DNA of 64,000 nucleotides from Frigoribacterium sp. PhB160 (GTDB taxonomy: Bacteria > Actinomycetota > Actinomycetes > Actinomycetales > Microbacteriaceae). The notes below the pieces were generated by a model, which saw nothing but the letters and a program-made list of their open reading frames with translations, ran no database searches and was not told the DNA's origin. Shown piece by piece: positions 1 through 64,000 of this stretch (position 1 is the first letter of the stretch; the number at the start of each line of letters is the position of its first letter). The translations under genes and the position numbers were made by a program. The stretch lies in NCBI RefSeq assembly GCF_003751785.1, contig NZ_RKIE01000002.1, positions 1-64,000 on the forward strand. Direction: 5' to 3'.

Positions 1-17
1 GATCCGAGAGGCACGAC

Positions 18-863
18 ATGAGCGACGACGAACGCTACGACGGAGACCCGTCCACCGCGGTCTACGACACCACCTCCGAGGGGCAGCCGCTTCGCGGTGC
101 CGCCTCCGGGCACGACCACCTGCGCCGCGACGACGCCGTGACTGACCTGGGCGACCAGGTCGGCGCGTACGCCGACATCACCGACCCCGACGCGACGGCG
201 AGCGACTTCAGCGCGACCGCGGCCCCGGTCGTCGAGGAGCACCTCGGGCACGACCACACCGGCAACGACGCCGGCACCGGCACCGGCGCCGCCGACACCG
301 CGAAGGCCAAGGCCGGCGCAGCGAAGGACGAGGCGGCCGGCGTCGCGGACGACGCGAAGTCCGCGGCCTCCGACGTCGCGGGCAGTGCCAAGGAGCAGGT
401 CTCCAAGGTCGCTTCCGAGGCCGGCGGCCAGGCCAAGCAGCTCTTCGGCCAGGCGACGGGCGAGCTCAAGGAGCAGGCCGGCGCCCAACAGGAGAAGGCC
501 GCGGCAGGCCTCCGCCAGGTCGGCGACCAGCTCGGCTCGATGGCCGACTCCGCCGACAGCGGCATCGCGGGCGAGCTGGTCCGCAACCTGTCCGGTCGCG
601 CCCACGGCGTCGCCGGTTGGCTCGAGGGTCGCGACCCGGGCAGCCTGCTCGACGACGTGAAGTCGTACGCGGCGCGCAAGCCCGGCACGTTCATCGCCAT
701 CGCCGCGGTCTCCGGCCTGCTCGCCGGACGCGTCGTCAAGTCGCTGACGGCCGAGGCCGGGGACGAGCACGCCGCCACGACCGGAGACGCCGGAGGTGCG
801 GCGGGCCGGCCCGCGCCTCCTGCGTCCCCGCCCCGCGCCGTCCTGCGGCACCGCGCCCGCTGA
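18..863 (+). CDS. LEA-like / YtxH-type membrane-anchored stress protein, hypothetical
   Basis: 281 residues. The start is an ATG preceded by GAGAGG with a 6-nt spacer. Residues about 1-85 are acidic and His/Asp-rich without a recognised fold; residues about 95-175 are an Ala/Lys/Glu/Gly-rich amphipathic segment with recurring KxxAxxA spacing, as in late-embryogenesis-abundant-like and YtxH-like stress proteins. A single hydrophobic segment (about 222-240, containing GTFIAIAAVSGLLAG) would anchor it in the membrane, followed by a short Pro/Arg-rich tail. Proteins of this build often accompany small stress-induced envelope genes in actinobacteria; the function is not established. It runs convergently to the retron reverse transcriptase with only 8 nt between stop codons. 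It could be a passive neighbour or, less likely, a retron accessory protein. Confidence 0.6.
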   Translation: MSDDERYDGDPSTAVYDTTSEGQPLRGAASGHDHLRRDDAVTDLGDQVGAYADITDPDATASDFSATAAPVVEEHLGHDHTGNDAGTGTGAADTAKAKAGAAKDEAAGVADDAKSAASDVAGSAKEQVSKVASEAGGQAKQLFGQATGELKEQAGAQQEKAAAGLRQVGDQLGSMADSADSGIAGELVRNLSGRAHGVAGWLEGRDPGSLLDDVKSYAARKPGTFIAIAAVSGLLAGRVVKSLTAEAGDEHAATTGDAGGAAGRPAPPASPPRAVLRHRAR

Positions 864-878
864 CGGCAGCGTCAGCGG
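857..878. terminator. Bidirectional hairpin terminator between convergent genes
   Basis: Perfect 9-bp arms CCGCTGACG (857-865) and CGTCAGCGG (870-878) around a 4-nt loop. The hairpin covers the stop codons of both the upstream plus-strand gene (861-863) and the minus-strand reverse transcriptase (872-874), so it can end both transcripts. There is no U-tract, as is common in GC-rich actinobacteria. Confidence 0.6.
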
Positions 879-2245
879 GGCACGCGGGCGAGCAGCTCGC
901 GCAGGCGTGCCCCGCGCGCCGGGTTCAGCTGCTCGACCCACCCGATGCGGCCGAGCACGTGGGCGCGGAAGTCGGGCTCCCCGCCCCGGTCCTGCGCCTC
1001 GAGCCCGGTCGACGCGGCGTTGTGCAGCATCGCCCGCAGCCGGTCGTAGGAGGCGCGGGTCACGTTCGTCCCGGAGTTCACGACGATCCCCGTCACCGTC
1101 TGCCGCGTCGCCGCGCCCCGCACGCGCGTCTTGTGCGGGTTGAGCTCGTGCCCCTCGTCGGCGACGATCCGGCCGACGCCCCGCACGAACGCGTCGGCGC
1201 GGGCGGCGACCTCCTGGCCGCCGCTGAACGACAGGTCGTCGGCGTAGCGGGTGTAGCGGGCGCCCGCGGCGGCGGCCCATCCGGCGAGGCGCGAGTCGAG
1301 CCTCCTCATCGCCAGGTTGGCCAGGGCCGGCGAGGTCGGGGCGCCCTGCGCCAGGTGCGGCACGGCGAGCGCGCGGCGGAGGGCGACCCGCTCGTCGAGC
1401 TCGCCTCCCGGCGGCATCGCCGAGAGCACGGCGGCCGGCACGGCGTTCGTGCAGAGCCCGACGAGCAGGTGCGCGACGGGCTCGGGCAGCCCCTCGCGCC
1501 GGAGCGCCCCGTAGGCCTGCGTCGCCGTGACCCGCGCGAAGAACGAGCGCAGGTCGAGCGCGACGACGACCTCGCTGCCCTGGTGCACCGCCGCGCCCGT
1601 GACGGCGCTGCGACCCGGCACGAAGCCGTGCGCCGCGTCGTGCACGGGCGCCCCCGCCAGCACGCGGTCGAGGACGACGCGCTGCAGGTCGCGCAGCCGG
1701 AACCCGGGCACCTCGAGGAGGCGCGGGGTACGCCCCGGCCTCGCCCGCCACTCGTAGCGGTGGTGCTGCAGCGGGCCGCTCGGGTGCCGTCGGTTCCACA
1801 GCCGCGTGTCCGCGAACCACTCGAGCTCGCCGATCGTCAGGCCGAGCAGGGCGGCGAGGTCACCGACGCCGCGGAGCTCGGGTCGGCCGTCGGGGGCACC
1901 GGCACCGGCATCGTCGGTCTCGGTCCGGCCGGGCGCGACGACGCCGGGGTGGACGACGCGCAGCGCGCGCCGTTCGGTCCGGGCGCGCTCCCGGCCCCGG
2001 CCGAGGGCCCCGCTCCGGTCGACGACGACGGCGAGCAGCCGCGCCTCGTCGCGGGGCGGCCGGGGGAAGCGTCGGAGCACCTCGTGCGCCAGCCCCGGCA
2101 GCCAGCGGGCGTCGACGTCGCCCGGCTCGAGCCCCAGCGCGTCGGAGGCGGCGGTCACGAGACCGGGCTCGGTCCAGTCGGCGTCCGCGACGGCCAGCAG
2201 GGCCAGTGCGAGACCGCGCGCGACGGCGTCGGGCGCTCCGGTCAC
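872..2245 (-). CDS. Retron-type reverse transcriptase (RNA-directed DNA polymerase)
   Basis: 457 residues from a GTG start at 2245, with GAGG about 10 nt upstream. Residues 1-160 are an extension without recognised motif; the RT fold follows. Visible RT motifs are AHGF (205-208) and GRS (211-213), the region-X position reading GAAVH (217-221, where retron RTs usually have NAxxH), motif A DLRSFF (catalytic D231), QGAPTSP (300-306), the catalytic YADD box (334-337), NPHKT (369-373) and the region-Y VTG triplet (384-386). The C-terminus has FRAHVLGRI and QLNPARG, common in bacterial RTs of this branch. VTG plus QGAPTSP points to retron RTs rather than group II intron RTs: there is no maturase or HNH domain. 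Directly upstream lies a candidate msr-msd RNA. An N-terminal extension of this size is also known from myxobacterial retron RTs. It would reverse-transcribe the msd part of its own RNA into branched msDNA; retrons studied elsewhere are anti-phage systems. The exact retron type and effector are not established. Confidence 0.9.
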   Translation of the reverse strand: MTGAPDAVARGLALALLAVADADWTEPGLVTAASDALGLEPGDVDARWLPGLAHEVLRRFPRPPRDEARLLAVVVDRSGALGRGRERARTERRALRVVHPGVVAPGRTETDDAGAGAPDGRPELRGVGDLAALLGLTIGELEWFADTRLWNRRHPSGPLQHHRYEWRARPGRTPRLLEVPGFRLRDLQRVVLDRVLAGAPVHDAAHGFVPGRSAVTGAAVHQGSEVVVALDLRSFFARVTATQAYGALRREGLPEPVAHLLVGLCTNAVPAAVLSAMPPGGELDERVALRRALAVPHLAQGAPTSPALANLAMRRLDSRLAGWAAAAGARYTRYADDLSFSGGQEVAARADAFVRGVGRIVADEGHELNPHKTRVRGAATRQTVTGIVVNSGTNVTRASYDRLRAMLHNAASTGLEAQDRGGEPDFRAHVLGRIGWVEQLNPARGARLRELLARVPR

Positions 2246-2352
2246 GCGGCCGCGACCTCGAGGTCGACGGCGAGCGTGCGAGAGCGGTCGGGGACGAGCC
2301 CCCGGCCGGGTGCGGGCCCGCCGTCGCCGACGAGCGGGCGGGCCGAGGCGGG

Positions 2353-2521
2353 CGTGCGGCGACGGGGTGACGACTCGTGCGTCGGTCCGTGCCGCCCGCC
2401 GCGCGGAGCGCGGTGACCGGCTCGGGGAGCGGTGCCGTGGTCTGACTGCGTGCCCCGGGGTTGCCCCGGAGAGGACGACCTCACGCGGAGGCCGCCCGCC
2501 TCGTCACCCCGTCGTCGCACG
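2353..2521 (-). ncRNA. Candidate retron msr-msd ncRNA with a1/a2 arms
   Basis: On the minus strand, upstream of the reverse transcriptase, two 21-nt arms are inverted complements with one mismatch: arm a1 at 2521 to 2501 and arm a2 at 2373 to 2353. The shared 14-nt core reads CGACGGGGTGACGA. Paired as RNA they form a 6-bp plus 14-bp helix separated by one A-C mismatch, as expected for the a1/a2 helix that closes a retron msr-msd transcript. Inside lie a hairpin with arms CCGGGG/CCCCGG (2455-2469), likely msr, and one with arms CCGCGC/GCGCGG (2399-2413), likely msd. The RNA would be about 169 nt and ends 108 nt before the RT start codon. The priming guanosine could not be assigned. Arms and hairpins are seen directly; the ncRNA identity is inferred from position and architecture. 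Confidence 0.72.
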
Positions 2522-2526
2522 GCCAC

Positions 2527-2532
2527 ACCGTA
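2527..2532 (-). promoter_or_regulatory. Candidate -10 element for the retron ncRNA
   Basis: On the minus strand the hexamer TACGGT lies 5-7 nt before the first base of arm a1, so transcription would begin at or next to the 5' end of the predicted ncRNA. No convincing -35 hexamer is visible 16-18 nt further upstream. The fit between the -10 position and the a1 boundary is the main support. Confidence 0.4.
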
Positions 2533-2635
2533 GCGGCGCCCCGGCCGTGCCCGCCACCCTCGCGGCCCGCCCTCCGCCCCGCGACGGAGGCGTCGTCGGG
2601 CCGGGCACCCGCCCCGCGTCCGCGGAACCGGCGCC

Positions 2636-3448
2636 CTACGTCCGCCCGAGGTACCGCCCCTGCTTGTGGTTGAGCGCGAGCACGAGGTTGAGCACGACCG
2701 CGCCGGCGGCGGAGACGAGCACGACCCAGGGGCTGACGACGGTGAGCGAGACGAGCACGATGACGACGTCGACCACCATCTGCACGTAGCCGGCCCGCCA
2801 GCCGAGCTTCTCCTGCAGGATCAGCGCGAGGATGTTGATGCCGCCGAGGCTCGCCCCGTGGCGGAAGAGGATGAGCAGGCCGACGCCGATCAGCAGGTTT
2901 CCGCCGAGCGTGCCGTAGACCGGGTTGATCTGCCCGATGCCGAGGGCCAACGGGTGCAGGTACGAGAAGGCCGACACCATCGCGACCGTGAGCACGGTGC
3001 GGAGCGTGAAGGCGAGCCCCTTCTTCCACAGCGCGAGCGCGAAGAACGGCACGTTCACGAGCAGGAAGAGCAGCCCGAACGACACGGGCGTCGCGTAGCT
3101 GATCAGCAGCGCGAGGCCGGCGGTGCCGCCCGAGACGGCGCCGCTCTCCTTCAGCAGGAACAGCCCGAAGGAGGCGATGAACACCCCGGTGATCACGCCC
3201 ATCACGTTCTCGGCGAGCGTGTGCCGGTTCGCGTCGGCGGTCGCGGCGACCTCGGTCAGGGCCGGGTCGTCGACGAGCGGGGTCGCCGTGTCGGGCGACA
3301 GCGCGGCGTCGGGCCCGGTCGACCCGGGCGTCGAGTACGTCGGCGTCGAGCCGGTCGGACCGGCGGTGCCGGTCGGGCTGGGGGAGGAGGCGGGCCGGGC
3401 GACAGGGGTGGCGTCGCGCGTGCCGTCGTTCGCGGGGGTGTCGGTCAC
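2636..3448 (-). CDS. YitT/DUF161-family integral membrane protein
   Basis: 270 residues from a GTG start. The first ~75 residues are Pro/Thr/Gly-rich and probably disordered. Five to six hydrophobic segments follow, with the family-typical stretches SGGTAGLALLISY and FRHGASLGGINILALILQ. The usual C-terminal DUF2179 domain of full-length YitT proteins is absent, the protein ending soon after the last membrane segment (HKQGRYLGRT). Substrate and function of the family are not established. It lies upstream of the retron RNA on the same strand (gap 115 nt), so readthrough into the retron is possible. It is more likely a resident chromosomal gene than the retron effector, but a membrane effector cannot be excluded. 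Confidence 0.8.
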   Translation of the reverse strand: MTDTPANDGTRDATPVARPASSPSPTGTAGPTGSTPTYSTPGSTGPDAALSPDTATPLVDDPALTEVAATADANRHTLAENVMGVITGVFIASFGLFLLKESGAVSGGTAGLALLISYATPVSFGLLFLLVNVPFFALALWKKGLAFTLRTVLTVAMVSAFSYLHPLALGIGQINPVYGTLGGNLLIGVGLLILFRHGASLGGINILALILQEKLGWRAGYVQMVVDVVIVLVSLTVVSPWVVLVSAAGAVVLNLVLALNHKQGRYLGRT

Positions 3449-3583
3449 CGAGACATCTTGTCAGTGCTCACGAGGGCGTGGGGCGAGGGGCGCGAGGTGG
3501 GCAGGGCTCTCCTCCGACGACGATCGGATCACGACTGATATGTGCGGTGTCACGCACCATGGCGACGGGTGCGCTCCGGCACC

Positions 3584-3610
3584 TAACGGCCCCGCGCCTC
3601 CGGTCGATAG
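3584..3610 (+). promoter_or_regulatory. Sigma28 (FliA/WhiG-type) promoter before flbD
   Basis: TAAC (3584-3587), a 15-nt spacer, then GTCGATAG (3603-3610). This fits the flagellar sigma28 consensus TAAA-N15-GCCGATAA. The same arrangement (CTAAC, N15, GNCGATAG) recurs before fliM, which raises confidence. The spacer contains the dispersed 10-mer CCGCGCCTCC. Transcription from about 3617 would drive flbD-motA-motB with a leader of about 70 nt. Confidence 0.65.
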
Positions 3611-3687
3611 TCACTCCTGAGCAGCTCAGGACGAGCGCTCACCTGCCCCACGGACGGCGGCGGGAGACACAGACCTAGGACGGGCCG

Positions 3688-4095
3688 ATGATCATCGTCA
3701 CGCGACTCAACGACAGCAGATTCGCTGTCAACCCCGACTTGATCGAGCGCATCCACGAGACGCCCGACACGACGCTGATCATGGTCGACGGGGCGAAGTA
3801 CATCGTCACCGAGCCCATGGCCCAGGTGATCGAGATGATCGCCCGCTACCGCGCCCGCATCGTCTCGCTCGCCTACGACGAGCCGCAGGCGACGGCCCCG
3901 GCCACGCAGCCCCTCGGCGGCCGCACCTCGACCGGTCCCCAGCTCGGCATCGTCCGCGGCTCCGGAGGCGGCGGTCGCGTCTCGCCCTTCCCGACCGGCC
4001 CGCAGCCCACCGCGGCCGCCAACAACACCGCGGCCGCCGGCAGCACCGTCACGACGTCCTCCCCGCTCACCACGAGCCCGGCGGAGGTGCGCTGA
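3688..4095 (+). CDS. flbD: Flagellar protein FlbD family
   Basis: 135 residues. Residues 1-65 match the small FlbD family of flagellar loci: MIIVTRLNDSRFAVNPDLIE, then a TPDTTLIMVDGAKYIVTEP-type stretch. The remaining ~70 residues are a Pro/Ala/Gly/Thr-rich tail longer than usual for the ~65-residue family. FlbD precedes motA in many Gram-positive flagellar operons; its role is not well defined, and it is not the FlbD response regulator of Caulobacter. The stop overlaps the motA start by one base (TGATG), indicating translational coupling. A sigma28-type promoter lies about 80 nt upstream. Confidence 0.85.
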   Translation: MIIVTRLNDSRFAVNPDLIERIHETPDTTLIMVDGAKYIVTEPMAQVIEMIARYRARIVSLAYDEPQATAPATQPLGGRTSTGPQLGIVRGSGGGGRVSPFPTGPQPTAAANNTAAAGSTVTTSSPLTTSPAEVR

Positions 4096-4931
4096 TGGAT
4101 CCGGCGACGATCATCGGCATCCTCCTCGCGTTCGGTGCCCTCTTCGGCATGATCAAGCTCGAGGGCGTCCACGTCGAGGGCCTGCTGCTGCCCGCGCCGA
4201 TGCTGCTCGTCTTCGGCGCGACGATCGCGGTCGGCATCGCCGGCACGACGATCAAGGACGCGATGCTGAGCTTCAAGAAGATCCCGCGTGCCTTCACCGG
4301 CAAGGTCATCCCGCCGCAGTCGGTCATCGACGAGATCGTGGCGCTCGCCGAGAAGGCCCGCAGCGAGGGCCTGCTCTCGCTCGAGGCCGAGGCGGAGAAG
4401 ACCGACGACGAGTTCATGAAGGGCGCGCTGCAGAACATCGCCGACGGCACCGACGGCGAAGAGCTCCGCATCCTGCTCGAGGACGAGATGGAGTCGCGCC
4501 TCGCCGCCGACCGCGTCGCGAGCAAGTTCTTCAACAGCCTCGGCGGCTACGCCCCCACCGTCGGCATCATCGGCACCGTCGTGAGCCTCACCCACGTGCT
4601 CGAGAACCTGGCCTCGCCCGACGAGCTCGGCCCGCTGATCGCCGCCGCGTTCGTCGCGACCCTCTGGGGCCTGCTCAGCGCCAACTTCCTCTGGCTGCCG
4701 TTCGCCGGCCGCCTCAAGAAGCTGGCCGACCTCGACGAGGCGCGCATGACGCTGCTGATCGAGGGCGTGCTCGCGGTCCAGGCCGGCAGCCAGCCGCGCC
4801 TCCTCGGCGAGCGCCTCAAGGCCATGGTGCCGACGCACGCCCTCGTCGACGGCAAGGGCGGCAAGGGCGGCAAGCCGGGCAAGGGCGCGAAGGTCGGCGC
4901 CGGCGCCGACGACCAGGGGCTGGCAGCGTGA
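4095..4931 (+). CDS. motA: Flagellar stator protein MotA
   Basis: 278 residues. MotA forms the pentameric part of the ion-driven stator around MotB. N-terminal hydrophobic segments lie at about 4-20 and 32-52; a cytoplasmic domain with the rotor-interaction patch (ARSEGLLSLE near 90-100) follows; segments 3 and 4 begin at GGYAPTVGIIGTVVSL, with the conserved Pro of the proton channel in YAPTVG, and at LIAAAFVATLWGLLSANF. The C-terminal ~30 residues are a Gly/Lys-rich low-complexity tail (GKGGKGGKPGKGAK) not usual in MotA. It is coupled to flbD upstream and motB downstream by overlapping start/stop codons. Confidence 0.95.
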   Translation: MDPATIIGILLAFGALFGMIKLEGVHVEGLLLPAPMLLVFGATIAVGIAGTTIKDAMLSFKKIPRAFTGKVIPPQSVIDEIVALAEKARSEGLLSLEAEAEKTDDEFMKGALQNIADGTDGEELRILLEDEMESRLAADRVASKFFNSLGGYAPTVGIIGTVVSLTHVLENLASPDELGPLIAAAFVATLWGLLSANFLWLPFAGRLKKLADLDEARMTLLIEGVLAVQAGSQPRLLGERLKAMVPTHALVDGKGGKGGKPGKGAKVGAGADDQGLAA

Positions 4932-5980
4932 GCGGCAGCCGCGGCGGCCGGAAGAAGAAGGGGCACGCCGAGGAGGAGCACCCCGACGAGCGCTGGCTCG
5001 CCTCGTACATGGACATGGTCACCGTGCTGATGTGCATGTTCATCGTGTTGTTCGCCATGTCGAGCGTCGACCAGGACAAGTACATCGCCCTCCGCAACAG
5101 CCTCGCGACCGGCTTCGGGCAGACCGACGTCGGCAAGGTCGACACGGCCTCGGGCACGGTCGTCGCCCTCGACGACGTCACCGCCGAGGGCGAGGGCTAC
5201 TCGACGGGCGACGAGACCGACATGAGCAAGGCCGCGGCGTCGGGCGAGGCGCAGACCGCCGAGCAGGCCGCCGCCGCGACGGCCGCCGCGCAGGCCGAGC
5301 TCGACGACCTCACCGCCATCAAGGAGGCCATCGCCGGCAACCTCGAGGGTTCCGGCCTCAGCGCCGACGTGCAGTTCGCGACGGACGCCCGCGGCCTGAC
5401 CGTGCGGCTCGTCGGCACCGAGACCTTCTTCGGCACGAACAGCGCCGACCTCAGCGGCCAGGCGAAGGCGGTCATGAACGCGATCGCCCCGGTGCTCGCG
5501 ACCTCGGGCCACGACGTCAGCGTCGAGGGCCACGCCGACCAGCGCAGCTCGACCGCCCCCTTCGCCACGAACTGGGAGCTCTCGTCGGCCCGCGCCACCC
5601 AGGTGCTGCGCGACCTGGTCGAGCGCGGCGGCATGGCGGACGAGCACATCCAGGCGGTCGGCTTCGGCTCGTCGCGGCCGCTCGCCACCGGCGGCACCGA
5701 CGCCGACCTCGCGTCGAACCGCCGCGTCGACATCGTCGTCCTGTCGAACCAGTCCGACGACGTGAGCGCGCTGCTGCCCAGCCTCGAGGCCGCGGCCGAG
5801 AGCGCCGGAGGCGCGGTGCCGGCCAGCAGGAACACCACCGCCGAGGCCCCCGCCGCCACCACCGCGGAGGCCTCCACCGAGAAGAAGGCGACCGGGGAGA
5901 CGACCGGGGAGAAGACGACGGAGAAGAAGAAGGAGAGCAGCAGCCACGACGAGGAGGCGTCCCAGTCCGGGGGGCACTGA
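4928..5980 (+). CDS. motB: Flagellar stator protein MotB
   Basis: 350 residues from a GTG start overlapping the motA stop (GTGA). MotB anchors the stator to peptidoglycan and carries the ion-binding Asp. The single membrane segment spans about 24-46, with the critical Asp at position 29 in ASYMDMVTVLMCMF. A linker rich in Ala/Glu follows, then an OmpA-like peptidoglycan-binding domain (about 150-278) containing VEGHADQR, NWELSSARA and ASNRRVDIVVL. The last ~65 residues are a Thr/Glu/Lys/Ala-rich tail. Asp-Met after the Asp and absence of clear Na-type PomB features suggest proton coupling, by inference only. Confidence 0.95.
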   Translation: MSGSRGGRKKKGHAEEEHPDERWLASYMDMVTVLMCMFIVLFAMSSVDQDKYIALRNSLATGFGQTDVGKVDTASGTVVALDDVTAEGEGYSTGDETDMSKAAASGEAQTAEQAAAATAAAQAELDDLTAIKEAIAGNLEGSGLSADVQFATDARGLTVRLVGTETFFGTNSADLSGQAKAVMNAIAPVLATSGHDVSVEGHADQRSSTAPFATNWELSSARATQVLRDLVERGGMADEHIQAVGFGSSRPLATGGTDADLASNRRVDIVVLSNQSDDVSALLPSLEAAAESAGGAVPASRNTTAEAPAATTAEASTEKKATGETTGEKTTEKKKESSSHDEEASQSGGH

Positions 5981-5991
5981 CGAACCGCTCC

Positions 5992-6018
5992 TAACGTGCC
6001 GGGCGGGCGGGCCGATAG
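5992..6018 (+). promoter_or_regulatory. Sigma28-type promoter before fliM
   Basis: TAAC (5992-5995), a 15-nt spacer and GCCGATAG (6011-6018), an excellent match to the flagellar sigma consensus and nearly identical to the element before flbD. The -10 ends 8 nt before the fliM GTG, so the transcript would start at or within 1-2 nt of the start codon: a leaderless or near-leaderless mRNA. It lies entirely in the 46-nt motB-fliM gap. Confidence 0.72.
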
Positions 6019-6026
6019 GTCCGTCC

Positions 6027-6974
6027 GTGACACTCCTCGACCCCGTCCTGACGAGCCCCGCCGCCCCGGCGCCGGTCGTGCCGTCGGCGCGCGCCGCGAA
6101 GCAGGTCGAGGTCTACGACTTCCGTCGTCCGACGACGCTCGCCCGCGAGCACTCGCGGGTGCTCGAGCTCGCGTTCGAGACCTTCGCGCGCCAGTGGGGC
6201 ACGCAGCTCACGGCCAAGGTGCGCGTCCTCTCGCAGGTCACCTGCGAGCAGGTGCAGATGCTCACCTACGACGAGTTCGCCTCCTCGCTGCCGCCGACCA
6301 CGGCCATGGTGCTCTGCCCCCTCGCGGGCGTCGGCCCGAAGGCCGTCGTGCAGTTCCCGACCTCGGCCGCCCTCGGCTGGGTCAGCCACATGCTGGGCGC
6401 CGCCAAGCCGGCCGTCAGCCCCGAGCGCACCTTCACGCCCGTCGAGCAGGCCCTCGTCCGCCGCCTCATGGAGGACGCCCTCGACGACCTGCGCTACTCC
6501 TTCGGCTCGCTGCTCGTCGACGCCATCTCGGTCGGCGGCTTCCAGTACAACTCGCAGTTCGCCCAGGCCGCGCAGAAGTCCGACCTGATGATCGTCGCGT
6601 CGTTCGAGATCCGCGTCGGCGAGCGCGCCGCCCTCGGCACCGTGGCGATCCCCGCCGAGGTGCTGCTGCCCCAGCTCGGCGAGTCGAACCCCACGGTCGA
6701 CTCCTCCGACGCCCGCCAGCTGCTCGGCGCCCAGCTCGCCACGGTCCCGGTCGGGGTCGCGCTGCAGCTCACGCCCGCGACGGTCCGCCCGAGCGTCGTG
6801 CTCGGCCTCGCCGTCGGCGACCTCCTGCCCCTGCCGCACCCGCAGTCGCGCCCGCTCGAGATCACCGTCGACGGCCAGGTCGTCGGCCGTGCCGCGGTCG
6901 GCGCCAACGGCTCGCGCCTCGCGGGCATCGTCGTCTCCACGTCCCTCACCGGCACCGAAGAAGGAACCTCATGA
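6027..6974 (+). CDS. fliM: Flagellar motor switch protein FliM
   Basis: 315 residues from a GTG start. FliM is the C-ring component linking the switch to FliG, FliN and phospho-CheY. Recognisable are YDFRRPTTLAREHSRVLEL near 37-55, the middle CheC-like domain to about 225, and a C-terminal SpoA domain (about 245-305, LEITVDGQVVGRAAVG). The N-terminal EIDxLL-type CheY-binding motif typical of FliM is absent; the first ~30 residues are Pro/Ala-rich instead. No recognisable Shine-Dalgarno lies in the short space after the sigma28 promoter, consistent with leaderless translation. The stop overlaps the fliN start (ATGA). Confidence 0.92.
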   Translation: MTLLDPVLTSPAAPAPVVPSARAAKQVEVYDFRRPTTLAREHSRVLELAFETFARQWGTQLTAKVRVLSQVTCEQVQMLTYDEFASSLPPTTAMVLCPLAGVGPKAVVQFPTSAALGWVSHMLGAAKPAVSPERTFTPVEQALVRRLMEDALDDLRYSFGSLLVDAISVGGFQYNSQFAQAAQKSDLMIVASFEIRVGERAALGTVAIPAEVLLPQLGESNPTVDSSDARQLLGAQLATVPVGVALQLTPATVRPSVVLGLAVGDLLPLPHPQSRPLEITVDGQVVGRAAVGANGSRLAGIVVSTSLTGTEEGTS

Positions 6975-7696
6975 CCGGCACCATCACCCTGCACTCCGCC
7001 GCGGCGGACGCGCTCGTCACGGCGCTGCCCACCCCGTCGCCCCTGCGGGCCGTGCCGCTCGAGGCCTCCCTCGCGCAGGGTCGCCGCAGCGCCGCGTCGA
7101 CGGTCGTCACGACCTCGTTCGTCGGCTCGGTCTCGGCCGACACGGCGCTCGTGCTCGTCGACATGGACCAGCTCACCGCCGCCGCCGGCACCGACTCGCC
7201 CCTCGTCTCGATCAACGACGTCCTGCGTCCCGCCCTCGAGGCCGCGACCGGCGTCCTCGGCGCGGGCGTGCTCGGCGAGAGCCGTCGCGAGCCGGCCGAC
7301 GCGCTGCTCGCCGACCCCGACACGATCGTCTTCGACCTCACCGCCGCGGGTCAGCCGGCCGGCTGGTTCGCGATCCGCATCCGCGAGAACGGGACCGTCG
7401 GCGCCGACCCGGCCCGCGCCTCCTCGTCGCCCCTCTTCGACTCGATCGCCGGCAACCTCAGCCGCATCAACAACGTCGAGATGGCGCTGACGGTCGAGAT
7501 CGGCCGCACCCGCATGTCGGTGCGCGACGTGCTCGGCCTCGAGCCCGGCGCCGTCATCGAGCTCGACCGCTCCGCCGGCGCCCCCGCCGACGTGCTGCTC
7601 AACGGCCGCCTCATCGCGCACGGCGAGGTCGTCGTCGTCGACCAGGACTACGCCGTCCGCATCACCAAGATCCTCGACGTCGCCGACGTCGCCTGA
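6971..7696 (+). CDS. fliN: Flagellar motor switch protein FliN (FliN/FliY-like)
   Basis: 241 residues, ATG start overlapping the fliM stop, with AAGGAACC just upstream. The C-terminal ~75 residues are a canonical FliN/SpoA domain: NNVEMALTVEIGRTRMSVRD, LEPGAVIELD, VLLNGRLIAHGEVVVVDQDY. The N-terminal ~160 residues form an extra domain, as in FliY-type proteins, but no CheC phosphatase motif was recognised. FliN builds the base of the C-ring and helps dock export substrates. It is followed two bases later by fliO. Confidence 0.92.
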   Translation: MTGTITLHSAAADALVTALPTPSPLRAVPLEASLAQGRRSAASTVVTTSFVGSVSADTALVLVDMDQLTAAAGTDSPLVSINDVLRPALEAATGVLGAGVLGESRREPADALLADPDTIVFDLTAAGQPAGWFAIRIRENGTVGADPARASSSPLFDSIAGNLSRINNVEMALTVEIGRTRMSVRDVLGLEPGAVIELDRSAGAPADVLLNGRLIAHGEVVVVDQDYAVRITKILDVADVA

Positions 7697-7698
7697 TC

Positions 7699-8487
7699 GT
7701 GGACACGCTCTTCGTCGCGCTGCGCGTCGCCCTCTCCCTGGGCGTCGTGCTCGCCCTGCTGTGGGTGCTGCAGAAGCGCATCGCGAAGGGCGTCCGTCGC
7801 CCCGGCCGGGCCTCGTCGTCCGTCGTCGTGGTCGGCCGCCAGGGCATCGGCGCCAAGGCCAGCGTCGTCGTCGTCGACGTCGAGGGCGAGCGCCTCGTGC
7901 TCGGCGTCACCGAGTCGTCGGTCACCGTGCTCACCGCCTCCGAGGCGCCCGTCGAGCCCGCGCTGACCCTCGTCGAGTCGTCGCCGTCGTCCGCCCTCGA
8001 GGCGACGACCGCCGTGCCCGTGGCCCCCGAGGCCGCGAAGGAGGCGCGGGTCACCCCGATCGCCCCCCTCGCCGCCCAGCCCGCCCCCCTGGCCGCACCC
8101 GCCGCCGTCGTCTCCTTCGACGACGTCCTGGCCGCCCACGCCGCCACCCCCGCCGTCGCACCCTCTGCTGCTGCCGAGCCGGCCGCCGCCCCCGCCGCGC
8201 CCGCGCCGGCCGAGCCCGCGCTGCTCCGCCCCCGCGGCGCCGAGCGCCGCACCGCCCGCGCCGCGGCCCCGGCCGCCCCGGCGCCCGTCGCCTACCAGCC
8301 CCGCTACGCCCGCCGCGGCGCCGACGCCCTCGCGGCGGCCGCCGTCCGCACGCCCGGCACCGCCCGCGCCGCCGAGACCCGCGCCGGCCGCACCCGCACG
8401 GCGTCGTCGTCGCTCGAGGGCTCGATCCTGTCGGCGGGCACCTGGCGCCAGGCGGCGGCGGCCCTGCGCTCCAGGCGCGCCGGATGA
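7699..8487 (+). CDS. fliO: Flagellar biosynthesis protein FliO
   Basis: 262 residues from GTG, chosen because it lies 2 nt after the fliN stop and directly precedes the membrane segment. One N-terminal membrane segment (LFVALRVALSLGVVLALLW), then a basic stretch and the FliO core with VVVVGRQGIGAKASVVVVDV and ERLVLGVTESSVTVL. From about residue 95 the protein is a long Ala/Pro-rich low-complexity tail, much longer than the ~120 residues typical of FliO. FliO assists assembly of the FliP ring of the export gate. The stop overlaps the fliP start (ATGA). Confidence 0.85.
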   Translation: MDTLFVALRVALSLGVVLALLWVLQKRIAKGVRRPGRASSSVVVVGRQGIGAKASVVVVDVEGERLVLGVTESSVTVLTASEAPVEPALTLVESSPSSALEATTAVPVAPEAAKEARVTPIAPLAAQPAPLAAPAAVVSFDDVLAAHAATPAVAPSAAAEPAAAPAAPAPAEPALLRPRGAERRTARAAAPAAPAPVAYQPRYARRGADALAAAAVRTPGTARAAETRAGRTRTASSSLEGSILSAGTWRQAAAALRSRRAG

Positions 8488-9581
8488 CCGGCCGCGCCCT
8501 GCCCGCCCGCCCTGCCCGCGCCTCCTTCGCCTCCGCCCTCACGGCGCGCGTGCTGCCCACGGTGCGCGACGGCCTCCGCGGCCGCGAGCTCGCCCGGGCG
8601 TCGGCCGCGCCGATCCGCCGCAGCACCTACGTCGGCGTCGGCCGCGGCGTCGGCGCCGCCCCCGTCCGCTTCGCCGACACGCGCCTCGCGCGCCTCGTCG
8701 TCGTCGGCCTGCTCGCCATGGTCGTCGCGGCCGGTCTCGTCATGCTCATCGGCCAGACGGCCTCGGCCGCGCCCGCCGCCCCCGTCTCGCCGACGGCCCC
8801 GGTCGAGCCGACCGTGCCCGGCGACGACGGCGCGACGAGCGGCACCAGCGGCACGACGCCGACCGACTTCGCCGACACGCAGCAGACGCAGACCACCGGC
8901 GGCGGCGACGGCGGCCTCAGCATCGACCTCAACGGCCCCGACGGCGCCCCCAGCCAGGCCGTCGTCACGCTGCTGGGCATCACGCTGCTGAGCGTCGCGC
9001 CGGCGCTGCTGCTGATGATGACGTCGTTCACCAAGATCTTCGTGGTGCTCGCCATGACCCGCAACGCGCTCGCGCTGCCGTCGATCCCGCCGAACCAGGT
9101 GCTGGCGGGCCTCGCCCTGTTCCTCAGCCTGTTCATCATGGGGCCGATCCTCGGGCACATCAACGACGACGCCGTGCAGCCCTACCTGGCCGGGACGCTC
9201 GACTTCCAGGGCGCGATCGACGCCGGCGCCGCGCCGCTGCGCGAGTTCATGCTCGCCCACACGCGCCAGGAGGACCTGGCGCTGATCACCCGCTCGGCGA
9301 ACCAGCCGAACCCCGACACCCAGGCCGACGTGCCGATGCTCACGCTCATCCCGTCGTTCATGATCAGCGAGCTGCGCGCCGCCTTCATCATCGGGTTCGT
9401 CATCTTCATCCCGTTCCTCGTCATCGACCTCGTCGTCAGCGCCGCGCTCATGTCGATGGGCATGATGATGCTCCCGCCGGTCATGATCTCGCTGCCCTTC
9501 AAGATCCTGCTGTTCGTCCTCGTCGACGGCTGGGGGCTCATCATCAAGAGCCTCATCGAGAGCTACCAGGTAGGTGCCTGA
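8484..9581 (+). CDS. fliP: Flagellar type III export gate protein FliP
   Basis: 365 residues as drawn. FliP forms the core pore of the flagellar export gate. The conserved body runs from about 150, with SVAPALLLMMTSFTKIFVVL, IPPNQVLAGLALFLSLFIMG, LIPSFMISELRAAFIIGF and SMGMMMLPPVMISLPFK, all FliP signatures. A hydrophobic segment (69-90) followed by TASAAP looks like the cleavable FliP signal peptide, so residues 1-68 are an Arg-rich extension ahead of the signal. A later in-frame start (ATG at 8718) would give a more usual N-terminus; the ATGA overlap with fliO favours 8484. Confidence 0.92.
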   Translation: MTGRALPARPARASFASALTARVLPTVRDGLRGRELARASAAPIRRSTYVGVGRGVGAAPVRFADTRLARLVVVGLLAMVVAAGLVMLIGQTASAAPAAPVSPTAPVEPTVPGDDGATSGTSGTTPTDFADTQQTQTTGGGDGGLSIDLNGPDGAPSQAVVTLLGITLLSVAPALLLMMTSFTKIFVVLAMTRNALALPSIPPNQVLAGLALFLSLFIMGPILGHINDDAVQPYLAGTLDFQGAIDAGAAPLREFMLAHTRQEDLALITRSANQPNPDTQADVPMLTLIPSFMISELRAAFIIGFVIFIPFLVIDLVVSAALMSMGMMMLPPVMISLPFKILLFVLVDGWGLIIKSLIESYQVGA

Positions 9582-9582
9582 C

Positions 9583-9858
9583 ATGGACTCCAACGCCGTC
9601 CTCGACCTGTCGATCCAGGCCCTCGTCATCACGGGCAAGCTCGCCGCGCCCGTGCTCATCACGTCGCTCGTCGTCGGCTTCGCCATCTCGCTGCTGCAGT
9701 CGATCACCCAGATCCAGGAGGTCACCCTCTCGTTCGTGCCCAAGGCCGTCGCCGTCGCGGTGGCCCTCATCGTCTGCGGGCACTGGATGATCAGCGAGAT
9801 GGTGACGTTCACCACGACCGTCTTCGACCGCATCCCCCAGCTGCTCAGCGGCGGCTAG
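9583..9858 (+). CDS. fliQ: Flagellar type III export gate protein FliQ
   Basis: 91 residues, two membrane helices (about 16-38 and 52-72), the usual FliQ size. Signature stretches are VLITSLVVGFAISLLQSITQ and QEVTLSFVPKAVAV. ATG at 9583 is preferred over the in-frame GTG at 9574, which would overlap the fliP stop and give a slightly longer protein. FliQ packs around FliP and FliR in the export gate. It sits between fliP and fliR in the conserved order. Confidence 0.93.
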   Translation: MDSNAVLDLSIQALVITGKLAAPVLITSLVVGFAISLLQSITQIQEVTLSFVPKAVAVAVALIVCGHWMISEMVTFTTTVFDRIPQLLSGG

Positions 9859-9868
9859 GCGACGCGAC

Positions 9869-10621
9869 ATGACCTTCGACCTCAGCTGGCTCGAGGCCAC
9901 GATGCTGGCCGCCGTGCGCATGACCGCGTTCATCGTCATCGCGCCTCCCTTCTCGTACAAGGCCTTCCCCGGCCGCGTGAAGGCGATGCTCGGCGTCGGC
10001 CTCGGCATCGCCGTGGCCCCGCGCGTGACGCCCGGCTACGAGTCGCTCGCGACGGGCCAGTTCGTCGTCGCCGTCGTGCTCGAGCTGCTCGTCGGTGCCG
10101 TGCTCGGGTTCCTCGTCTTCATCGTGTTCTCGGCGGTGCAGTCGGCCGGCAGCCTGATCGACCTGTTCGGCGGCTTCACGCTCGCGCAGGCGTTCGACCC
10201 GCAGTCGATGGTCAACGGCGCCCAGTTCACGCGCCTGTTCCAGATGACGGCGCTCGCGCTGATGTTCGCGAGCGGCGGCTACCAGCTGCTGATCGGCGGG
10301 CTGACCCGCTCGTTCGACGCGTTCCCCATCGGCCTCGGCATGGACCTGTCGCGCCCGGTCGAGCTGATGGCGCACGGCGTGGGCCAGATGTTCCTCGCGA
10401 CGCTGCAGATCGCGGGCCCGCTCGCGGTCGTGCTCTTCCTCGCCGACGTCGGGCTCGGCCTCCTCAGCCGGGTCGCCCCCGCCCTCAACGCCTACGCGAT
10501 GGGCTTCCCGCTCAAGATCCTCATGACGGTCATGCTCGCGGGCGGCGTCTTCCTCGCCCTGCCCGGCGTCGTCGACGGCCTGACGGGCGACGCCTCCGAC
10601 ATGGTCCTGGGGGTGAGGTAG
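9869..10621 (+). CDS. fliR: Flagellar type III export gate protein FliR
   Basis: 250 residues, ATG start, 10 nt after fliQ. Multiple hydrophobic segments span nearly the whole length. FliR features include APPFSYKAFPGRVKAMLG, VGAVLGFLVFIVFSAVQSAG, GGFTLAQAFDP and VAPALNAYAMGFPLKILMTV. Together with FliP and FliQ it forms the export gate on which FlhB docks. Length matches the family (~250-260). Confidence 0.94.
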   Translation: MTFDLSWLEATMLAAVRMTAFIVIAPPFSYKAFPGRVKAMLGVGLGIAVAPRVTPGYESLATGQFVVAVVLELLVGAVLGFLVFIVFSAVQSAGSLIDLFGGFTLAQAFDPQSMVNGAQFTRLFQMTALALMFASGGYQLLIGGLTRSFDAFPIGLGMDLSRPVELMAHGVGQMFLATLQIAGPLAVVLFLADVGLGLLSRVAPALNAYAMGFPLKILMTVMLAGGVFLALPGVVDGLTGDASDMVLGVR

Positions 10622-10623
10622 GC

Positions 10624-11877
10624 ATGGCGGACGACAGCGGCGAGCGCTCCGAGGACGCGACGCAGAAGCGCATGAAGGAGGTCCACTCCAAGGGGCAGCT
10701 CTCGCGCTCGCAGGACCTCAGCGCGTGGATCGGCGTCGGCGCGGCCGCCGTCATGATCCCGAGCACCATCCAGCGCGGCGCCGAGGCCGGCACCGACCAG
10801 CTCTTCTCGATCGGCCGCGTGATCCGCCACCCCGACGACGTCACCGTCGTGTCGCTGCTCGGCGACGGCGTCGGCTCGATGGCCGCGACGATCGGGCCGA
10901 TGCTGGCCGTCGTCGGCGTCGCGGTGCTCGTCACCGCGATCGTGCAGGGCGGCGTGCACGTCAAGAAGATGACCGGCAACTGGCAGCAGTTCAACCTGCT
11001 GACCGGCCTCAAGACGACCTTCGGCACCCAGGCCCTCTGGAACGGCGCGAAGGCCCTCATCAAGACGACCGTCGTCGGCCTCGTGCTGTGGTTCGCCGTG
11101 CAGGGCCTCATGCCCGTGCTGATGAGCGGCGGCGGGCTGAGCGTCTCTGCCCTCCTCGCCGAGGCGGCGGCCGGCACCGGCGTCCTGCTCAAGGCGGCCG
11201 TCGCCGCGGGTCTCCTCCTCGCCGTCGCCGACGTCTTCGTCGTCATGCGCCGCAACCGCAAGAAGACCCGCATGACCAAGAAGGAGGTGCGCGACGAGGC
11301 CAAGAGCAGCGACGGCGACCCCCTGGTCAAGTCCCAGCGCCGCTCGCGCCAGCTCGCCATGAGCCGCAACCGCATGATGGGCGCGATCGTCGACGCCGAC
11401 GTGGTGATGGTCAACCCCACCGACTACGCCGTCGCCCTGAAGTACGAGCCCGGCAAGTCGGCGCCCCGCGTCGTCGCGAAGGGCGCGGGCGCGGTCGCCG
11501 CCAAGATCCGCGAGCAGGCCGAGTCCGTCGGCGTGCCGCTCGTCCGCGACGTGCCGCTCACCCGGGCCCTGCACGCCTCCTGCGGCCTCGGCGAGGAGAT
11601 CCCCGTCGACCTCTACACGCCGGTCGCCCGGGTCCTCACCTTCGTGATGGCCCTCAAGGCCCGCGGCTCGTCCGCGGTGGCCGGCACCCACGCCAACCCC
11701 CGACCCACCACCCCCGACGAGGTCTCGACCGTGCTCACGCCCGAGTCGCTCGCCGCCGACGCCGTGCCGAAGGCCCTGCGCGTCGCCCGCGGCGGACCGT
11801 CGCCGGCCCCGGGTGCGCGCCCCGCGCCTCCCGCCCCCTCGCTCTCCCGCCCCGCCGCCACCGGAGGAACCGCCTGA
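10624..11877 (+). CDS. flhB: Flagellar export switch protein FlhB, with NPTD in place of NPTH
   Basis: 417 residues. It begins with the family N-terminus (GERSEDATQKRMKEVHSKGQ), has four membrane segments within about 30-215, then the cytoplasmic domain. The autocleavage site normally NPTH reads NPTD (264-267; the Asn codon is at 11413), followed by YAVALKY as usual. FlhB cleaves itself between Asn and Pro and so switches export specificity from hook to filament; the Asn-Pro pair is intact but the His is replaced by Asp. The last ~65 residues are a Pro/Ala/Thr-rich tail. The stop overlaps the flhA start (TGATG). Confidence 0.94.
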   Translation: MADDSGERSEDATQKRMKEVHSKGQLSRSQDLSAWIGVGAAAVMIPSTIQRGAEAGTDQLFSIGRVIRHPDDVTVVSLLGDGVGSMAATIGPMLAVVGVAVLVTAIVQGGVHVKKMTGNWQQFNLLTGLKTTFGTQALWNGAKALIKTTVVGLVLWFAVQGLMPVLMSGGGLSVSALLAEAAAGTGVLLKAAVAAGLLLAVADVFVVMRRNRKKTRMTKKEVRDEAKSSDGDPLVKSQRRSRQLAMSRNRMMGAIVDADVVMVNPTDYAVALKYEPGKSAPRVVAKGAGAVAAKIREQAESVGVPLVRDVPLTRALHASCGLGEEIPVDLYTPVARVLTFVMALKARGSSAVAGTHANPRPTTPDEVSTVLTPESLAADAVPKALRVARGGPSPAPGARPAPPAPSLSRPAATGGTA

Positions 11878-13928
11878 TGAAGAAGACACTCCCCAAGCTC
11901 GCCGTGCCGGTCGGCGTCGTCGCGATCGTGCTGCTGCTCGTCGTGCCGGTGCCCGCGCCGATGCTCGACGTGCTGATCATCGTCAACATCCTGCTGGCGC
12001 TCGTGATCCTGCTCACGACGCTCTTCGTCAAGAAGCCGCTCGACTTCTCGGTCTTCCCGTCGCTGCTGCTCGTCGCGACGCTCTTCCGCCTCGGCCTCAA
12101 CGTCGCGTCGACCCGCCTCGTGCTCGGCGAGGGCTACGCCGGCGACGTCATCGCGGCGTTCGGCCACGTCGCGGTCAGCGGCTCGATCATCATCGGCGCG
12201 GTCATCTTCTGCATCCTCGTCATCATCCAGTTCGTCGTCGTGACGAAGGGCGCCGAGCGCGTCGCCGAGGTCGGCGCCCGCTTCACCCTCGACGCGATGC
12301 CCGGCAAGCAGATGGCGATCGACGCCGACCTCAACGCCGGCCTCATCACCGACGAGGTCGCCAAGCAGCGCCGCGCCGACGTGAGCGCCGAGGCCGACTT
12401 CTACGGCGCGATGGACGGCGCCTCGAAGTTCGTCAAGGGCGACGCGATCGCGGGCATCCTCATCATCGTCATCAACCTCGTCGGCGGCGTCGCCATCGGC
12501 GCGATCCAGAACGGCATGGAGATCGGCGAGGCCCTCGGCCACTACGGCCTCCTCACCATCGGCGACGGCCTCGTCACCCAGATCCCCGCGCTGCTGATGG
12601 CGGTCAGCACCGGCATGATCGTGACCCGCTCGGGCGCCGACAGCGACATGGGCTCGCAGGCGGCGACCCAGCTCGGCCAGTCGCGCATCGCGATCGGCAT
12701 CGCGGGCGTCGCGGCGATCGGCATGGGGTTCATCCCCGGCATGCCGATCATCCCGTTCCTCGTCATCGGCGCGACGCTGCTGATCATCGCCCAGCGCCTC
12801 GGCGCCAAGGCGAAGGCGGAGGAGGCGCAGGCCGAGCTCGAGGCGCTCGCCCAGCCGGCCGCCCCCACCGACACCACCGAGGACCTGCTCGAGCAGATGC
12901 GCGTGCACGCCCTCGAGATCCTCCTCGCCCCCGACCTCGTCGACATGGTCAGCGGCGCCTCCGACGACCTGCTCGGCCGGGTCAAGGCGCTGCGGCGCAA
13001 GATCGCGGTCGACATGGGCATCGTCGTGCCGCCGGTGCGCACCCGCGACAGCGTCGACCTGCCGCCGTCGACCTACTCGATCCGCATCGCCGGCGTCGAG
13101 GCCGGCCGCGGACAGGCCCCGGCGCGCTCGGTGCTGGCGCTCGGCGACCATCTCGACGGCCTGCCCGGCACGGTCACGATCGAGCCCGTCTTCGGCCTCG
13201 CCGGCAAGTGGGTGCCCGCCGAGATGCGGCACAGCGCCGAGATGACCGGCGCGACGGTCATCGACCGGGTGTCGGTGCTCGTCACCCACCTCTCGTCGGT
13301 GATCGCCGACAACGCCGCCCGTCTCCTCAGCCGCGAGGACGTCCGCGTGCTGACCGAGGGCGTCAAGCAGGTCAACCCGTCGGCGATCGACGACCTCGTG
13401 CCCGGCATGCTCTCGCTCGCCGAGCTGCAGCGGGTGCTGCAGGGCCTCCTGTCCGAGCGCATCCCGATCAACGACCTCGGGCGGATCTGCGAGGGCCTGA
13501 CCCTCCGCGCGAAGGTCTCGACCGACCCCGAGGGGCTCGTCGAGGCGGCCCGCGCGGCCCTCGGCCCCGCCCTCACCGCCCGCTACCTCGACGGCACCGT
13601 GCTGCGCGTCATCATGATCGACCCGGGCCTCGAGCAGTCGATGCTCGAGGGGCTGCGCCCGAGCGACCAGGGCACGCAGATCCTGCTCGACGGCCACCGC
13701 GTCGAGCAGGTGCTCGGCTCGCTGCGCGACGCGGTCGCCACGGTCGAGGCCCAGGGGCTCAGCGCCGTGCTCGTCTGCGCCCCCGCGCTCCGCCCCGCGA
13801 TCCACCGCCTGGTGTCCGCGCAGCAGAACGGCCTGCCGGTGCTCTCCTACCAGGAGGCCACCGCCGCCGGGTCGACCATCGAGACCGTCGGCGTCGTCCG
13901 CGCCGCCGAGCCGATCGGGGCGATCTGA
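11877..13928 (+). CDS. flhA: Flagellar export protein FlhA
   Basis: 683 residues from ATG overlapping the flhB stop. Eight predicted membrane segments in the first ~320 residues, with the FHIPEP signature region (TKGAERVAEVGARFTLDAMP, then GKQMAIDADLNAGLI) between them. The soluble C-terminal domain (about 340-683) contains the substrate/chaperone docking region, for example LDGHRVEQVLGSLRDAV. FlhA forms the nonameric ring of the export apparatus that receives substrates and uses the proton gradient. It is followed one base later by the flhF-like gene. Confidence 0.96.
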   Translation: MKKTLPKLAVPVGVVAIVLLLVVPVPAPMLDVLIIVNILLALVILLTTLFVKKPLDFSVFPSLLLVATLFRLGLNVASTRLVLGEGYAGDVIAAFGHVAVSGSIIIGAVIFCILVIIQFVVVTKGAERVAEVGARFTLDAMPGKQMAIDADLNAGLITDEVAKQRRADVSAEADFYGAMDGASKFVKGDAIAGILIIVINLVGGVAIGAIQNGMEIGEALGHYGLLTIGDGLVTQIPALLMAVSTGMIVTRSGADSDMGSQAATQLGQSRIAIGIAGVAAIGMGFIPGMPIIPFLVIGATLLIIAQRLGAKAKAEEAQAELEALAQPAAPTDTTEDLLEQMRVHALEILLAPDLVDMVSGASDDLLGRVKALRRKIAVDMGIVVPPVRTRDSVDLPPSTYSIRIAGVEAGRGQAPARSVLALGDHLDGLPGTVTIEPVFGLAGKWVPAEMRHSAEMTGATVIDRVSVLVTHLSSVIADNAARLLSREDVRVLTEGVKQVNPSAIDDLVPGMLSLAELQRVLQGLLSERIPINDLGRICEGLTLRAKVSTDPEGLVEAARAALGPALTARYLDGTVLRVIMIDPGLEQSMLEGLRPSDQGTQILLDGHRVEQVLGSLRDAVATVEAQGLSAVLVCAPALRPAIHRLVSAQQNGLPVLSYQEATAAGSTIETVGVVRAAEPIGAI

Positions 13929-13929
13929 C

Positions 13930-15114
13930 GTGGCGACGACCATCGTGATGAGCGGCGACTCGATCGAGCAGCTGCGGGCCGACGTGCGCCGCGTCCACGG
14001 GCCGGGCGCCCGCATCGTCGGCGCCCAGAAGGTGACCGTCGGCGGCATCGGGGGCCTCCTGGCCCGCAAGCACTACGAGGTCACCGTCGAGGTGCCCGAC
14101 CCGACCGTCGACGCGCCCGTCGCTCGGGTGACGATCACGCCGCCGGCCTCCCGAGCCGGCATCGCGGCCCTGCTCGCCGACGCCGACGCGGCCGACGGGT
14201 GGGACGCGGGGGCGTCCGCCGCCCCCGCCGCCCTGTCCGTCGCCGGGCCGGCCCGCGCCGCCGCGCGCGTCGTGCCGGTCGCGGACTCGCCCGAGATCGC
14301 CTCGGCCCGCGACGCCGTCGCCGCCCGCGTCGTCCGCGACGACTTCGACGAGGTGCTCGCCGGGGGATCGGCGGCCTCGCGAGCCGCGGCCCCCGCCGCC
14401 GACCGTGCCGTCAGCCCCCGCCGGGCCGCCCGCGCCGCCGCGGCCGCCGCAGCGGGCGCCCCCGACGACGGGGTCGTCTCCGGCCACGCCGACGTCTCCA
14501 CGCGCACCGGCGCCTTCGCCGACATCATGGACGACCTCACCTTCAACGGGATCGCCGCCGAGCCCGCACCCGTCGCGCACCCGGAGATCGAGGAGGCGCG
14601 CCCCGGCCCCCTCAGGAACGCCGCCGAGTTCCTCGCCGCGGCCGCCGCCTCCTCGTCCCCCTCGCGCCTCGCCGACGCGGCTGCCTCCGGCGACCTGGCG
14701 GTCGCCCCGAGCGTGCTCCGCGGCGCCGGCGACCTCGTGGTCGTCGTCGGCCGCCCCGGGGACGCGTTCCGCGTCGCGGCGCAGATGGCCTCGTCGTTCG
14801 GGCTGCGCTCGGTCGACGTCTCCGACCGCCGCAGCGCGATCCTCGCCCGGGCGACCGGCGTCCACGAGGGCGCCTCGGTCGTGACGGCCCTCGCCTGGGA
14901 CGACGCCGCGCCCGAGGCCCTGCGCTCGATCGGCGCCGACCAGCTCTGGGTCGCCGTCGACGTCGGCCGCAAGCACGACGACACGTCGCGCTGGGTCGAG
15001 GCCGTGCGGGCCGTGCAGCCCGTCGCCGCGGTGGCCGTCGTCGGCGAGGACGACACGGCGACGCCCGGCACCGTGCACCTGCTCGGCGTCCCGGTCGGCT
15101 GGCGCGAGCGGTAG
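13930..15114 (+). CDS. FlhF-like protein with degenerate GTPase P-loop
   Basis: 394 residues from GTG, one base after flhA, the standard place of flhF. Residues 1-60 resemble the FlhF N-terminus (SGDSIEQLRADVRRVHGPGA, then RIVGAQKV and a KHYEVTVEV strand). A long Ala/Pro-rich linker follows. The C-terminal ~130 residues keep the outline of an SRP-type GTPase domain, but at the P-loop position the sequence is VVVVGRPGDAFR (GRPGDAFR at 274-281) instead of GxxGxGKT; the catalytic Lys-Ser/Thr is missing. FlhF normally sets flagellar position and number by GTP-dependent dimerisation; this copy probably does not hydrolyse GTP. Identification rests on synteny, the N-terminus and the strand pattern. 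Confidence 0.6.
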   Translation: MATTIVMSGDSIEQLRADVRRVHGPGARIVGAQKVTVGGIGGLLARKHYEVTVEVPDPTVDAPVARVTITPPASRAGIAALLADADAADGWDAGASAAPAALSVAGPARAAARVVPVADSPEIASARDAVAARVVRDDFDEVLAGGSAASRAAAPAADRAVSPRRAARAAAAAAAGAPDDGVVSGHADVSTRTGAFADIMDDLTFNGIAAEPAPVAHPEIEEARPGPLRNAAEFLAAAAASSSPSRLADAAASGDLAVAPSVLRGAGDLVVVVGRPGDAFRVAAQMASSFGLRSVDVSDRRSAILARATGVHEGASVVTALAWDDAAPEALRSIGADQLWVAVDVGRKHDDTSRWVEAVRAVQPVAAVAVVGEDDTATPGTVHLLGVPVGWRER

Positions 15115-15146
15115 CGGCCCGGTTCCCCGGGCGGGGCCCGCGTCGC

Positions 15147-15152
15147 TAAGCT
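15147..15152 (+). promoter_or_regulatory. Candidate -10 of a leaderless csrA transcript
   Basis: TAAGCT lies exactly 6 nt before the csrA ATG, the spacing seen for actinobacterial leaderless promoters (TANNNT-N6-RTG). There is no convincing Shine-Dalgarno immediately upstream and no good -35. Readthrough from the flagellar operon (gap 44 nt) is an alternative source of csrA mRNA. Confidence 0.45.
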
Positions 15153-15158
15153 GGCCCG

Positions 15159-15419
15159 ATGCTGGTGCTGACGCGGAAGATCGGGGAGAGGATCCTCATC
15201 GGTGACGACATCGTCATCACCGTGCTCGACTCGCGCGGCGACGGCGTCCGCATCGGCATCGACGCCCCCCGCGGCGTCAAGATCCAGCGCGAAGAGGTCG
15301 TCCAGGCCGTGACCGCGGCCAACGTCGAGGCCGCCCGCGCCCCCGACGACGCCGAGGCCCGCCTCCGCGCCGCGCTCGGCGCCCCCGCGCCGGCACCGCG
15401 CCCCCGACCCGAGCAGTAG
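15159..15419 (+). CDS. csrA: Carbon storage regulator CsrA
   Basis: 86 residues. The first ~60 residues are a full CsrA fold: MLVLTRKIGERILIGDDIVI, then VLDSRGDGVRIGIDAPRGVK and IQREEV. The Arg pair and GxxxRIGIDAP loop used for binding GGA motifs in mRNA are present. A 25-residue Ala/Pro-rich tail follows. In Gram-positive flagellar loci CsrA represses flagellin translation and is antagonised by FliW; fliW is not in this window. It is the last gene of the motility block. Confidence 0.95.
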   Translation: MLVLTRKIGERILIGDDIVITVLDSRGDGVRIGIDAPRGVKIQREEVVQAVTAANVEAARAPDDAEARLRAALGAPAPAPRPRPEQ

Positions 15420-15477
15420 CCCCGGGCCGTTCGCCGCGACGGCACTCGGCGTTCGCTTCGACGCCGCCCGGCCGCCC

Positions 15478-16338
15478 TCAGCCGCGCGCGCCGAAGACGC
15501 TCCGCGACGGCTCCGGCGACGGCACGGCGGTCGCGTCCGTGACGACCGGCGCCCCGGCGACGAAGTCGCGCAGCTCGCGCCCGTGCACGACCTTCGCCGG
15601 CAGCGGGTCCGACGAGTAGAGGCGCGGCATGCGGTCGGTCGGCAGGGGCGAGGGCGAGCCGACCAGCACCACGTTGCCGAAGCGGCGGCCCTTGAGCGTC
15701 GCGGGGTCGGCGACCGCCGCGACGTGCTCGAAGACGCTCGACAGGGTCGACGCCTGGCCCCGGGCGAAGGCGAGGCCGGCCCCGTCGGCAGAGTTCACGA
15801 CGAGCATGCCGGTCGGCGACAGGAACTCCGCCGCCGCCGAGTAGAACTCGAGCGACGTCACGTGCGCCGGGATCCGCGACCCGCCGAACACGTCGACGAC
15901 GAGCAGGTCGACCGTGCCGCGCAGCCCTGCCGGCAGCTTGAGCATCACCTCGCGGGCGTCACCGTACCGCACCCGGATCGACGCCCCGCGCGGGAACGGC
16001 AGCGTCTCGCGCACCAGGGCCACGAGGTCGGCCTCGAGCTCGACGACCTGCTGGCGCGACCCCGGCCGCGTCGCCTCGACGTAGCGGGGGAGGGTCAGCG
16101 CCCCGGCCCCCAGGTGCAACGCGGTGACGGGCCCCTCGGGCAGCAGGTCGATCGCGTGCCCGATGCGGCGGACGTACTCGAAGGCGAGGTGCGTCGGGTC
16201 GTCGAGGTCGACGTGCGACTGCGGGGTGCCGTCGACGATCAACGTGTAGGCGCCCGGGCGGTGCCGGTCGGCCTCGACGCGGGCGAGCCCGGCGCCGATC
16301 GAGATCTCGACGGGCGGGTCGTCGTGCGGGGCAGCCAT
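15478..16338 (-). CDS. Spermidine-synthase-like methyltransferase-fold protein
   Basis: 286 residues from ATG at 16338, with GGGAGG upstream; an in-frame open extension further upstream lacks coding character. It has the Rossmann core of the spermidine synthase/SAM-methyltransferase superfamily: VTALHLGAGALTLPRYV, then VVELEADLV, VRYGDAREVM and VDLLVVDVFGG. The acidic catalytic box of true spermidine synthases (DSTDP) is replaced by VDVFGGSRIP, so aminopropyl transfer is unlikely. Actinobacteria carry many such proteins with no known substrate. It is divergent from rpoB and has its own strong promoter. Confidence 0.75.
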   Translation of the reverse strand: MAAPHDDPPVEISIGAGLARVEADRHRPGAYTLIVDGTPQSHVDLDDPTHLAFEYVRRIGHAIDLLPEGPVTALHLGAGALTLPRYVEATRPGSRQQVVELEADLVALVRETLPFPRGASIRVRYGDAREVMLKLPAGLRGTVDLLVVDVFGGSRIPAHVTSLEFYSAAAEFLSPTGMLVVNSADGAGLAFARGQASTLSSVFEHVAAVADPATLKGRRFGNVVLVGSPSPLPTDRMPRLYSSDPLPAKVVHGRELRDFVAGAPVVTDATAVPSPEPSRSVFGARG

Positions 16339-16428
16339 GCCGCCCAGCCTCCCACGGCTGCGCCGCCAGGCCCCGGCGGAGACGTGCACGAGGAGGCGCG
16401 CGGCGGGAATGACGCACCGCTCGCCGCG

Positions 16429-16457
16429 CTTATACCGAAGGTCGCGTGAAAGGTCAA
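16429..16457 (-). promoter_or_regulatory. Sigma70-type promoter of the spermidine-synthase-like gene
   Basis: On the minus strand TTGACC (16457-16452), a 17-nt spacer and TATAAG (16434-16429). Both hexamers are near consensus with ideal spacing. The start would be about 16422, giving an ~84-nt leader. It lies back to back with the rpoB promoter, with only 9 nt between the two -35 elements. Confidence 0.8.
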
Positions 16458-16466
16458 CGACAGGGC

Positions 16467-16495
16467 TTGCCAGGCGTGTCTGGCCGACATAGTAT
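16467..16495 (+). promoter_or_regulatory. Sigma70-type promoter of rpoBC
   Basis: TTGCCA (16467-16472), a 17-nt spacer and TAGTAT (16490-16495). Predicted transcription start near 16502. Divergent partner of the promoter at 16429-16457, so the two may compete or share control. Confidence 0.8.
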
Positions 16496-16501
16496 TGACC
16501 T

Positions 16502-16727
16502 TTGCGCTCCCCGTGCGTCCCGTCGTCATATCTCGGTCGACGACGCACCTCCGGGCGGCTCCCGAATATCGCGGCGGGAGCGCACCCGGCACCGGTCCTC
16601 GGCCAGGCTGGCGAACCTCGTGTTCCCGAGCCTCGAGCCCAGGGCCGACCGCCTGCGGGAGGGCCGTCCACACCCACTCATACTGTCCGACAGTGATGAC
16701 CCGACGGGGTCCACGGAGGTTACTTCC
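16502..16727 (+). other. 5' leader of rpoBC
   Basis: About 225 nt of untranslated leader before the TTG start. No rplJ-rplL genes lie upstream, so rpoB is the first gene of its transcript. It ends in a strong Shine-Dalgarno ACGGAGGT (16713-16720). No riboswitch or attenuator was recognised. Together with the sequence back to 16339 this is the gap between the divergent genes. Confidence 0.6.
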
Positions 16728-19700
16728 TTGGCTGCTGCGAACACCGCATCCACCAACTCGCCCAAGAACGGCCGTGGCGCATCGCGCCTCTCGTTCGCCA
16801 AGATCACCGACACGCTGACGGTCCCCGACCTGCTGGCGCTGCAGACCGAGAGCTTCGACTGGCTCGTCGGCAACGACATCTGGAAGACGCGCCTCGCCGA
16901 GGCGACCGAGCAGGGTCGCACCGACCTCGCCCTCCACTCCGGCCTGGAGGAGATCTTCGAGGAGATCTCCCCGATCGAAGACCTCGGCGAGACGATGCAG
17001 CTGTCGTTCACGGCTCCCGAGCTCGAAGACCCCAAGTATTCGATCGACGAGTGCAAGGAGCGCGGCAAGACCTACGCCGCCCCCCTCTACGTGAACGCCG
17101 AGTTCATGAACCACCTCACGGGCGAGATCAAGACGCAGACCGTGTTCATGGGCGACTTCCCCCTCATGACCGAGCGCGGCACGTTCATCATCAACGGCAC
17201 CGAGCGCGTCGTCGTGTCGCAGCTGGTCCGCAGCCCCGGCGTGTACTTCGAGCGTGCCTCCGACAAGACCTCCGACAAGGACATCTACTCGGCCCGCGTC
17301 ATCCCGAGCCGCGGTGCCTGGCTCGAGTTCGAGATCGACAAGCGCGACCAGGTCGGCGTCCGCATCGACCGCAAGCGCAAGCAGAGCGTCACCGTCTTCC
17401 TCAAGGCCCTCGGCCTGACCAGCGAGGAGATCACGGAGAAGTTCCAGGGCTTCGCGTCCATCGAGGCCACCCTCGAGAAGGACGCCATCCTCACGAAGGA
17501 AGAGGCCCTCAAGGACATCTACCGCAAGCTCCGTCCCGGCGAGCAGGTCGCCGCCGAGGCCGCGCGTGCGCTCCTCGACAACTTCTACTTCAACCCGAAG
17601 CGCTACGACCTGGCGAAGGTGGGTCGCTACAAGATCAACCGCAAGCTCGGCATCGAGGCCCCCCTCGGCGACTCGGTCCTGACCGTCGACGACATCGTCG
17701 CGACGATCAAGTACCTCGTCTCGCTCCACGCCGAGCAGAAGACGATCGACGGCACCCGCGACGGCCAGGCCGTCGAGCTGCGCCTCGACGTCGACGACAT
17801 CGACCACTTCGGCAACCGTCGCATCCGCGCGGTCGGCGAGCTGATCCAGAACCAGGTCCGCACCGGCCTGTCGCGCATGGAGCGCGTCGTCCGCGAGCGC
17901 ATGACCACGCAAGACATCGAGGCGATCACGCCGCAGACCCTGATCAACGTGCGCCCCGTCGTCGCCGCGATCAAGGAGTTCTTCGGCACGTCGCAGCTGT
18001 CGCAGTTCATGGACCAGAACAACCCGCTGTCGGGCCTGACGCACAAGCGTCGCCTCAGCGCGCTCGGCCCCGGCGGCCTGTCGCGCGAGCGCGCCGGCGT
18101 CGAGGTCCGCGACGTCCACCCGTCGCACTACGGCCGCATGTGCCCGATCGAGACGCCGGAAGGCCCGAACATCGGCCTGATCGGCTCGCTCGCGTCGTTC
18201 GCCCGCATCAACTCGTTCGGCTTCATCGAGACGCCGTACCGTCGCGTGGTCGAGGGCAACGTCACCACGACGATCGACTACCTCACCGCCTCCGAGGAGG
18301 ACGACTACGTCGTCGCCCAGGCCAACGCCCCGCTGAACGACGCCTTCGACTTCGTCGACGACAAGGTGCTGGTCCGCAAGAAGGGCGGCGAGGTCGAGCT
18401 CGTCGCCAAGGCCGAGGTCGACTACATGGACGTCTCGCCGCGCCAGATGGTGTCGGTCGCGACCTCGCTCATCCCGTTCCTCGAGCACGACGACGCGAAC
18501 CGCGCCCTCATGGGCGCGAACATGCAGCGCCAGGCCGTGCCGCTCGTCCGCAGCGAGAGCCCCCTCGTCGGCACCGGCATGGAGGGCTACACCGCGATCG
18601 ACGCCGGCGACGTCGTCACCGCCGACGCCGCGGGCGTGGTCACCGAGGTCTCGGCCGACGTGGTCACCGTGCAGCTCGACGAGGGCGGCACGCAGGAGTA
18701 CTACCTGCGCAAGTTCGACCGCTCGAACCAGGGCGCCAGCTACAACCACCGCGTGATCGTCGACGCCGGCCAGCGCGTCGAGGTCGGCGAGGTCATCGCC
18801 GACGGCCCCGCGACGGAGAACGGCGAGCTCGCGCTCGGCAAGAACCTCCTCGTCGCGTTCATGCCGTGGGAGGGCTACAACTACGAGGACGCGATGATCC
18901 TGTCGCAGAACCTCATCAAGGACGACACGCTCTCCTCGATCCACATCGAGGAGTACGAGGTCGACGCCCGCGACACGAAGCTCGGCAAGGAGGAGATCAC
19001 GCGTGACCTCCCCAACGTCAGCCCCGACCTGCTGGCCGACCTCGACGAGCGCGGCATCATCCGCATCGGCGCCGAGGTCCGCCCCGGCGACATCCTCGTC
19101 GGCAAGGTCACGCCCAAGGGCGAGACCGAGCTGTCGGCCGAGGAGCGCCTGCTGCGCGCGATCTTCAACGAGAAGAGCCGCGAGGTCCGCGACACGTCCC
19201 TGAAGGTGCCCCACGGCGAGCAGGGCACGGTCATCGGCGTCAAGGTGTTCGACTCGCAGGACGGCGACGACGAGCTCGGCTCGGGCGTCAACCAGCGCGT
19301 CGTCGTGTTCATCGCCCAGAAGCGCAAGATCACGGCGGGCGACAAGCTCGCCGGCCGCCACGGCAACAAGGGCGTCATCTCGACGATCCTGCCCGTGGAG
19401 GACATGCCCTTCCTCGCCGACGGCACCCCCGTCGACATCATCCTCAACCCGCTCGGCGTGCCCGGCCGCATGAACTTCGGCCAGGTTCTCGAGATCCACC
19501 TCGGGTGGATCGCCGCGCAGGGCTGGAACGTCGAGGGCGTCCAGGAGTGGGCGAAGAACCTCCCGCCGGAGGCGCTCAGCGCGGCTCCCGGCACGAAGGT
19601 CGCCACCCCGGTGTTCGACGGCGCCGCCGAGCGCGAGATCGAGGGCCTCCTCGACTCGACGCTCCCGACGCGCGACGGCGACCGCCTCATCGGGTCGTCC

Positions 19701-20219
19701 GGCAAGACGATGCTGTTCGACGGTCGTTCGGGAGAGCCCTTCCCGAACCCGATCTCGGTCGGCTACATGTACATCCTGAAGCTGCACCACCTCGTCGACG
19801 ACAAGATCCACGCTCGCTCGACGGGCCCCTACTCGATGATCACGCAGCAGCCGCTGGGTGGTAAGGCGCAGTTCGGTGGACAGCGCTTCGGAGAGATGGA
19901 GGTGTGGGCCCTCGAGGCCTACGGTGCCGCGTACGCGCTGCAGGAGCTCCTGACGATCAAGTCCGACGACATCCTCGGCCGCGTCAAGGTCTACGAGGCG
20001 ATCGTCAAGGGCGAGAACATCCAGGAGCCCGGCATCCCCGAGAGCTTCAAGGTCCTCATCAAGGAGATGCAGTCGCTGTGCCTGAACGTCGAGGTCCTCT
20101 CGGCCGACGGCCAGACGGTCAGCCTGCGCGACACGGACGACGAGGTCTTCCGTGCCGCCGAAGAGCTCGGCATCAACATCTCCTCCCGCTTCGAGTCGTC
20201 GAACGTCGACGAGATCTAA
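16728..20219 (+). CDS. rpoB: RNA polymerase beta subunit
   Basis: 1163 residues from TTG at 16728, chosen because ACGGAGGT lies 7 nt upstream and the following residues (AAANTAS) match actinobacterial RpoB N-termini; the frame is open further upstream but not coding. It is the catalytic beta subunit. The rifampicin region (about residue 420-450) is wild type: [20 protein letters not shown], then [11 protein letters not shown]. Catalytic-centre stretches [32 protein letters not shown] and [12 protein letters not shown] are intact. Length fits the family. rpoC follows after 49 nt. Confidence 0.98.
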
Positions 20220-20268
20220 GCCCCCCTCCCACAACGACACGTCGATACATCTGACAAGGGACTGAATT

Positions 20269-24150
<3,882 letters not shown>

Positions 24151-24158
24151 TCGGCCTC

Positions 24159-24197
24159 GGGAGGCGCGGCGAGGGTCTGACCTGACCCGCGCCTCCC
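24159..24197 (+). terminator. Terminator-like hairpin 1 after rpoC (dispersed 10-mer stem)
   Basis: Perfect 11-bp arms GGGAGGCGCGG (24159-24169) and CCGCGCCTCCC (24187-24197) with a 17-nt loop, 8 nt after the rpoC stop. The stem is built from the dispersed 10-mer GGAGGCGCGG. Confidence 0.65.
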
Positions 24198-24213
24198 CGG
24201 TCCGCCAGGCCAC

Positions 24214-24257
24214 CGACGGGCCCCGCTCCTCGCTCACGCGAGGGACGGGGCCCGTCG
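24214..24257 (+). terminator. Terminator hairpin 2 after rpoC
   Basis: Perfect 12-bp stem (24214-24225 with 24246-24257; core GACGGGCCCCG / CGGGGCCCGTC), with a second inner helix (CCTCGC/GCGAGG). No U-tract. Tandem with the hairpin at 24159-24197, giving an unusually strong block between rpoC and the next gene. Confidence 0.75.
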
Positions 24258-24271
24258 TCGTGCGCCCCCGG

Positions 24272-24277
24272 TACGCT
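24272..24277 (+). promoter_or_regulatory. Candidate -10 of a leaderless acetyltransferase gene
   Basis: TACGCT followed by exactly 6 nt and a GTG start codon at 24284. It matches the TANNNT-N6-RTG leaderless pattern also seen at csrA and at 40498-40510. Confidence 0.5.
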
Positions 24278-24283
24278 CGGTCG

Positions 24284-24823
24284 GTGCAGTTCGAGCAGGC
24301 CCTCACCCCGACCGTCACCCTGAGGGAGGCGCGGCTCGAGGACGCCGCGTCGCTCGCCGCCGCCTACCGCCGCAACCGCTCGCACCTCGAGCCGTGGGAC
24401 CCGGCCCGCCCGCCGTCGTTCTACGAGGTCGCCGGCCAGCGGCAGATGCTCGCGACGCGGATCGCGGCGGCGGAGACGGGGGAGGGGCAGCCCTTCCACC
24501 TCGTCGAGGAGGGAGAGGTCGTCGGCGGCATCTCGCTCAACCAGCTCGTCCGCGGGCCGATGCAGAAGGCGTCGGTCGGCTACTGGGTCGACCGCGAGCG
24601 CACCGGGCGGGGCCTGGCCACGGCGGCGCTGACGGCGGTCGTCGAGGTGGCGGCCACGCGCCTCCGGCTGCACCGGCTCGAGGCGAGCGCCCTGCCGCAC
24701 AACGCGGCGTCGCGGCGGGTGCTGCTCGCGGCCGGCTTCAGCGAGCTCGGCTCGGCGCCGAGCTACCTGCGCATCGCGGGGACGTGGCAGGACCACGTGC
24801 TGTACCACCGCGTGCTCGACTGA
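24284..24823 (+). CDS. GNAT-family N-acetyltransferase (RimJ/RimL type)
   Basis: 179 residues from GTG at 24284, chosen over the in-frame GTG at 24260 because the latter sits before the -10 element. It contains TLREARLEDAASLAAAY at the start, the acetyl-CoA loop as ERTGRGLATAAL, and HRLEASALPHNAASRRVLLA with the GF of the C-terminal GNAT motif (AAGFSELG). This layout is typical of ribosomal-protein-type (RimJ/RimL) N-acetyltransferases; the substrate cannot be told from sequence. It stands alone between the rpoC terminators and a minus-strand gene, 15 nt from that gene's end. Confidence 0.85.
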   Translation: MQFEQALTPTVTLREARLEDAASLAAAYRRNRSHLEPWDPARPPSFYEVAGQRQMLATRIAAAETGEGQPFHLVEEGEVVGGISLNQLVRGPMQKASVGYWVDRERTGRGLATAALTAVVEVAATRLRLHRLEASALPHNAASRRVLLAAGFSELGSAPSYLRIAGTWQDHVLYHRVLD

Positions 24824-24838
24824 CGCGTGCGGCGGGCG

Positions 24839-25489
24839 TCAGCGGCGGGCGGCCGCCCCCCGCGTGCGCAGGCGCCCGACCAGGCGCCCGAGCCAGGGAC
24901 CGGGCGTGGCGGCGGCGGCCGGCGTCGCCGGGCGGACGACCGAGAGCAGGCCGGCGACGCTCAGCGCGTTGACGACCCTCCGGGCCTCGCCGCACGGCAC
25001 GGCAGCCGCGGTCGACAGCTCCCTGACCGTGTGGGGCGCGACGGCGAGCAGGCCGATCATCTCGGCCTGGGCCGGCTCGTGGGGGAGCGTCGTGAGGTCC
25101 GGCTCGACCGCGAGGCGGTGCCGGTCGTCGGGCTGCAGCCACCAGGCGAGCTCGCCGGGGAACGAGCCGAGCCCGACCAGCCACAGCAGGGGGGCGAGCG
25201 GTCGGCCGGGGCCGCGCCGCGCCTCCTCGTCGCCGTCGCGGGGGGAGAGCACGACGTCGACGTGACCAGGGGCGGCCGGGAAGGTCGTGAGGTCGGCGTC
25301 CCACCACCAGAGGCCGGCGGCGACGTCGACGACGAGCGGGGCGTGGCCGTCGACGCGGGCGGTGAGGAGCGTGGGCTCGGCCGAGCGGCGGGCCCGGGCG
25401 ACGGCGACGGCGACCTCGGTCCACCCGAAGGAGAGGACGACGATGCCCGTCGTGTCGGGCGCCGTAGGGAAGGCTGCGCTGCCGGTCAT
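24839..25489 (-). CDS. Hypothetical protein with C-terminal winged-helix-like domain
   Basis: 216 residues from ATG at 25489. I do not recognise a named family. The N-terminal ~120 residues alternate strands (GIVVLSFGWTEVAVAVARA, then WWWDADLTTFPAAPGHVDVV) without known catalytic residues. Residues ~140-195 look like a winged helix: AEMIGLLAVAPHTVRELSTA, then GEARRVVNALSVAGLLSVV. It is divergent from the type IV pilus operon and may regulate it, by location only. Its start overlaps the stop of an 11-codon upstream ORF (ATGA), and it has no strong Shine-Dalgarno of its own, suggesting coupled translation. Confidence 0.6.
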   Translation of the reverse strand: MTGSAAFPTAPDTTGIVVLSFGWTEVAVAVARARRSAEPTLLTARVDGHAPLVVDVAAGLWWWDADLTTFPAAPGHVDVVLSPRDGDEEARRGPGRPLAPLLWLVGLGSFPGELAWWLQPDDRHRLAVEPDLTTLPHEPAQAEMIGLLAVAPHTVRELSTAAAVPCGEARRVVNALSVAGLLSVVRPATPAAAATPGPWLGRLVGRLRTRGAAARR

Positions 25490-25521
25490 CGGGCAGGCTC
25501 GAGCGTGGGGTTGCTGTCCAT
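25486..25521 (-). CDS. 11-codon upstream ORF coupled to the winged-helix-like gene
   Basis: ATG at 25521, encoding MDSNPTLEPAR then TGA, whose stop overlaps the start of the downstream gene as ATGA. A GAGGAG Shine-Dalgarno lies 7 nt before its ATG, far better than anything before the main gene. It could serve only to load ribosomes by termination-reinitiation, or act as a leader peptide. It is too short for homology; support is the ribosome-binding site plus exact overlap. Confidence 0.45.
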   Translation of the reverse strand: MDSNPTLEPAR

Positions 25522-25819
25522 GGCGGTGCTCCTCGCCGGGCGTCCTGCCCGGGATGTCTGCACGGACGCCCGTCGCGCCCGCGTCGTTGCGACCCCCAGC
25601 AGACCAGGGCCGGAGGCGCGGTGCCAGCCCCCGTCCGGGGTGCTCGCTGCACGTCGTGCACGTCGCCGCGCCGGGCTGTGCCGAGAACGGGGGGCACCCG
25701 CTCTGGGACGTGTCCCCGCGCCTCCCCGGTCCTAGCGTTGACCCAGCTCGGACCCCGTCTCGAGCAGGAAAGCCGCGATCCCGACCACCCGCGGCGCTGT
25801 ACCGAGGAGGTACGACCCC
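25522..25819. other. Divergent intergenic region before the type IV pilus operon
   Basis: About 300 nt without a gene apart from the short upstream ORF at its left edge. It holds an inverted pair of the dispersed 10-mer: GGAGGCGCGG (25612-25621) and CCGCGCCTCC (25716-25725), 94 nt apart. A possible -10 for pilB is TAGCGT (25733-25738), with a weak -35; TTGACC at 25738-25743 has no good -10. The pilB Shine-Dalgarno GAGGAGG is at 25804-25810. Confidence 0.4.
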
Positions 25820-27478
25820 GTGGCTTCCATGACCGAGATCCTGATCCTGCACGGCCTCCTCCCCATGGAGTACCTCGACAAGGTGAGCCGTCGCTCGAGC
25901 GACGAGGAGGCCTCGATCCGCGAGCTGCTGTCGCAGGGGGTCGTGACCGACTCGCAGGTCGCCCGGGCCCGTGCCCAGTCGGCCGGCATGGACTTCGTCG
26001 AGCTCATCGACTACCCCGTCGACCGCGCCGCGGTCACGATGGTGCCCGCGGCCGTCTGCCGCCGCCACGGCGTGCTGCCGATCGGCGTGCGCGACGGCGG
26101 GCTGCTGCTCGCCATGAGCGACCCGGGCGACGTGTTCGCGATCGACGACGTGCGGGCCGGTCTCCGCATGGGCGTCGACCCCGTCGTCGCCGAGAAGGGC
26201 GACCTGCTCGCCGCGATCGACCGCTACCTGCGCGCCGACGACGAGCTGAACGACCTCACGTCGACCCTCGAGGAGAAGGCGGCCGAGGTCACGGCCGACA
26301 TCACCGACGGCCCCGACGACGACGTGCCCATCGTGCGGTTCGTGAACCTGCTGGTCAGCCAGGCGATCACCGACCACGCGAGCGACATCCACATCGAGCC
26401 GTCCGAGACCGACGTCCGCATCCGGTACCGGATCGACGGGGTGCTGCACGAGATGCAGCCGGCGCCGAAGGCGATCCAGAACGGCGTCATCTCGCGCCTC
26501 AAGATCATGAGCGAGATCGACATCGCCGAGCGTCGCAAGCCGCAGGACGGCCGCATGTCGGTGCGCCACGGCGGCCGCCAGATCGACCTCCGCGTCGCGA
26601 CGCTGCCGACCGTGTGGGGCGAGAAGGTCGTCATGCGGATCCTCGACAACTCGAACACGTCGATGAGCCTCCGCGACCTCAACCTGCTCGAGCGCAACTT
26701 CGACGTCTACGCCGAGTCGTACTCGAAGCCCTACGGCATGATCCTCGTCACCGGCCCCACCGGCTCGGGCAAGTCGACGACGCTCTACACGACGCTCAAC
26801 GCGGTGGCGCGGCCCGAGATCAACGTCATCACCGTCGAGGACCCGGTCGAGTACCGCATGCGCGGCATCAACCAGGTGCAGGTCAACCCGAAGGCCGGCC
26901 TCACCTTCGCGAGCGCGCTCCGCAGCATCCTGCGGTCCGACCCCGACGTCGTGCTGCTCGGCGAGATCCGCGACCACGAGACGGCGCAGATCGCCATCGA
27001 GGCGTCGCTCACCGGCCACCTCGTGCTGAGCACGCTGCACACGAACGACGCCCCGAGCGCGGTCACCCGGCTCACCGAGATGGGCATCGAGCCCTTCCTC
27101 GTCGGCAGCGCCATCGACTGCGTCGTGGCCCAGCGCCTCGCGCGGCGCCTCTGCGACCGCTGCAAGCAGCCGACGGCGTACTCGCCGCTGCAGCTCGCGC
27201 ACCTCAAGTTCGACGTGCGCTCCGACGAGCAGCCCACGGTGTTCCAGCCGGTCGGCTGCCAGCAGTGCTCGAACACGGGCTACCGCGGACGCATCGCGCT
27301 GCACGAGGTGATGAGCGTCAGCGAGGAGATCGAGCGCCTCGCCGTCAGCCGCGCGTCGAGCGCCGAGATCGGCCGCGTCGCGCGTGAGCAGGGCATGCTC
27401 ACGCTCCGCCAGGACGGCTGGGAGAAGGCGAAGCTCGGCCTCACCAGCGTCGAAGAGATCCTGCGGGTCGTGGCGTGA
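25820..27478 (+). CDS. pilB: Type IV pilus assembly ATPase PilB
   Basis: 552 residues from GTG (GAGGAGG, 9-nt spacer). The N-terminal MshEN-like domain spans about 1-150. Walker A TGPTGSGKST is at 311-320, the Asp box near VEDPVEYR, Walker B DPDVVLLGEIRD at 374-385 and the His box TLHTND near 406. A tetracysteine zinc site (C445, C448, C480, C483) marks PilB/GspE extension ATPases as opposed to PilT. It powers pilus polymerisation at the cytoplasmic membrane. First gene of the pilus cluster. Confidence 0.96.
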   Translation: MASMTEILILHGLLPMEYLDKVSRRSSDEEASIRELLSQGVVTDSQVARARAQSAGMDFVELIDYPVDRAAVTMVPAAVCRRHGVLPIGVRDGGLLLAMSDPGDVFAIDDVRAGLRMGVDPVVAEKGDLLAAIDRYLRADDELNDLTSTLEEKAAEVTADITDGPDDDVPIVRFVNLLVSQAITDHASDIHIEPSETDVRIRYRIDGVLHEMQPAPKAIQNGVISRLKIMSEIDIAERRKPQDGRMSVRHGGRQIDLRVATLPTVWGEKVVMRILDNSNTSMSLRDLNLLERNFDVYAESYSKPYGMILVTGPTGSGKSTTLYTTLNAVARPEINVITVEDPVEYRMRGINQVQVNPKAGLTFASALRSILRSDPDVVLLGEIRDHETAQIAIEASLTGHLVLSTLHTNDAPSAVTRLTEMGIEPFLVGSAIDCVVAQRLARRLCDRCKQPTAYSPLQLAHLKFDVRSDEQPTVFQPVGCQQCSNTGYRGRIALHEVMSVSEEIERLAVSRASSAEIGRVAREQGMLTLRQDGWEKAKLGLTSVEEILRVVA

Positions 27479-27524
27479 GCCGCCCCCGCGCCACCGACCA
27501 CCCCCGACCCGAGGAGACGGCCGC

Positions 27525-29384
27525 ATGAGCGTCTACGAGATCCCCGACGAGCCGCACCCCGCCGACGGCTGGACCCCGGGCCTGCCCGGGCGCGAGCTCG
27601 GCACCGAGACCCCCGCCACCGAGTGGGAGCTGCCGACGCCGACGCCGGTCGTGCCCGCCTCGCCGCCCTCCGACCCGGCGAAGCCCGTCTACACGGTCGA
27701 GAGCGACCAGGAGGCGGTGCTCGGCTGGACCCCGACGCCCGCCCCCACGACGCGGCGCGCCGCCCGCCTCGCCAGCGCGCTCGGCGCCGGCCACGGCTCC
27801 GGCGCCGACCCCTTCGGCGCCCCGGGAGCACCCGTCGGCGCCGGCTCGCCCGCCGTCACGCCCGCCCCCGCGTCGCAGACCGCGCCGGTCACGCCGAGCT
27901 GGAGCGACCCCCGCTTCGACGAGTTCGACGAGCTGACGTCGGGGCCCGCCTCCGGCGGCGCCGGGTCGATCATGTCGTTCGCCTCGGCGGCACCGGTCAG
28001 CCCCGACCTGCCGCCCGTGGCGCCCGCCGCCGTCCCCGCCGCGGCGCCCGTCGCCCCGGCCACGCCGTCCTCGGGCTTCGCCGCCCCCTACATGCCCGAC
28101 CGCGGCCGCTCGGCCGTCGCCTCGGCGCCCTCGCACGCCGCCCCGGTCGACGAGCCCGCCGCCGCGGCCGTCGCGCCGACCGCCGTCCTCCGCGCCACCG
28201 CGATCGACGGGGTCGAGCTGCACGAGCACGCCCGCACGGTCGCGCACCCCGGGCTGATCGCGGCCCTGGTCGAGGTGGTCAGGCAGGGTGCCTCCGACCT
28301 CCACGTGACGGTGGACGCGCCTCCCACGATCCGGGTCGACGGCGCGCTGCAGGCGGCGCTGACCGGCGCCGAGCCGTGGGACGCCCCCACGGTCGCGGCG
28401 GCCCTCGCGAGCCTGCTCACGCCCGAGCAGCAGCAGAAGTTCGACGAGGCGCTCGAGTTCGACTTCGCGTACTCGCTGTCGGACGACTCGCGCTTCCGCG
28501 TGAACTTCTACCAGCAGCGCGGCTCGCTCGGGGCGGCGTTCCGCCTGATCCCGACCGAGATCAAGCCGCTGAACGAGCTCGGCGTGCCCGAGTCGGTGTC
28601 GACCTTCGCGAAGCTGCCCCGCGGGCTCGTGCTCGTCACGGGCCCCACGGGCTCGGGCAAGTCGACGACCCTGGCGGCGCTGATCGACCTCGTCAACCGC
28701 ACGCGGGCCGACCACATCGTGACGGTCGAGGACCCGATCGAGTTCATGCACCAGCACAAGAAGTCGCTCGTGAACCAGCGCGAGGTCGGCCACGACACGC
28801 ACAGCTTCGCGGCGGCCCTCAAGCACGTGCTGCGGCAGGACCCCGACGTGATCCTCATCGGCGAGCTCCGCGACCTCGAGACCATCTCGGTGGCGCTGAC
28901 GGCCGCCGAGACCGGCCACCTCGTGTTCGCGACGCTGCACACGCAGAGCGCCGCGCAGACGATCGACCGCGTGATCGACGTGTTCCCGCCGCACCAGCAG
29001 GACCAGGTGCGCACCCAGCTGGCCTCGACGCTGCAGGGCGTCGTCTGCCAGACGCTGCTGCCGAAGGCGAGCGGCCGCGGCCGGGTCGTCGCGACGGAGA
29101 TCATGATGATGACGCCGGCCATCGGCAACCTCGTGCGCGAGGGCAAGACCTACCAGATCGCCTCGTCGATGCAGGCGGGCCGCGATCTCGGCATGCACAC
29201 CATGGACCAGAAGCTCGCCGACCTCGTCAACACGGGCGTCGTCACGCACAAGGCCGCGATGGAGAAGGTCCACGACCGCGAGGGCTTCGACCGCCTCGTC
29301 ACGCGCGTCATCAACAAGAGCGAGTCGCAGGGCCTCGACAGCGGCATCGACTTCGGCGACGCCTACTCGGGGAGCAACGCCTGA
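27525..29384 (+). CDS. pilT: Type IV pilus retraction ATPase PilT with long disordered N-terminus
   Basis: 619 residues from ATG (GAGGAG, 8-nt spacer). Residues 1 to ~235 are Pro/Ala/Ser-rich low complexity. The PilT part begins near 240 with LIAALVEVVRQGASDLHVTV and TIRVDG; Walker A TGPTGSGKST is at about 371-380, Walker B near DPDVILIGELRD, then TLHTQSAAQTIDRVIDVFPP and the PilT-typical AIGNLVREGKTYQI. No tetracysteine site. PilT depolymerises the pilus, giving twitching or DNA uptake. Family members are ~350-370 residues, so the extension is exceptional. The stop overlaps pilC (TGATG). Confidence 0.94.
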   Translation: MSVYEIPDEPHPADGWTPGLPGRELGTETPATEWELPTPTPVVPASPPSDPAKPVYTVESDQEAVLGWTPTPAPTTRRAARLASALGAGHGSGADPFGAPGAPVGAGSPAVTPAPASQTAPVTPSWSDPRFDEFDELTSGPASGGAGSIMSFASAAPVSPDLPPVAPAAVPAAAPVAPATPSSGFAAPYMPDRGRSAVASAPSHAAPVDEPAAAAVAPTAVLRATAIDGVELHEHARTVAHPGLIAALVEVVRQGASDLHVTVDAPPTIRVDGALQAALTGAEPWDAPTVAAALASLLTPEQQQKFDEALEFDFAYSLSDDSRFRVNFYQQRGSLGAAFRLIPTEIKPLNELGVPESVSTFAKLPRGLVLVTGPTGSGKSTTLAALIDLVNRTRADHIVTVEDPIEFMHQHKKSLVNQREVGHDTHSFAAALKHVLRQDPDVILIGELRDLETISVALTAAETGHLVFATLHTQSAAQTIDRVIDVFPPHQQDQVRTQLASTLQGVVCQTLLPKASGRGRVVATEIMMMTPAIGNLVREGKTYQIASSMQAGRDLGMHTMDQKLADLVNTGVVTHKAAMEKVHDREGFDRLVTRVINKSESQGLDSGIDFGDAYSGSNA

Positions 29385-30616
29385 TGTCGGGTGCAGTCGC
29401 CTACGCCTACAAGGGGCGCGACACGGCCGGCAAGGTCGTCAAGGGCAAGGTCGACGCCTCGAGCGAGGGCGCGGTCATCACGCGCCTCCGCACGATGGGC
29501 GTGCAGCCGATCTCGATCACCGCGGCGACCTCGGGCACCGGCCTGCAGCGCGAGGTGTCGATCCCCGGCCTCGGCGACAAGGCCGTGAAGATGAAGGACA
29601 TCGCCGTCATGGCCCGCCAGATGGCGACCATGATCGGCTCGGGCCTGTCGCTGCTGCGCACGCTGACGATCCTCGCCGACCAGATCGAGAGCAAGCGGCT
29701 CGCGAAGATCATGGGCGAGGTGCGCGACGACGTCGAGACCGGCGTCTCGTTCTCCGACGCCGTCGGCAAGCACGACAAGGACTTCCCGCCGCTCATGATC
29801 AACATGATCAAGGCGGGCGAGACCGGCGGGTTCCTCGACAAGGCGCTCGAGTCGACGGCCGACAACTTCGAGAAGGAGGTCGCCCTCCGCGGCACCATCA
29901 AGTCGGCGATGACCTACCCGGTCGTCGTGCTCGTCATGTCGCTCGTCGCCGTCGTCGTCATGCTGCTGTTCATCGTGCCGATCTTCCAGGACATGTTCAC
30001 GAACCTCGGCGGGCAGCTGCCGCTGCCGACGATGATGCTCGTCTACGCGTCGCGCGCGATGCCCTACGTGGTGCCGGCGGCGCTCGTCGTGGGCGTCGTG
30101 TTCACGATCTGGTGGCGCACGAACAAGAACAGCGTCAAGGTGCGCTCGCGCCTCGACCCGATCAAGCTCAAGCTGCCGGTGTTCGGCGAGCTGCTGCGCA
30201 AGATCGCCATCGCGCGCTTCGCCCGCAACTTCTCGAACATGATCGGCGCCGGCGTGCCGATCCTCACCGCGCTGCGCATCGTCGGCGAGGTCTCGGGCAA
30301 CTACGTCCTCGAGGAGGCGCTGGTCGAGGTCGCCGAGTCGGTACGGCAGGGCGAGTCCATCGCCGCGCCCCTGACGGCCTCGGGCGTCTTCCCGTCGATG
30401 GTCACGCAGATGATCGCCGTCGGCGAGGACTCCGGCTCGCTGCAGACGATGCTCGAGAAGGTCGCCGACTTCTACGACCAGGAGGTCAAGTCGACCACCG
30501 AGTCGCTCACCGCCCTGATCGAGCCGCTCCTGATCGCCTTCCTCGGCGTCGTGGTCGGCGGCATGATCGTGGCGCTGTACCTGCCGATCTTCCAGATCAC
30601 CTCGCTCATCAAGTAG
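29384..30616 (+). CDS. pilC: Type IV pilus inner-membrane platform protein PilC
   Basis: 410 residues. Two repeated GspF domains (about 70-190 and 275-395), three membrane segments (about 175-200, 220-245 and 378-400). Signatures include FARNFSNMIGAGVPILTALR and QMIAVGEDSGSLQTMLEKVA. It is the platform on which PilB and PilT act. Coupled to pilT by start/stop overlap and followed by a terminator-like hairpin, so the pilin gene downstream is probably a separate unit. Confidence 0.96.
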   Translation: MSGAVAYAYKGRDTAGKVVKGKVDASSEGAVITRLRTMGVQPISITAATSGTGLQREVSIPGLGDKAVKMKDIAVMARQMATMIGSGLSLLRTLTILADQIESKRLAKIMGEVRDDVETGVSFSDAVGKHDKDFPPLMINMIKAGETGGFLDKALESTADNFEKEVALRGTIKSAMTYPVVVLVMSLVAVVVMLLFIVPIFQDMFTNLGGQLPLPTMMLVYASRAMPYVVPAALVVGVVFTIWWRTNKNSVKVRSRLDPIKLKLPVFGELLRKIAIARFARNFSNMIGAGVPILTALRIVGEVSGNYVLEEALVEVAESVRQGESIAAPLTASGVFPSMVTQMIAVGEDSGSLQTMLEKVADFYDQEVKSTTESLTALIEPLLIAFLGVVVGGMIVALYLPIFQITSLIK

Positions 30617-30620
30617 TCCC

Positions 30621-30645
30621 CGGGGAGGCGCACCGCGCCTCCCCG
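30621..30645 (+). terminator. Terminator-like hairpin after pilC
   Basis: 11-bp perfect stem (30621-30631 with 30635-30645, core GGGGAGGCGC / GCGCCTCCCC) around a 3-nt loop, 4 nt after the pilC stop. It uses the dispersed GGAGGCGC motif. It separates the ATPase/platform genes from the pilin genes. Confidence 0.65.
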
Positions 30646-30934
30646 CGTCCCTCCCGCCACGGCGTCGACCCCACGGTCGGCGCCGTTGGCGTCTGCGCAG
30701 CACCTGTCGCTCATATCGCCTGGTGCGCCCACCCCCGAGTGGGGGTGGAAGTCGAGCGTGACCAGGCGTTCTTCACCAATTCGGGGGTGACCCGGACTGG
30801 GGCCGTGTCGCCGTCGAAAACCCCCTGTCCAGGGGATTCTGGGGGACTTGGCAGCCTGGAAGAGTCTTCCTCGGCGGGAACGACGTGACCGCCTCCGATC
30901 ACATCTCCCCCCTCTCGATCCGAACGGACACCTC
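30646..30934 (+). other. Structured intergenic leader upstream of the major pilin
   Basis: About 290 nt without a gene. Several self-complementary elements: CCACCCCC/GGGGGTGG around 30729-30748, CCCCTG/CAGGGG around 30821-30834 (followed by GGGGG at 30841-30845), and the palindrome GGAAGA-G-TCTTCC at 30858-30870. TTGGCG (30686-30691) could be a -35 but no well-spaced -10 was found. No known riboswitch class was recognised. Probable regulatory leader controlling pilin level. Confidence 0.4.
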
Positions 30935-31396
30935 ATGTACTTCGCACTCATGGGCAAGCTCAGCGCCCGCCGCCAGAACCTGACCGAGGACAAGGACAAG
31001 GGCTTCACGCTCATCGAGCTCCTCGTCGTCGTCATCATCATCGGCATCCTCGCCGCGATCGCCATCCCCGTGTACCTCGGCGTGCAGAACAACGCCAAGG
31101 ACTCGGGCGTCAAGAGCGACGTCAGCAACGCCAAGACCGCCGTCATCTCGGTCGCGAGCGCCGGGGCGATGCCCGCGACCGCCACGCTGGACTCGGCCGC
31201 GTACCTCACCGCCGGATCCAGCAAGGGCAAGGACACGACGGCCCTGACCTACTCGGTCGACAGCACCACCAAGCCCACCAAGTTCTGCATCCAGGGCACG
31301 AGCTCGACCGGCAACACCTTCGGCGCGACGGACACGTCCGGTGTCGCCGAGGGCACCTGCGCCTCGGGTGTGTTCACTCCCAAGGCTGCTGCGTAG
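30935..31396 (+). CDS. Type IV pilin (major pilin candidate)
   Basis: 153 residues from ATG at 30935 (an in-frame ATG at 30950 would shorten the leader by 5). The class III signal is textbook: basic leader, then G23-F24-T-L-I-E28 with Glu at +5, and a hydrophobic helix LLVVVIIIGILAAIAIPVYL. Processing by PilD would yield a ~130-residue mature pilin. Two Cys near the C-terminus (FCIQG and GTCASG) can form the D-loop disulfide. Its small size, position and separate leader suggest it is the main fibre subunit. Confidence 0.92.
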   Translation: MYFALMGKLSARRQNLTEDKDKGFTLIELLVVVIIIGILAAIAIPVYLGVQNNAKDSGVKSDVSNAKTAVISVASAGAMPATATLDSAAYLTAGSSKGKDTTALTYSVDSTTKPTKFCIQGTSSTGNTFGATDTSGVAEGTCASGVFTPKAAA

Positions 31397-31508
31397 CCAC
31401 TGCTGTGACCTCCGCGACGGAGGAGCCGTCCCGGTTCCTCCGTCGCGGTCTTCCGACCTCCGGCCGCTCCGGCCCGTCCGCCCCTGCCCCGACCGGGAGG
31501 TGACCACC

Positions 31509-32906
31509 ATGATCAAGCGCCTCAGCGCCCGACTCCGCCCGGCCGACCCGGCCGAGCGCGACGCCGGACTGTCGATCATCGAGGTGGTCGTGGCCCTCCT
31601 CGTCTTCGCCATCATCACCACCGGCTCGATCGTCGCCGTCGGCACCGTCCTCTCGATGACCGCCGACAACCGGAGCCGCGAGATCGCCGCGAACCTCGCG
31701 TCGCAGGCCGTCGACACGGCTCGATCGGTCACCGACATCGCCGACATCGCCTCCTCGACGACCCCGGTCAGCCTCAACGGCGTCGACTTCACCGTGAAGC
31801 AGTCCGCGAGCTGGATCACGACGACCGGACTCGACTCCGCGTGCACGCCGGCCAACGCCTCCAGCAACGGATCGCTGTTGTACAAGCGCCTCAACGTCAC
31901 CGTGTCCTGGTCGGGCATGCGTCCCTCGACCCAGGCCGTCCGCAGCGACACCGTCATCGCTCCCGGCTCCAAGATCAACGATCCCGAGCGCGGCACGATC
32001 CTCGTCACCGTCAACGGTGCCGACGGGGCCGGCGTCGCAGGAGTGACCGTCACCATCGAGCCGGACAGCGGCACGAGCACGCCCGGCAAGACCCTCGACG
32101 CGTCATCCGTGCCCGGTCTCACCAACGCCGACGGCTGCGCCGTCGCCACGAAGGTCGTCCCGGGCAGCTACAAGATCACCTTGTCGCGGGCAGACGGCCA
32201 GGAGTACCGCGACCCCTACCAGTCGGCGACTCCCGTCAAGACGGGCATCACGGTCGTCAAGGGAGACACCACGGGGCAGGTCTTCAGCTTCGCCCCCGCG
32301 GACGACTACTCCATGAACTACGTCAGCGGCTACAGCGGCACCGCCCTGAAGCCGGCGTCGCTCGAGACGACCATCAAGGGGTCCAACGGCACCTACGTGG
32401 CGACGTCGCCCGACGACCACCAGTACCTGTACCCGCTGTCCTCCGGCTACCAGTTCATCGCCGGCAAGTACGTGCCCGCGGGCGGGTCGACCGCGAGCTG
32501 CCTGTCTCCCGACCCGAGCGCGTGGCCGAAGTCCGCCGACGGCAAGACCGGGAAGGCTCAGCCCTACGTCCTGACCGACAGCCCGGTCGACGTGCCGATG
32601 GGCGTCGTGACGGTCAAGCTCGCCTCCGGCCAGCGCTTCATCAAGGCCACCACGACCACGGCGGCGAACGGCGACCCGGGCTGCGCCGCCACGATGACCT
32701 ACACCTTCACGCTGTCGTCGGCGGCGAGCCAGGCGACCATCGCCCTGCCCTACGGCACCTGGCGGCTGCAGGCGGCGTCGAACTCGACGTCGACCCTGTC
32801 GAACATCACGCTCGGCTCGATCGTCGGTTCCATCCTCGGCACCCTCTTCCCCGGCACGGGCTCCAACGCCAACGTCGTCACCCTCGACCCGAGGACCGCC
32901 CCGTGA
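31509..32906 (+). CDS. PilV-like minor pilin with large C-terminal domain
   Basis: 465 residues from ATG (GGGAGGTG upstream). The prepilin signal is G20-L21-S-I-I-E25, followed by VVVALLVFAIITTGSIVAVG. After ~170 residues of pilin-like sequence comes a segment resembling Ig-like/carboxypeptidase-regulatory repeats (GTILVTVNGADGAGVAGVTV, later VVPGSYKITLSRADGQEYRD), suggesting stalk or adhesive modules. Much larger than typical minor pilins (~150-200), so it may sit at the pilus tip as an adhesin. Overlaps the next gene by GTGA. Confidence 0.8.
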   Translation: MIKRLSARLRPADPAERDAGLSIIEVVVALLVFAIITTGSIVAVGTVLSMTADNRSREIAANLASQAVDTARSVTDIADIASSTTPVSLNGVDFTVKQSASWITTTGLDSACTPANASSNGSLLYKRLNVTVSWSGMRPSTQAVRSDTVIAPGSKINDPERGTILVTVNGADGAGVAGVTVTIEPDSGTSTPGKTLDASSVPGLTNADGCAVATKVVPGSYKITLSRADGQEYRDPYQSATPVKTGITVVKGDTTGQVFSFAPADDYSMNYVSGYSGTALKPASLETTIKGSNGTYVATSPDDHQYLYPLSSGYQFIAGKYVPAGGSTASCLSPDPSAWPKSADGKTGKAQPYVLTDSPVDVPMGVVTVKLASGQRFIKATTTTAANGDPGCAATMTYTFTLSSAASQATIALPYGTWRLQAASNSTSTLSNITLGSIVGSILGTLFPGTGSNANVVTLDPRTAP

Positions 32907-33604
32907 TCGGCCGCACACGCCGTGCCGCCGCGTTCGAGCAGCGCCCCGACGCCGGTCTCAGCCTCGCTGAGCTGCTCGTGGCGATCATGGTCTTCGGGTT
33001 GATCATGACGATCGTCTCGACCACGTTCATCTCGCTGACCAAGGCCACCTCGCAGTCGCGTGCCATCGACGGGAACACGCGTGTCGCGTCGAACGGGCTC
33101 AACGCCTTGTCCCTCGCCCTGCGCGGGGCCCGGACGATCCCGGTCGAGACGGTCGGCGCGGCAGACATCCCCGCCTTCTCGTCCGCGACGCGCGAGTCGG
33201 TGAAGTTCTACTCGGCCGCCAATCTAGTGAACACCACGACGACCGTGCCTCGCCAGATCGAGTTCGTCCTCGGGCCCGACCGCAGCCTCGTCGAACGGTC
33301 CCTGGCCGCCACCGTCAACGCGAAGGGCTTCTACGCGTTCTCCGGCACGGCGTCGTCCCGCACCGTCACGACCACCATGGCGACGGCGCCGTCGACGGGG
33401 CCGTGGCTCTTCACCTACCTCGACGCCGCCGGTGCTCCCTTGTCCTTCGACGCCGCCGGTGCCCTCGCCGCTGACGACCTGGGATCCATCGCCGCAGTTC
33501 AGGTGACCGTCCGCATCGACGCCACGTCGACGATGACCGCGCAAGGCGTGACGCTGCAGAACACCGTCGGCCTGCCCAATCTCACCTTCGGAGGCTCCAA
33601 GTGA
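32903..33604 (+). CDS. PilW-like minor pilin
   Basis: 233 residues from GTG overlapping the previous stop. Prepilin signal G18-L19-S-L-A-E23, then LLVAIMVFGLIMTIVSTTFI. The remainder is a globular domain without recognised motif, in the size range of PilW/PilJ minor pilins. In other systems a complex of minor pilins primes fibre assembly. Overlaps the next gene by GTGA. Confidence 0.8.
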   Translation: MIGRTRRAAAFEQRPDAGLSLAELLVAIMVFGLIMTIVSTTFISLTKATSQSRAIDGNTRVASNGLNALSLALRGARTIPVETVGAADIPAFSSATRESVKFYSAANLVNTTTTVPRQIEFVLGPDRSLVERSLAATVNAKGFYAFSGTASSRTVTTTMATAPSTGPWLFTYLDAAGAPLSFDAAGALAADDLGSIAAVQVTVRIDATSTMTAQGVTLQNTVGLPNLTFGGSK

Positions 33605-35454
33605 TCCGCCTCAGACGACGCCTGGGCCTCGACGCCCTGCGTGACGACTCGGGCATGGCGATGGCCATGGCCCTCATCTTCGGCATGGTGCTCGTCGTCA
33701 TGGCCGCGACGGCGCTGACGGTGGCCACGAGCGGCCTCAAGAAGGCCGACACCGACCAGGACTGGAACGGCGCCCTCTCCGCGGCCTACGCCGGCATCGA
33801 GGAGTACCAGTCCCGCCTCGCGAACGACAACAGCTACTTCAAGTACGGCAACGACGACGCCCCGTTCACCAAGGCCACGGCCTCCAAGGCCGCGGGATCG
33901 ACCATCGACACCGCCAGCCTCATCCTGCCGACGGGCGACCAGGCGAACAAGGCCTTCGGCATCGGGGCGACGGGCACCTGGGCCACGGTGCCCGGCAGCG
34001 CCGGCACGTCGCAGTACCGCTACGAAGTCGATCGTTCGCTCTACGCGTCGAAGGGCACGCTGACGATCCGGGCGACCGGCAAGGTCGGCTCGTCGACGCG
34101 GTCGGTCGTGGCCGACCTCCGCCAGAAGGGGTTCATCGACTACCTCTACTTCACCGACTTCGAGTTCAAGGACCCGATGCTCTCGGGCAGGAGCGTCACG
34201 AACTGCAACGCGGTCAGCTCGAAGCACGCGTGGGAGGGCCGGGTCACCGGCGACAACTGCGGTGAGATCGCCTTCGGCAGCGGCGACAAGATCTACGGCC
34301 CGGCCCACTCGAACGACACCCTCCGCGTCTGTGACGCCACCTTCTTCGAGGCCGTGACGACCGCCAAGCCCGACAAGACGCCCCTGACGTACACGCGCCA
34401 GAGCTCGACCGGCGCCGGGTGCACGGGTCAGGACTTCAAGAAGGGCGACCCGGTCGGCGTCGGCACCATCGGCATGCCCGATACCAACGAGGACCAGCGC
34501 CGGGAGACCCGCAACGACCTCACGAGCAGCGACGTCCCGCTGCCGGGGTGCCTCTACACCGGCCCCACCGACATCGTCTTCACCGACGACGGCAAGATGA
34601 CCGTCAAGTCGCCGTACACGAAGGCGACCCGCACGAAGGGCGACGCGAAGACCGCGACGGAGGGCAGCGCGCTCGCCGACTGCGGCATCCCCGGCCAGGC
34701 GGCCGGGCAGCTCGGCTCGGCCGGCGGCGCGACGATCCCGGTGCCCGCCAACAACCTCATCTACGTGCAGAACATCCCCCTGCCGTCGCTGCTGGGCAAG
34801 TCGAACGTCAACGCCACGGCGGCGATCGGCGACATGACCGACACGTCGTGCGGCAACAACCACGTCGGCTACCCCGTCTCGGGCGAGGTCGCACCCGCCG
34901 GCGGCTCGAGCGCCTCGCGGTACGACGCCGGCGCGACCGGCGACGGGACGTGCGCCTACAGCGCCCGCGCGGGCGACGCCTTCGTGAAGGGCACCTTCCG
35001 CGGTCAGCTCACGATCGCGACGGAGAACTACCTCTACGTGACCGGCGACCTCAAGTACTCGACGACCGACGCGACGACCAACATCCTCGGTCTGGCGCCG
35101 ACCAGCACCCTCTGGGTCTGGAACCCCATGTCGTCGTCGAACAAACCCCTGCTGACCGCCCAGAACCGCGAGATCAACGGCTCGGTCCTGTCCCTGCGCC
35201 ACTCGTTCACGATCCAGAACGTCGGCAAGGGCGGCGAGCGCGGCACCCTCACCGTCAAGGGCTCCATCGCCCAGGCCTACCGCGGCATCGTCCACAGCGG
35301 CGACAACGGGTACATCAAGAACTACACGTACGACACGCGCCTGCGGTACATGGCCCCGCCGAAGTTCCTCAGCCCCGTCACGACGAGCTACGGCGTCACG
35401 ACGCTGAGCGAGGTCAAGGCCGGCTACAAGCCCGACGGGAGCACGGCACCATGA
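33601..35454 (+). CDS. PilX-like minor pilin / pilus tip protein, very large
   Basis: 617 residues from GTG. The N-terminus has a prepilin-like G18-M19 junction and a hydrophobic helix (MAMAMALIFGMVLVVMAATA), but position +5 is Met rather than Glu, as in PilX/GspK-type initiators. The ~570-residue extracellular part contains at least eight Cys and no family I can name. PilX- and PilY1-like proteins act at the tip and in adhesion; the same is inferred here. It follows two minor pilins with overlapping codons and precedes pilD by a 4-nt overlap (ATGA-type junction), so it belongs to the same operon. Confidence 0.72.
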   Translation: MIRLRRRLGLDALRDDSGMAMAMALIFGMVLVVMAATALTVATSGLKKADTDQDWNGALSAAYAGIEEYQSRLANDNSYFKYGNDDAPFTKATASKAAGSTIDTASLILPTGDQANKAFGIGATGTWATVPGSAGTSQYRYEVDRSLYASKGTLTIRATGKVGSSTRSVVADLRQKGFIDYLYFTDFEFKDPMLSGRSVTNCNAVSSKHAWEGRVTGDNCGEIAFGSGDKIYGPAHSNDTLRVCDATFFEAVTTAKPDKTPLTYTRQSSTGAGCTGQDFKKGDPVGVGTIGMPDTNEDQRRETRNDLTSSDVPLPGCLYTGPTDIVFTDDGKMTVKSPYTKATRTKGDAKTATEGSALADCGIPGQAAGQLGSAGGATIPVPANNLIYVQNIPLPSLLGKSNVNATAAIGDMTDTSCGNNHVGYPVSGEVAPAGGSSASRYDAGATGDGTCAYSARAGDAFVKGTFRGQLTIATENYLYVTGDLKYSTTDATTNILGLAPTSTLWVWNPMSSSNKPLLTAQNREINGSVLSLRHSFTIQNVGKGGERGTLTVKGSIAQAYRGIVHSGDNGYIKNYTYDTRLRYMAPPKFLSPVTTSYGVTTLSEVKAGYKPDGSTAP

Positions 35455-36290
35455 CCGCCGCCCCCTGGATCCTCGCCGTGCTCGTCTCGGGCGGCATGGG
35501 CCTCCTCATCGGGTCCTTCCTCAACGTCGTCGTCTACCGGGTGCCCGCGGGCATGTCGATCGCGACGCCCGCGAGCGCTTGCCCGACCTGCCACACGCCC
35601 ATCCGGGCCGGTGACAACGTGCCGGTGCTCAGCTGGCTCCTGCTGCGCGGCAGGTGCCGCAGCTGCGCGACCCCGATCTCGGCGCGCTACCCGATCGTCG
35701 AGCTGGCCACCGGCCTGTTCTTCGTGATCGTCGCGGCACGGCTCTGGCCGCTGGCCGACGTCCCCACCGAGGCCCGCCCGCTGGTGGGGCGCCTCCTGGC
35801 CCTCGTGGCGTTCCTCTACCTCGCGGCGGTCAGCGTGGCTCTCGGCGTCATCGACGTCGAGCACCACCGCCTGCCCGACGCGATCGTGCTGCCGGCCTAC
35901 GCCGTCGGTCTCGTGCTGCTCGGGGCGTCGTCCGCGCTCACCGGCGACTGGGCGGCCCTCCTCCGCGGCGGCGTGGGCCTCGTGGGGCTGCTGGCCTTCT
36001 ACGGCGTCGCCTGGTTCGCCTACCCCACGGGCATGGGCCTCGGCGACGTCAAGCTCGCCGGCGTCCTCGGCCTCTTCCTGGCCTGGCTGGGCTGGGGCGA
36101 GTTCGCCGTCGGGGCCTTCTCCGCCTTCCTCGTGGGCGGCCTGTTCTCGGTCGCCCTCCTCGTCACCCGCCGGGCGACGCGCAAGAGCGGCATCCCCTTC
36201 GGCCCCTGGATGCTCGTCGGAGCCTGGGTCGGCATCTTCATCGGTGGCGCGGTCTTCTCCGCCTACCTCTCCGTCTTCGGCCTGGCATGA
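35451..36290 (+). CDS. pilD: Prepilin peptidase / N-methyltransferase PilD
   Basis: 279 residues. N-terminal methyltransferase domain with tetracysteine site CPTCHT (C44, C47) and CRSC (C69, C72). Aspartyl protease residues are D135 in GVIDVEHHRLPD and D199 in GMGLGDVKL (GxGD motif). About seven membrane segments. It cleaves and N-methylates the four prepilins upstream. Start ATG overlaps the end of the PilX-like gene. Confidence 0.96.
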   Translation: MTAAPWILAVLVSGGMGLLIGSFLNVVVYRVPAGMSIATPASACPTCHTPIRAGDNVPVLSWLLLRGRCRSCATPISARYPIVELATGLFFVIVAARLWPLADVPTEARPLVGRLLALVAFLYLAAVSVALGVIDVEHHRLPDAIVLPAYAVGLVLLGASSALTGDWAALLRGGVGLVGLLAFYGVAWFAYPTGMGLGDVKLAGVLGLFLAWLGWGEFAVGAFSAFLVGGLFSVALLVTRRATRKSGIPFGPWMLVGAWVGIFIGGAVFSAYLSVFGLA

Positions 36291-36321
36291 CCCGGTCGAG
36301 CAGCAGAAAAGAGTGTGACTG

Positions 36322-37371
36322 ATGGCCAAGAACATCGTGGGCGTCGACATCGGCAGCAAGTCGGTGCGTGCCGTCGAGGTCGCCGACGTCGACAAGGCGC
36401 GACCGACGATCGTCAAGTTCTACGAGGTCGTGCTGCCCGAGGGCTCCGCGAGCCGCGGCGAGGTGCTCGAGCCGCAGACGGTCGCGAGCTCGCTCAAGCA
36501 GCTCTGGTCGACCGGCGGCTTCAAGAGCAAGCAGGTCGTGCTCGGCATGGGCAACCAGCGGGTGCTCGCCCGTGACCTCACCGTCGCCAAGATGTCGCGC
36601 GAGCGCATCAAGGAGGCGCTGCCCTTCCAGGTGCAGGACATGCTCCCCGTGCCCGTGGCCGACGCCCTGCTCGACTTCTACCCGTACAGCGAGGGCGTGG
36701 GCGACAACGGCCCCGTCGTCAACGGCCTGCTGATCGCGGCCGTCAAGGACGCGGTGCTCGGCAACGTGCGAGCGACGCAGCTCGCCGGCCTCAACCCCAT
36801 GGGCGTCGACCTCATCCCGTTCTCCAACGTGCGCCTGCTGGTCAACCGCCCCCGCATCGCCGGCACCGTCGCCGTCGTCGAGATCGGCCACAGCACCACC
36901 TCCGTCGTCATGGTGACGAACGGCGTCCCGCAGTTCGTCCGCATCATCCCCTCCGGCGGTGACGACATCACGCAGGCCGTCGCGGCGAAGCTGCAGGTCA
37001 GCGCGGCCCAGGCCGACGTGCTCAAGTACGGCCGCGGTCTCTCGACGCACACGACGACGCCCGACGAGCAGGCCGCCTCGGCCGCCATCTTCGAGTCGAC
37101 CAACGACCTGCTGGGCAGCCTCCGCAACACGATCCAGTACTTCGTCAACACGCGTCCGACCGAGACGGTCTCGGGCATCGTGCTCTCCGGCGGCGGGGCC
37201 AACCTGCCCGGCCTGCCCGACGCCCTCTCCGAGGTCACGCGCCTCCCCGTCGCCCCCGGTGATCCCTTCGCCACGGTCGACATCTCCAAGTCCCTCGACG
37301 AGGCGGCCCTCCGCAGCCGCACCTCCGACCTCACCGTGGCCCTCGGCCTCGCCCTCGGGAGCGCAGCATGA
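36322..37371 (+). CDS. pilM: Type IV pilus assembly protein PilM (actin-like)
   Basis: 349 residues. FtsA/actin-like ATPase fold: VGVDIGSKSVRAVEVADV near the start, AVVEIGHSTTSVVMV in the middle, and IVLSGGGANLPGLPDAL towards the end are the phosphate-1, phosphate-2 and adenosine motifs. PilM is cytoplasmic and binds the N-terminal tail of PilN, linking the motor to the alignment complex. The stop overlaps pilN (ATGA). Confidence 0.95.
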   Translation: MAKNIVGVDIGSKSVRAVEVADVDKARPTIVKFYEVVLPEGSASRGEVLEPQTVASSLKQLWSTGGFKSKQVVLGMGNQRVLARDLTVAKMSRERIKEALPFQVQDMLPVPVADALLDFYPYSEGVGDNGPVVNGLLIAAVKDAVLGNVRATQLAGLNPMGVDLIPFSNVRLLVNRPRIAGTVAVVEIGHSTTSVVMVTNGVPQFVRIIPSGGDDITQAVAAKLQVSAAQADVLKYGRGLSTHTTTPDEQAASAAIFESTNDLLGSLRNTIQYFVNTRPTETVSGIVLSGGGANLPGLPDALSEVTRLPVAPGDPFATVDISKSLDEAALRSRTSDLTVALGLALGSAA

Positions 37372-38027
37372 GAACCTCCAGCAAAGACTCCGGCATCACG
37401 ATCGGCGGCGCACCCCGCGTCGACCTGCTGCCCCCCGAGGTCCGGGCGGGACGTCGCGCCGACGCCACGACCCGCCGCACCTGGCTCGGCGTCGTCGTGC
37501 TCGTCGCGGCCACTGTCGTCGCGAGCGGTGCGGCGACGCTCCACGCGGTCGGTGCCGAGGGCGACCTGGCGACCGCGCAGAGCGACACCTCCAGCCTGCT
37601 GGCCCAGCAGACGCAGTTCAGCGAGCTGCGGGCCACCCAGGCGCAGGTCGAGCTCGTGGAGGCCGGACAGAAGGTCGGCGGGTCCACCGACATCGACTGG
37701 TCCGCCTACCTCGCCGACGTGCAGTCGACGCTCCCGGTCGGAGTCACGATCGAGAGCGTCTCACTGGATCAGGCGTCGCCGCTCACCGCGTACGAGCAGC
37801 CGTCGACGCCTCTCCTCGGTGCTCGCGTGGCTACTTTGACCTTCACGGCGTCGAGCCCCTCGCTGCCCTCCTTCCCGGTGTGGCTCGACGGTCTCGCCAC
37901 GCTCCCGGGCTTCGCCGACGCGCTCCCGGGGTCGGTCACCCTGGTCGACGGTGTCTACGACGCCTCCGTGACCATGCACATCAACGCCGAGGCCTTCTCG
38001 GGCCGGTACGACGAGAAGGGCCAGTGA
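37368..38027 (+). CDS. pilN: Type IV pilus assembly protein PilN-like
   Basis: 219 residues. The PilM-binding tail motif INLLP appears as VDLLPPEV (about residues 18-25), followed by one membrane helix (about 42-62), a coiled-coil region and a ferredoxin-like periplasmic-side domain. Size and order between pilM and pilO support the call; sequence conservation of PilN is weak. pilO starts one base after the stop. Confidence 0.85.
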   Translation: MRTSSKDSGITIGGAPRVDLLPPEVRAGRRADATTRRTWLGVVVLVAATVVASGAATLHAVGAEGDLATAQSDTSSLLAQQTQFSELRATQAQVELVEAGQKVGGSTDIDWSAYLADVQSTLPVGVTIESVSLDQASPLTAYEQPSTPLLGARVATLTFTASSPSLPSFPVWLDGLATLPGFADALPGSVTLVDGVYDASVTMHINAEAFSGRYDEKGQ

Positions 38028-38028
38028 C

Positions 38029-38814
38029 ATGGACCGCAACCGCATCAAGATGTTCGCCGCGATGGCGACAGCCGTCGCCGTGCTCGCCCTCGGGTTCTTC
38101 GTGGGCATCCAGCCGCAGCTGTCGGCCGCGTCGGCTTCGAGGGAGCAGCAGGCGACGGTCGAGGCCCAGAACGCGACCATCGCCGCGACGATCGAGCAGC
38201 TGAAAGCCGACAACGAGGGCATGGCCGACCTGAAGGCCACCTTGGGCGGCCTCGAGCTGAAGGTCCCGTCCACCGCCTCGATGCCGTCGTTCCTGAACCA
38301 GCTCGACAGCATGGCGGCCACGTCCGGAACGGTCGTGACGAACTTCACGGCGGCCGACGCCCAGGCCTACGACCCGGCTGTGGTGGCCGAGCCCACGGAG
38401 ACCGAGACGCAGGACGCGGCCGGTGACACCACCGGAGGTGCGGCCGCCACCGACGCTCCCGTGCCGGCGGACGCGAGCGCTTCGCCCGAAGCGCCAGCGC
38501 TGGTCACCGACCCTTCCATCACCGCCGCGAACTTCTCGACCATCGCCATCTCCGTCACGGTCAAGGGCAGCTATGCCGCAGCCCTGGACTTCGTGTCCCG
38601 GATCCAGTCGGGCGACCGGCTCTTCGGTCTCACGTCGTTCGCCAGCGACGGTTCCTCCGAGGGCGGGGCCGAGGCGAGTGCCTCCGACTCCTGGACCATC
38701 TCCGGCAACGTCTACGTCCTCCAGGACGCCGCCACCGCCCAGTCCGACCCCAGCGCCACCACGCCCACCACGCAGGCGCAGGGCACCGACGACAGCACCG
38801 CCGCCGGTCAGTAG
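38029..38814 (+). CDS. pilO: Type IV pilus assembly protein PilO-like
   Basis: 261 residues. One N-terminal membrane helix (MFAAMATAVAVLALGFFVGI), a coiled coil (about 38-75), and a PilO-like domain ending in LDFVSRIQSGDRLFGLTSF, interrupted by a ~40-residue Ala/Thr/Asp-rich insert and followed by a Thr/Ser/Gln-rich tail. It is the partner of PilN. No pilP or pilQ follows, as expected for a monoderm cell. Last gene of the pilus cluster. Confidence 0.82.
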   Translation: MDRNRIKMFAAMATAVAVLALGFFVGIQPQLSAASASREQQATVEAQNATIAATIEQLKADNEGMADLKATLGGLELKVPSTASMPSFLNQLDSMAATSGTVVTNFTAADAQAYDPAVVAEPTETETQDAAGDTTGGAAATDAPVPADASASPEAPALVTDPSITAANFSTIAISVTVKGSYAAALDFVSRIQSGDRLFGLTSFASDGSSEGGAEASASDSWTISGNVYVLQDAATAQSDPSATTPTTQAQGTDDSTAAGQ

Positions 38815-39065
38815 GCCCCCCGGGCGGGTGACGTGCGACTCACCCGCCCCGCCGCACGATCACCCGCCCCGAGATTAGGGAGCGGCGCGCACGGGGCCGT
38901 ATCGTCGGGAGCCGAGTCGACCGTCCACCCCGAGCGGCCGACTCGCGATCGATCGTCGCGGCCCCGAACGCCCGGCGACGACACGGGTCCACCCAGCCCG
39001 TCGTCGACGGGCGCACCCACGCCCGCGACCGCGAACCCGAACACGCACGAAAGTCGCACACCCGA

Positions 39066-40418
39066 ATGTCGATCACGTCGCCCGCCCGCGCCTCCGCGAG
39101 CCCTGCAGACCCCTCCGCCCCGACCCCCACGAGGAAGCGCGCCCGAGCGGCCGCCCCCCGCCTCGCCGCGTTCGCGATCCCGACGCTGATGGCCGCCGCG
39201 GCCGTCCTCGTCCCCACCGGCGCCCAGGCCGCCGCCCCCGTGGCCCCGACGTACACGTGCCAGACGACCGAGGGCTCCCTCGGCTCGGCCCCCGGCCAGT
39301 TCGACTACCCCAAGGGCATCGCCTACGACGCCCCCCGCGACGTGCTGTGGGTGCTCGACTCGAACACCGGCCGCCTGCAGTCGCGCGACATGGCGACCGG
39401 CGCCTACACCGAGGCGACGCCTCCCGAGGGCGGCTGGCCCACCATCGCCCAGGCCCTCGGCGTGGCCGTCGACCCGCTGACCGACGACGTGATCGTCGCC
39501 GACTCCGAGCGCGACGCGGTCATCCGCTACGTCCCCGAGACCGGCCAGTGGAGCGACCTCACGAACGGCTACGCCGGCTTCGACCACGTCCCCTCGGTCG
39601 CGGTCGCGGCCGACGGCACGATCTACGCGGCGACCGGCTACACGGGCGACGTCGTCTCGCTGGCGCCCGGCGCCTCCTCGTGGACCGTCGTCTACGACGG
39701 CCCCGGCACCGACGTCGGCGCCGAGATGGGCACGGTCGGCGTCGCCGTCTCGGCCGACGGCTCCGTCTACGTGCTCGACCGCCCCGCGGCCGAGGTCCAC
39801 GTCATCAGCACCGACGGCACGGTCTCCGACCTCGAGCTGCCCTACCCGATCCGCGACGCCTCCGGCATCACGGTCGACCTGGTCGGCCGCGTCTACGTCG
39901 TCGACGAGAAGCTGCAGCAGCCCTCCGACCCCGAGCTGACCGGCGACTCGGTCAACGTCTACACGCCCGGCGTCGGCTGGTCGTCGTTCGGCCCGCGCGG
40001 CACCGCCGACTGCACCTTCGTCGGCGCCTGGGGCGTCACGACCTTCGGCGACACCGTCGCGGTGACGGACGCCAGCGGCCACCGCATCGAGCTCTGGACC
40101 GTCACCCCCGCCGCGGTCGTGCCCGTGCCGACCGACCCGACGCCGGTGCCCACCGAGCCGACGACCCCGGCGCCGACCGACCCGGTCACGACGGCGCCCG
40201 CGCCCGTCGAGCCCGCCCCGGCCGAGACGACCCCCGCCGCCGCGCCCGCCGCGGTCGACGCCACCCCGGTCGCCGCGGCCCCGCGTGACGGCGCCCTCGC
40301 CTTCACCGGCACCGACTCGGCGCCGATCGCCGGGGGAGCCGCGGCCCTCGTAGGCCTCGGCCTCGTGCTGACCGCCGTCGCGGCCGTCCGTCGTCGTCGC
40401 ACCCGCGGCCAGCAGTAG
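39066..40418 (+). CDS. Sortase-anchored secreted beta-propeller (NHL-like) surface protein
   Basis: 450 residues. A basic N-terminus and hydrophobic segment (about 32-52) ending in AQAAAP form a Sec signal peptide. The body (about 65-350) has repeated blade-like units (for example GIAYDAPRDVLWVLDSNTGR, then GVAVDPLTDDVIVADSERD and GITVDLVGRVYVVDEKL), typical of NHL/SMP-30-type propellers. A Pro/Thr-rich wall-spanning linker follows, then LAFTG (411-415), a membrane helix and RRRRTRGQQ: a LAXTG cell-wall sorting signal as used by class E sortases of high-GC actinobacteria. Ligand unknown. The 251-nt gap before it holds no other gene. Confidence 0.85.
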   Translation: MSITSPARASASPADPSAPTPTRKRARAAAPRLAAFAIPTLMAAAAVLVPTGAQAAAPVAPTYTCQTTEGSLGSAPGQFDYPKGIAYDAPRDVLWVLDSNTGRLQSRDMATGAYTEATPPEGGWPTIAQALGVAVDPLTDDVIVADSERDAVIRYVPETGQWSDLTNGYAGFDHVPSVAVAADGTIYAATGYTGDVVSLAPGASSWTVVYDGPGTDVGAEMGTVGVAVSADGSVYVLDRPAAEVHVISTDGTVSDLELPYPIRDASGITVDLVGRVYVVDEKLQQPSDPELTGDSVNVYTPGVGWSSFGPRGTADCTFVGAWGVTTFGDTVAVTDASGHRIELWTVTPAAVVPVPTDPTPVPTEPTTPAPTDPVTTAPAPVEPAPAETTPAAAPAAVDATPVAAAPRDGALAFTGTDSAPIAGGAAALVGLGLVLTAVAAVRRRRTRGQQ

Positions 40419-40436
40419 CACCGCCCCGCACCGCCC

Positions 40437-40475
40437 GACAGCCCGGGCCCGCCACCTCGGCGGGCCCGGGCTGTC
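40437..40475 (+). terminator. Terminator hairpin after the surface-protein gene
   Basis: Perfect 17-bp stem (40437-40453 with 40459-40475) and a 5-nt loop, 18 nt after the stop codon. No U-tract. Confidence 0.75.
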
Positions 40476-40497
40476 CCGCGTCCGGCCCCGGTCGGCG

Positions 40498-40503
40498 TAG
40501 CCT
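40498..40503 (+). promoter_or_regulatory. Candidate -10 of a leaderless membrane-protein gene
   Basis: TAGCCT followed by exactly 6 nt and ATG at 40510, matching the leaderless pattern found at csrA and at 24272-24284. No Shine-Dalgarno lies between. Confidence 0.5.
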
Positions 40504-40509
40504 CGACGG

Positions 40510-41064
40510 ATGACCCGGGCCGTGTTCGCGCTGATGGGCACCGTGCTGTACGCGGCGCTCGTCATCACGAGCGCGGGCTTCGAGAGCCTCCTGCTCGACC
40601 GCGACGTCATCGCCGAGCGCGACGCCGGCACGCTGCTCGGCCCGTCGATGGTCGCCGCGGCCGTCCTCGTCGTCCTCCTGTCCCTCCTGCGCTCGGCCGC
40701 GCTGGCCGACTCCGTCGAGGGCAGGGCGCCGGAGGTGCGGGGCACCTTCCCCGCCCAGCCCGCGTCCGAGGTCCGTGCGACCCCCTCGCGGCCCGGGCCC
40801 CGCGGCCCCGGCGGCGAGGCGCCCGCCTCCCGACCCGCGCCTCCCCGTCTGCCGACGACCGCGCTGCTCACCGCCCTGCTCGTGTGGGTCGTGATGGTCG
40901 TGACGGGCTCGGTCGGCTACGGCCTCGTCCGCGACGACCTGGTCGCCGTCGCCCTCTTCGCGGGCTCGCACGCCCTCTCGCCGTTCGTGCTCGGATCGGC
41001 GGCGTGGGCGGCCCTCGTCGTGGTCGGGACGGTGGCCCTGTCGCGTGTGCAGCCCGCGACCTGA
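40510..41064 (+). CDS. Hypothetical membrane protein, four hydrophobic segments
   Basis: 184 residues. Hydrophobic segments at about 4-24, 44-62, 118-138 and 148-175, with a Pro/Arg-rich cytoplasmic-type loop (about 70-115). No family recognised with certainty. It is a single gene between a strong terminator and the str promoter, probably leaderless. No functional inference is justified. Confidence 0.65.
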   Translation: MTRAVFALMGTVLYAALVITSAGFESLLLDRDVIAERDAGTLLGPSMVAAAVLVVLLSLLRSAALADSVEGRAPEVRGTFPAQPASEVRATPSRPGPRGPGGEAPASRPAPPRLPTTALLTALLVWVVMVVTGSVGYGLVRDDLVAVALFAGSHALSPFVLGSAAWAALVVVGTVALSRVQPAT

Positions 41065-41100
41065 GCGCCTCCGGGCACGGTCGGCGTCACCCGGGGACAT

Positions 41101-41129
41101 TTGATTAAGCCCTGGCCCGAAGCTATGCT
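41101..41129 (+). promoter_or_regulatory. Promoter of the str operon
   Basis: TTGATT (41101-41106), a 17-nt spacer and TATGCT (41124-41129). Predicted start near 41136, leaving a ~194-nt leader before rpsL. Confidence 0.8.
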
Positions 41130-41135
41130 TGTGCG

Positions 41136-41329
41136 GGTGTGCGCTCAGCAGCGCGCCCGAAATACCCACTCGCACGACGGGGCCTGCCCCGTCACGAGTC
41201 GGGTCACCGTCCGTCGACGGGCCTCAGGCCGGTCGACACGGACGAGGAGGCCGACCGATCGGTCGGACAGAGCAGAGCCCTGCACGGTGCACAACGAGGC
41301 CGGCCGCAGAGCGCAACCAAGGAGAACCA
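41136..41329 (+). other. Structured 5' leader of the str operon
   Basis: Contains an 11-bp hairpin with a 2-nt bulge (41208-41218 with 41232-41244, core CGTCCGT / ACGGACG and CGAC / GTCG) and, 7 nt further, the 16-bp perfect palindrome CCGACCGATCGGTCGG (41251-41266). They may be an attenuator or autoregulatory S7 or S12 site; no known motif was recognised. The rpsL Shine-Dalgarno AAGGAGAA follows at about 41319. Confidence 0.45.
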
Positions 41330-41704
41330 GTGCCAACCATCCAGCAGCTGGTCCGCAAGGGACGCACGCCGAAGGTCGTCAAGACCAAGGCCCCCGCCCT
41401 GCGGTCCAACCCCCAGCAGCGTGGCGTGTGCACCCGCGTGTACACCACCACCCCCAAGAAGCCGAACTCCGCGCTCCGCAAGGTCGCCCGCGTGAAGCTC
41501 TCCAACGGCACCGAGGTCACCGCCTACATCCCCGGCGAGGGCCACAACCTGCAGGAGCACTCGATGGTGCTCGTGCGCGGCGGTCGTGTGAAGGACCTCC
41601 CCGGCGTGCGCTACAAGATCGTCCGCGGCGCCCTCGACACCCAGGCCGTGAAGAACCGCAAGCAGGCTCGCAGCCTCTACGGCGCGAAGAAGGACAAGAA
41701 GTAA
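41330..41704 (+). CDS. rpsL: 30S ribosomal protein S12
   Basis: 124 residues from GTG at 41330, directly after AAGGAGAA; the frame is open further upstream but not coding. S12 lies at the decoding centre. [13 protein letters not shown] carries Lys43 and [12 protein letters not shown] carries Lys88, both the streptomycin-sensitive wild type. First gene of the str operon; the stop overlaps rpsG (TAATG). Confidence 0.98.
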
Positions 41705-42174
41705 TGCCTCGCAAAGGACCCGCGCCCAAGCGCCCCGTCGTCGCCGACCCCGTCTACGGTGCGCCGATCGTCAGCCAGCTCGTCAACAAGATCCTCCTCG
41801 ACGGCAAGAAGGGGCTCGCCGAGCGCATCGTCTACGGTGCCCTCGCCGGCGTCTCCGCCAAGAACGACCAGGACGCCGTCACGACCCTGAAGAAGGCCCT
41901 CGACAACGTGCGCCCGACCCTCGAGGTCCGGTCGCGCCGCGTCGGTGGCTCGACCTACCAGGTGCCCGTCGAGGTCAAGCCGCACCGCGCGAACACCCTC
42001 GCGCTGCGCTGGCTGACCTCGTACGCCAAGGCTCGTCGCGAGAAGACGATGACCGAGCGCCTCATGAACGAGATCCTCGACGCGAGCAACGGCCTCGGCG
42101 CCGCTGTCAAGCGCCGCGAGGACACGCACAAGATGGCTGAGGCCAACAAGGCCTTCGCGCACTACCGCTGGTAA
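41704..42174 (+). CDS. rpsG: 30S ribosomal protein S7
   Basis: 156 residues, standard for bacterial S7. It starts [19 protein letters not shown] and contains [18 protein letters not shown], the rRNA-binding beta-hairpin. S7 nucleates the head of the 30S subunit and in enterobacteria represses the str operon. Translationally coupled to rpsL and followed by a strong hairpin. Confidence 0.98.
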
Positions 42175-42181
42175 CCGCTGC

Positions 42182-42218
42182 GGAGGCGCGGCGTGCGCAC
42201 GACGCACACCGCGCCTCC
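42182..42218 (+). terminator. Hairpin between rpsG and fusA (dispersed 10-mer stem)
   Basis: GGAGGCGCGG (42182-42191) pairs with CCGCGCCTCC (42209-42218), and after one mismatch GTGCG pairs with CGCAC, giving a 15-bp stem with a 5-nt loop. It lies 7 nt after rpsG inside the str operon, so it may be a partial terminator or processing site that sets the ratio of rpsLG to fusA mRNA. Confidence 0.6.
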
Positions 42219-42258
42219 CCAGCCCCCGCTTTCCCCACCTACCCCTTCGGAGGAACCT

Positions 42259-44376
42259 GTGGCACAGGACGTGCTCACCGACCTGAACAAGGTCCGCAAC
42301 ATCGGCATCATGGCGCACATCGATGCTGGCAAGACGACGACCACCGAGCGCATCCTGTACTACACCGGCATCACCCACAAGATCGGTGAGGTCCACGACG
42401 GTGCGGCCACGATGGACTGGATGGCGCAGGAGCAGGAGCGCGGCATCACGATCACGTCGGCCGCGACGACCTGCTTCTGGAACAAGAACCAGATCAACAT
42501 CATCGACACCCCCGGCCACGTCGACTTCACGGTCGAGGTCGAGCGTTCGCTCCGCGTCCTCGACGGCGCCGTCGCCGTCTTCGACGGCAAGGAGGGCGTC
42601 GAGCCCCAGTCCGAGACCGTCTGGCGTCAGGCCGACAAGTACGACGTGCCCCGCATCTGCTTCGTCAACAAGATGGACAAGCTCGGCGCCGACTTCTACT
42701 TCACCGTCGACACCATCGTCAACCGCCTCGGTGCGGAGCCCCTCGTCATGCAGCTGCCGATCGGTGCGGAGTCCTCGTTCGAGGGCGTCGTCGACCTGGT
42801 CGAGATGCGCGCGCTCACCTGGCGCGGCGACGCCAAGGGCGACGTCGAGCTCGGTGCCAAGTACGAGATCGAGGAGATCCCGGCCGACCTCGTCGACCGT
42901 GCTGCCGAGTACCGCGAGAAGCTCATCGAGCGCGTGGCCGAGGCGGACGACGCGCTCATGGAGCGCTACCTCGAGGGCGACACCGAGTTCACGGTCGCCG
43001 AGATCAAGGCCGCCGTCCGCAAGTTGACGGTCAACAGCGAGGTCTACCCGATCTTCTGTGGCTCGGCCTTCAAGAACCGTGGCGTGCAGCCGATGCTCGA
43101 CGCGGTCATCGACTACCTCCCCTCGCCGCTCGACGTGCCCCCCATGGAGGGCCACGACGTCCGCGACGCCGAGAAGGTCATCATCCGCAAGCCCGAGTCG
43201 AGCGAGCCGTTCTCGGCCCTCGCCTTCAAGGTCGCGGTGCACCCCTTCTTCGGTCGCCTCACCTACGTCCGCGTCTACTCGGGCTCGATCGAGTCGGGCG
43301 CCCAGGTCGTCAACTCGACCAAGGACAAGAAGGAGCGCATCGGCAAGATCTTCCAGATGCACTCCAACAAGGAGAACCCGGTCGACAGCGTGACCGCCGG
43401 CCACATCTACGCGGTCATCGGCCTCAAGTTCACGACCACCGGCGACACCCTGTGCGACCCGCAGGACCAGGTCGTCCTCGAGTCGATGACCTTCCCCGAG
43501 CCCGTCATCGAGGTCGCCATCGAGCCCAAGACGAAGGCCGACCAGGAGAAGCTCTCCCTGGCCATCCAGAAGCTCGCCGAAGAAGACCCGACGTTCCGTG
43601 TCGAGCTCAACGCCGAGACGGGCCAGACGGTCATCAAGGGCATGGGCGAGCTCCACCTCGACATCCTCGTCGACCGCATGAAGCGCGAGTTCAACGTCGA
43701 GGCCAACGTCGGCAAGCCCCAGGTGGCGTACCGCGAGACGCTCAAGAAGGGCATCGAGCGCTACGACTACACCCACAAGAAGCAGACCGGTGGGTCGGGT
43801 CAGTTCGCCAAGGTCCAGATCGCCCTGGAGCCCTTCGAGGTCACGGCCGAGTCGACCTACGAGTTCGTCAACAAGGTCACCGGCGGCCGCGTCCCCCGCG
43901 AGTACATCCCCTCGGTGGACGCCGGCATCCAGGACGCCATGCAGGTCGGAGTCCTCGCGGGCTACCCGACCGTGGGCGTCCGGGCGCTCCTGCTCGACGG
44001 CGCGGCGCACGACGTCGACTCGTCGGAGATGGCCTTCAAGATCGCTGGGTCGATCGCCTACAAAGAGGCGGCTCGCAAGGCCCAGCCCGTTCTCCTCGAG
44101 CCGCTCATGGCGGTCGAGGTGCGTACGCCCGAGGAGTACATGGGCGACGTCATCGGCGACCTCAGCTCGCGACGCGGGCAGATCTCGTCGATGGAAGACG
44201 CCAGTGGTGTGAAGGTCGTTCGGGCCAGCGTGCCGCTGTCGGAGATGTTCGGCTACGTCGGTGACCTCCGGTCGAAGACCTCGGGTCGTGCCGTCTACTC
44301 GATGACGTTCGAGTCGTACCAGGAAGTCCCCTCGGCCGTCGCCGAGGAGATCATCCAGAAGAACAAGGGCGAATAG
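42259..44376 (+). CDS. fusA: Translation elongation factor G
   Basis: 705 residues from GTG, with CGGAGGAA 5 nt upstream. The GTPase motifs are G1 [16 protein letters not shown]3 DTPGHVDF and G4 NKMDK. Domains II to V follow, including [15 protein letters not shown] and the C-terminal domain with [19 protein letters not shown] drives translocation and, with RRF, ribosome recycling. Length is typical (~700). Confidence 0.98.
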
Positions 44377-44502
44377 TCCCTGACCTCGCGGCCGTTCCTC
44401 GACCGCGTAACATGTACACACACCAATCCGCAGTGTCCGGTAGGCCGGGTCATCGACCCGGCCCCCGGCCCCACTGCAACCGAGTCCTGAGGAGGACCCA
44501 CA

Positions 44503-45696
44503 GTGGCTAAGGCCAAGTTCGAGCGGACCAAGCCGCACGTCAACATCGGAACCATCGGTCACGTCGACCACGGCAAGACCACGCTCACCGCGGCGATCAC
44601 CAAGGTCCTGCACGACAAGTACCCGACCCTCAACGAGGCGTCGGCCTTCGACCAGATCGACAACGCGCCCGAAGAGAAGCAGCGCGGCATCACGATCAAC
44701 ATCTCGCACGTCGAGTACCAGACGGAGAAGCGTCACTACGCTCACGTCGACGCTCCCGGTCACGCCGACTACATCAAGAACATGATCACCGGCGCGGCTC
44801 AGATGGACGGCGCGATCCTCGTGGTCGCCGCCACCGACGGCCCGATGCCCCAGACGCGTGAGCACGTCCTGCTCGCCCGCCAGGTCGGCGTGCCCTACAT
44901 CGTCGTGGCGCTCAACAAGTCCGACATGGTCGACGACGAGGAGATCCTCGAGCTCGTCGAGATCGAGGTGCGCGAGCTCCTCTCCAGCCAGGACTTCGAC
45001 GGCGACAACGCCCCCGTCGTGCAGGTCTCCGCTCTCAAGGCCCTCGAGGGCGACGAGAAGTGGGCCGCCACGGTCGCCGACCTGATGGACCAGGTCGACG
45101 AGAACGTCCCCGAGCCCGTCCGTGCCACGGACCAGCCCTTCCTCATGCCCGTCGAGGACGTCTTCACGATCACCGGTCGTGGAACCGTCATCACCGGTCG
45201 TGTCGAGCGCGGCATCCTGAAGCCGAACGACGAGGTCGAGATCGTCGGCATCAAGGAGAAGTCGTCGAAGACGACCGTCACCGCCATCGAGATGTTCCGC
45301 AAGACCCTCGACGACGCGCGCGCCGGTGAGAACGTCGGCCTCCTCCTCCGCGGCACCAAGCGCGAGGACGTCGAGCGTGGCCAGGTCGTGGTCAAGCCCG
45401 GCTCGATCACGCCCCACACCGAGTTCGAGGCGAACGTCTACATCCTGTCCAAGGACGAGGGTGGGCGTCACAACCCGTTCTACGCGAACTACCGCCCGCA
45501 GTTCTACTTCCGCACCACCGACGTCACGGGTGTCATCACGCTGCCCGAGGGCACCGAGATGGTCATGCCCGGCGACACGACTGAGATCACCGTCCAGCTG
45601 ATCCAGCCCATCGCCATGGAAGAGGGCCTCCGCTTCGCCATCCGTGAGGGTGGCCGCACGGTCGGCGCCGGCACGGTCGTCAAGATCGTCAAGTAG
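44503..45696 (+). CDS. tuf: Translation elongation factor Tu
   Basis: 397 residues from GTG, with GAGGAGG upstream. Motifs: [11 protein letters not shown] (G1), DAPGHADY (G3), NKSDMVD (G4) and SALKALEG (G5). Delivers aminoacyl-tRNA to the ribosome and is the target of kirromycin-type drugs. The 126-nt gap after fusA contains TAACAT (44408-44413), a possible -10 of a separate tuf promoter without a clear -35. Followed by a strong terminator that ends the str operon. Confidence 0.98.
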
Positions 45697-45725
45697 TCCT
45701 GCTCACGCAGCACTCCTGATCTCCT

Positions 45726-45765
45726 GAGAGGGGGTCGGGCCCCGCACGGGGTCCGGCCCCCTCTC
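45726..45765 (+). terminator. Terminator of the str operon after tuf
   Basis: Near-perfect 18-bp stem (left arm beginning GAGAGGGGG at 45726, right arm ending CCCCCTCTC at 45765) with two G-U pairs and a very short loop. Positioned 29 nt after the tuf stop and followed by TCTCGTG. Confidence 0.85.
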
Positions 45766-45892
45766 TCGTGCGTCCGGGGCCCGAACCGGCCCGCGCCTCC
45801 TGCGATGTTCGTCACAGACGTGGCGCCGGGGGCGGCGGGAGGGCACCATGGCAGGAGACGCCGGACCAGCCGGCGCGGACAGGAGGCGCATC

Positions 45893-46105
45893 ATGGCAGG
45901 CTTCGACGACGTCACCCGCAAGGCCCAGGAGTTCCTCAAGGACGGCAAGCTCCAGGAGGCCCTGAAGAGCGAGAAGGCGGAAGGCGTCAGCGACAGCATC
46001 CTCGACGCCGTGGCCGGAGCCGCCGACAAGGCGACCGGCGGCAAGTACAGCGACAAGATCCAGCAGGCCAAGGACCAGGCCGACAAGAAGATCGGCAACG
46101 AGTAG
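45893..46105 (+). CDS. MT0933-like antitoxin family protein, orphan
   Basis: 70 residues from ATG at 45893, chosen because AGGAGG lies 6 nt upstream; an in-frame ATG at 45848 has no such site. Charged, helical, with the family-like ending ADKATGGKYSDKIQQAKDQA that resembles the small MT0933/Rv0909 antitoxin family of actinobacteria. No cognate toxin gene is adjacent, so function as an antitoxin is doubtful; many such proteins are annotated only by similarity. Its Shine-Dalgarno sits inside a copy of the dispersed GGAGGCGC motif. Confidence 0.6.
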   Translation: MAGFDDVTRKAQEFLKDGKLQEALKSEKAEGVSDSILDAVAGAADKATGGKYSDKIQQAKDQADKKIGNE

Positions 46106-46122
46106 CCGGTCGACCGCTCCCC

Positions 46123-46165
46123 ACGACGGCCCCCATGCCCCGCCGGCGCTGGGGGCCTTCGTCGT
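46123..46165 (+). terminator. Terminator-like hairpin after the antitoxin-like gene
   Basis: ACGACGGCCCCC (46123-46134) pairs with GGGGGCC and GTCGT (46151-46165) across a 3-nt bulge, giving a 12-bp stem with a 16-nt loop. Located 18 nt after the stop. Confidence 0.6.
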
Positions 46166-46209
46166 CCCCCGGTCAGGCGCCGCGGGACCGGCCGGTGTTC
46201 ACTCGACGG

Positions 46210-47184
46210 ATGCCGCGCCTCCGACGCACCGACCAGAACCGGCCGGGGATCACCCGACGGCGCTCCGGCACGGGCTTCACGTACCAGGACGCCGAGGGCC
46301 GCACGATCCGCGACGCCGTGCTGCGCGAGCGCCTCGCCCACCTCGGCATCCCGCCCGCCTGGACCGACGTCTGGATCGCGCCCTACGAGAACGGACACGT
46401 CCAGGCCACGGGGGTCGACGGCGCCGGCCGCCGCCAGTACATCTACCACCCGACCTGGCGCGAGCAGAAGGACCGGCTCAAGTTCGACCGGGCGATGGCC
46501 CTCGCCGAGTCGCTGCCGGTGGCGCGGCGCTTCGTCACGTACGACCTCCGCCTCGGCGAGCCGGTGCGCGAGCGGGCGACGGCCGCGGCCTTCCGGATGC
46601 TCGACACCGGCTCGCTGCGGGTCGGGTCGGAGCGGTACGCCGAGCAGCACGGCAGCCACGGCCTGTCGACGCTGCTCTGCGCGCACGCGACGGTCTCCGG
46701 CGACGTCGTCGCCCTCGCCTTCCCCGGCAAGAGCGGGCAGGACTGGGACAGCAGCATCCGCGACGCCGACCTCGCCGCGGTCGTCCGCAGCCTCAAGACC
46801 CGCGGCGGCCGGGCGCGCCTGCTGGCCTGGCGCCCCGAGGCGGGGAGCCCGTGGCGGCCGCTCCACGCCTCCGAGATCAACGACTACGTCAAGCTGCGCG
46901 CGGGGGAGGAGTTCAGCGCGAAGGACTTCCGCACCCTGCACGGCACGGTCGCCGCGGCGGTGAGCCTGGCGCAGGCCGGCCCGCAGCCCACCCTCGGCCG
47001 CCGCCGCAGGGCCCTCGCGCAGGCGATGCGCGACGCGAGCGACGTGCTCGGCAACACCCCCAGCGTCGCCCGCACGTCGTACGTGGACCCCCGGCTGGTC
47101 GACGCCTACGAGCACGGCGAGACGATCGACCCGGGGCGGCTCGGCTCCGCGGAGTCCGAGGTGCGGGCGTTGCTCTACCGCTGA
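46210..47184 (+). CDS. DNA topoisomerase IB
   Basis: 324 residues from ATG. Matches the small bacterial/poxvirus-like type IB enzymes. The catalytic set is visible: R137 in LRVGSERY, K174 in FPGKSG, R241 and H244 in DFRTLHGT, and the nucleophile Y291 in VARTSYVDP. It relaxes supercoils by a transient 3'-phosphotyrosine without ATP. Present patchily in bacteria and often regarded as acquired. It is one of three non-ribosomal genes between the str and S10 operons. Confidence 0.95.
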   Translation: MPRLRRTDQNRPGITRRRSGTGFTYQDAEGRTIRDAVLRERLAHLGIPPAWTDVWIAPYENGHVQATGVDGAGRRQYIYHPTWREQKDRLKFDRAMALAESLPVARRFVTYDLRLGEPVRERATAAAFRMLDTGSLRVGSERYAEQHGSHGLSTLLCAHATVSGDVVALAFPGKSGQDWDSSIRDADLAAVVRSLKTRGGRARLLAWRPEAGSPWRPLHASEINDYVKLRAGEEFSAKDFRTLHGTVAAAVSLAQAGPQPTLGRRRRALAQAMRDASDVLGNTPSVARTSYVDPRLVDAYEHGETIDPGRLGSAESEVRALLYR

Positions 47185-47261
47185 CTCGCCCCGGCGGGGC
47201 TCCATGACGTACCGTAGAGGGTTGCGTCCGTCCTGTCGGGCGCCCGAGAGGAATTGCTGCA

Positions 47262-48095
47262 GTGAACGACGAGTGCATCCACGGTTTCGAGAGGGAGCTC
47301 TGCGACATCTGTGCTCCCCGCAAGCGGGAGCCGCTGCTGGATGCTGACGGCGAGGTCCGCACGATCCCCAAGCGTCGCGCCGCCTCGCGCAAGCCGGAGT
47401 CGCTGCGCAGCACGCCCGCCCTGGCCCGCGACTCCGCGGCCGTCGCCGTCGCGGCGCAGTCCGCCGCCCGCCCGGTCGCCTCCTTCTCCAGCCAGCGGGT
47501 CTACCACTGGACCCACGTCTCGAACCTGCCCGCCATCGTGGCCGCGGCAGAGATCCGCGCCGGGGTCGCCGCCGAGCCCGAGCTCGACGTCAGCTCCGAG
47601 GCCACCCGCGCCCTCCGCGGCGGTGTGACGACCGCCGCCGGCACGCCCGTGGCCGAGCACGTCCCGTTCTCGCTGTCGCCCCACGCCTCCGCGTGGGACG
47701 TCCTCCGCTCGGGCGCCGAGGGCTACGAGTGGTCCGACGCGGCCCGCACCGCCCGGGCCACCGACTTCGTCATGCTCGTCGTGCCGGTGACGGCCCTCGG
47801 CGACGAGTTCGTCGTGACCGAGGGCGACGCCGCCGTGCAGGGCGTCCGCCAGGGCGCCGGCCTCGACGACGCCTCCTCCATGATCCGTCGCTTCTCGCTG
47901 GCCGACCCCGACCTGCTCGAGCCCGAGGTTCTCGTGCCCGGGGCCGTGCCGTTCGAGGCCGTCAGCCTCGTCGGCGTCCCGAACGACAAGATGCGCGACC
48001 GCGTCAAGCAGCTGCTGGCCGACGCCGGCGGCCACGCCCCCCGCGTCTCGGTGTACCCGCCGTGGTTCCGCCCGGCCGAGGTGCCCACGGCCTGA
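47262..48095 (+). CDS. DarT-like DNA ADP-ribosyltransferase (DUF4433), orphan
   Basis: 277 residues from GTG (GAGAGGAA upstream). The N-terminus has a small Cys cluster (C5, C14, C17: ECIHGFERELCDIC) and an Ala/Arg-rich linker to about 75. The DarT fold follows: VYHWTHVSNLPAIV (80-93) is the NAD-binding start, VPFSLSPHASAWDV (134-147) is the typical hydrophobic/aromatic strand, and LLEPEVLVPGAVPFEAV (219-233) aligns with the strand carrying the catalytic Glu. DarT enzymes ADP-ribosylate thymidine in single-stranded DNA and are normally held in check by the macrodomain protein DarG; no macrodomain gene is in this window. It may be inactive, chromosomally silenced or paired elsewhere. Confidence 0.75.
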   Translation: MNDECIHGFERELCDICAPRKREPLLDADGEVRTIPKRRAASRKPESLRSTPALARDSAAVAVAAQSAARPVASFSSQRVYHWTHVSNLPAIVAAAEIRAGVAAEPELDVSSEATRALRGGVTTAAGTPVAEHVPFSLSPHASAWDVLRSGAEGYEWSDAARTARATDFVMLVVPVTALGDEFVVTEGDAAVQGVRQGAGLDDASSMIRRFSLADPDLLEPEVLVPGAVPFEAVSLVGVPNDKMRDRVKQLLADAGGHAPRVSVYPPWFRPAEVPTA

Positions 48096-48104
48096 GCGAG
48101 GGCC

Positions 48105-48149
48105 CGCAGGAGGCGCGGTGTCGGCAGGTCCGACACCGCGCCTCCTGCG
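48105..48149 (+). terminator. Perfect 20-bp terminator hairpin after the DarT-like gene
   Basis: Arms 48105-48124 and 48130-48149 are perfectly complementary with a 5-nt loop; the core is AGGAGGCGCGGTGTCG and its complement. Strongest hairpin in the window, 10 nt after the stop, built on the dispersed GGAGGCGCGG 10-mer. Confidence 0.8.
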
Positions 48150-48186
48150 TCCCCGCCGTCCCGCCCAGATCCGCGACACGCCCGGG

Positions 48187-48215
48187 TTGCAGCAAATGCA
48201 GGCGTGTGGCAAAAT
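48187..48215 (+). promoter_or_regulatory. Candidate promoter of the S10 operon
   Basis: TTGCAG (48187-48192), a 17-nt spacer and CAAAAT (48210-48215). It is the best sigma70-type match in the 463-nt gap before rpsJ and gives a leader of ~335 nt. Confidence 0.5.
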
Positions 48216-48221
48216 CGTCTA

Positions 48222-48558
48222 GTTCAACATTCCGGGCTGCGCCGTGCGCGTCGCCTCGGATCACTGCCAGGCAGTGCACAGACGCGAGACGTCTGGGCCG
48301 CGGGTAGCAGGACACATCTCACAACGGAATCCCCAGCACGTCTGGGCACGGGCTCTCAGCCCGCAGCCTCAGCACTGTGCGGCGACGACAGCGGCGATTG
48401 CCCTCCCCGGGTCCTCCTCGCGGCCGTCGTGCGGGGTCCGAGATGGATTGACACGAGAACAGCGGTACACGAGAGACACGTAGTGCCAGATGTTTGCCCA
48501 GCAAACAGCGTCAGGCGGCCCACGAGGTGCGCGACGTCCGAACGAGAGAGAGTCACAC
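48222..48558 (+). other. Long 5' leader of the S10 operon
   Basis: No coding region. It contains the imperfect hairpin CACTG/CAGTG (48262-48276), a CGGGC/GCCCG hairpin (48349-48363) and, near the end, an ideal TTGACA (48448-48453) with no correctly spaced -10. Autoregulation by L4 is known in enterobacteria but no such structure was recognised here. Only a weak GAGAGAG precedes the rpsJ start. Confidence 0.4.
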
Positions 48559-48867
48559 ATGGCGGGACAGAAGATCCGCATCAGGCTTAAGTCGTACGAC
48601 CACGAGGTCATCGACTCCTCCGCGCGCAAGATCGTCGACACGGTCACCCGCGCGGGCGCTACCGTGGTCGGCCCCGTGCCGCTGCCGACGGAGAAGAACG
48701 TGGTCGTCGTGATCCGTTCGCCCCACAAGTACAAGGACTCGCGCGAGCACTTCGAGAAGCGCACGCACAAGCGCCTCATCGACATCGTCGACCCGACGCC
48801 GAAGGCCGTCGACTCGCTCATGCGCCTCGACCTGCCTGCCGACGTCAACATCGAGATCAAGCTGTAG
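48559..48867 (+). CDS. rpsJ: 30S ribosomal protein S10
   Basis: 102 residues from ATG at 48559, fitting the family N-terminus [19 protein letters not shown]; an earlier in-frame ATG is non-coding leader. The loop with [20 protein letters not shown] and [11 protein letters not shown] is typical. S10 also binds NusB in antitermination. First gene of the S10 operon. Confidence 0.98.
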
Positions 48868-48878
48868 GGGAGGCGACC

Positions 48879-49535
48879 ATGACCGTCAGCACCACCAAGA
48901 ACGTCAAGGGCCTGCTCGGCAAGAAGCTCGGCATGACCCAGGTCTGGGACGAGAACAACAAGCTCGTCCCCGTCACCGTCGTGGAGATCGCTCCCAACGT
49001 CGTGACCCAGATCCGCTCGCTCGAGAAGGACGGCTACACGGCCCTCCAGATCGCCGCCGGCCAGATCGACCCCCGCAAGTCGAACAAGCCCGCCACGGGT
49101 CACTTCGACGCCGCGGGCGTCACCCCCCGCCGCCACCTCACCGAGGTCCGCACCGCCGACGCCGGCGAGTACGCGCTCGGCCAGGAGCTCACGGTCGACA
49201 CCTTCGAGGCCGGCCAGAAGGTCGACGTCGTCGGCACCTCCAAGGGCAAGGGCTTCGCCGGCGTCATGAAGCGCCACAACTTCAAGGGCGTCGGCGCCTC
49301 GCACGGTGCCCACCGCAACCACCGCAAGCCCGGCTCGATCGGTGCTTCGTCGACCCCCAGCCGTGTCTTCAAGGGCATGCGCATGGCCGGTCGCATGGGT
49401 GGCGACCGCGTCACCATCCTCAACCTCACGGTGCACGCCGTCGACGCCGAGAAGGGTCTGCTGCTCGTCAAGGGCGCCGTCCCCGGCGCTCGTGGCCGCA
49501 TCGTCTTCGTCCGCACCGCCGTGAAGGGGAAGTAG
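48879..49535 (+). CDS. rplC: 50S ribosomal protein L3
   Basis: 218 residues. Contains [20 protein letters not shown] at the start and the long loop reaching the peptidyl-transferase centre ([17 protein letters not shown], then [20 protein letters not shown]). One of the first proteins to bind 23S rRNA. Eleven nt after rpsJ, with GGGGAGG upstream. Confidence 0.98.
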
Positions 49536-49538
49536 CTC

Positions 49539-50201
49539 ATGGCCACCACTACCGCATCGGCCACCTCCGTCGACGTCGTCGACGCCAAGGGCGTGAAGAC
49601 CAGCTCGGTCGAGCTGCCCGTCGAGATCTTCGACGTCGTCACCAACGTGCCGCTCATCCACCAGGTCGTCGTCGCGCAGCAGGCCGCCGCGCGTCAGGGC
49701 ACGCACAAGACCAAGCGTCGCGGCGAGGTCTCCGGCGCCGGCCGCAAGCCGTTCAAGCAGAAGGGCACCGGCCGCGCCCGTCAGGGTTCGATCCGTGCGC
49801 CCCAGATGACCGGCGGTGGCATCGTCCACGGTCCGCAGCCCCGCGACTACGCGCAGCGCACCCCCAAGAAGATGATCGCCGCGGCCCTGCTCGGCGCCCT
49901 CTCGGACCGCGCCCGCGGCGCCCGCGTCCACGTCGTCGAGAGCTTCGTGGCCGACACGATCTCGACGAAGGTCGCCCTCGAGCTGCTCGCGGCGATCGCC
50001 TCGAGCAAGCACGTCCTCGTCGTCACCGACCGCGCCGACACGCTGACGCTCAAGAGCGTCCGCAACGTGCCGACCGTCCACGTGATCACGTACGACCAGC
50101 TCAACGCCTACGACGTCCTCGTCAGCGACGACATCGTCTTCACGAAGAGCGCCTTCGACGGCTTCGTCGCCTCGAAGGCCAAGAAGGAGGCCACCGCATG
50201 A
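49539..50201 (+). CDS. rplD: 50S ribosomal protein L4
   Basis: 220 residues. The conserved loop lining the exit tunnel reads [20 protein letters not shown] then [20 protein letters not shown], with the macrolide-contact residues unchanged from the usual form. The first ~20 residues are an Ala/Thr-rich extension. L4 represses its own operon in enterobacteria. Start 3 nt after rplC; stop overlaps rplW. Confidence 0.98.
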
Positions 50202-50497
50202 GCGGCTACGGCAAAGACCCCCGCGACGTCATCATCGCGCCCGTCGTCTCCGAGAAGAGCTACTCCCTGATCGATCAGGGCAAGTACACCTTCATCGTCG
50301 ACCCGCGGTCGAACAAGACCGAGATCAAGCTCGCCATCGAGAAGATCTTCGACGTCAAGGTCGACAGCATCAACACGCTGAACCGCGTCGGCAAGACCCG
50401 CCGCACCCGCTTCGGCACCGGCAAGCGCAAGGACACCAAGCGCGCCATCGTGACGCTCAAGTCGGGCACCATCGACATCTTCACGGCTGTCGGCTAG
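50198..50497 (+). CDS. rplW: 50S ribosomal protein L23
   Basis: 99 residues, with [20 protein letters not shown] at the start and the family stretch [21 protein letters not shown]23 forms the docking site at the tunnel exit for trigger factor and SRP. The start overlaps the rplD stop (ATGA). Confidence 0.97.
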
Positions 50498-50516
50498 GGC
50501 CCGGAGGGAAGACAAA

Positions 50517-51356
50517 ATGGCTATTCGTAACTACAAGCCCACGACCCCCGGTCGTCGCGGTTCGTCGGTCTCCGACTTCGCGGAGATCACGCGCTCGACG
50601 CCCGAGAAGTCGCTGCTCCGTCCGCTGTCCAAGAGCGGTGGTCGCAACAACGCCGGCCGCATCACGACGCGTCACATCGGTGGTGGCCACAAGCGCCAGT
50701 ACCGCGTGATCGACTTCCGTCGCAACGACAAGGACGGCATCAACGCCAAGGTCGCTCACATCGAGTACGACCCCAACCGCACGGCGCGCATCGCGCTCCT
50801 GCACTTCGTCGACGGCACCAAGCGCTACATCATCGCGCCGAACAAGCTGTCGCAGGGCGACATCGTCGAGTCGGGTCCCGGCGCCGACATCAAGCCCGGC
50901 AACAACCTCCCCCTGAAGAACATCCCCGTGGGTACCGTCATCCACGCCATCGAGCTCAAGCCCGGTGGCGGCGCGAAGATGGCCCGCTCGGCCGGCGCCT
51001 CCGTGCGTCTCGTCGCCAAGGACGGCCCCTACGCGCAGCTCCGCCTGCCGTCGGGCGAGGTCCGCAACGTCGACGCCCGCTGCCGCGCCACGATCGGCGA
51101 GGTCGGCAACGCCGAGCAGTCGAACATCAACTGGGGCAAGGCCGGCCGCATGCGCTGGAAGGGCGTCCGCCCGACCGTGCGTGGTGTCGCCATGAACCCC
51201 GTCGACCACCCGCACGGTGGTGGTGAGGGCAAGACCTCCGGTGGACGCCACCCGGTCAGCCCGTGGGGCCAGAAAGAGGGCCGCACGCGCCACATCAACA
51301 AGGAGAGCGACAAGCTCATCGTCCGTCGTCGTAACGCTGGCAAGAAGCGTAAGTAG
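50517..51356 (+). CDS. rplB: 50S ribosomal protein L2
   Basis: 279 residues. Contains [20 protein letters not shown], the core loop [20 protein letters not shown] and the C-terminal [20 protein letters not shown] with the His needed at the peptidyl-transferase centre. The most conserved large-subunit protein; length standard. GGGAAGAC precedes the ATG. Confidence 0.99.
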
Positions 51357-51368
51357 GAGTTGTAGAAG

Positions 51369-51650
51369 ATGCCACGCAGTCTTAAGAAGGGCCCCTTCGT
51401 TGACGACCACCTGCTCCGCAAGGTCGTCACGCAGAACGAGGCCAGCACCAAGAACGTCATCAAGACCTGGTCGCGCCGGTCGATGATCATCCCGAACATG
51501 CTGGGACACACCATCGCCGTGCACGACGGACGCAAGCACATCCCCGTGTTCGTGACCGAGAGCATGATCGGCCACAAGCTCGGTGAGTTCGCGCCCACCC
51601 GCACCTTCCGTGGTCACGTGAAGGACGACAAGAAGGGTCGTCGCCGCTAA
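51369..51650 (+). CDS. rpsS: 30S ribosomal protein S19
   Basis: 93 residues, beginning [19 protein letters not shown] with the conserved [20 protein letters not shown], and ending in a basic tail. It forms a head complex with S13 near the tRNAs. Twelve nt after rplB. Confidence 0.98.
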
Positions 51651-51674
51651 CGCGGCGGCGTAAGGAGGAGAGAA

Positions 51675-52067
51675 ATGGTGGAGTCGATCGCACGCGTGCG
51701 TCACATCCGCGTCACCCCCATGAAGGCCCGTCGCGTCGTCAACCTGATCCGCGGCAAGCAGGCCCTCGAGGCCCTGGCCATCCTGAAGTTCGCGCCGCAG
51801 GGCGCGAGCGAGCCCGTCTACAAGCTCGTCGCGTCGGCCATGGCCAACGCTCGCGTGAAGGCGGACAAGGACAACAGCTACCTCGACGAGCAGGACCTCT
51901 ACGTGAGCCGTGCATTCGTCGACCAGGGCGCCACCCTCAAGCGGTTCCAGCCGCGTGCCCAGGGTCGTGCCTTCCAGATCCTGAAGCGGACCAGCCACAT
52001 CACGATCGTCCTCGCGACGCCGGATGAGGTCGAGGCTGCCGACGCTACGAAGAAGGCGAGCAAGTAA
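51675..52067 (+). CDS. rplV: 50S ribosomal protein L22
   Basis: 130 residues from ATG with AAGGAGGAG upstream. Family stretches are [20 protein letters not shown] and the tunnel beta-hairpin [20 protein letters not shown], where macrolide-resistance changes arise elsewhere; wild type here. The stop overlaps rpsC (TAATG). Confidence 0.98.
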
Positions 52068-52846
52068 TGGGCCAGAAAGTCAACCCGTACGGCTTCCGTC
52101 TGGGCATCACCACCGACCACGTGTCGCGGTGGTTCACCGACAGCACCAAGCCGGGCCAGCGTTACAGCGACTACGTCGCCGAGGACGTCAAGATCCGCAC
52201 CCTGCTCAAGACCTCGCTCGACCGCGCCGGCGTGGCCAAGATCGAGATCGAGCGCACCCGTGACCGCGTCCGCGTCGACATCCACACCGCCCGTCCGGGC
52301 ATCGTGATCGGTCGTCGCGGCGCCGAGGCCGAGCGCATCCGCGGCGACCTCGAGAAGCTCACCGGCAAGCAGATCCAGCTCAACATCCTCGAGGTGAAGA
52401 ACCCCGAGGCCGAGGCTCAGCTCGTCGCGCAGGGCATCGCCGAGCAGCTCGCTGCTCGCGTGGCGTTCCGTCGTGCGATGCGCAAGGGCCTGCAGGGCGC
52501 ACAGCGCGCCGGCGCCAAGGGCGTCCGCATCCAGGTCTCGGGCCGCCTCGGCGGCGCCGAGATGAGCCGCTCGGAGTTCTACCGCGAGGGCCGCGTGCCC
52601 CTGCACACGCTCCGCGCCAACATCGACTACGGCTTCTACGAGGCCAAGACCACCTTCGGTCGCATCGGTGTCAAGGTCTGGATCTACAAGGGCGACATCA
52701 CCAACAAGGAGCTCGCGCGCGAGCAGGCGAACCAGAAGTCGTCTCGCCCCGAGCGCCGCAACGACCGTGACGGTGCCCGCCGCGGCGGGGGCGACCGCGC
52801 TCCCCGCGAGCAGAAGGCACCCGCCACCACAGGAGCTGAGGCGTAA
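52067..52846 (+). CDS. rpsC: 30S ribosomal protein S3
   Basis: 259 residues. KH domain with [20 protein letters not shown], then the C-terminal domain with [20 protein letters not shown] and [20 protein letters not shown]. From about 215 there is an Arg/Gly/Ala-rich charged tail ([18 protein letters not shown]), longer than in most bacteria. S3 is at the mRNA entry site and has helicase activity with S4. rplP follows after 2 nt. Confidence 0.98.
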
Positions 52847-52848
52847 CC

Positions 52849-53268
52849 ATGCTTATCCCCCGTCGTGTCAAGCACCGCAAGCAGCACCACCCCGGCCGTA
52901 GCGGCCAGGCCACTGGTGGCACCAAGGTCAGCTTCGGTGAGTACGGCATCCAGGCCCTCACGCCCGCTTACGTGACCAACCGTCAGATCGAGTCCGCTCG
53001 TATCGCCATGACGCGTCACATCAAGCGTGGCGGCAAGGTGTGGATCAACATCTACCCCGACCGTCCGCTCACGAAGAAGCCCGCCGAGACCCGCATGGGT
53101 TCCGGCAAGGGCTCGCCCGAGTGGTGGGTCGCCAACGTCAAGCCGGGTCGCGTGCTCTTCGAGCTCAGCGGCGTCAGCGAGGAGATCGCCAAGGAGGCGC
53201 TCACTCGTGCAATCCACAAGCTGCCCCTCAAGGCACGCATCATCAAGCGCGAGGAGGGCGACGCATAA
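52849..53268 (+). CDS. rplP: 50S ribosomal protein L16
   Basis: 139 residues, starting [20 protein letters not shown], with the A-site loop and the conserved Arg-rich stretch [20 protein letters not shown]; ends with [20 protein letters not shown]. Contacts the A-site tRNA. Stop overlaps rpmC (TAATG). Confidence 0.98.
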
Positions 53269-53591
53269 TGACGATCGGTTCCAAGGAGCTCCGTCCTGTC
53301 GAGCTCGACACATTCGAAGACGAGCGTCTCGTCGCCGAGCTGAAGAAGGCCAAGGAAGAGCTGTTCAACCTGCGCTTCCAGTCGGCCACCGGTCAGCTCG
53401 AGAGCCACGGCCGCGTGCGTGCCGTGAAGCGCGACATCGCTCGCATCTACACGGTCCTGCGCGAGCGCGAGCTCGGCATCCGTGCCACCCCCGCCCCGGT
53501 CGAGGCCGCCCCCAAGGCAGCCAAGAAGTCGACCAAGAAGGCTGCCGCCGCCGACGAGGCGCCTGCCGCCGAGACCGCCGAGGAGAAGTAA
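53268..53591 (+). CDS. rpmC: 50S ribosomal protein L29 with Ala/Lys-rich tail
   Basis: 107 residues from ATG overlapping the rplP stop. Residues 1-72 are the two-helix L29 core, containing [20 protein letters not shown]. From about 73 to the end lies an Ala/Lys/Pro/Glu-rich tail ([19 protein letters not shown]), making the protein roughly 1.5 times the usual ~65-75 residues. L29 sits at the tunnel exit, so the tail would project near emerging chains. Stop overlaps rpsQ (TAATG). Confidence 0.95.
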
Positions 53592-53887
53592 TGGCTACCG
53601 AGAACAAGACCGAGGTCGACTCGGCAGCCGTCGAGGTCCGCGGTTACCGCAAGACCCGTCGCGGCTACGTGACCAGCGACAAGATGGACAAGACCATCGT
53701 CGTCGAGGTCGAGGACCGCGTGAAGCACCCCCTGTACGGCAAGGTCATCCGCCGCACCTCCAAGGTCAAGGTCCACGACGAGGCGAACTCCGCCGGCGTC
53801 GGCGACCTCGTCGTGATCAGCGAGACCCGCCCGCTCAGCGCCACCAAGCGCTGGCGCCTGGTCGAGATCCTCGAGAGGGCGAAGTAG
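53591..53887 (+). CDS. rpsQ: 30S ribosomal protein S17
   Basis: 98 residues. OB-fold with [20 protein letters not shown] and [20 protein letters not shown]. The first ~17 residues are an acidic extension ([16 protein letters not shown]). Primary 16S rRNA binder. Coupled to rpmC; 34 nt to rplN. Confidence 0.97.
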
Positions 53888-53921
53888 GCCTCGCGGTCTG
53901 CTCGCGTAGAAGGAGACAGAA

Positions 53922-54290
53922 GTGATTCAGCAGGAATCCCGCCTCAAGATCGCCGACAACACCGGCGCGAAGGAGATCCTCACCATCCGCGTCCTCGGTG
54001 GCTCCGGCCGTCGTTACGCCGGCCTCGGTGACGTCATCGTCGCGACCGTCAAGGACGCGATCCCCGGCGGCAACGTCAAGAAGGGTGACGTCGTGAAGGC
54101 GGTCATCGTTCGCACCAAGAAGGAAGTCCGTCGTCCGGACGGCTCCTACATCAAGTTCGACGAGAACGCCGCAGTGATCCTGAAGGCCGATGGCGACCCC
54201 CGTGGCACGCGCATCTTCGGACCGGTCGGTCGCGAGCTTCGCGACAAGAAGTTCATGAAGATCATCTCGCTGGCGCCGGAGGTTATCTAA
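53922..54290 (+). CDS. rplN: 50S ribosomal protein L14
   Basis: 122 residues from GTG, AAGGAGACAG upstream. Starts [20 protein letters not shown], with [20 protein letters not shown] and [17 protein letters not shown]14 forms an intersubunit bridge and binds RsfS. Beginning of the spc part of the cluster. Confidence 0.98.
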
Positions 54291-54293
54291 GTC

Positions 54294-54653
54294 ATGGCAA
54301 ACATCAAGAAGGGTGACCTCGTGCAGGTCATCACCGGGGCCACCCAGGCCCGCGGCGGCGACCGCGGCAAGCAGGGCAAGGTCCTCGAGGTGCTCGTCGA
54401 GCGCAACCGCGTGGTCGTGGAAGGTGTCAACTTCGTCACCAAGCACGTCCGCGTCGGCCAGACGCAGCGCGGCACCAAGACCGGCGGCATCGAGACGCAC
54501 GAGGCACCGATCCACGTGTCGAACGTGGCCGTCGTCGACCCCAAGACCAAGAAGCCGACCCGCGTCGGCTTCCGTGAAGAGACGGTCACGAAGGACGGCG
54601 TCACCAAGACCGTCCGCGTCCGTTACGCGAAGGCGTCGGGAGAGAACCTCTGA
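54294..54653 (+). CDS. rplX: 50S ribosomal protein L24
   Basis: 119 residues. KOW motif [20 protein letters not shown] then [20 protein letters not shown]. An assembly initiator for the large subunit. Starts 3 nt after rplN; stop overlaps rplE (TGATG). Confidence 0.97.
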
Positions 54654-55243
54654 TGACTGACACGACCACCACCACGACGCCGGCAGCCCTGCCGCGCCTC
54701 AAGGCCAAGTACCGTGCCGAGATCCTGCCGCAGCTGAAGGACGACTTCGGCTTCACGAACGTCCACCAGGTCCCCGGCCTGGTCAAGATCGTCGTGAACA
54801 CCGGTGTCGGCGAGGCCGCCCGCGACAGCAAGATCATCGACGGCGCCATCAAGGACCTCACGGCGATCACGGGCCAGAAGCCCCAGGTCACCAAGGCCCG
54901 CAAGTCGATCGCGCAGTTCAAGCTGCGTGAGGGTCAGCCCATCGGCGCGCACGTCACGCTCCGCGGCGACCGCGCCTGGGAGTTCCTCGACCGGCTGCTG
55001 TCGCTCGCGCTGCCCCGCATCCGTGACTTCCGCGGCCTGAGCGACCGTCAGTTCGACGGCAACGGCAACTACACGTTCGGTCTCAACGAGCAGAGCATGT
55101 TCCACGAGATCGACCAGGACCGCATCGACCGTGTCCGCGGCTTCGACATCACCGTCGTCACCACCGCGAAGAACGACGACGAGGGCCGGGCATTGCTCAA
55201 GGCTCTCGGCTTCCCGTTCCGCACGGCCGACCAGGCCAACTAA
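54653..55243 (+). CDS. rplE: 50S ribosomal protein L5
   Basis: 196 residues with [20 protein letters not shown] and [20 protein letters not shown], the 5S rRNA-binding protein. A Thr-rich N-terminal extension of ~12 residues. In most actinobacteria rpsN follows; here 140 nt of hairpin-rich non-coding DNA precede rpsH. Confidence 0.98.
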
Positions 55244-55250
55244 GATCGTT

Positions 55251-55316
55251 CGGTCGGCAACTCCTCACGGAGTTGCCGACCGTTCCCCTGAGGTCGTGGA
55301 GAACCGCTCCACGACC
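55251..55316 (+). other. Two tandem perfect hairpins in the rplE-rpsH gap (rpsN position)
   Basis: Hairpin 1: 14-bp perfect stem CGGTCGGCAACTCC / GGAGTTGCCGACCG (55251-55264, 55269-55282), loop TCAC, followed by TTCCCC. Hairpin 2: 10-bp perfect stem GGTCGTGGAG / CTCCACGACC (55292-55301, 55307-55316). The whole gap 55244-55383 has no coding frame and no rpsN. The first hairpin looks like a partial terminator; either could be a regulatory or RNA-processing site within the spc operon. Confidence 0.7.
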
Positions 55317-55383
55317 GCCCGATCATCAAGGTCGACACCCGGTGTACCGGATGCCGAAACCGGATGAGAAAGAGACAAACCGC

Positions 55384-55782
55384 ATGACGATGACAGATCC
55401 GGTCGCAGACCTGCTGACCAGACTGCGCAATGCGAACTCGGCCTTCCACGAGACCGTGTCGCTCCCCAGCAGCAAGCTCAAGTCCCACATCGCCGAGATC
55501 CTCCAGCGCGAGGGCTTCATCGACTCGTGGAAGGTCGAGGACGCACGTGTCGGCCAGACCCTCACGATCGACCTGAAGTACGGCCCCGCCCGTGAGCGCT
55601 CCATCAAGGGCATCAAGCGGGTCTCGAAGCCCGGCCTCCGCGTCTACGCGAAGTCCACCGAGATCCCCCAGGTCTTCGGCGGCCTCGGCGTCGCCATCCT
55701 GTCGACTTCCTCCGGTCTGCTGACCGACCGCGAGGCCGAGAAGAAGGGCGTGGGCGGAGAAGTCATCGCCTACGTGTGGTAA
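55384..55782 (+). CDS. rpsH: 30S ribosomal protein S8
   Basis: 132 residues from ATG at 55384 (a second ATG lies 6 nt on). Starts [20 protein letters not shown], and includes the C-terminal region with [20 protein letters not shown]. Primary 16S binder; in enterobacteria the spc-operon repressor acting at the rplE region. Here it follows the hairpin gap. Six nt to rplF. Confidence 0.97.
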
Positions 55783-55788
55783 CCCGAC

Positions 55789-56325
55789 ATGTCTCGAATC
55801 GGAAGACTCCCCATCTCGATCCCTGCCGGGGTCGACGTGAAGATCGACGGCCAGGCCGTCACCGTCAAGGGCCCCAAGGGTGAGCTGTCGCTCGTCGTCA
55901 AGAGCCCCATCGAAGCCAAGCTCGAAGAGGGCACCGTCGTCGTGACGCGTCCCGACGACGAGCGCGAGTCGCGCTCGCTCCACGGCCTCACGCGCACCCT
56001 CATCGCCAACCAGATCATCGGCGTGACCCAGGGCTACACCAAGGGCCTCGAGGTCGTCGGCACCGGTTACCGCGTGCAGGCCAAGGGCTCCAACGTCGAG
56101 TTCGCTCTCGGCTACTCGCACCCCATCACCGTCGAGCCGCCCGCGGGCATCAGCTTCACGGTCGAGGGGAACAACAAGCTCACCGTCGTCGGCATCGACA
56201 AGCAGGCCGTCGGCGAGGTGGCCGCCAACATCCGCAAGCTGCGCAAGCCCGAGCCCTACAAGGGCAAGGGCGTCCGCTACGCGGGCGAGGTCGTCCGCCG
56301 CAAGGCCGGAAAGTCAGGTAAGTAA
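55789..56325 (+). CDS. rplF: 50S ribosomal protein L6
   Basis: 178 residues, [20 protein letters not shown] at the start and [20 protein letters not shown] at the end, the signature of L6. Located near the sarcin-ricin loop. Next gene 2 nt later. Confidence 0.98.
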
Positions 56326-56327
56326 TC

Positions 56328-56699
56328 ATGGGTCTCGGTACACGAGGAAAGAGCAAGTCGGCTGCCACCAAGCGCCGTCACACCCGCCTGCGCAAGAAGG
56401 TCGTGGGCACCGAAGAGCGCCCCCGTCTCGTCGTCACCCGTTCGGCCCGTCACGTGTTCGTGCAGGTCGTCGACGACAGCAAGGGCTTCACCGTCGCCAG
56501 CGCATCGACCCTCGAGGCCGACATGCGCACGTTCGACGGTGACAAGACCGCGAAGTCCCGCAAGGTCGGCGCGCTCGTCGCCGAGCGTGCCAAGGCCGCG
56601 GGCATCGAGGCCGTCGTGTTCGATCGCGGCGGCAACAAGTACGCCGGACGCGTCGCGGCCATCGCCGAAGGCGCCCGAGAGGCTGGTTTGAACCTGTGA
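56328..56699 (+). CDS. rplR: 50S ribosomal protein L18
   Basis: 123 residues. Starts [20 protein letters not shown], ends [20 protein letters not shown] and AGLNL. Binds 5S rRNA. The stop overlaps rpsE (GTGA). Confidence 0.97.
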
Positions 56700-57436
56700 G
56701 CGACACGACGAACACCACTCCCCCCGCAGAGCCCGAGGCGACCAAGGCACCGGCCGAGGCCGTCGTCGAGCGTCCCGTCGAGACGGCTGCCGGCTCGGAG
56801 TCCAACAACCGCGAGGGTGGTCGCACCGACCGCCGTGGCGGCCAGGGCCGAGGCGACCGCAACGCCGGCGGCCGCGGCCGCGGCGACCGCGACGACAAGA
56901 GCCAGTTCTTGGAGCGCGTCGTCACGATCAACCGCGTGTCGAAGGTCGTCAAGGGCGGCCGTCGCTTCAGCTTCACCGCCCTCGTCGTCGTCGGTGACGG
57001 CAACGGCCTGGTCGGTGTCGGCTACGGCAAGGCCCGCGAGGTCCCCACGGCGATCAGCAAGGGCGTCGAGGAGGCCAAGAAGAACTTCTTCCGCGTCCCC
57101 CGCATCGGCAACACCATCCCGCACCCCGTGCAGGGCGAGGCCGCTGCCGGCGTCGTCATGCTGCGTCCGGCCTCGGCCGGTACCGGTGTCATCGCCGGTG
57201 GTCCCGTCCGCGCCGTGCTCGAGTGCGCCGGCGTGCACGACGTCCTGAGCAAGTCGCTCGGTTCGTCGAACACCATCAACATCGTCCACGCGACCGTCAC
57301 GGCCCTGAAGATGCTGGAAGAGCCTCGTGCTGTCGCAGCTCGTCGCGGTCTCGACATCGACGCCGTGATGCCGGCCTTCATGGTCCGTGCTGAGCAGGCT
57401 GCGCGTACCGCCGCTACCGAGAAGGCAGGTGCCTGA
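56696..57436 (+). CDS. rpsE: 30S ribosomal protein S5 with N-terminal RGG-like extension
   Basis: 246 residues from GTG. The S5 core begins near 71 ([20 protein letters not shown], later [20 protein letters not shown]) and includes the spectinomycin loop. Residues 1-70 form an extension: acidic first, then Arg/Gly-rich ([20 protein letters not shown]). Usual S5 is ~165-200 residues. S5 lines the mRNA channel. rpmD overlaps its stop. Confidence 0.96.
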
Positions 57437-57621
57437 TGGCCGCCAACCTCAAGGTGACCCAGATCAAGTCCGTGATCAGCGAGAAGCAGAACCAGCGCGA
57501 CACGCTGCGGAGCCTGGGCCTCAAGCGCATCGGCCAGTCGGTCGTTCGCGAAGACACCAAGCAGAACCGTGGATACATCAACACGGTCGCTCACCTCGTG
57601 AAGGTCGAGGAGATTGACTAA
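57436..57621 (+). CDS. rpmD: 50S ribosomal protein L30
   Basis: 61 residues; [20 protein letters not shown] and [20 protein letters not shown] are typical. Compact L30 without extension. Coupled at both ends by TGATG/TAATG-type overlaps with rpsE and rplO. Confidence 0.97.
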
Positions 57622-58247
57622 TGGCTGACGAGAAGAACGAGCCGGTCGAGAAGGCCGCTCCCAAGAAGGCCGCCGCCCCCAAGGCGACGACCACCAAGGC
57701 TGCCCCCAAGGCCGCCGCCAAGAAGCCCGCTGCCGACAAGGCCGCTGCTTCGACGAAGTCCTCGACGACGTCGGCCCCGGCCGCCTCGTCGAACGACGTC
57801 GCCCGCCCCCAGGTCCTCAAGGTCCACCACCTCCGTCCGGCTCCCGGTGCCAAGACGGCGAAGACCCGCGTGGGTCGCGGTGAGGGCTCGAAGGGCAAGA
57901 CGGCCGGACGTGGCACCAAGGGCCAGAAGGCCCGGTACCAGGTCAAGGTCGGCTTCGAGGGTGGTCAGATGCCGCTGCACATGCGTACGCCGAAGCTGCG
58001 CGGGTTCAAGAACCCGTTCCGCGTCGAGTACCAGGTCGTGAACCTCGAGAAGCTCGGCGAACTCTACCCGCAGGGTGGGGACGTCACCGTGAGCGACCTC
58101 GTCGCGAAGGGTGCCGTGCGCAAGAACGAGAAGGTCAAGGTCCTCGGACAGGGCGAGCTCAGCGTCGCCCTCACCGTCGCCGTCGACAAGGTCTCCGGCT
58201 CCGCCGAGGACAAGATCGTCGCCGCCGGCGGGACCGTCTCCAAGTAA
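57621..58247 (+). CDS. rplO: 50S ribosomal protein L15 with histone-H1-like N-terminal extension
   Basis: 208 residues. The L15 core starts near 66 with [20 protein letters not shown] and [20 protein letters not shown]. Residues 1-60 are Lys/Ala/Pro/Thr-rich ([20 protein letters not shown]), like histone-H1 or Hup tails, absent from typical ~145-residue L15. The start is unambiguous because ATG overlaps the rpmD stop (TAATG). L15 stabilises the exit side of the large subunit. A strong hairpin follows. Confidence 0.95.
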
Positions 58248-58251
58248 TCAC

Positions 58252-58286
58252 CTGAGGGGGTGGCCCGTACGGGCCACCCCCTTCAG
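58252..58286 (+). terminator. Hairpin between rplO and secY
   Basis: GGGGGTGGCCCG (58256-58267) and CGGGCCACCCCC (58270-58281) pair perfectly with a very short loop; flanking CTGA/TTCAG extends the stem. Five nt after rplO. It may end most spc transcripts or attenuate expression of secY-adk-map. TATCCT at 58291-58296 could be a -10 for secY, without a good -35. Confidence 0.7.
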
Positions 58287-58316
58287 TCGTCTATCCTTCA
58301 CACCGGGAGGCCACAC

Positions 58317-59639
58317 ATGTTCAGAGCAGTCGCGCGCATCATGCGCACGCCCGACCTTCGCCGCAAGATCGGGTTCACGCTCGGGATCATCGCGCTCTTC
58401 CGGCTGGGGTCGTTCATCCCCGCCCCGTTCGTCGACTACCAGAACGTGCAGCTGTGCCTCGCGGGCAACACCGGCACGTCGGGCCTCTACGAGCTCGTCA
58501 ACCTCTTCAGCGGCGGGGCGCTCCTGCAGCTCTCGGTCTTCGCGCTGGGCATCATGCCCTATATCACGTCGTCGATCATCGTGCAGCTGCTCCGCGTGGT
58601 CATCCCGCACTTCGACACCCTCTACAAGGAGGGCCAGTCGGGCCAGGCCAAGCTCACGCAGTACACCCGCTACCTGACCATCGCGCTGGGCATCCTGCAG
58701 TCGACCACCCTCATCACGGTCGCCCGCTCCGGCACCCTCTTCGCCGGTTCCGGCGCTGCCGAGTGCCAGCAGCTCATCACGAACGACGCCTGGTACGCCG
58801 TGCTCCTCATGGTGATCACCATGACCGCCGGTACGGGCCTCATCATGTGGATGGGCGAGCTCATCACCGAGCGCGGCATCGGCAACGGCATGTCGCTCCT
58901 CATCTTCACCTCGATCGCCGCGCGGTTCCCGACGGCGCTCTGGAGCATCGCGCAGGCCCGCAGCTTCGAGATCTTCCTCATGGTCGTGGCCGTCGGCCTC
59001 GTCATCATGGCCGCCGTGGTCTTCGTCGAGCAGTCGCAGCGGCGGGTCCCGGTCCAGTACGCCAAGCGCATGGTCGGACGACGCACCTACGGCGGCAACA
59101 ACACGTACATCCCGATCAAGGTCAACATGGCCGGCGTCGTGCCCGTCATCTTCGCCTCGTCGCTGCTGTACCTGCCGGCCCTCGTCGCGCAGTTCAACCG
59201 CCCCACCGACGGCACGGCACCGCCCGCCTGGGTCTCGTGGGTCGAGGCCAACCTGACCTCGGGCGACAACCCGCTCTACATGGTCGTGTACTTCGCGCTC
59301 ATCGTCGGCTTCACCTACTTCTACGTCGCGATCACCTTCAACCCCGAAGAGGTCGCCGACAACATGAAGAAGTACGGCGGGTTCATCCCCGGCATCCGCG
59401 CCGGCCGCCCGACCGCCGAGTACCTCGACTACGTGCTGACGCGGGTCACCCTGCCCGGGTCGCTGTACCTCGGCATCATCGCCCTGATCCCGCTGATCGC
59501 CCTGGCGACCGTGGGCGCGAACCAGAACTTCCCCTTCGGCGGCGCGAGCATCCTCATCATCGTGGGCGTCGGACTCGAGACGGTGAAGCAGATCGACTCG
59601 CAGCTCCAGCAGCGCCACTACGAGGGCCTCCTCCGATGA
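58317..59639 (+). CDS. secY: Protein translocase subunit SecY
   Basis: 440 residues from ATG at 58317 (CGGGAGG upstream, 6-nt spacer); an in-frame GTG-type extension lies within the hairpin and is rejected. Ten membrane segments. Signatures: [40 protein letters not shown] and [20 protein letters not shown]. Forms the Sec channel. Stop overlaps adk (ATGA). Confidence 0.98.
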
Positions 59640-60256
59640 GCGCCGCTGAGACCCGACTCAGCCCCCGCTTCCTCATCGTCGGACCTCCCGGGGCCGGCAA
59701 GGGCACGCAGGCGACGCAGATCGCGGCCACCTACGGCATCCCGGCGATCTCGACGGGCGACATCTTCCGCGCGAACGTCAAGAACGAGACCGAGCTCGGC
59801 CTGAAGGTCAAGGCGATCATGGACGCGGGCGACTACGTGCCCGACAGCCTGACGAACGAGCTCATCTCCGACCGGCTCCAGCAGGACGACGCGGCCGACG
59901 GGTTCCTCCTCGACGGCTACCCGCGCACCATGCAGCAGGTCGAGTTCCTCGACGCCCACCTCGCCGCGCAGGGCCAGGCGCTCGAGGCCGTGGTGCAGCT
60001 CGTCGCCGACCGCGACGAGATCGTCGAGCGCCTGCGCAAGCGGGCCCTCGACCAGGGCCGCTCCGACGACACCGAGGACGCCATCCGCCACCGGCAGGAC
60101 GTCTACCTGCGCGAGACGGCGCCGCTCGTCGAGACCTACCGCGAGCGTGACCTGCTGGTCGAGGTCGACGGCCTGGGCAGCATCGACGAGGTGGGCGAGC
60201 GCATCGACGCCGCCCTGACCGCGCGCGGCTTCCAGCCGGTCGCGACTGCCTCCTGA
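59636..60256 (+). CDS. adk: Adenylate kinase
   Basis: 206 residues. P-loop [10 protein letters not shown], then [32 protein letters not shown] and the core [14 protein letters not shown]. The LID is short (no four-Cys zinc site), as in most actinobacterial enzymes. Converts AMP and ATP to 2 ADP. About 10 extra residues precede the P-loop strand. map follows after 3 nt. Confidence 0.97.
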
Positions 60257-60259
60257 GCC

Positions 60260-61093
60260 GTGGCGTTCCGCAAGACCGGCATCTACAAGAGCCGTGACGA
60301 GCTCCGAGCCCTCCTGCGCCCCGGCGTGCTGACGGCCGAGTCCCTCGACGCCGTGCAGGCGGCCGTGGCGCCCGGCATCACCACGGGCGAGCTCGACGCG
60401 ATCGCCGAGCGCACCATCCGCGACGGCGGCGGGGTGCCGAACTTCATGCTCGTGCCGGGCTACCGCAACACGATCTGCGCGTCGGTCAACGCCGACGTGG
60501 TGCACGGCATCCCCGGCAACCGAGCCCTCGAGCCCGGGGACATCGTCTCGGTCGACAGCGGTGCCGAGTTCGAGGGCTGGAACGGCGACAGCGCCCGGTC
60601 TTTCGTGCTCGACGACCCCTCGCGGCCCGAGCTCGTCACCGAACGGCGCCTGCTGAACGAGGTCACCGAGCAGGCCCTCTGGCACGGCATCGCCGCGCTG
60701 GCCACGGCACGGCACCTCAACGAGGTCGGCGACGCCGTCGAGGACTACGTCGAGTCGCGCGGCGACTTCGGCATCGTCGAGGACTACGTGGGCCATGGCA
60801 TCGGACGCTCCATGCACGAGGAGCCGCCGGTCTTCAACTACCGCGTCAAGGGGCGGGGGCCCGCGGTCAAGCCGGGCCTCGTGGTGGCGATCGAGCCCAT
60901 GATCACCCTGGGCGGCATCGACACCCTGACGCAGGACGACGACTGGACCGTGACCACGGTCGACGGCTCGGCGGCCGCGCACTGGGAGCACTCCGTCGCC
61001 GTCCACGAGGGGGGCATCTGGGTGCTCACCGCCCATGACGGCGGGGCGTCGGGCCTGGCCCCTCTCGGGATCCGGCCGGTCCCGATCAGCTGA
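60260..61093 (+). CDS. map: Methionine aminopeptidase, type I
   Basis: 277 residues from GTG. The five metal ligands are present in context: Asp in VDSGAEFEGWNGDSAR (two), His in GHGIGRSMHEEP, Glu in AIEPMITLGG and Glu in HSVAVHEGG; the catalytic His in VVHGIPGNRA. Removes initiator Met. Last gene of the secY-adk-map unit; convergent with the LCP gene downstream. Confidence 0.97.
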   Translation: MAFRKTGIYKSRDELRALLRPGVLTAESLDAVQAAVAPGITTGELDAIAERTIRDGGGVPNFMLVPGYRNTICASVNADVVHGIPGNRALEPGDIVSVDSGAEFEGWNGDSARSFVLDDPSRPELVTERRLLNEVTEQALWHGIAALATARHLNEVGDAVEDYVESRGDFGIVEDYVGHGIGRSMHEEPPVFNYRVKGRGPAVKPGLVVAIEPMITLGGIDTLTQDDDWTVTTVDGSAAAHWEHSVAVHEGGIWVLTAHDGGASGLAPLGIRPVPIS

Positions 61094-61094
61094 C

Positions 61095-61165
61095 CCGCGC
61101 CTCCGGCGGTGGGTCTGCCCGTCAGGGCGTGGCCCGACCGGGCCTTCGCGGCCGGGGAGGCGCGG
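61095..61165. terminator. Bidirectional terminator between map and the LCP gene
   Basis: CCGCGCCTCC (61095-61104) and GGAGGCGCGG (61156-61165), another copy pair of the dispersed 10-mer, enclose ~51 nt with further short helices. It lies in the 78-nt space between converging genes, so it can serve both. Confidence 0.55.
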
Positions 61166-61171
61166 GGCGGC

Positions 61172-62425
61172 TCAGTAGGACGACGACCCCACCGAGCAGG
61201 TCGACTCGGCCGCCGTCTGGCCCGTGATCGTCGACGGCAGCGTCGTCGTGGTCGGTGCCGGCACCGCGGGTGCGTCCGTCGCCGTGGGGTCCGGCACGGC
61301 GGGCGTGGTCTCGACCGGAGGCACCGTCTCGTCGCCCGCGGCGGCCTCGGAGCCGCGCCCCACCGCGTCGTCGCCGACGGTGAACTTCTGATCGGACTGC
61401 AGGGCGGCCTCGAGCACGGCGGCGTCGGCCTCGGCCGGCACGACGCGTCCGTACTGGTCGGGGTCGTCGACGACGGGGTACTGGACGAAGACGATGTCGG
61501 CGGGGGAGAGGCCGTTCAGCGACAGGGCGAGCGAGACGAGGGTGTCGGGGGAGCTGAGCGAGGTCGAGAGCGTCATGTTGCTGAGCGCGGCAGAGGCCAG
61601 CTTGTAGAGCGTCGTGGGGCTGCTGAGGGTGCCGCCGGAGATGATCTTGCGCATCATCGACGACAGGAAGACCTGCTGCGAGCTGATGCGGGCGAGGTCG
61701 CTGCCGTCGCCCACGCCGTGGCGCGTGCGGAGGAACTCGAGGGCGTCCTTGCCCTGCAGCGAGTGGGTGCCGGCGCTGAGGTCGAGGCCGGTGTCGGTGT
61801 CGCGGATGCGGTTCGTGACGCACACGTCGACGCCGCCGAGCGCGTTCGACATCTCGATGACCCCGTCGAAGGTGATCATGCCGGCGTAGAAGACGCTGAG
61901 GCCGGTGAGCTGCTCGACGGCCGAGACGGTGCAGTTGACGCCGCCCAGCTCGTAGAGCGTGTTGAACTGCTGGTACGAGGCGGCCTCGTGGGCGACGCCG
62001 TCGTCGCCGGTGCACGCGGGGCGGTCGATCATCATGTCGCGGGGGAAGCTCACCGCCGTGAGCTGGCTGTGGTCCTCCGACAGGTGGATCAAGATGTTGA
62101 CGTCGTTGCGGACGCCGTCGACGACGCCTGCGTCGACCTGGCTGTCGGGATCGCGCTGGTCGCTGCCGACGAGCAGGATGTTGGCGCCTCCCGCCATGGC
62201 GGAGATGCCCTCCTCTGGCACGTCGCCCGCGTTGCCCAGGGCGACGGAGGAGACCGACGAGGTGACGTCGCGGACGGCGATGGCGGCGACCGACACCGTG
62301 CTCACGAGGGCGACCGCGAGGGCGCTGGCGATCACCGTGAGGGCTGCTCGGGCGGGCCCGCGGCGACGCAGGCGACCGTGACGGGCGACGCCTCGCAGGC
62401 GGGAGGGACGGTGCTGCTCGGGCAT
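61172..62425 (-). CDS. LytR-CpsA-Psr (LCP) family cell-wall protein
   Basis: 417 residues from ATG at 62425 (GGAG 6 nt upstream); a longer in-frame start at 62506 lacks a ribosome site. Basic N-terminus, one membrane anchor (about 28-50), then the LCP domain: NILLVGSDQRD, TAVSFPRDMMIDRP with the catalytic Arg-Asp pair, GGVDVCVTNRI and ALEFLRTRHGVGDGSDLARI. LCP enzymes transfer secondary wall glycopolymers to peptidoglycan. The last ~70 residues are Pro/Thr/Ala-rich. Divergent from infA. Confidence 0.93.
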   Translation of the reverse strand: MPEQHRPSRLRGVARHGRLRRRGPARAALTVIASALAVALVSTVSVAAIAVRDVTSSVSSVALGNAGDVPEEGISAMAGGANILLVGSDQRDPDSQVDAGVVDGVRNDVNILIHLSEDHSQLTAVSFPRDMMIDRPACTGDDGVAHEAASYQQFNTLYELGGVNCTVSAVEQLTGLSVFYAGMITFDGVIEMSNALGGVDVCVTNRIRDTDTGLDLSAGTHSLQGKDALEFLRTRHGVGDGSDLARISSQQVFLSSMMRKIISGGTLSSPTTLYKLASAALSNMTLSTSLSSPDTLVSLALSLNGLSPADIVFVQYPVVDDPDQYGRVVPAEADAAVLEAALQSDQKFTVGDDAVGRGSEAAAGDETVPPVETTPAVPDPTATDAPAVPAPTTTTLPSTITGQTAAESTCSVGSSSY

Positions 62426-62483
62426 CGGGGCTCCGGTGTTCGAGGTGTGGGCGTCGGCTCGGCGTGTCGGGTCGACGGACGGG

Positions 62484-62513
62484 TTGCTGAAGTGTAGCGG
62501 GATCACCTAGGAT
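62484..62513 (+). promoter_or_regulatory. Promoter of infA
   Basis: TTGCTG (62484-62489), an 18-nt spacer and TAGGAT (62508-62513). Predicted start near 62520, with an ~84-nt leader to infA. Confidence 0.6.
62491..62496 (-). promoter_or_regulatory. Candidate -10 of the LCP gene
   Basis: Minus-strand TACACT, about 66 nt before the ATG; -35 not convincing. It overlaps the infA promoter on the opposite strand, so the two divergent units may interfere. Confidence 0.35.
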
Positions 62514-62603
62514 CGATCTTTGGTGTTCCCGGGTCACTCCTGTGTCCAGGCGACGCCAGTCCCCGCACGACCAACACTCCCAATTCTTAGCGACAGTGAG
62601 GCT

Positions 62604-62825
62604 ATGGCCAAAAAAGACGGTGTCATCGAAATCGAAGGCGCAGTGGTCGAGGCTCTGCCCAACGCGATGTTCCGCGTTGAGCTGACCAACGGACACAGAG
62701 TTCTCGCCCACATCTCCGGAAAGATGCGTCAGCACTACATCCGCATCCTCCCCGAAGACCGCGTGATCGTCGAACTCAGCCCTTATGACCTGACCCGCGG
62801 CCGGATCGTCTACCGCTACAAGTAG
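62604..62825 (+). CDS. infA: Translation initiation factor IF-1
   Basis: 73 residues from ATG at 62604 (GTGAGG upstream), exactly the family length; an upstream in-frame start is leader sequence. [20 protein letters not shown] and [16 protein letters not shown] are typical. Single S1-like OB fold that occupies the A site during initiation. Upstream codons include rarer A-rich choices than the neighbours. Confidence 0.98.
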
Positions 62826-62893
62826 GGCGTGCTGGAAAGGAACGGCCCCGCGCACCCGTGGGGCACGAAGCCAGCGAGATCAAGGAAACAACG

Positions 62894-63010
62894 ATGAAGG
62901 TCAACCCCAGCGTCAAGCCCATCTGCGAGCACTGCAAGGTGATCCGCCGCAAGGGCAACGTCATGGTCATCTGCAAGAGCAACCCGCGCCACAAGCAGCG
63001 CCAGGGCTAG
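62894..63010 (+). CDS. rpmJ: 50S ribosomal protein L36
   Basis: 38 residues: [20 protein letters not shown], then [18 protein letters not shown]. The zinc ligands (CxxC, a later Cys and His) are present, so it is the zinc-dependent form. 68 nt after infA, the usual order. Confidence 0.97.
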
Positions 63011-63042
63011 CAGCTCGGGTCGCCCCGGCGACCGAGAGCGAC

Positions 63043-63064
63043 GGGCCCCGACGAGTCGGGGCCC
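63043..63064 (+). terminator. Hairpin between rpmJ and rpsM
   Basis: 9-bp perfect stem GGGCCCCGA / TCGGGGCCC with a 4-nt loop, 32 nt after rpmJ, inside a 192-nt gap. Possible attenuator between infA-rpmJ and the alpha-operon genes. Confidence 0.55.
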
Positions 63065-63202
63065 TGCACCACGCACCACCACCAGAGCAGCACCAGATCC
63101 CGCACCGGCACGTCACGTGCCCGGGGCGGGGGACACCCCGGGACGGAGGCCCGGGCACCGGCGCTGTGACAGACCTCCACCACTCTCTGAGGAGAAGCCA
63201 CC

Positions 63203-63577
63203 ATGGCACGTCTAGCAGGCGTTGACATCCCGCGCGACAAGCGCGTCGAAGTCGCACTGACCTACATCTACGGAGTCGGGCGCACCCGTGCGCTCAAGAC
63301 TCTCGCCGAGACCGAGATCGACGGCAACATCCGCGTCAAGGACCTCACGGACGACCAGCTCGTCCTGCTCCGCGACCACATCGAGGGCAACTTCAAGGTC
63401 GAGGGCGACCTGCGTCGCGAGGTCGCCGCCGACATCCGCCGCAAGGTCGAGATCGGCAGCTACGAGGGCATCCGCCACCGCCGCGGCCTGCCCGTGCGCG
63501 GACAGCGCACGAAGACGAACGCTCGCACCCGCAAGGGCCCGAAGCGCACCGTCGCCGGCAAGAAGAAGGCTCGCTAG
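63203..63577 (+). CDS. rpsM: 30S ribosomal protein S13
   Basis: 124 residues, [20 protein letters not shown] at the start, [20 protein letters not shown] and a basic tail at the end. Head protein contacting the P-site tRNA and bridge to L5. GAGGAGAA precedes the ATG. rpsK follows after 44 nt. Confidence 0.98.
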
Positions 63578-63621
63578 GCCCCGGCTCCCGCCGTACGCCT
63601 CTAGGTTCGTAGGAGATCAAA

Positions 63622-64000
63622 ATGGCAGCACCGAAGTCGGCCGCGCGCAAGCCCCGCCGCAAAGAGAAGAAGAACGTCGCCGTGGGCCAGGCCCACATCA
63701 AGAGCACGTTCAACAACACCATCGTGTCGATCACCGATCCCTCGGGTGCCGTGCTGAGCTGGGCTTCGTCCGGCGCGGTCGGCTTCAAGGGCTCGCGCAA
63801 GTCGACGCCCTTCGCCGCGCAGCTGGCCGCCGAGTCGGCCGCCCGCCAGGCGCAGGAGCACGGCGTCAAGAAGGTCGACGTCTTCGTCAAGGGTCCCGGC
63901 TCCGGCCGCGAGACCGCGATCCGCTCCCTCCAGGCCGCAGGCCTCGAGGTCGGCTCGATCAACGACGTCACCCCGCAGGCGCACAACGGCTGCCGCCCGC
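63622..64000 (+). CDS. rpsK: 30S ribosomal protein S11, truncated by window end
   Basis: 126 residues visible before the window ends; only the last few residues are missing. [20 protein letters not shown] at the start, [20 protein letters not shown] and [20 protein letters not shown] are typical. Forms the mRNA exit region with S18/S21. AGGAGAT upstream. The rest of the alpha operon (rpsD, rpoA, rplQ) is expected beyond the window. Confidence 0.97.

Follow-up and report, generated by a model that had tools for sequence, protein, structure and literature searches.

A probable retron in Frigoribacterium, consisting of a covarying structured RNA and an N-terminally extended reverse transcriptase

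The reverse transcriptase gene and its product

The window, i.e. the whole 64,000-nucleotide stretch that was analysed, opens contig C2 in a 3.3 Mb Frigoribacterium genome. A retron reverse transcriptase (RT) gene with a GTG start (872..2245, minus strand; 457 aa) follows a YitT-family gene (2636-3448), and the predicted ncRNA described below lies between the two. At its other end the RT gene is convergent with an ORF of 281 aa (18-863), with 8 nt between the stop codons; no Pfam, NCBIfam or PADLOC match was obtained for this ORF.

An earlier note on this DNA, made from the letters alone, had proposed a complete retron ncRNA-RT pair. The YADD, QGAPTSP and VTG motifs that it assigned to the RT are all present in the 457-residue ORF [872-2245(-)]; they are the QGxP, YADD and VTG-type motifs that characterise retron RTs. 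The VTG position is variable in distant family members (e.g. LTG, LAG, AAG).

The protein was matched by Pfam PF00078 (E = 6.6e-18). The three top NCBIfam matches were retron models (1.7e-44 for a retron model), each scoring below its own cut-off (152 bits against 235 for retron_St85); the RT did not reach the cut-off of any curated NCBIfam retron model among its matches. The Drt2 model (32 bits, 7.1e-8) and the group II intron RT/maturase model (47.6 bits) fell short of their cut-offs of 390 and 300, respectively. The top PADLOC profiles were RT_other (2.1e-164) and RT_outgroup (7e-156), followed by typed retron RTs (e.g. XIII at 1.2e-82). The matches to the first two span residues 7 or 13 to 455, N-terminus included, and both profiles matched all 36 aligned family members at E<=1e-30. 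The RT alignments comprised 36 sequences (A3) and 32 of these same sequences (A6).

A model of the RT was obtained with AlphaFold (mean pLDDT 92, pTM 0.72). The 18 best chains in a Foldseek search of the PDB with this model were all retron RTs, as were the top 14 entries found using VIA-align 2, and in both searches the DRT2 and DRT9 structures ranked under most retrons. Judged by profiles and by structure, the RT thus belongs with the retron RTs, which speaks against a placement outside the retron clade, the outcome that the earlier note had named as refuting its reading.

The model has helices at residues 7-90, before the RT core. In the 14 VIA-align rows the alignment begins between model residues 104 and 125, in one case at 160. 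Since no retron RT in these rows aligns before residue 104, residues 1 to about 105 (1931..2245, minus strand) are taken as an additional all-helical N-terminal domain. No PDB or BFVD fold match was found for it at E<=0.001, nor was any recognised signature, and an effector role for the domain is therefore a guess. It may be a new output domain. Among the relatives, the 830-residue RT of an Amycolatopsis locus (L064:4122-6611) carries a Gly/Ala-rich linker after the N-terminal part and a long Pro/Ser-rich insert in the RT domain before HLPQGAPTSP. In an Acidobacteria-labelled metagenome-assembled genome (MAG; L049) an in-frame stop separates the N-terminal part of the RT from its core, which may reflect real decay or a sequence error.

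Structure, covariation and distribution of the RNA

All features of the RNA lie on the minus strand, upstream of the RT. The 5' arm a1 (2501..2521) and the 3' arm a2 (2353..2373) are 21 nt each and pair with a single A.C mismatch, as was seen in the sequence and by an inverted-repeat search; a2 is placed by fold, covariation and inverted repeat. These coordinates and the mismatch agree with the arms given earlier, and the TACGGT box that had been claimed upstream of the first arm was located at 2527..2532, 5 nt ahead of a1, as a -10-like element. The first base past a1, G2500, is the candidate branching (priming) guanosine. It is followed by msr hairpin 1 (2473..2497; 10 pairs, two of them G.U) and msr hairpin 2 (2453..2471; eight pairs, one G.U), the stem of which is strongly conserved. 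Both hairpins had been described as perfect, which holds only if G.U pairs are allowed. A third, two-step hairpin at 2425-2387, absent from the earlier description, falls within the predicted msd template (2374..2452); the msr/msd border was placed by analogy with known retrons. The ncRNA ends 107 nt before the RT start codon. The fold energy of 2340-2530 is -116.6 kcal/mol (MFE z = -2.99), and none of 200 shuffles reached a value as low. No match for the ncRNA was found in Rfam 15.

In a script scan, arm pairs of quite different sequence and similar spacing were found upstream of many of the related RTs, but not all. Two alignments, A1 (sequence only, 20 rows) and A2 (15 rows), were assembled from loci at which an arm pair had already been seen. 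Compensatory changes occurred in 24 of the 35 predicted pairs of A1. In A2 both sides had changed in 28 of 48 pairs (0/500 shuffles as high), and 114 cells were counted against 34.2 +/- 4.4 after shuffling (0/500). The proportion of paired cells in A2, 96.9%, dropped to 39-48% when the partners were slid by 1-3 columns. By helix, both-side changes affected 14 of the 18 pairs of helix 1 (a1/a2) and covariation seven of the nine pairs of msr hairpin 1; helices 4 and 5 lie in the predicted msd.

Since the rows of A1 and A2 were picked where arms had been seen, arm pairing is favoured in both, and a further alignment (A7) was therefore built from 17 of the 43 loci outside the covariance model described below, among which L012 and L039 had been seen earlier. 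RNAalifold returned the same closing helix and hairpins for A7, with compensatory changes in 20 of 35 pairs. Together with the model search, this answers the row-picking bias in part.

The RT family was found at E<=0.001 in 17 of 99 genomes, the present one included and one (G038) by a weak 66-residue match; none of the 18 RT matches has an inner stop. A search of a genome collection gave 50 RT loci. A covariance model (R1) was built from the 15 sequences of A2; it matches the present genome once and 66 of the 68 sources, some of which are the same locus twice. The two sources without the RNA are L017, a weak match of 66 residues, and L026, which starts 9 nt before the RT match at a contig end. 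Leaving out duplicate loci, the fragment L017 and the contig-edge loci L026 and L048 gave 58 non-redundant loci. R1 matched every one of these at E<=1e-4, including the 43 not used to build it, and RNA and RT share a strand at 57 of them. In the alignment of the 58 sequences fitted to R1 (A5) both sides had changed in 42 of 48 pairs, and the cells of msr hairpin 2 are paired in 99.8% of cases (100% in A2). The arms are thus conserved and covary, the check that had been proposed for them, and a structured ncRNA closed by a1/a2 accompanies the RT at all 58 loci.

Of the 58 sequences, 54 have G directly after a1, so that a guanosine is conserved by position at the end of the arm; in three of the four other rows the letters suggest an alignment shift. 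In the 20 nt that precede the model start, 49 of the 58 loci have a TAnnnT box, which in 27 cases has the offset seen in the window; among letter-shuffled copies of these 20-nt pieces, 363 of 2900 have one. At one locus of the 58, L012, the ncRNA (1287-1446, minus strand) is inverted head to head with the RT (1489-2829, plus strand) and its fold is kept, which suggests that the RNA and the RT can come from separate transcripts.

RNA-bearing loci are labelled as Frigoribacterium, Arthrobacter, Williamsia, Acidobacteria, Planctomycetes and Verrucomicrobia, several of the last being MAGs. Four of five loci from a plasmid collection (two Burkholderia) carry the RNA, whereas 80 phage-borne RT relatives gave no R1 match at E<=0.01 (best 15.7 bits, E 0.92). 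Among 296 Actinomycetota genomes, including the present one, three carry the RT at E<=1e-40. Under strict filters the RNA was found in two of these (in the third by direct search, 41 bits) and in none of the 293 genomes without the RT, a close linkage of RNA and RT. Two records may bear the wrong label. An Acidobacteria-labelled MAG contig (L033) has flanking ORFs common to Arthrobacter and may be mis-binned; further Acidobacteria-labelled loci carry the RNA. The record named Kitasatospora arboriphila (L058) shares its RT flanks with Williamsia muralis loci and is possibly mislabelled or contaminated.

Genomic neighbourhood and inheritance

In the genus, the retron is present in nine of 16 genomes and YitT in all 16. 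A gene that we take, from its own sequence, to be flgE lies downstream of the RT at five Frigoribacterium loci (L019-L022 and L028; distance 127 to 1,519 nt) and in G006, G014 and G010, which are the same genomes as three of those loci. All seven retron-less genomes retain both YitT and flgE, with flgE within 8 kb downstream of YitT. It was not found in the window, perhaps because the contig starts here.

The homologous flanks are about 284 nt apart in the empty genome G007 and about 2040 nt apart in the occupied genome G006. The extra DNA of G006 contains the ncRNA and the RT, which in this one genome pair form the unit of gain or loss. The retron of G006 is bracketed by a palindromic repeat (C2:950344-950403 and 952272-952331; L092), present as two nearly identical direct copies of close to 90 nt. 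Copies related to the repeat are scattered, with ten pattern matches in G006, eight in G000 and none in G007 (<=2 mismatches; reversed control 0). The bracketing copies could promote loss of the retron by recombination.

The YitT and RT trees agree on the main split (G000 and G006 versus the seven others) and on two pairs. The dN/dS of the RT is 0.21-0.41 in five pairs, indicating purifying selection, and its GC3 (0.96) is like that of its neighbours (0.98-0.99). The agreement of the trees, the dN/dS values and the GC3 fit vertical inheritance with losses.

Neighbouring genes were compared at 50 loci (ORFs of at least 90 aa, flanks of up to 5 kb). They formed 145 clusters, 50 of which span at least two genus labels; among the 45 of these that were listed, most belong to one Williamsia-like neighbourhood. 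Seven clusters were inspected closely, and none adjoins the RT in different neighbourhoods; one of them adjoins it in L036, with a Planctomycete-labelled relative 3.2 kb from the RT. In the Williamsia-like set an ORF of 138-139 aa lies 62-74 nt downstream of the RT at seven of ten loci, its cluster has no locus beyond those seven, and one copy (L051:6034-6450) weakly matches the candidate defence profile PDC-M32A (6.8e-6). This ORF is a possible lineage-specific partner. Tripartite retrons of types I-XIII (Mestre 2020) reportedly have a type-specific effector or accessory gene beside or fused to the RT; among the seven clusters inspected (ORFs of at least 90 aa within 5 kb) no such gene recurred beside the RT from one neighbourhood to another, and the best PADLOC profiles are untyped, although a small or unlinked gene may exist.

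Interpretation and comparison with known retrons

The fold covaries, its model finds the RNA at RT loci and the RT resembles retron RTs; for these reasons we regard the ncRNA of about 168 nt and the RT with good confidence as a retron, which bears out the pair as first proposed. The msDNA biochemistry of known retrons (PMC6868368) served as the model for the steps envisaged. Transcription from the TACGGT box would start at about 2521 (minus strand) and yield an RNA of some 168 nt, the ends of which would be closed by a1/a2 pairing. The RT would bind this RNA, probably via the strongly conserved second msr hairpin, and the 2'-OH of G2500 would serve as primer for DNA synthesis. Reverse transcription of the msd (about 2374-2452) would produce a hairpin DNA of about 70-80 nt joined to the msr RNA, and the template RNA would be trimmed. 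Because no effector gene was found next to the RT, the working complex is most likely RT and msDNA alone, its output most likely passing through the N-terminal helical domain or an unlinked host protein. Most likely it acts as a chromosomal resident that senses phage or DNA stress. More tentatively, the family may be a two-component lineage across several phyla, in which the N-terminal domain of the RT replaces the effector or the msDNA has a chromosomal role different from phage-triggered suicide; we consider this possible but would not expect it.

A tripartite retron with its effector elsewhere in the genome, or with a lineage-specific neighbour such as the Williamsia-group ORF, is rather unlikely. 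That ORF, with its place downstream of the RT at seven of ten loci and its PDC-M32A match, would suit such an arrangement, but its cluster is confined to those seven loci, and the flanks in Frigoribacterium are YitT and flagellar genes. It is improbable that the locus is the remnant of a retron that has lost its effector and is now drifting or merely selfish. The failure to find an effector that adjoins the RT in at least two neighbourhoods, the presence in only nine of 16 genus genomes and the in-frame stop in the relative L049 would suit a remnant; dN/dS values of 0.21-0.41 in five RT pairs, a sign of purifying selection, 18 matches free of inner stops in the 99-genome search and an RNA fold kept across phyla argue the other way.

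Two readings would deny the RNA its part as a retron ncRNA. The fold lies upstream of the RT, 107 nt before its start codon, as would a 5' leader that regulates the RT mRNA in cis; a leader should not tolerate the inversion seen at L012, where the fold is kept, and the closing arms and the conserved G that follows a1 suit a priming site, so that this explanation, in place of a template for reverse transcription, is very improbable. We give even less credence to the reading that the enzyme is not a retron RT but a defence-associated one of DRT/UG type whose template RNA is structured. Some DRTs are described as pairing with a neighbouring ncRNA (PMC12039810, PMC12489045), and the Drt2 model does match (7.1e-8); the retron models are far stronger (1.7e-44; PADLOC 2.1e-164), DRT2 and DRT9 rank structurally under most retrons, and the a1/a2 closing helix, the G after a1, the VTG motif and the upstream order are retron features.

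Taken as a retron, the locus differs from those solved with partners, which are effector-bearing defence systems: it represents a lineage under selection for which no neighbouring effector was found, with an RNA recognisable from Actinomycetota to Planctomycetes labels. The covariance model and the natural presence/absence series in one genus make the role of msDNA without an effector gene testable in Gram-positives. As a speculation, the compact, stable RNA may serve as a source of ssDNA in high-GC actinobacteria.

The suggestion that the type may be undescribed stands in part. The best PADLOC models are untyped, but the RT is already catalogued in them (RT_other/RT_outgroup), and N-terminally extended RTs are known in myxobacterial retrons (PMC6868368). 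Putative actinobacterial retrons are also listed in surveys (PMC6868368), and PADLOC msr-msd models exist (PMC9252829). A 2022 review (PMC8867640) mentions some retrons without a clear neighbouring effector and names Delta-, Gamma- and Alphaproteobacteria and Bacteroides as the groups in which retrons were characterised by experiment. The present locus combines a well-supported RNA and a possibly new output domain with an RT that falls inside existing profiles; the RNA, unmatched in Rfam 15, may already figure in published tables. Its distinctive traits are the N-terminal helical domain, the lack of any effector gene found to recur next to the RT, and the gain or loss of ncRNA and RT as a unit in one genome pair.

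The comparison with RT_outgroup/RT_other concerns the RT only: the profile is the same, and these profiles carry no type. Retron-Eco1 (Ec86; PDB entry 7v9x) was solved with a separate effector, whereas none was found beside the window RT, and the 314-residue chain of Ec86 leaves our model unaligned before residue 104. A further likeness, drawn from published descriptions and not from sequence alignment, is to the myxobacterial retrons Mx162, Mx65, Sa163 and Ne144 (PMC6868368), which likewise have an extended RT N-terminus (here helices 7-90 before the RT core) and a first arm that ends at the priming G. The msd of Mx162 is 162 nt, compared with about 75-80 nt predicted here, and the context of the G is CAGC in Mx162 and Sa163 (PMC6868368) as opposed to GAGG, GAGA or AAGC in the present family. 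For Mx162 and Sa163 vertical inheritance is reported (PMC6868368), as also fits the Frigoribacterium retron.
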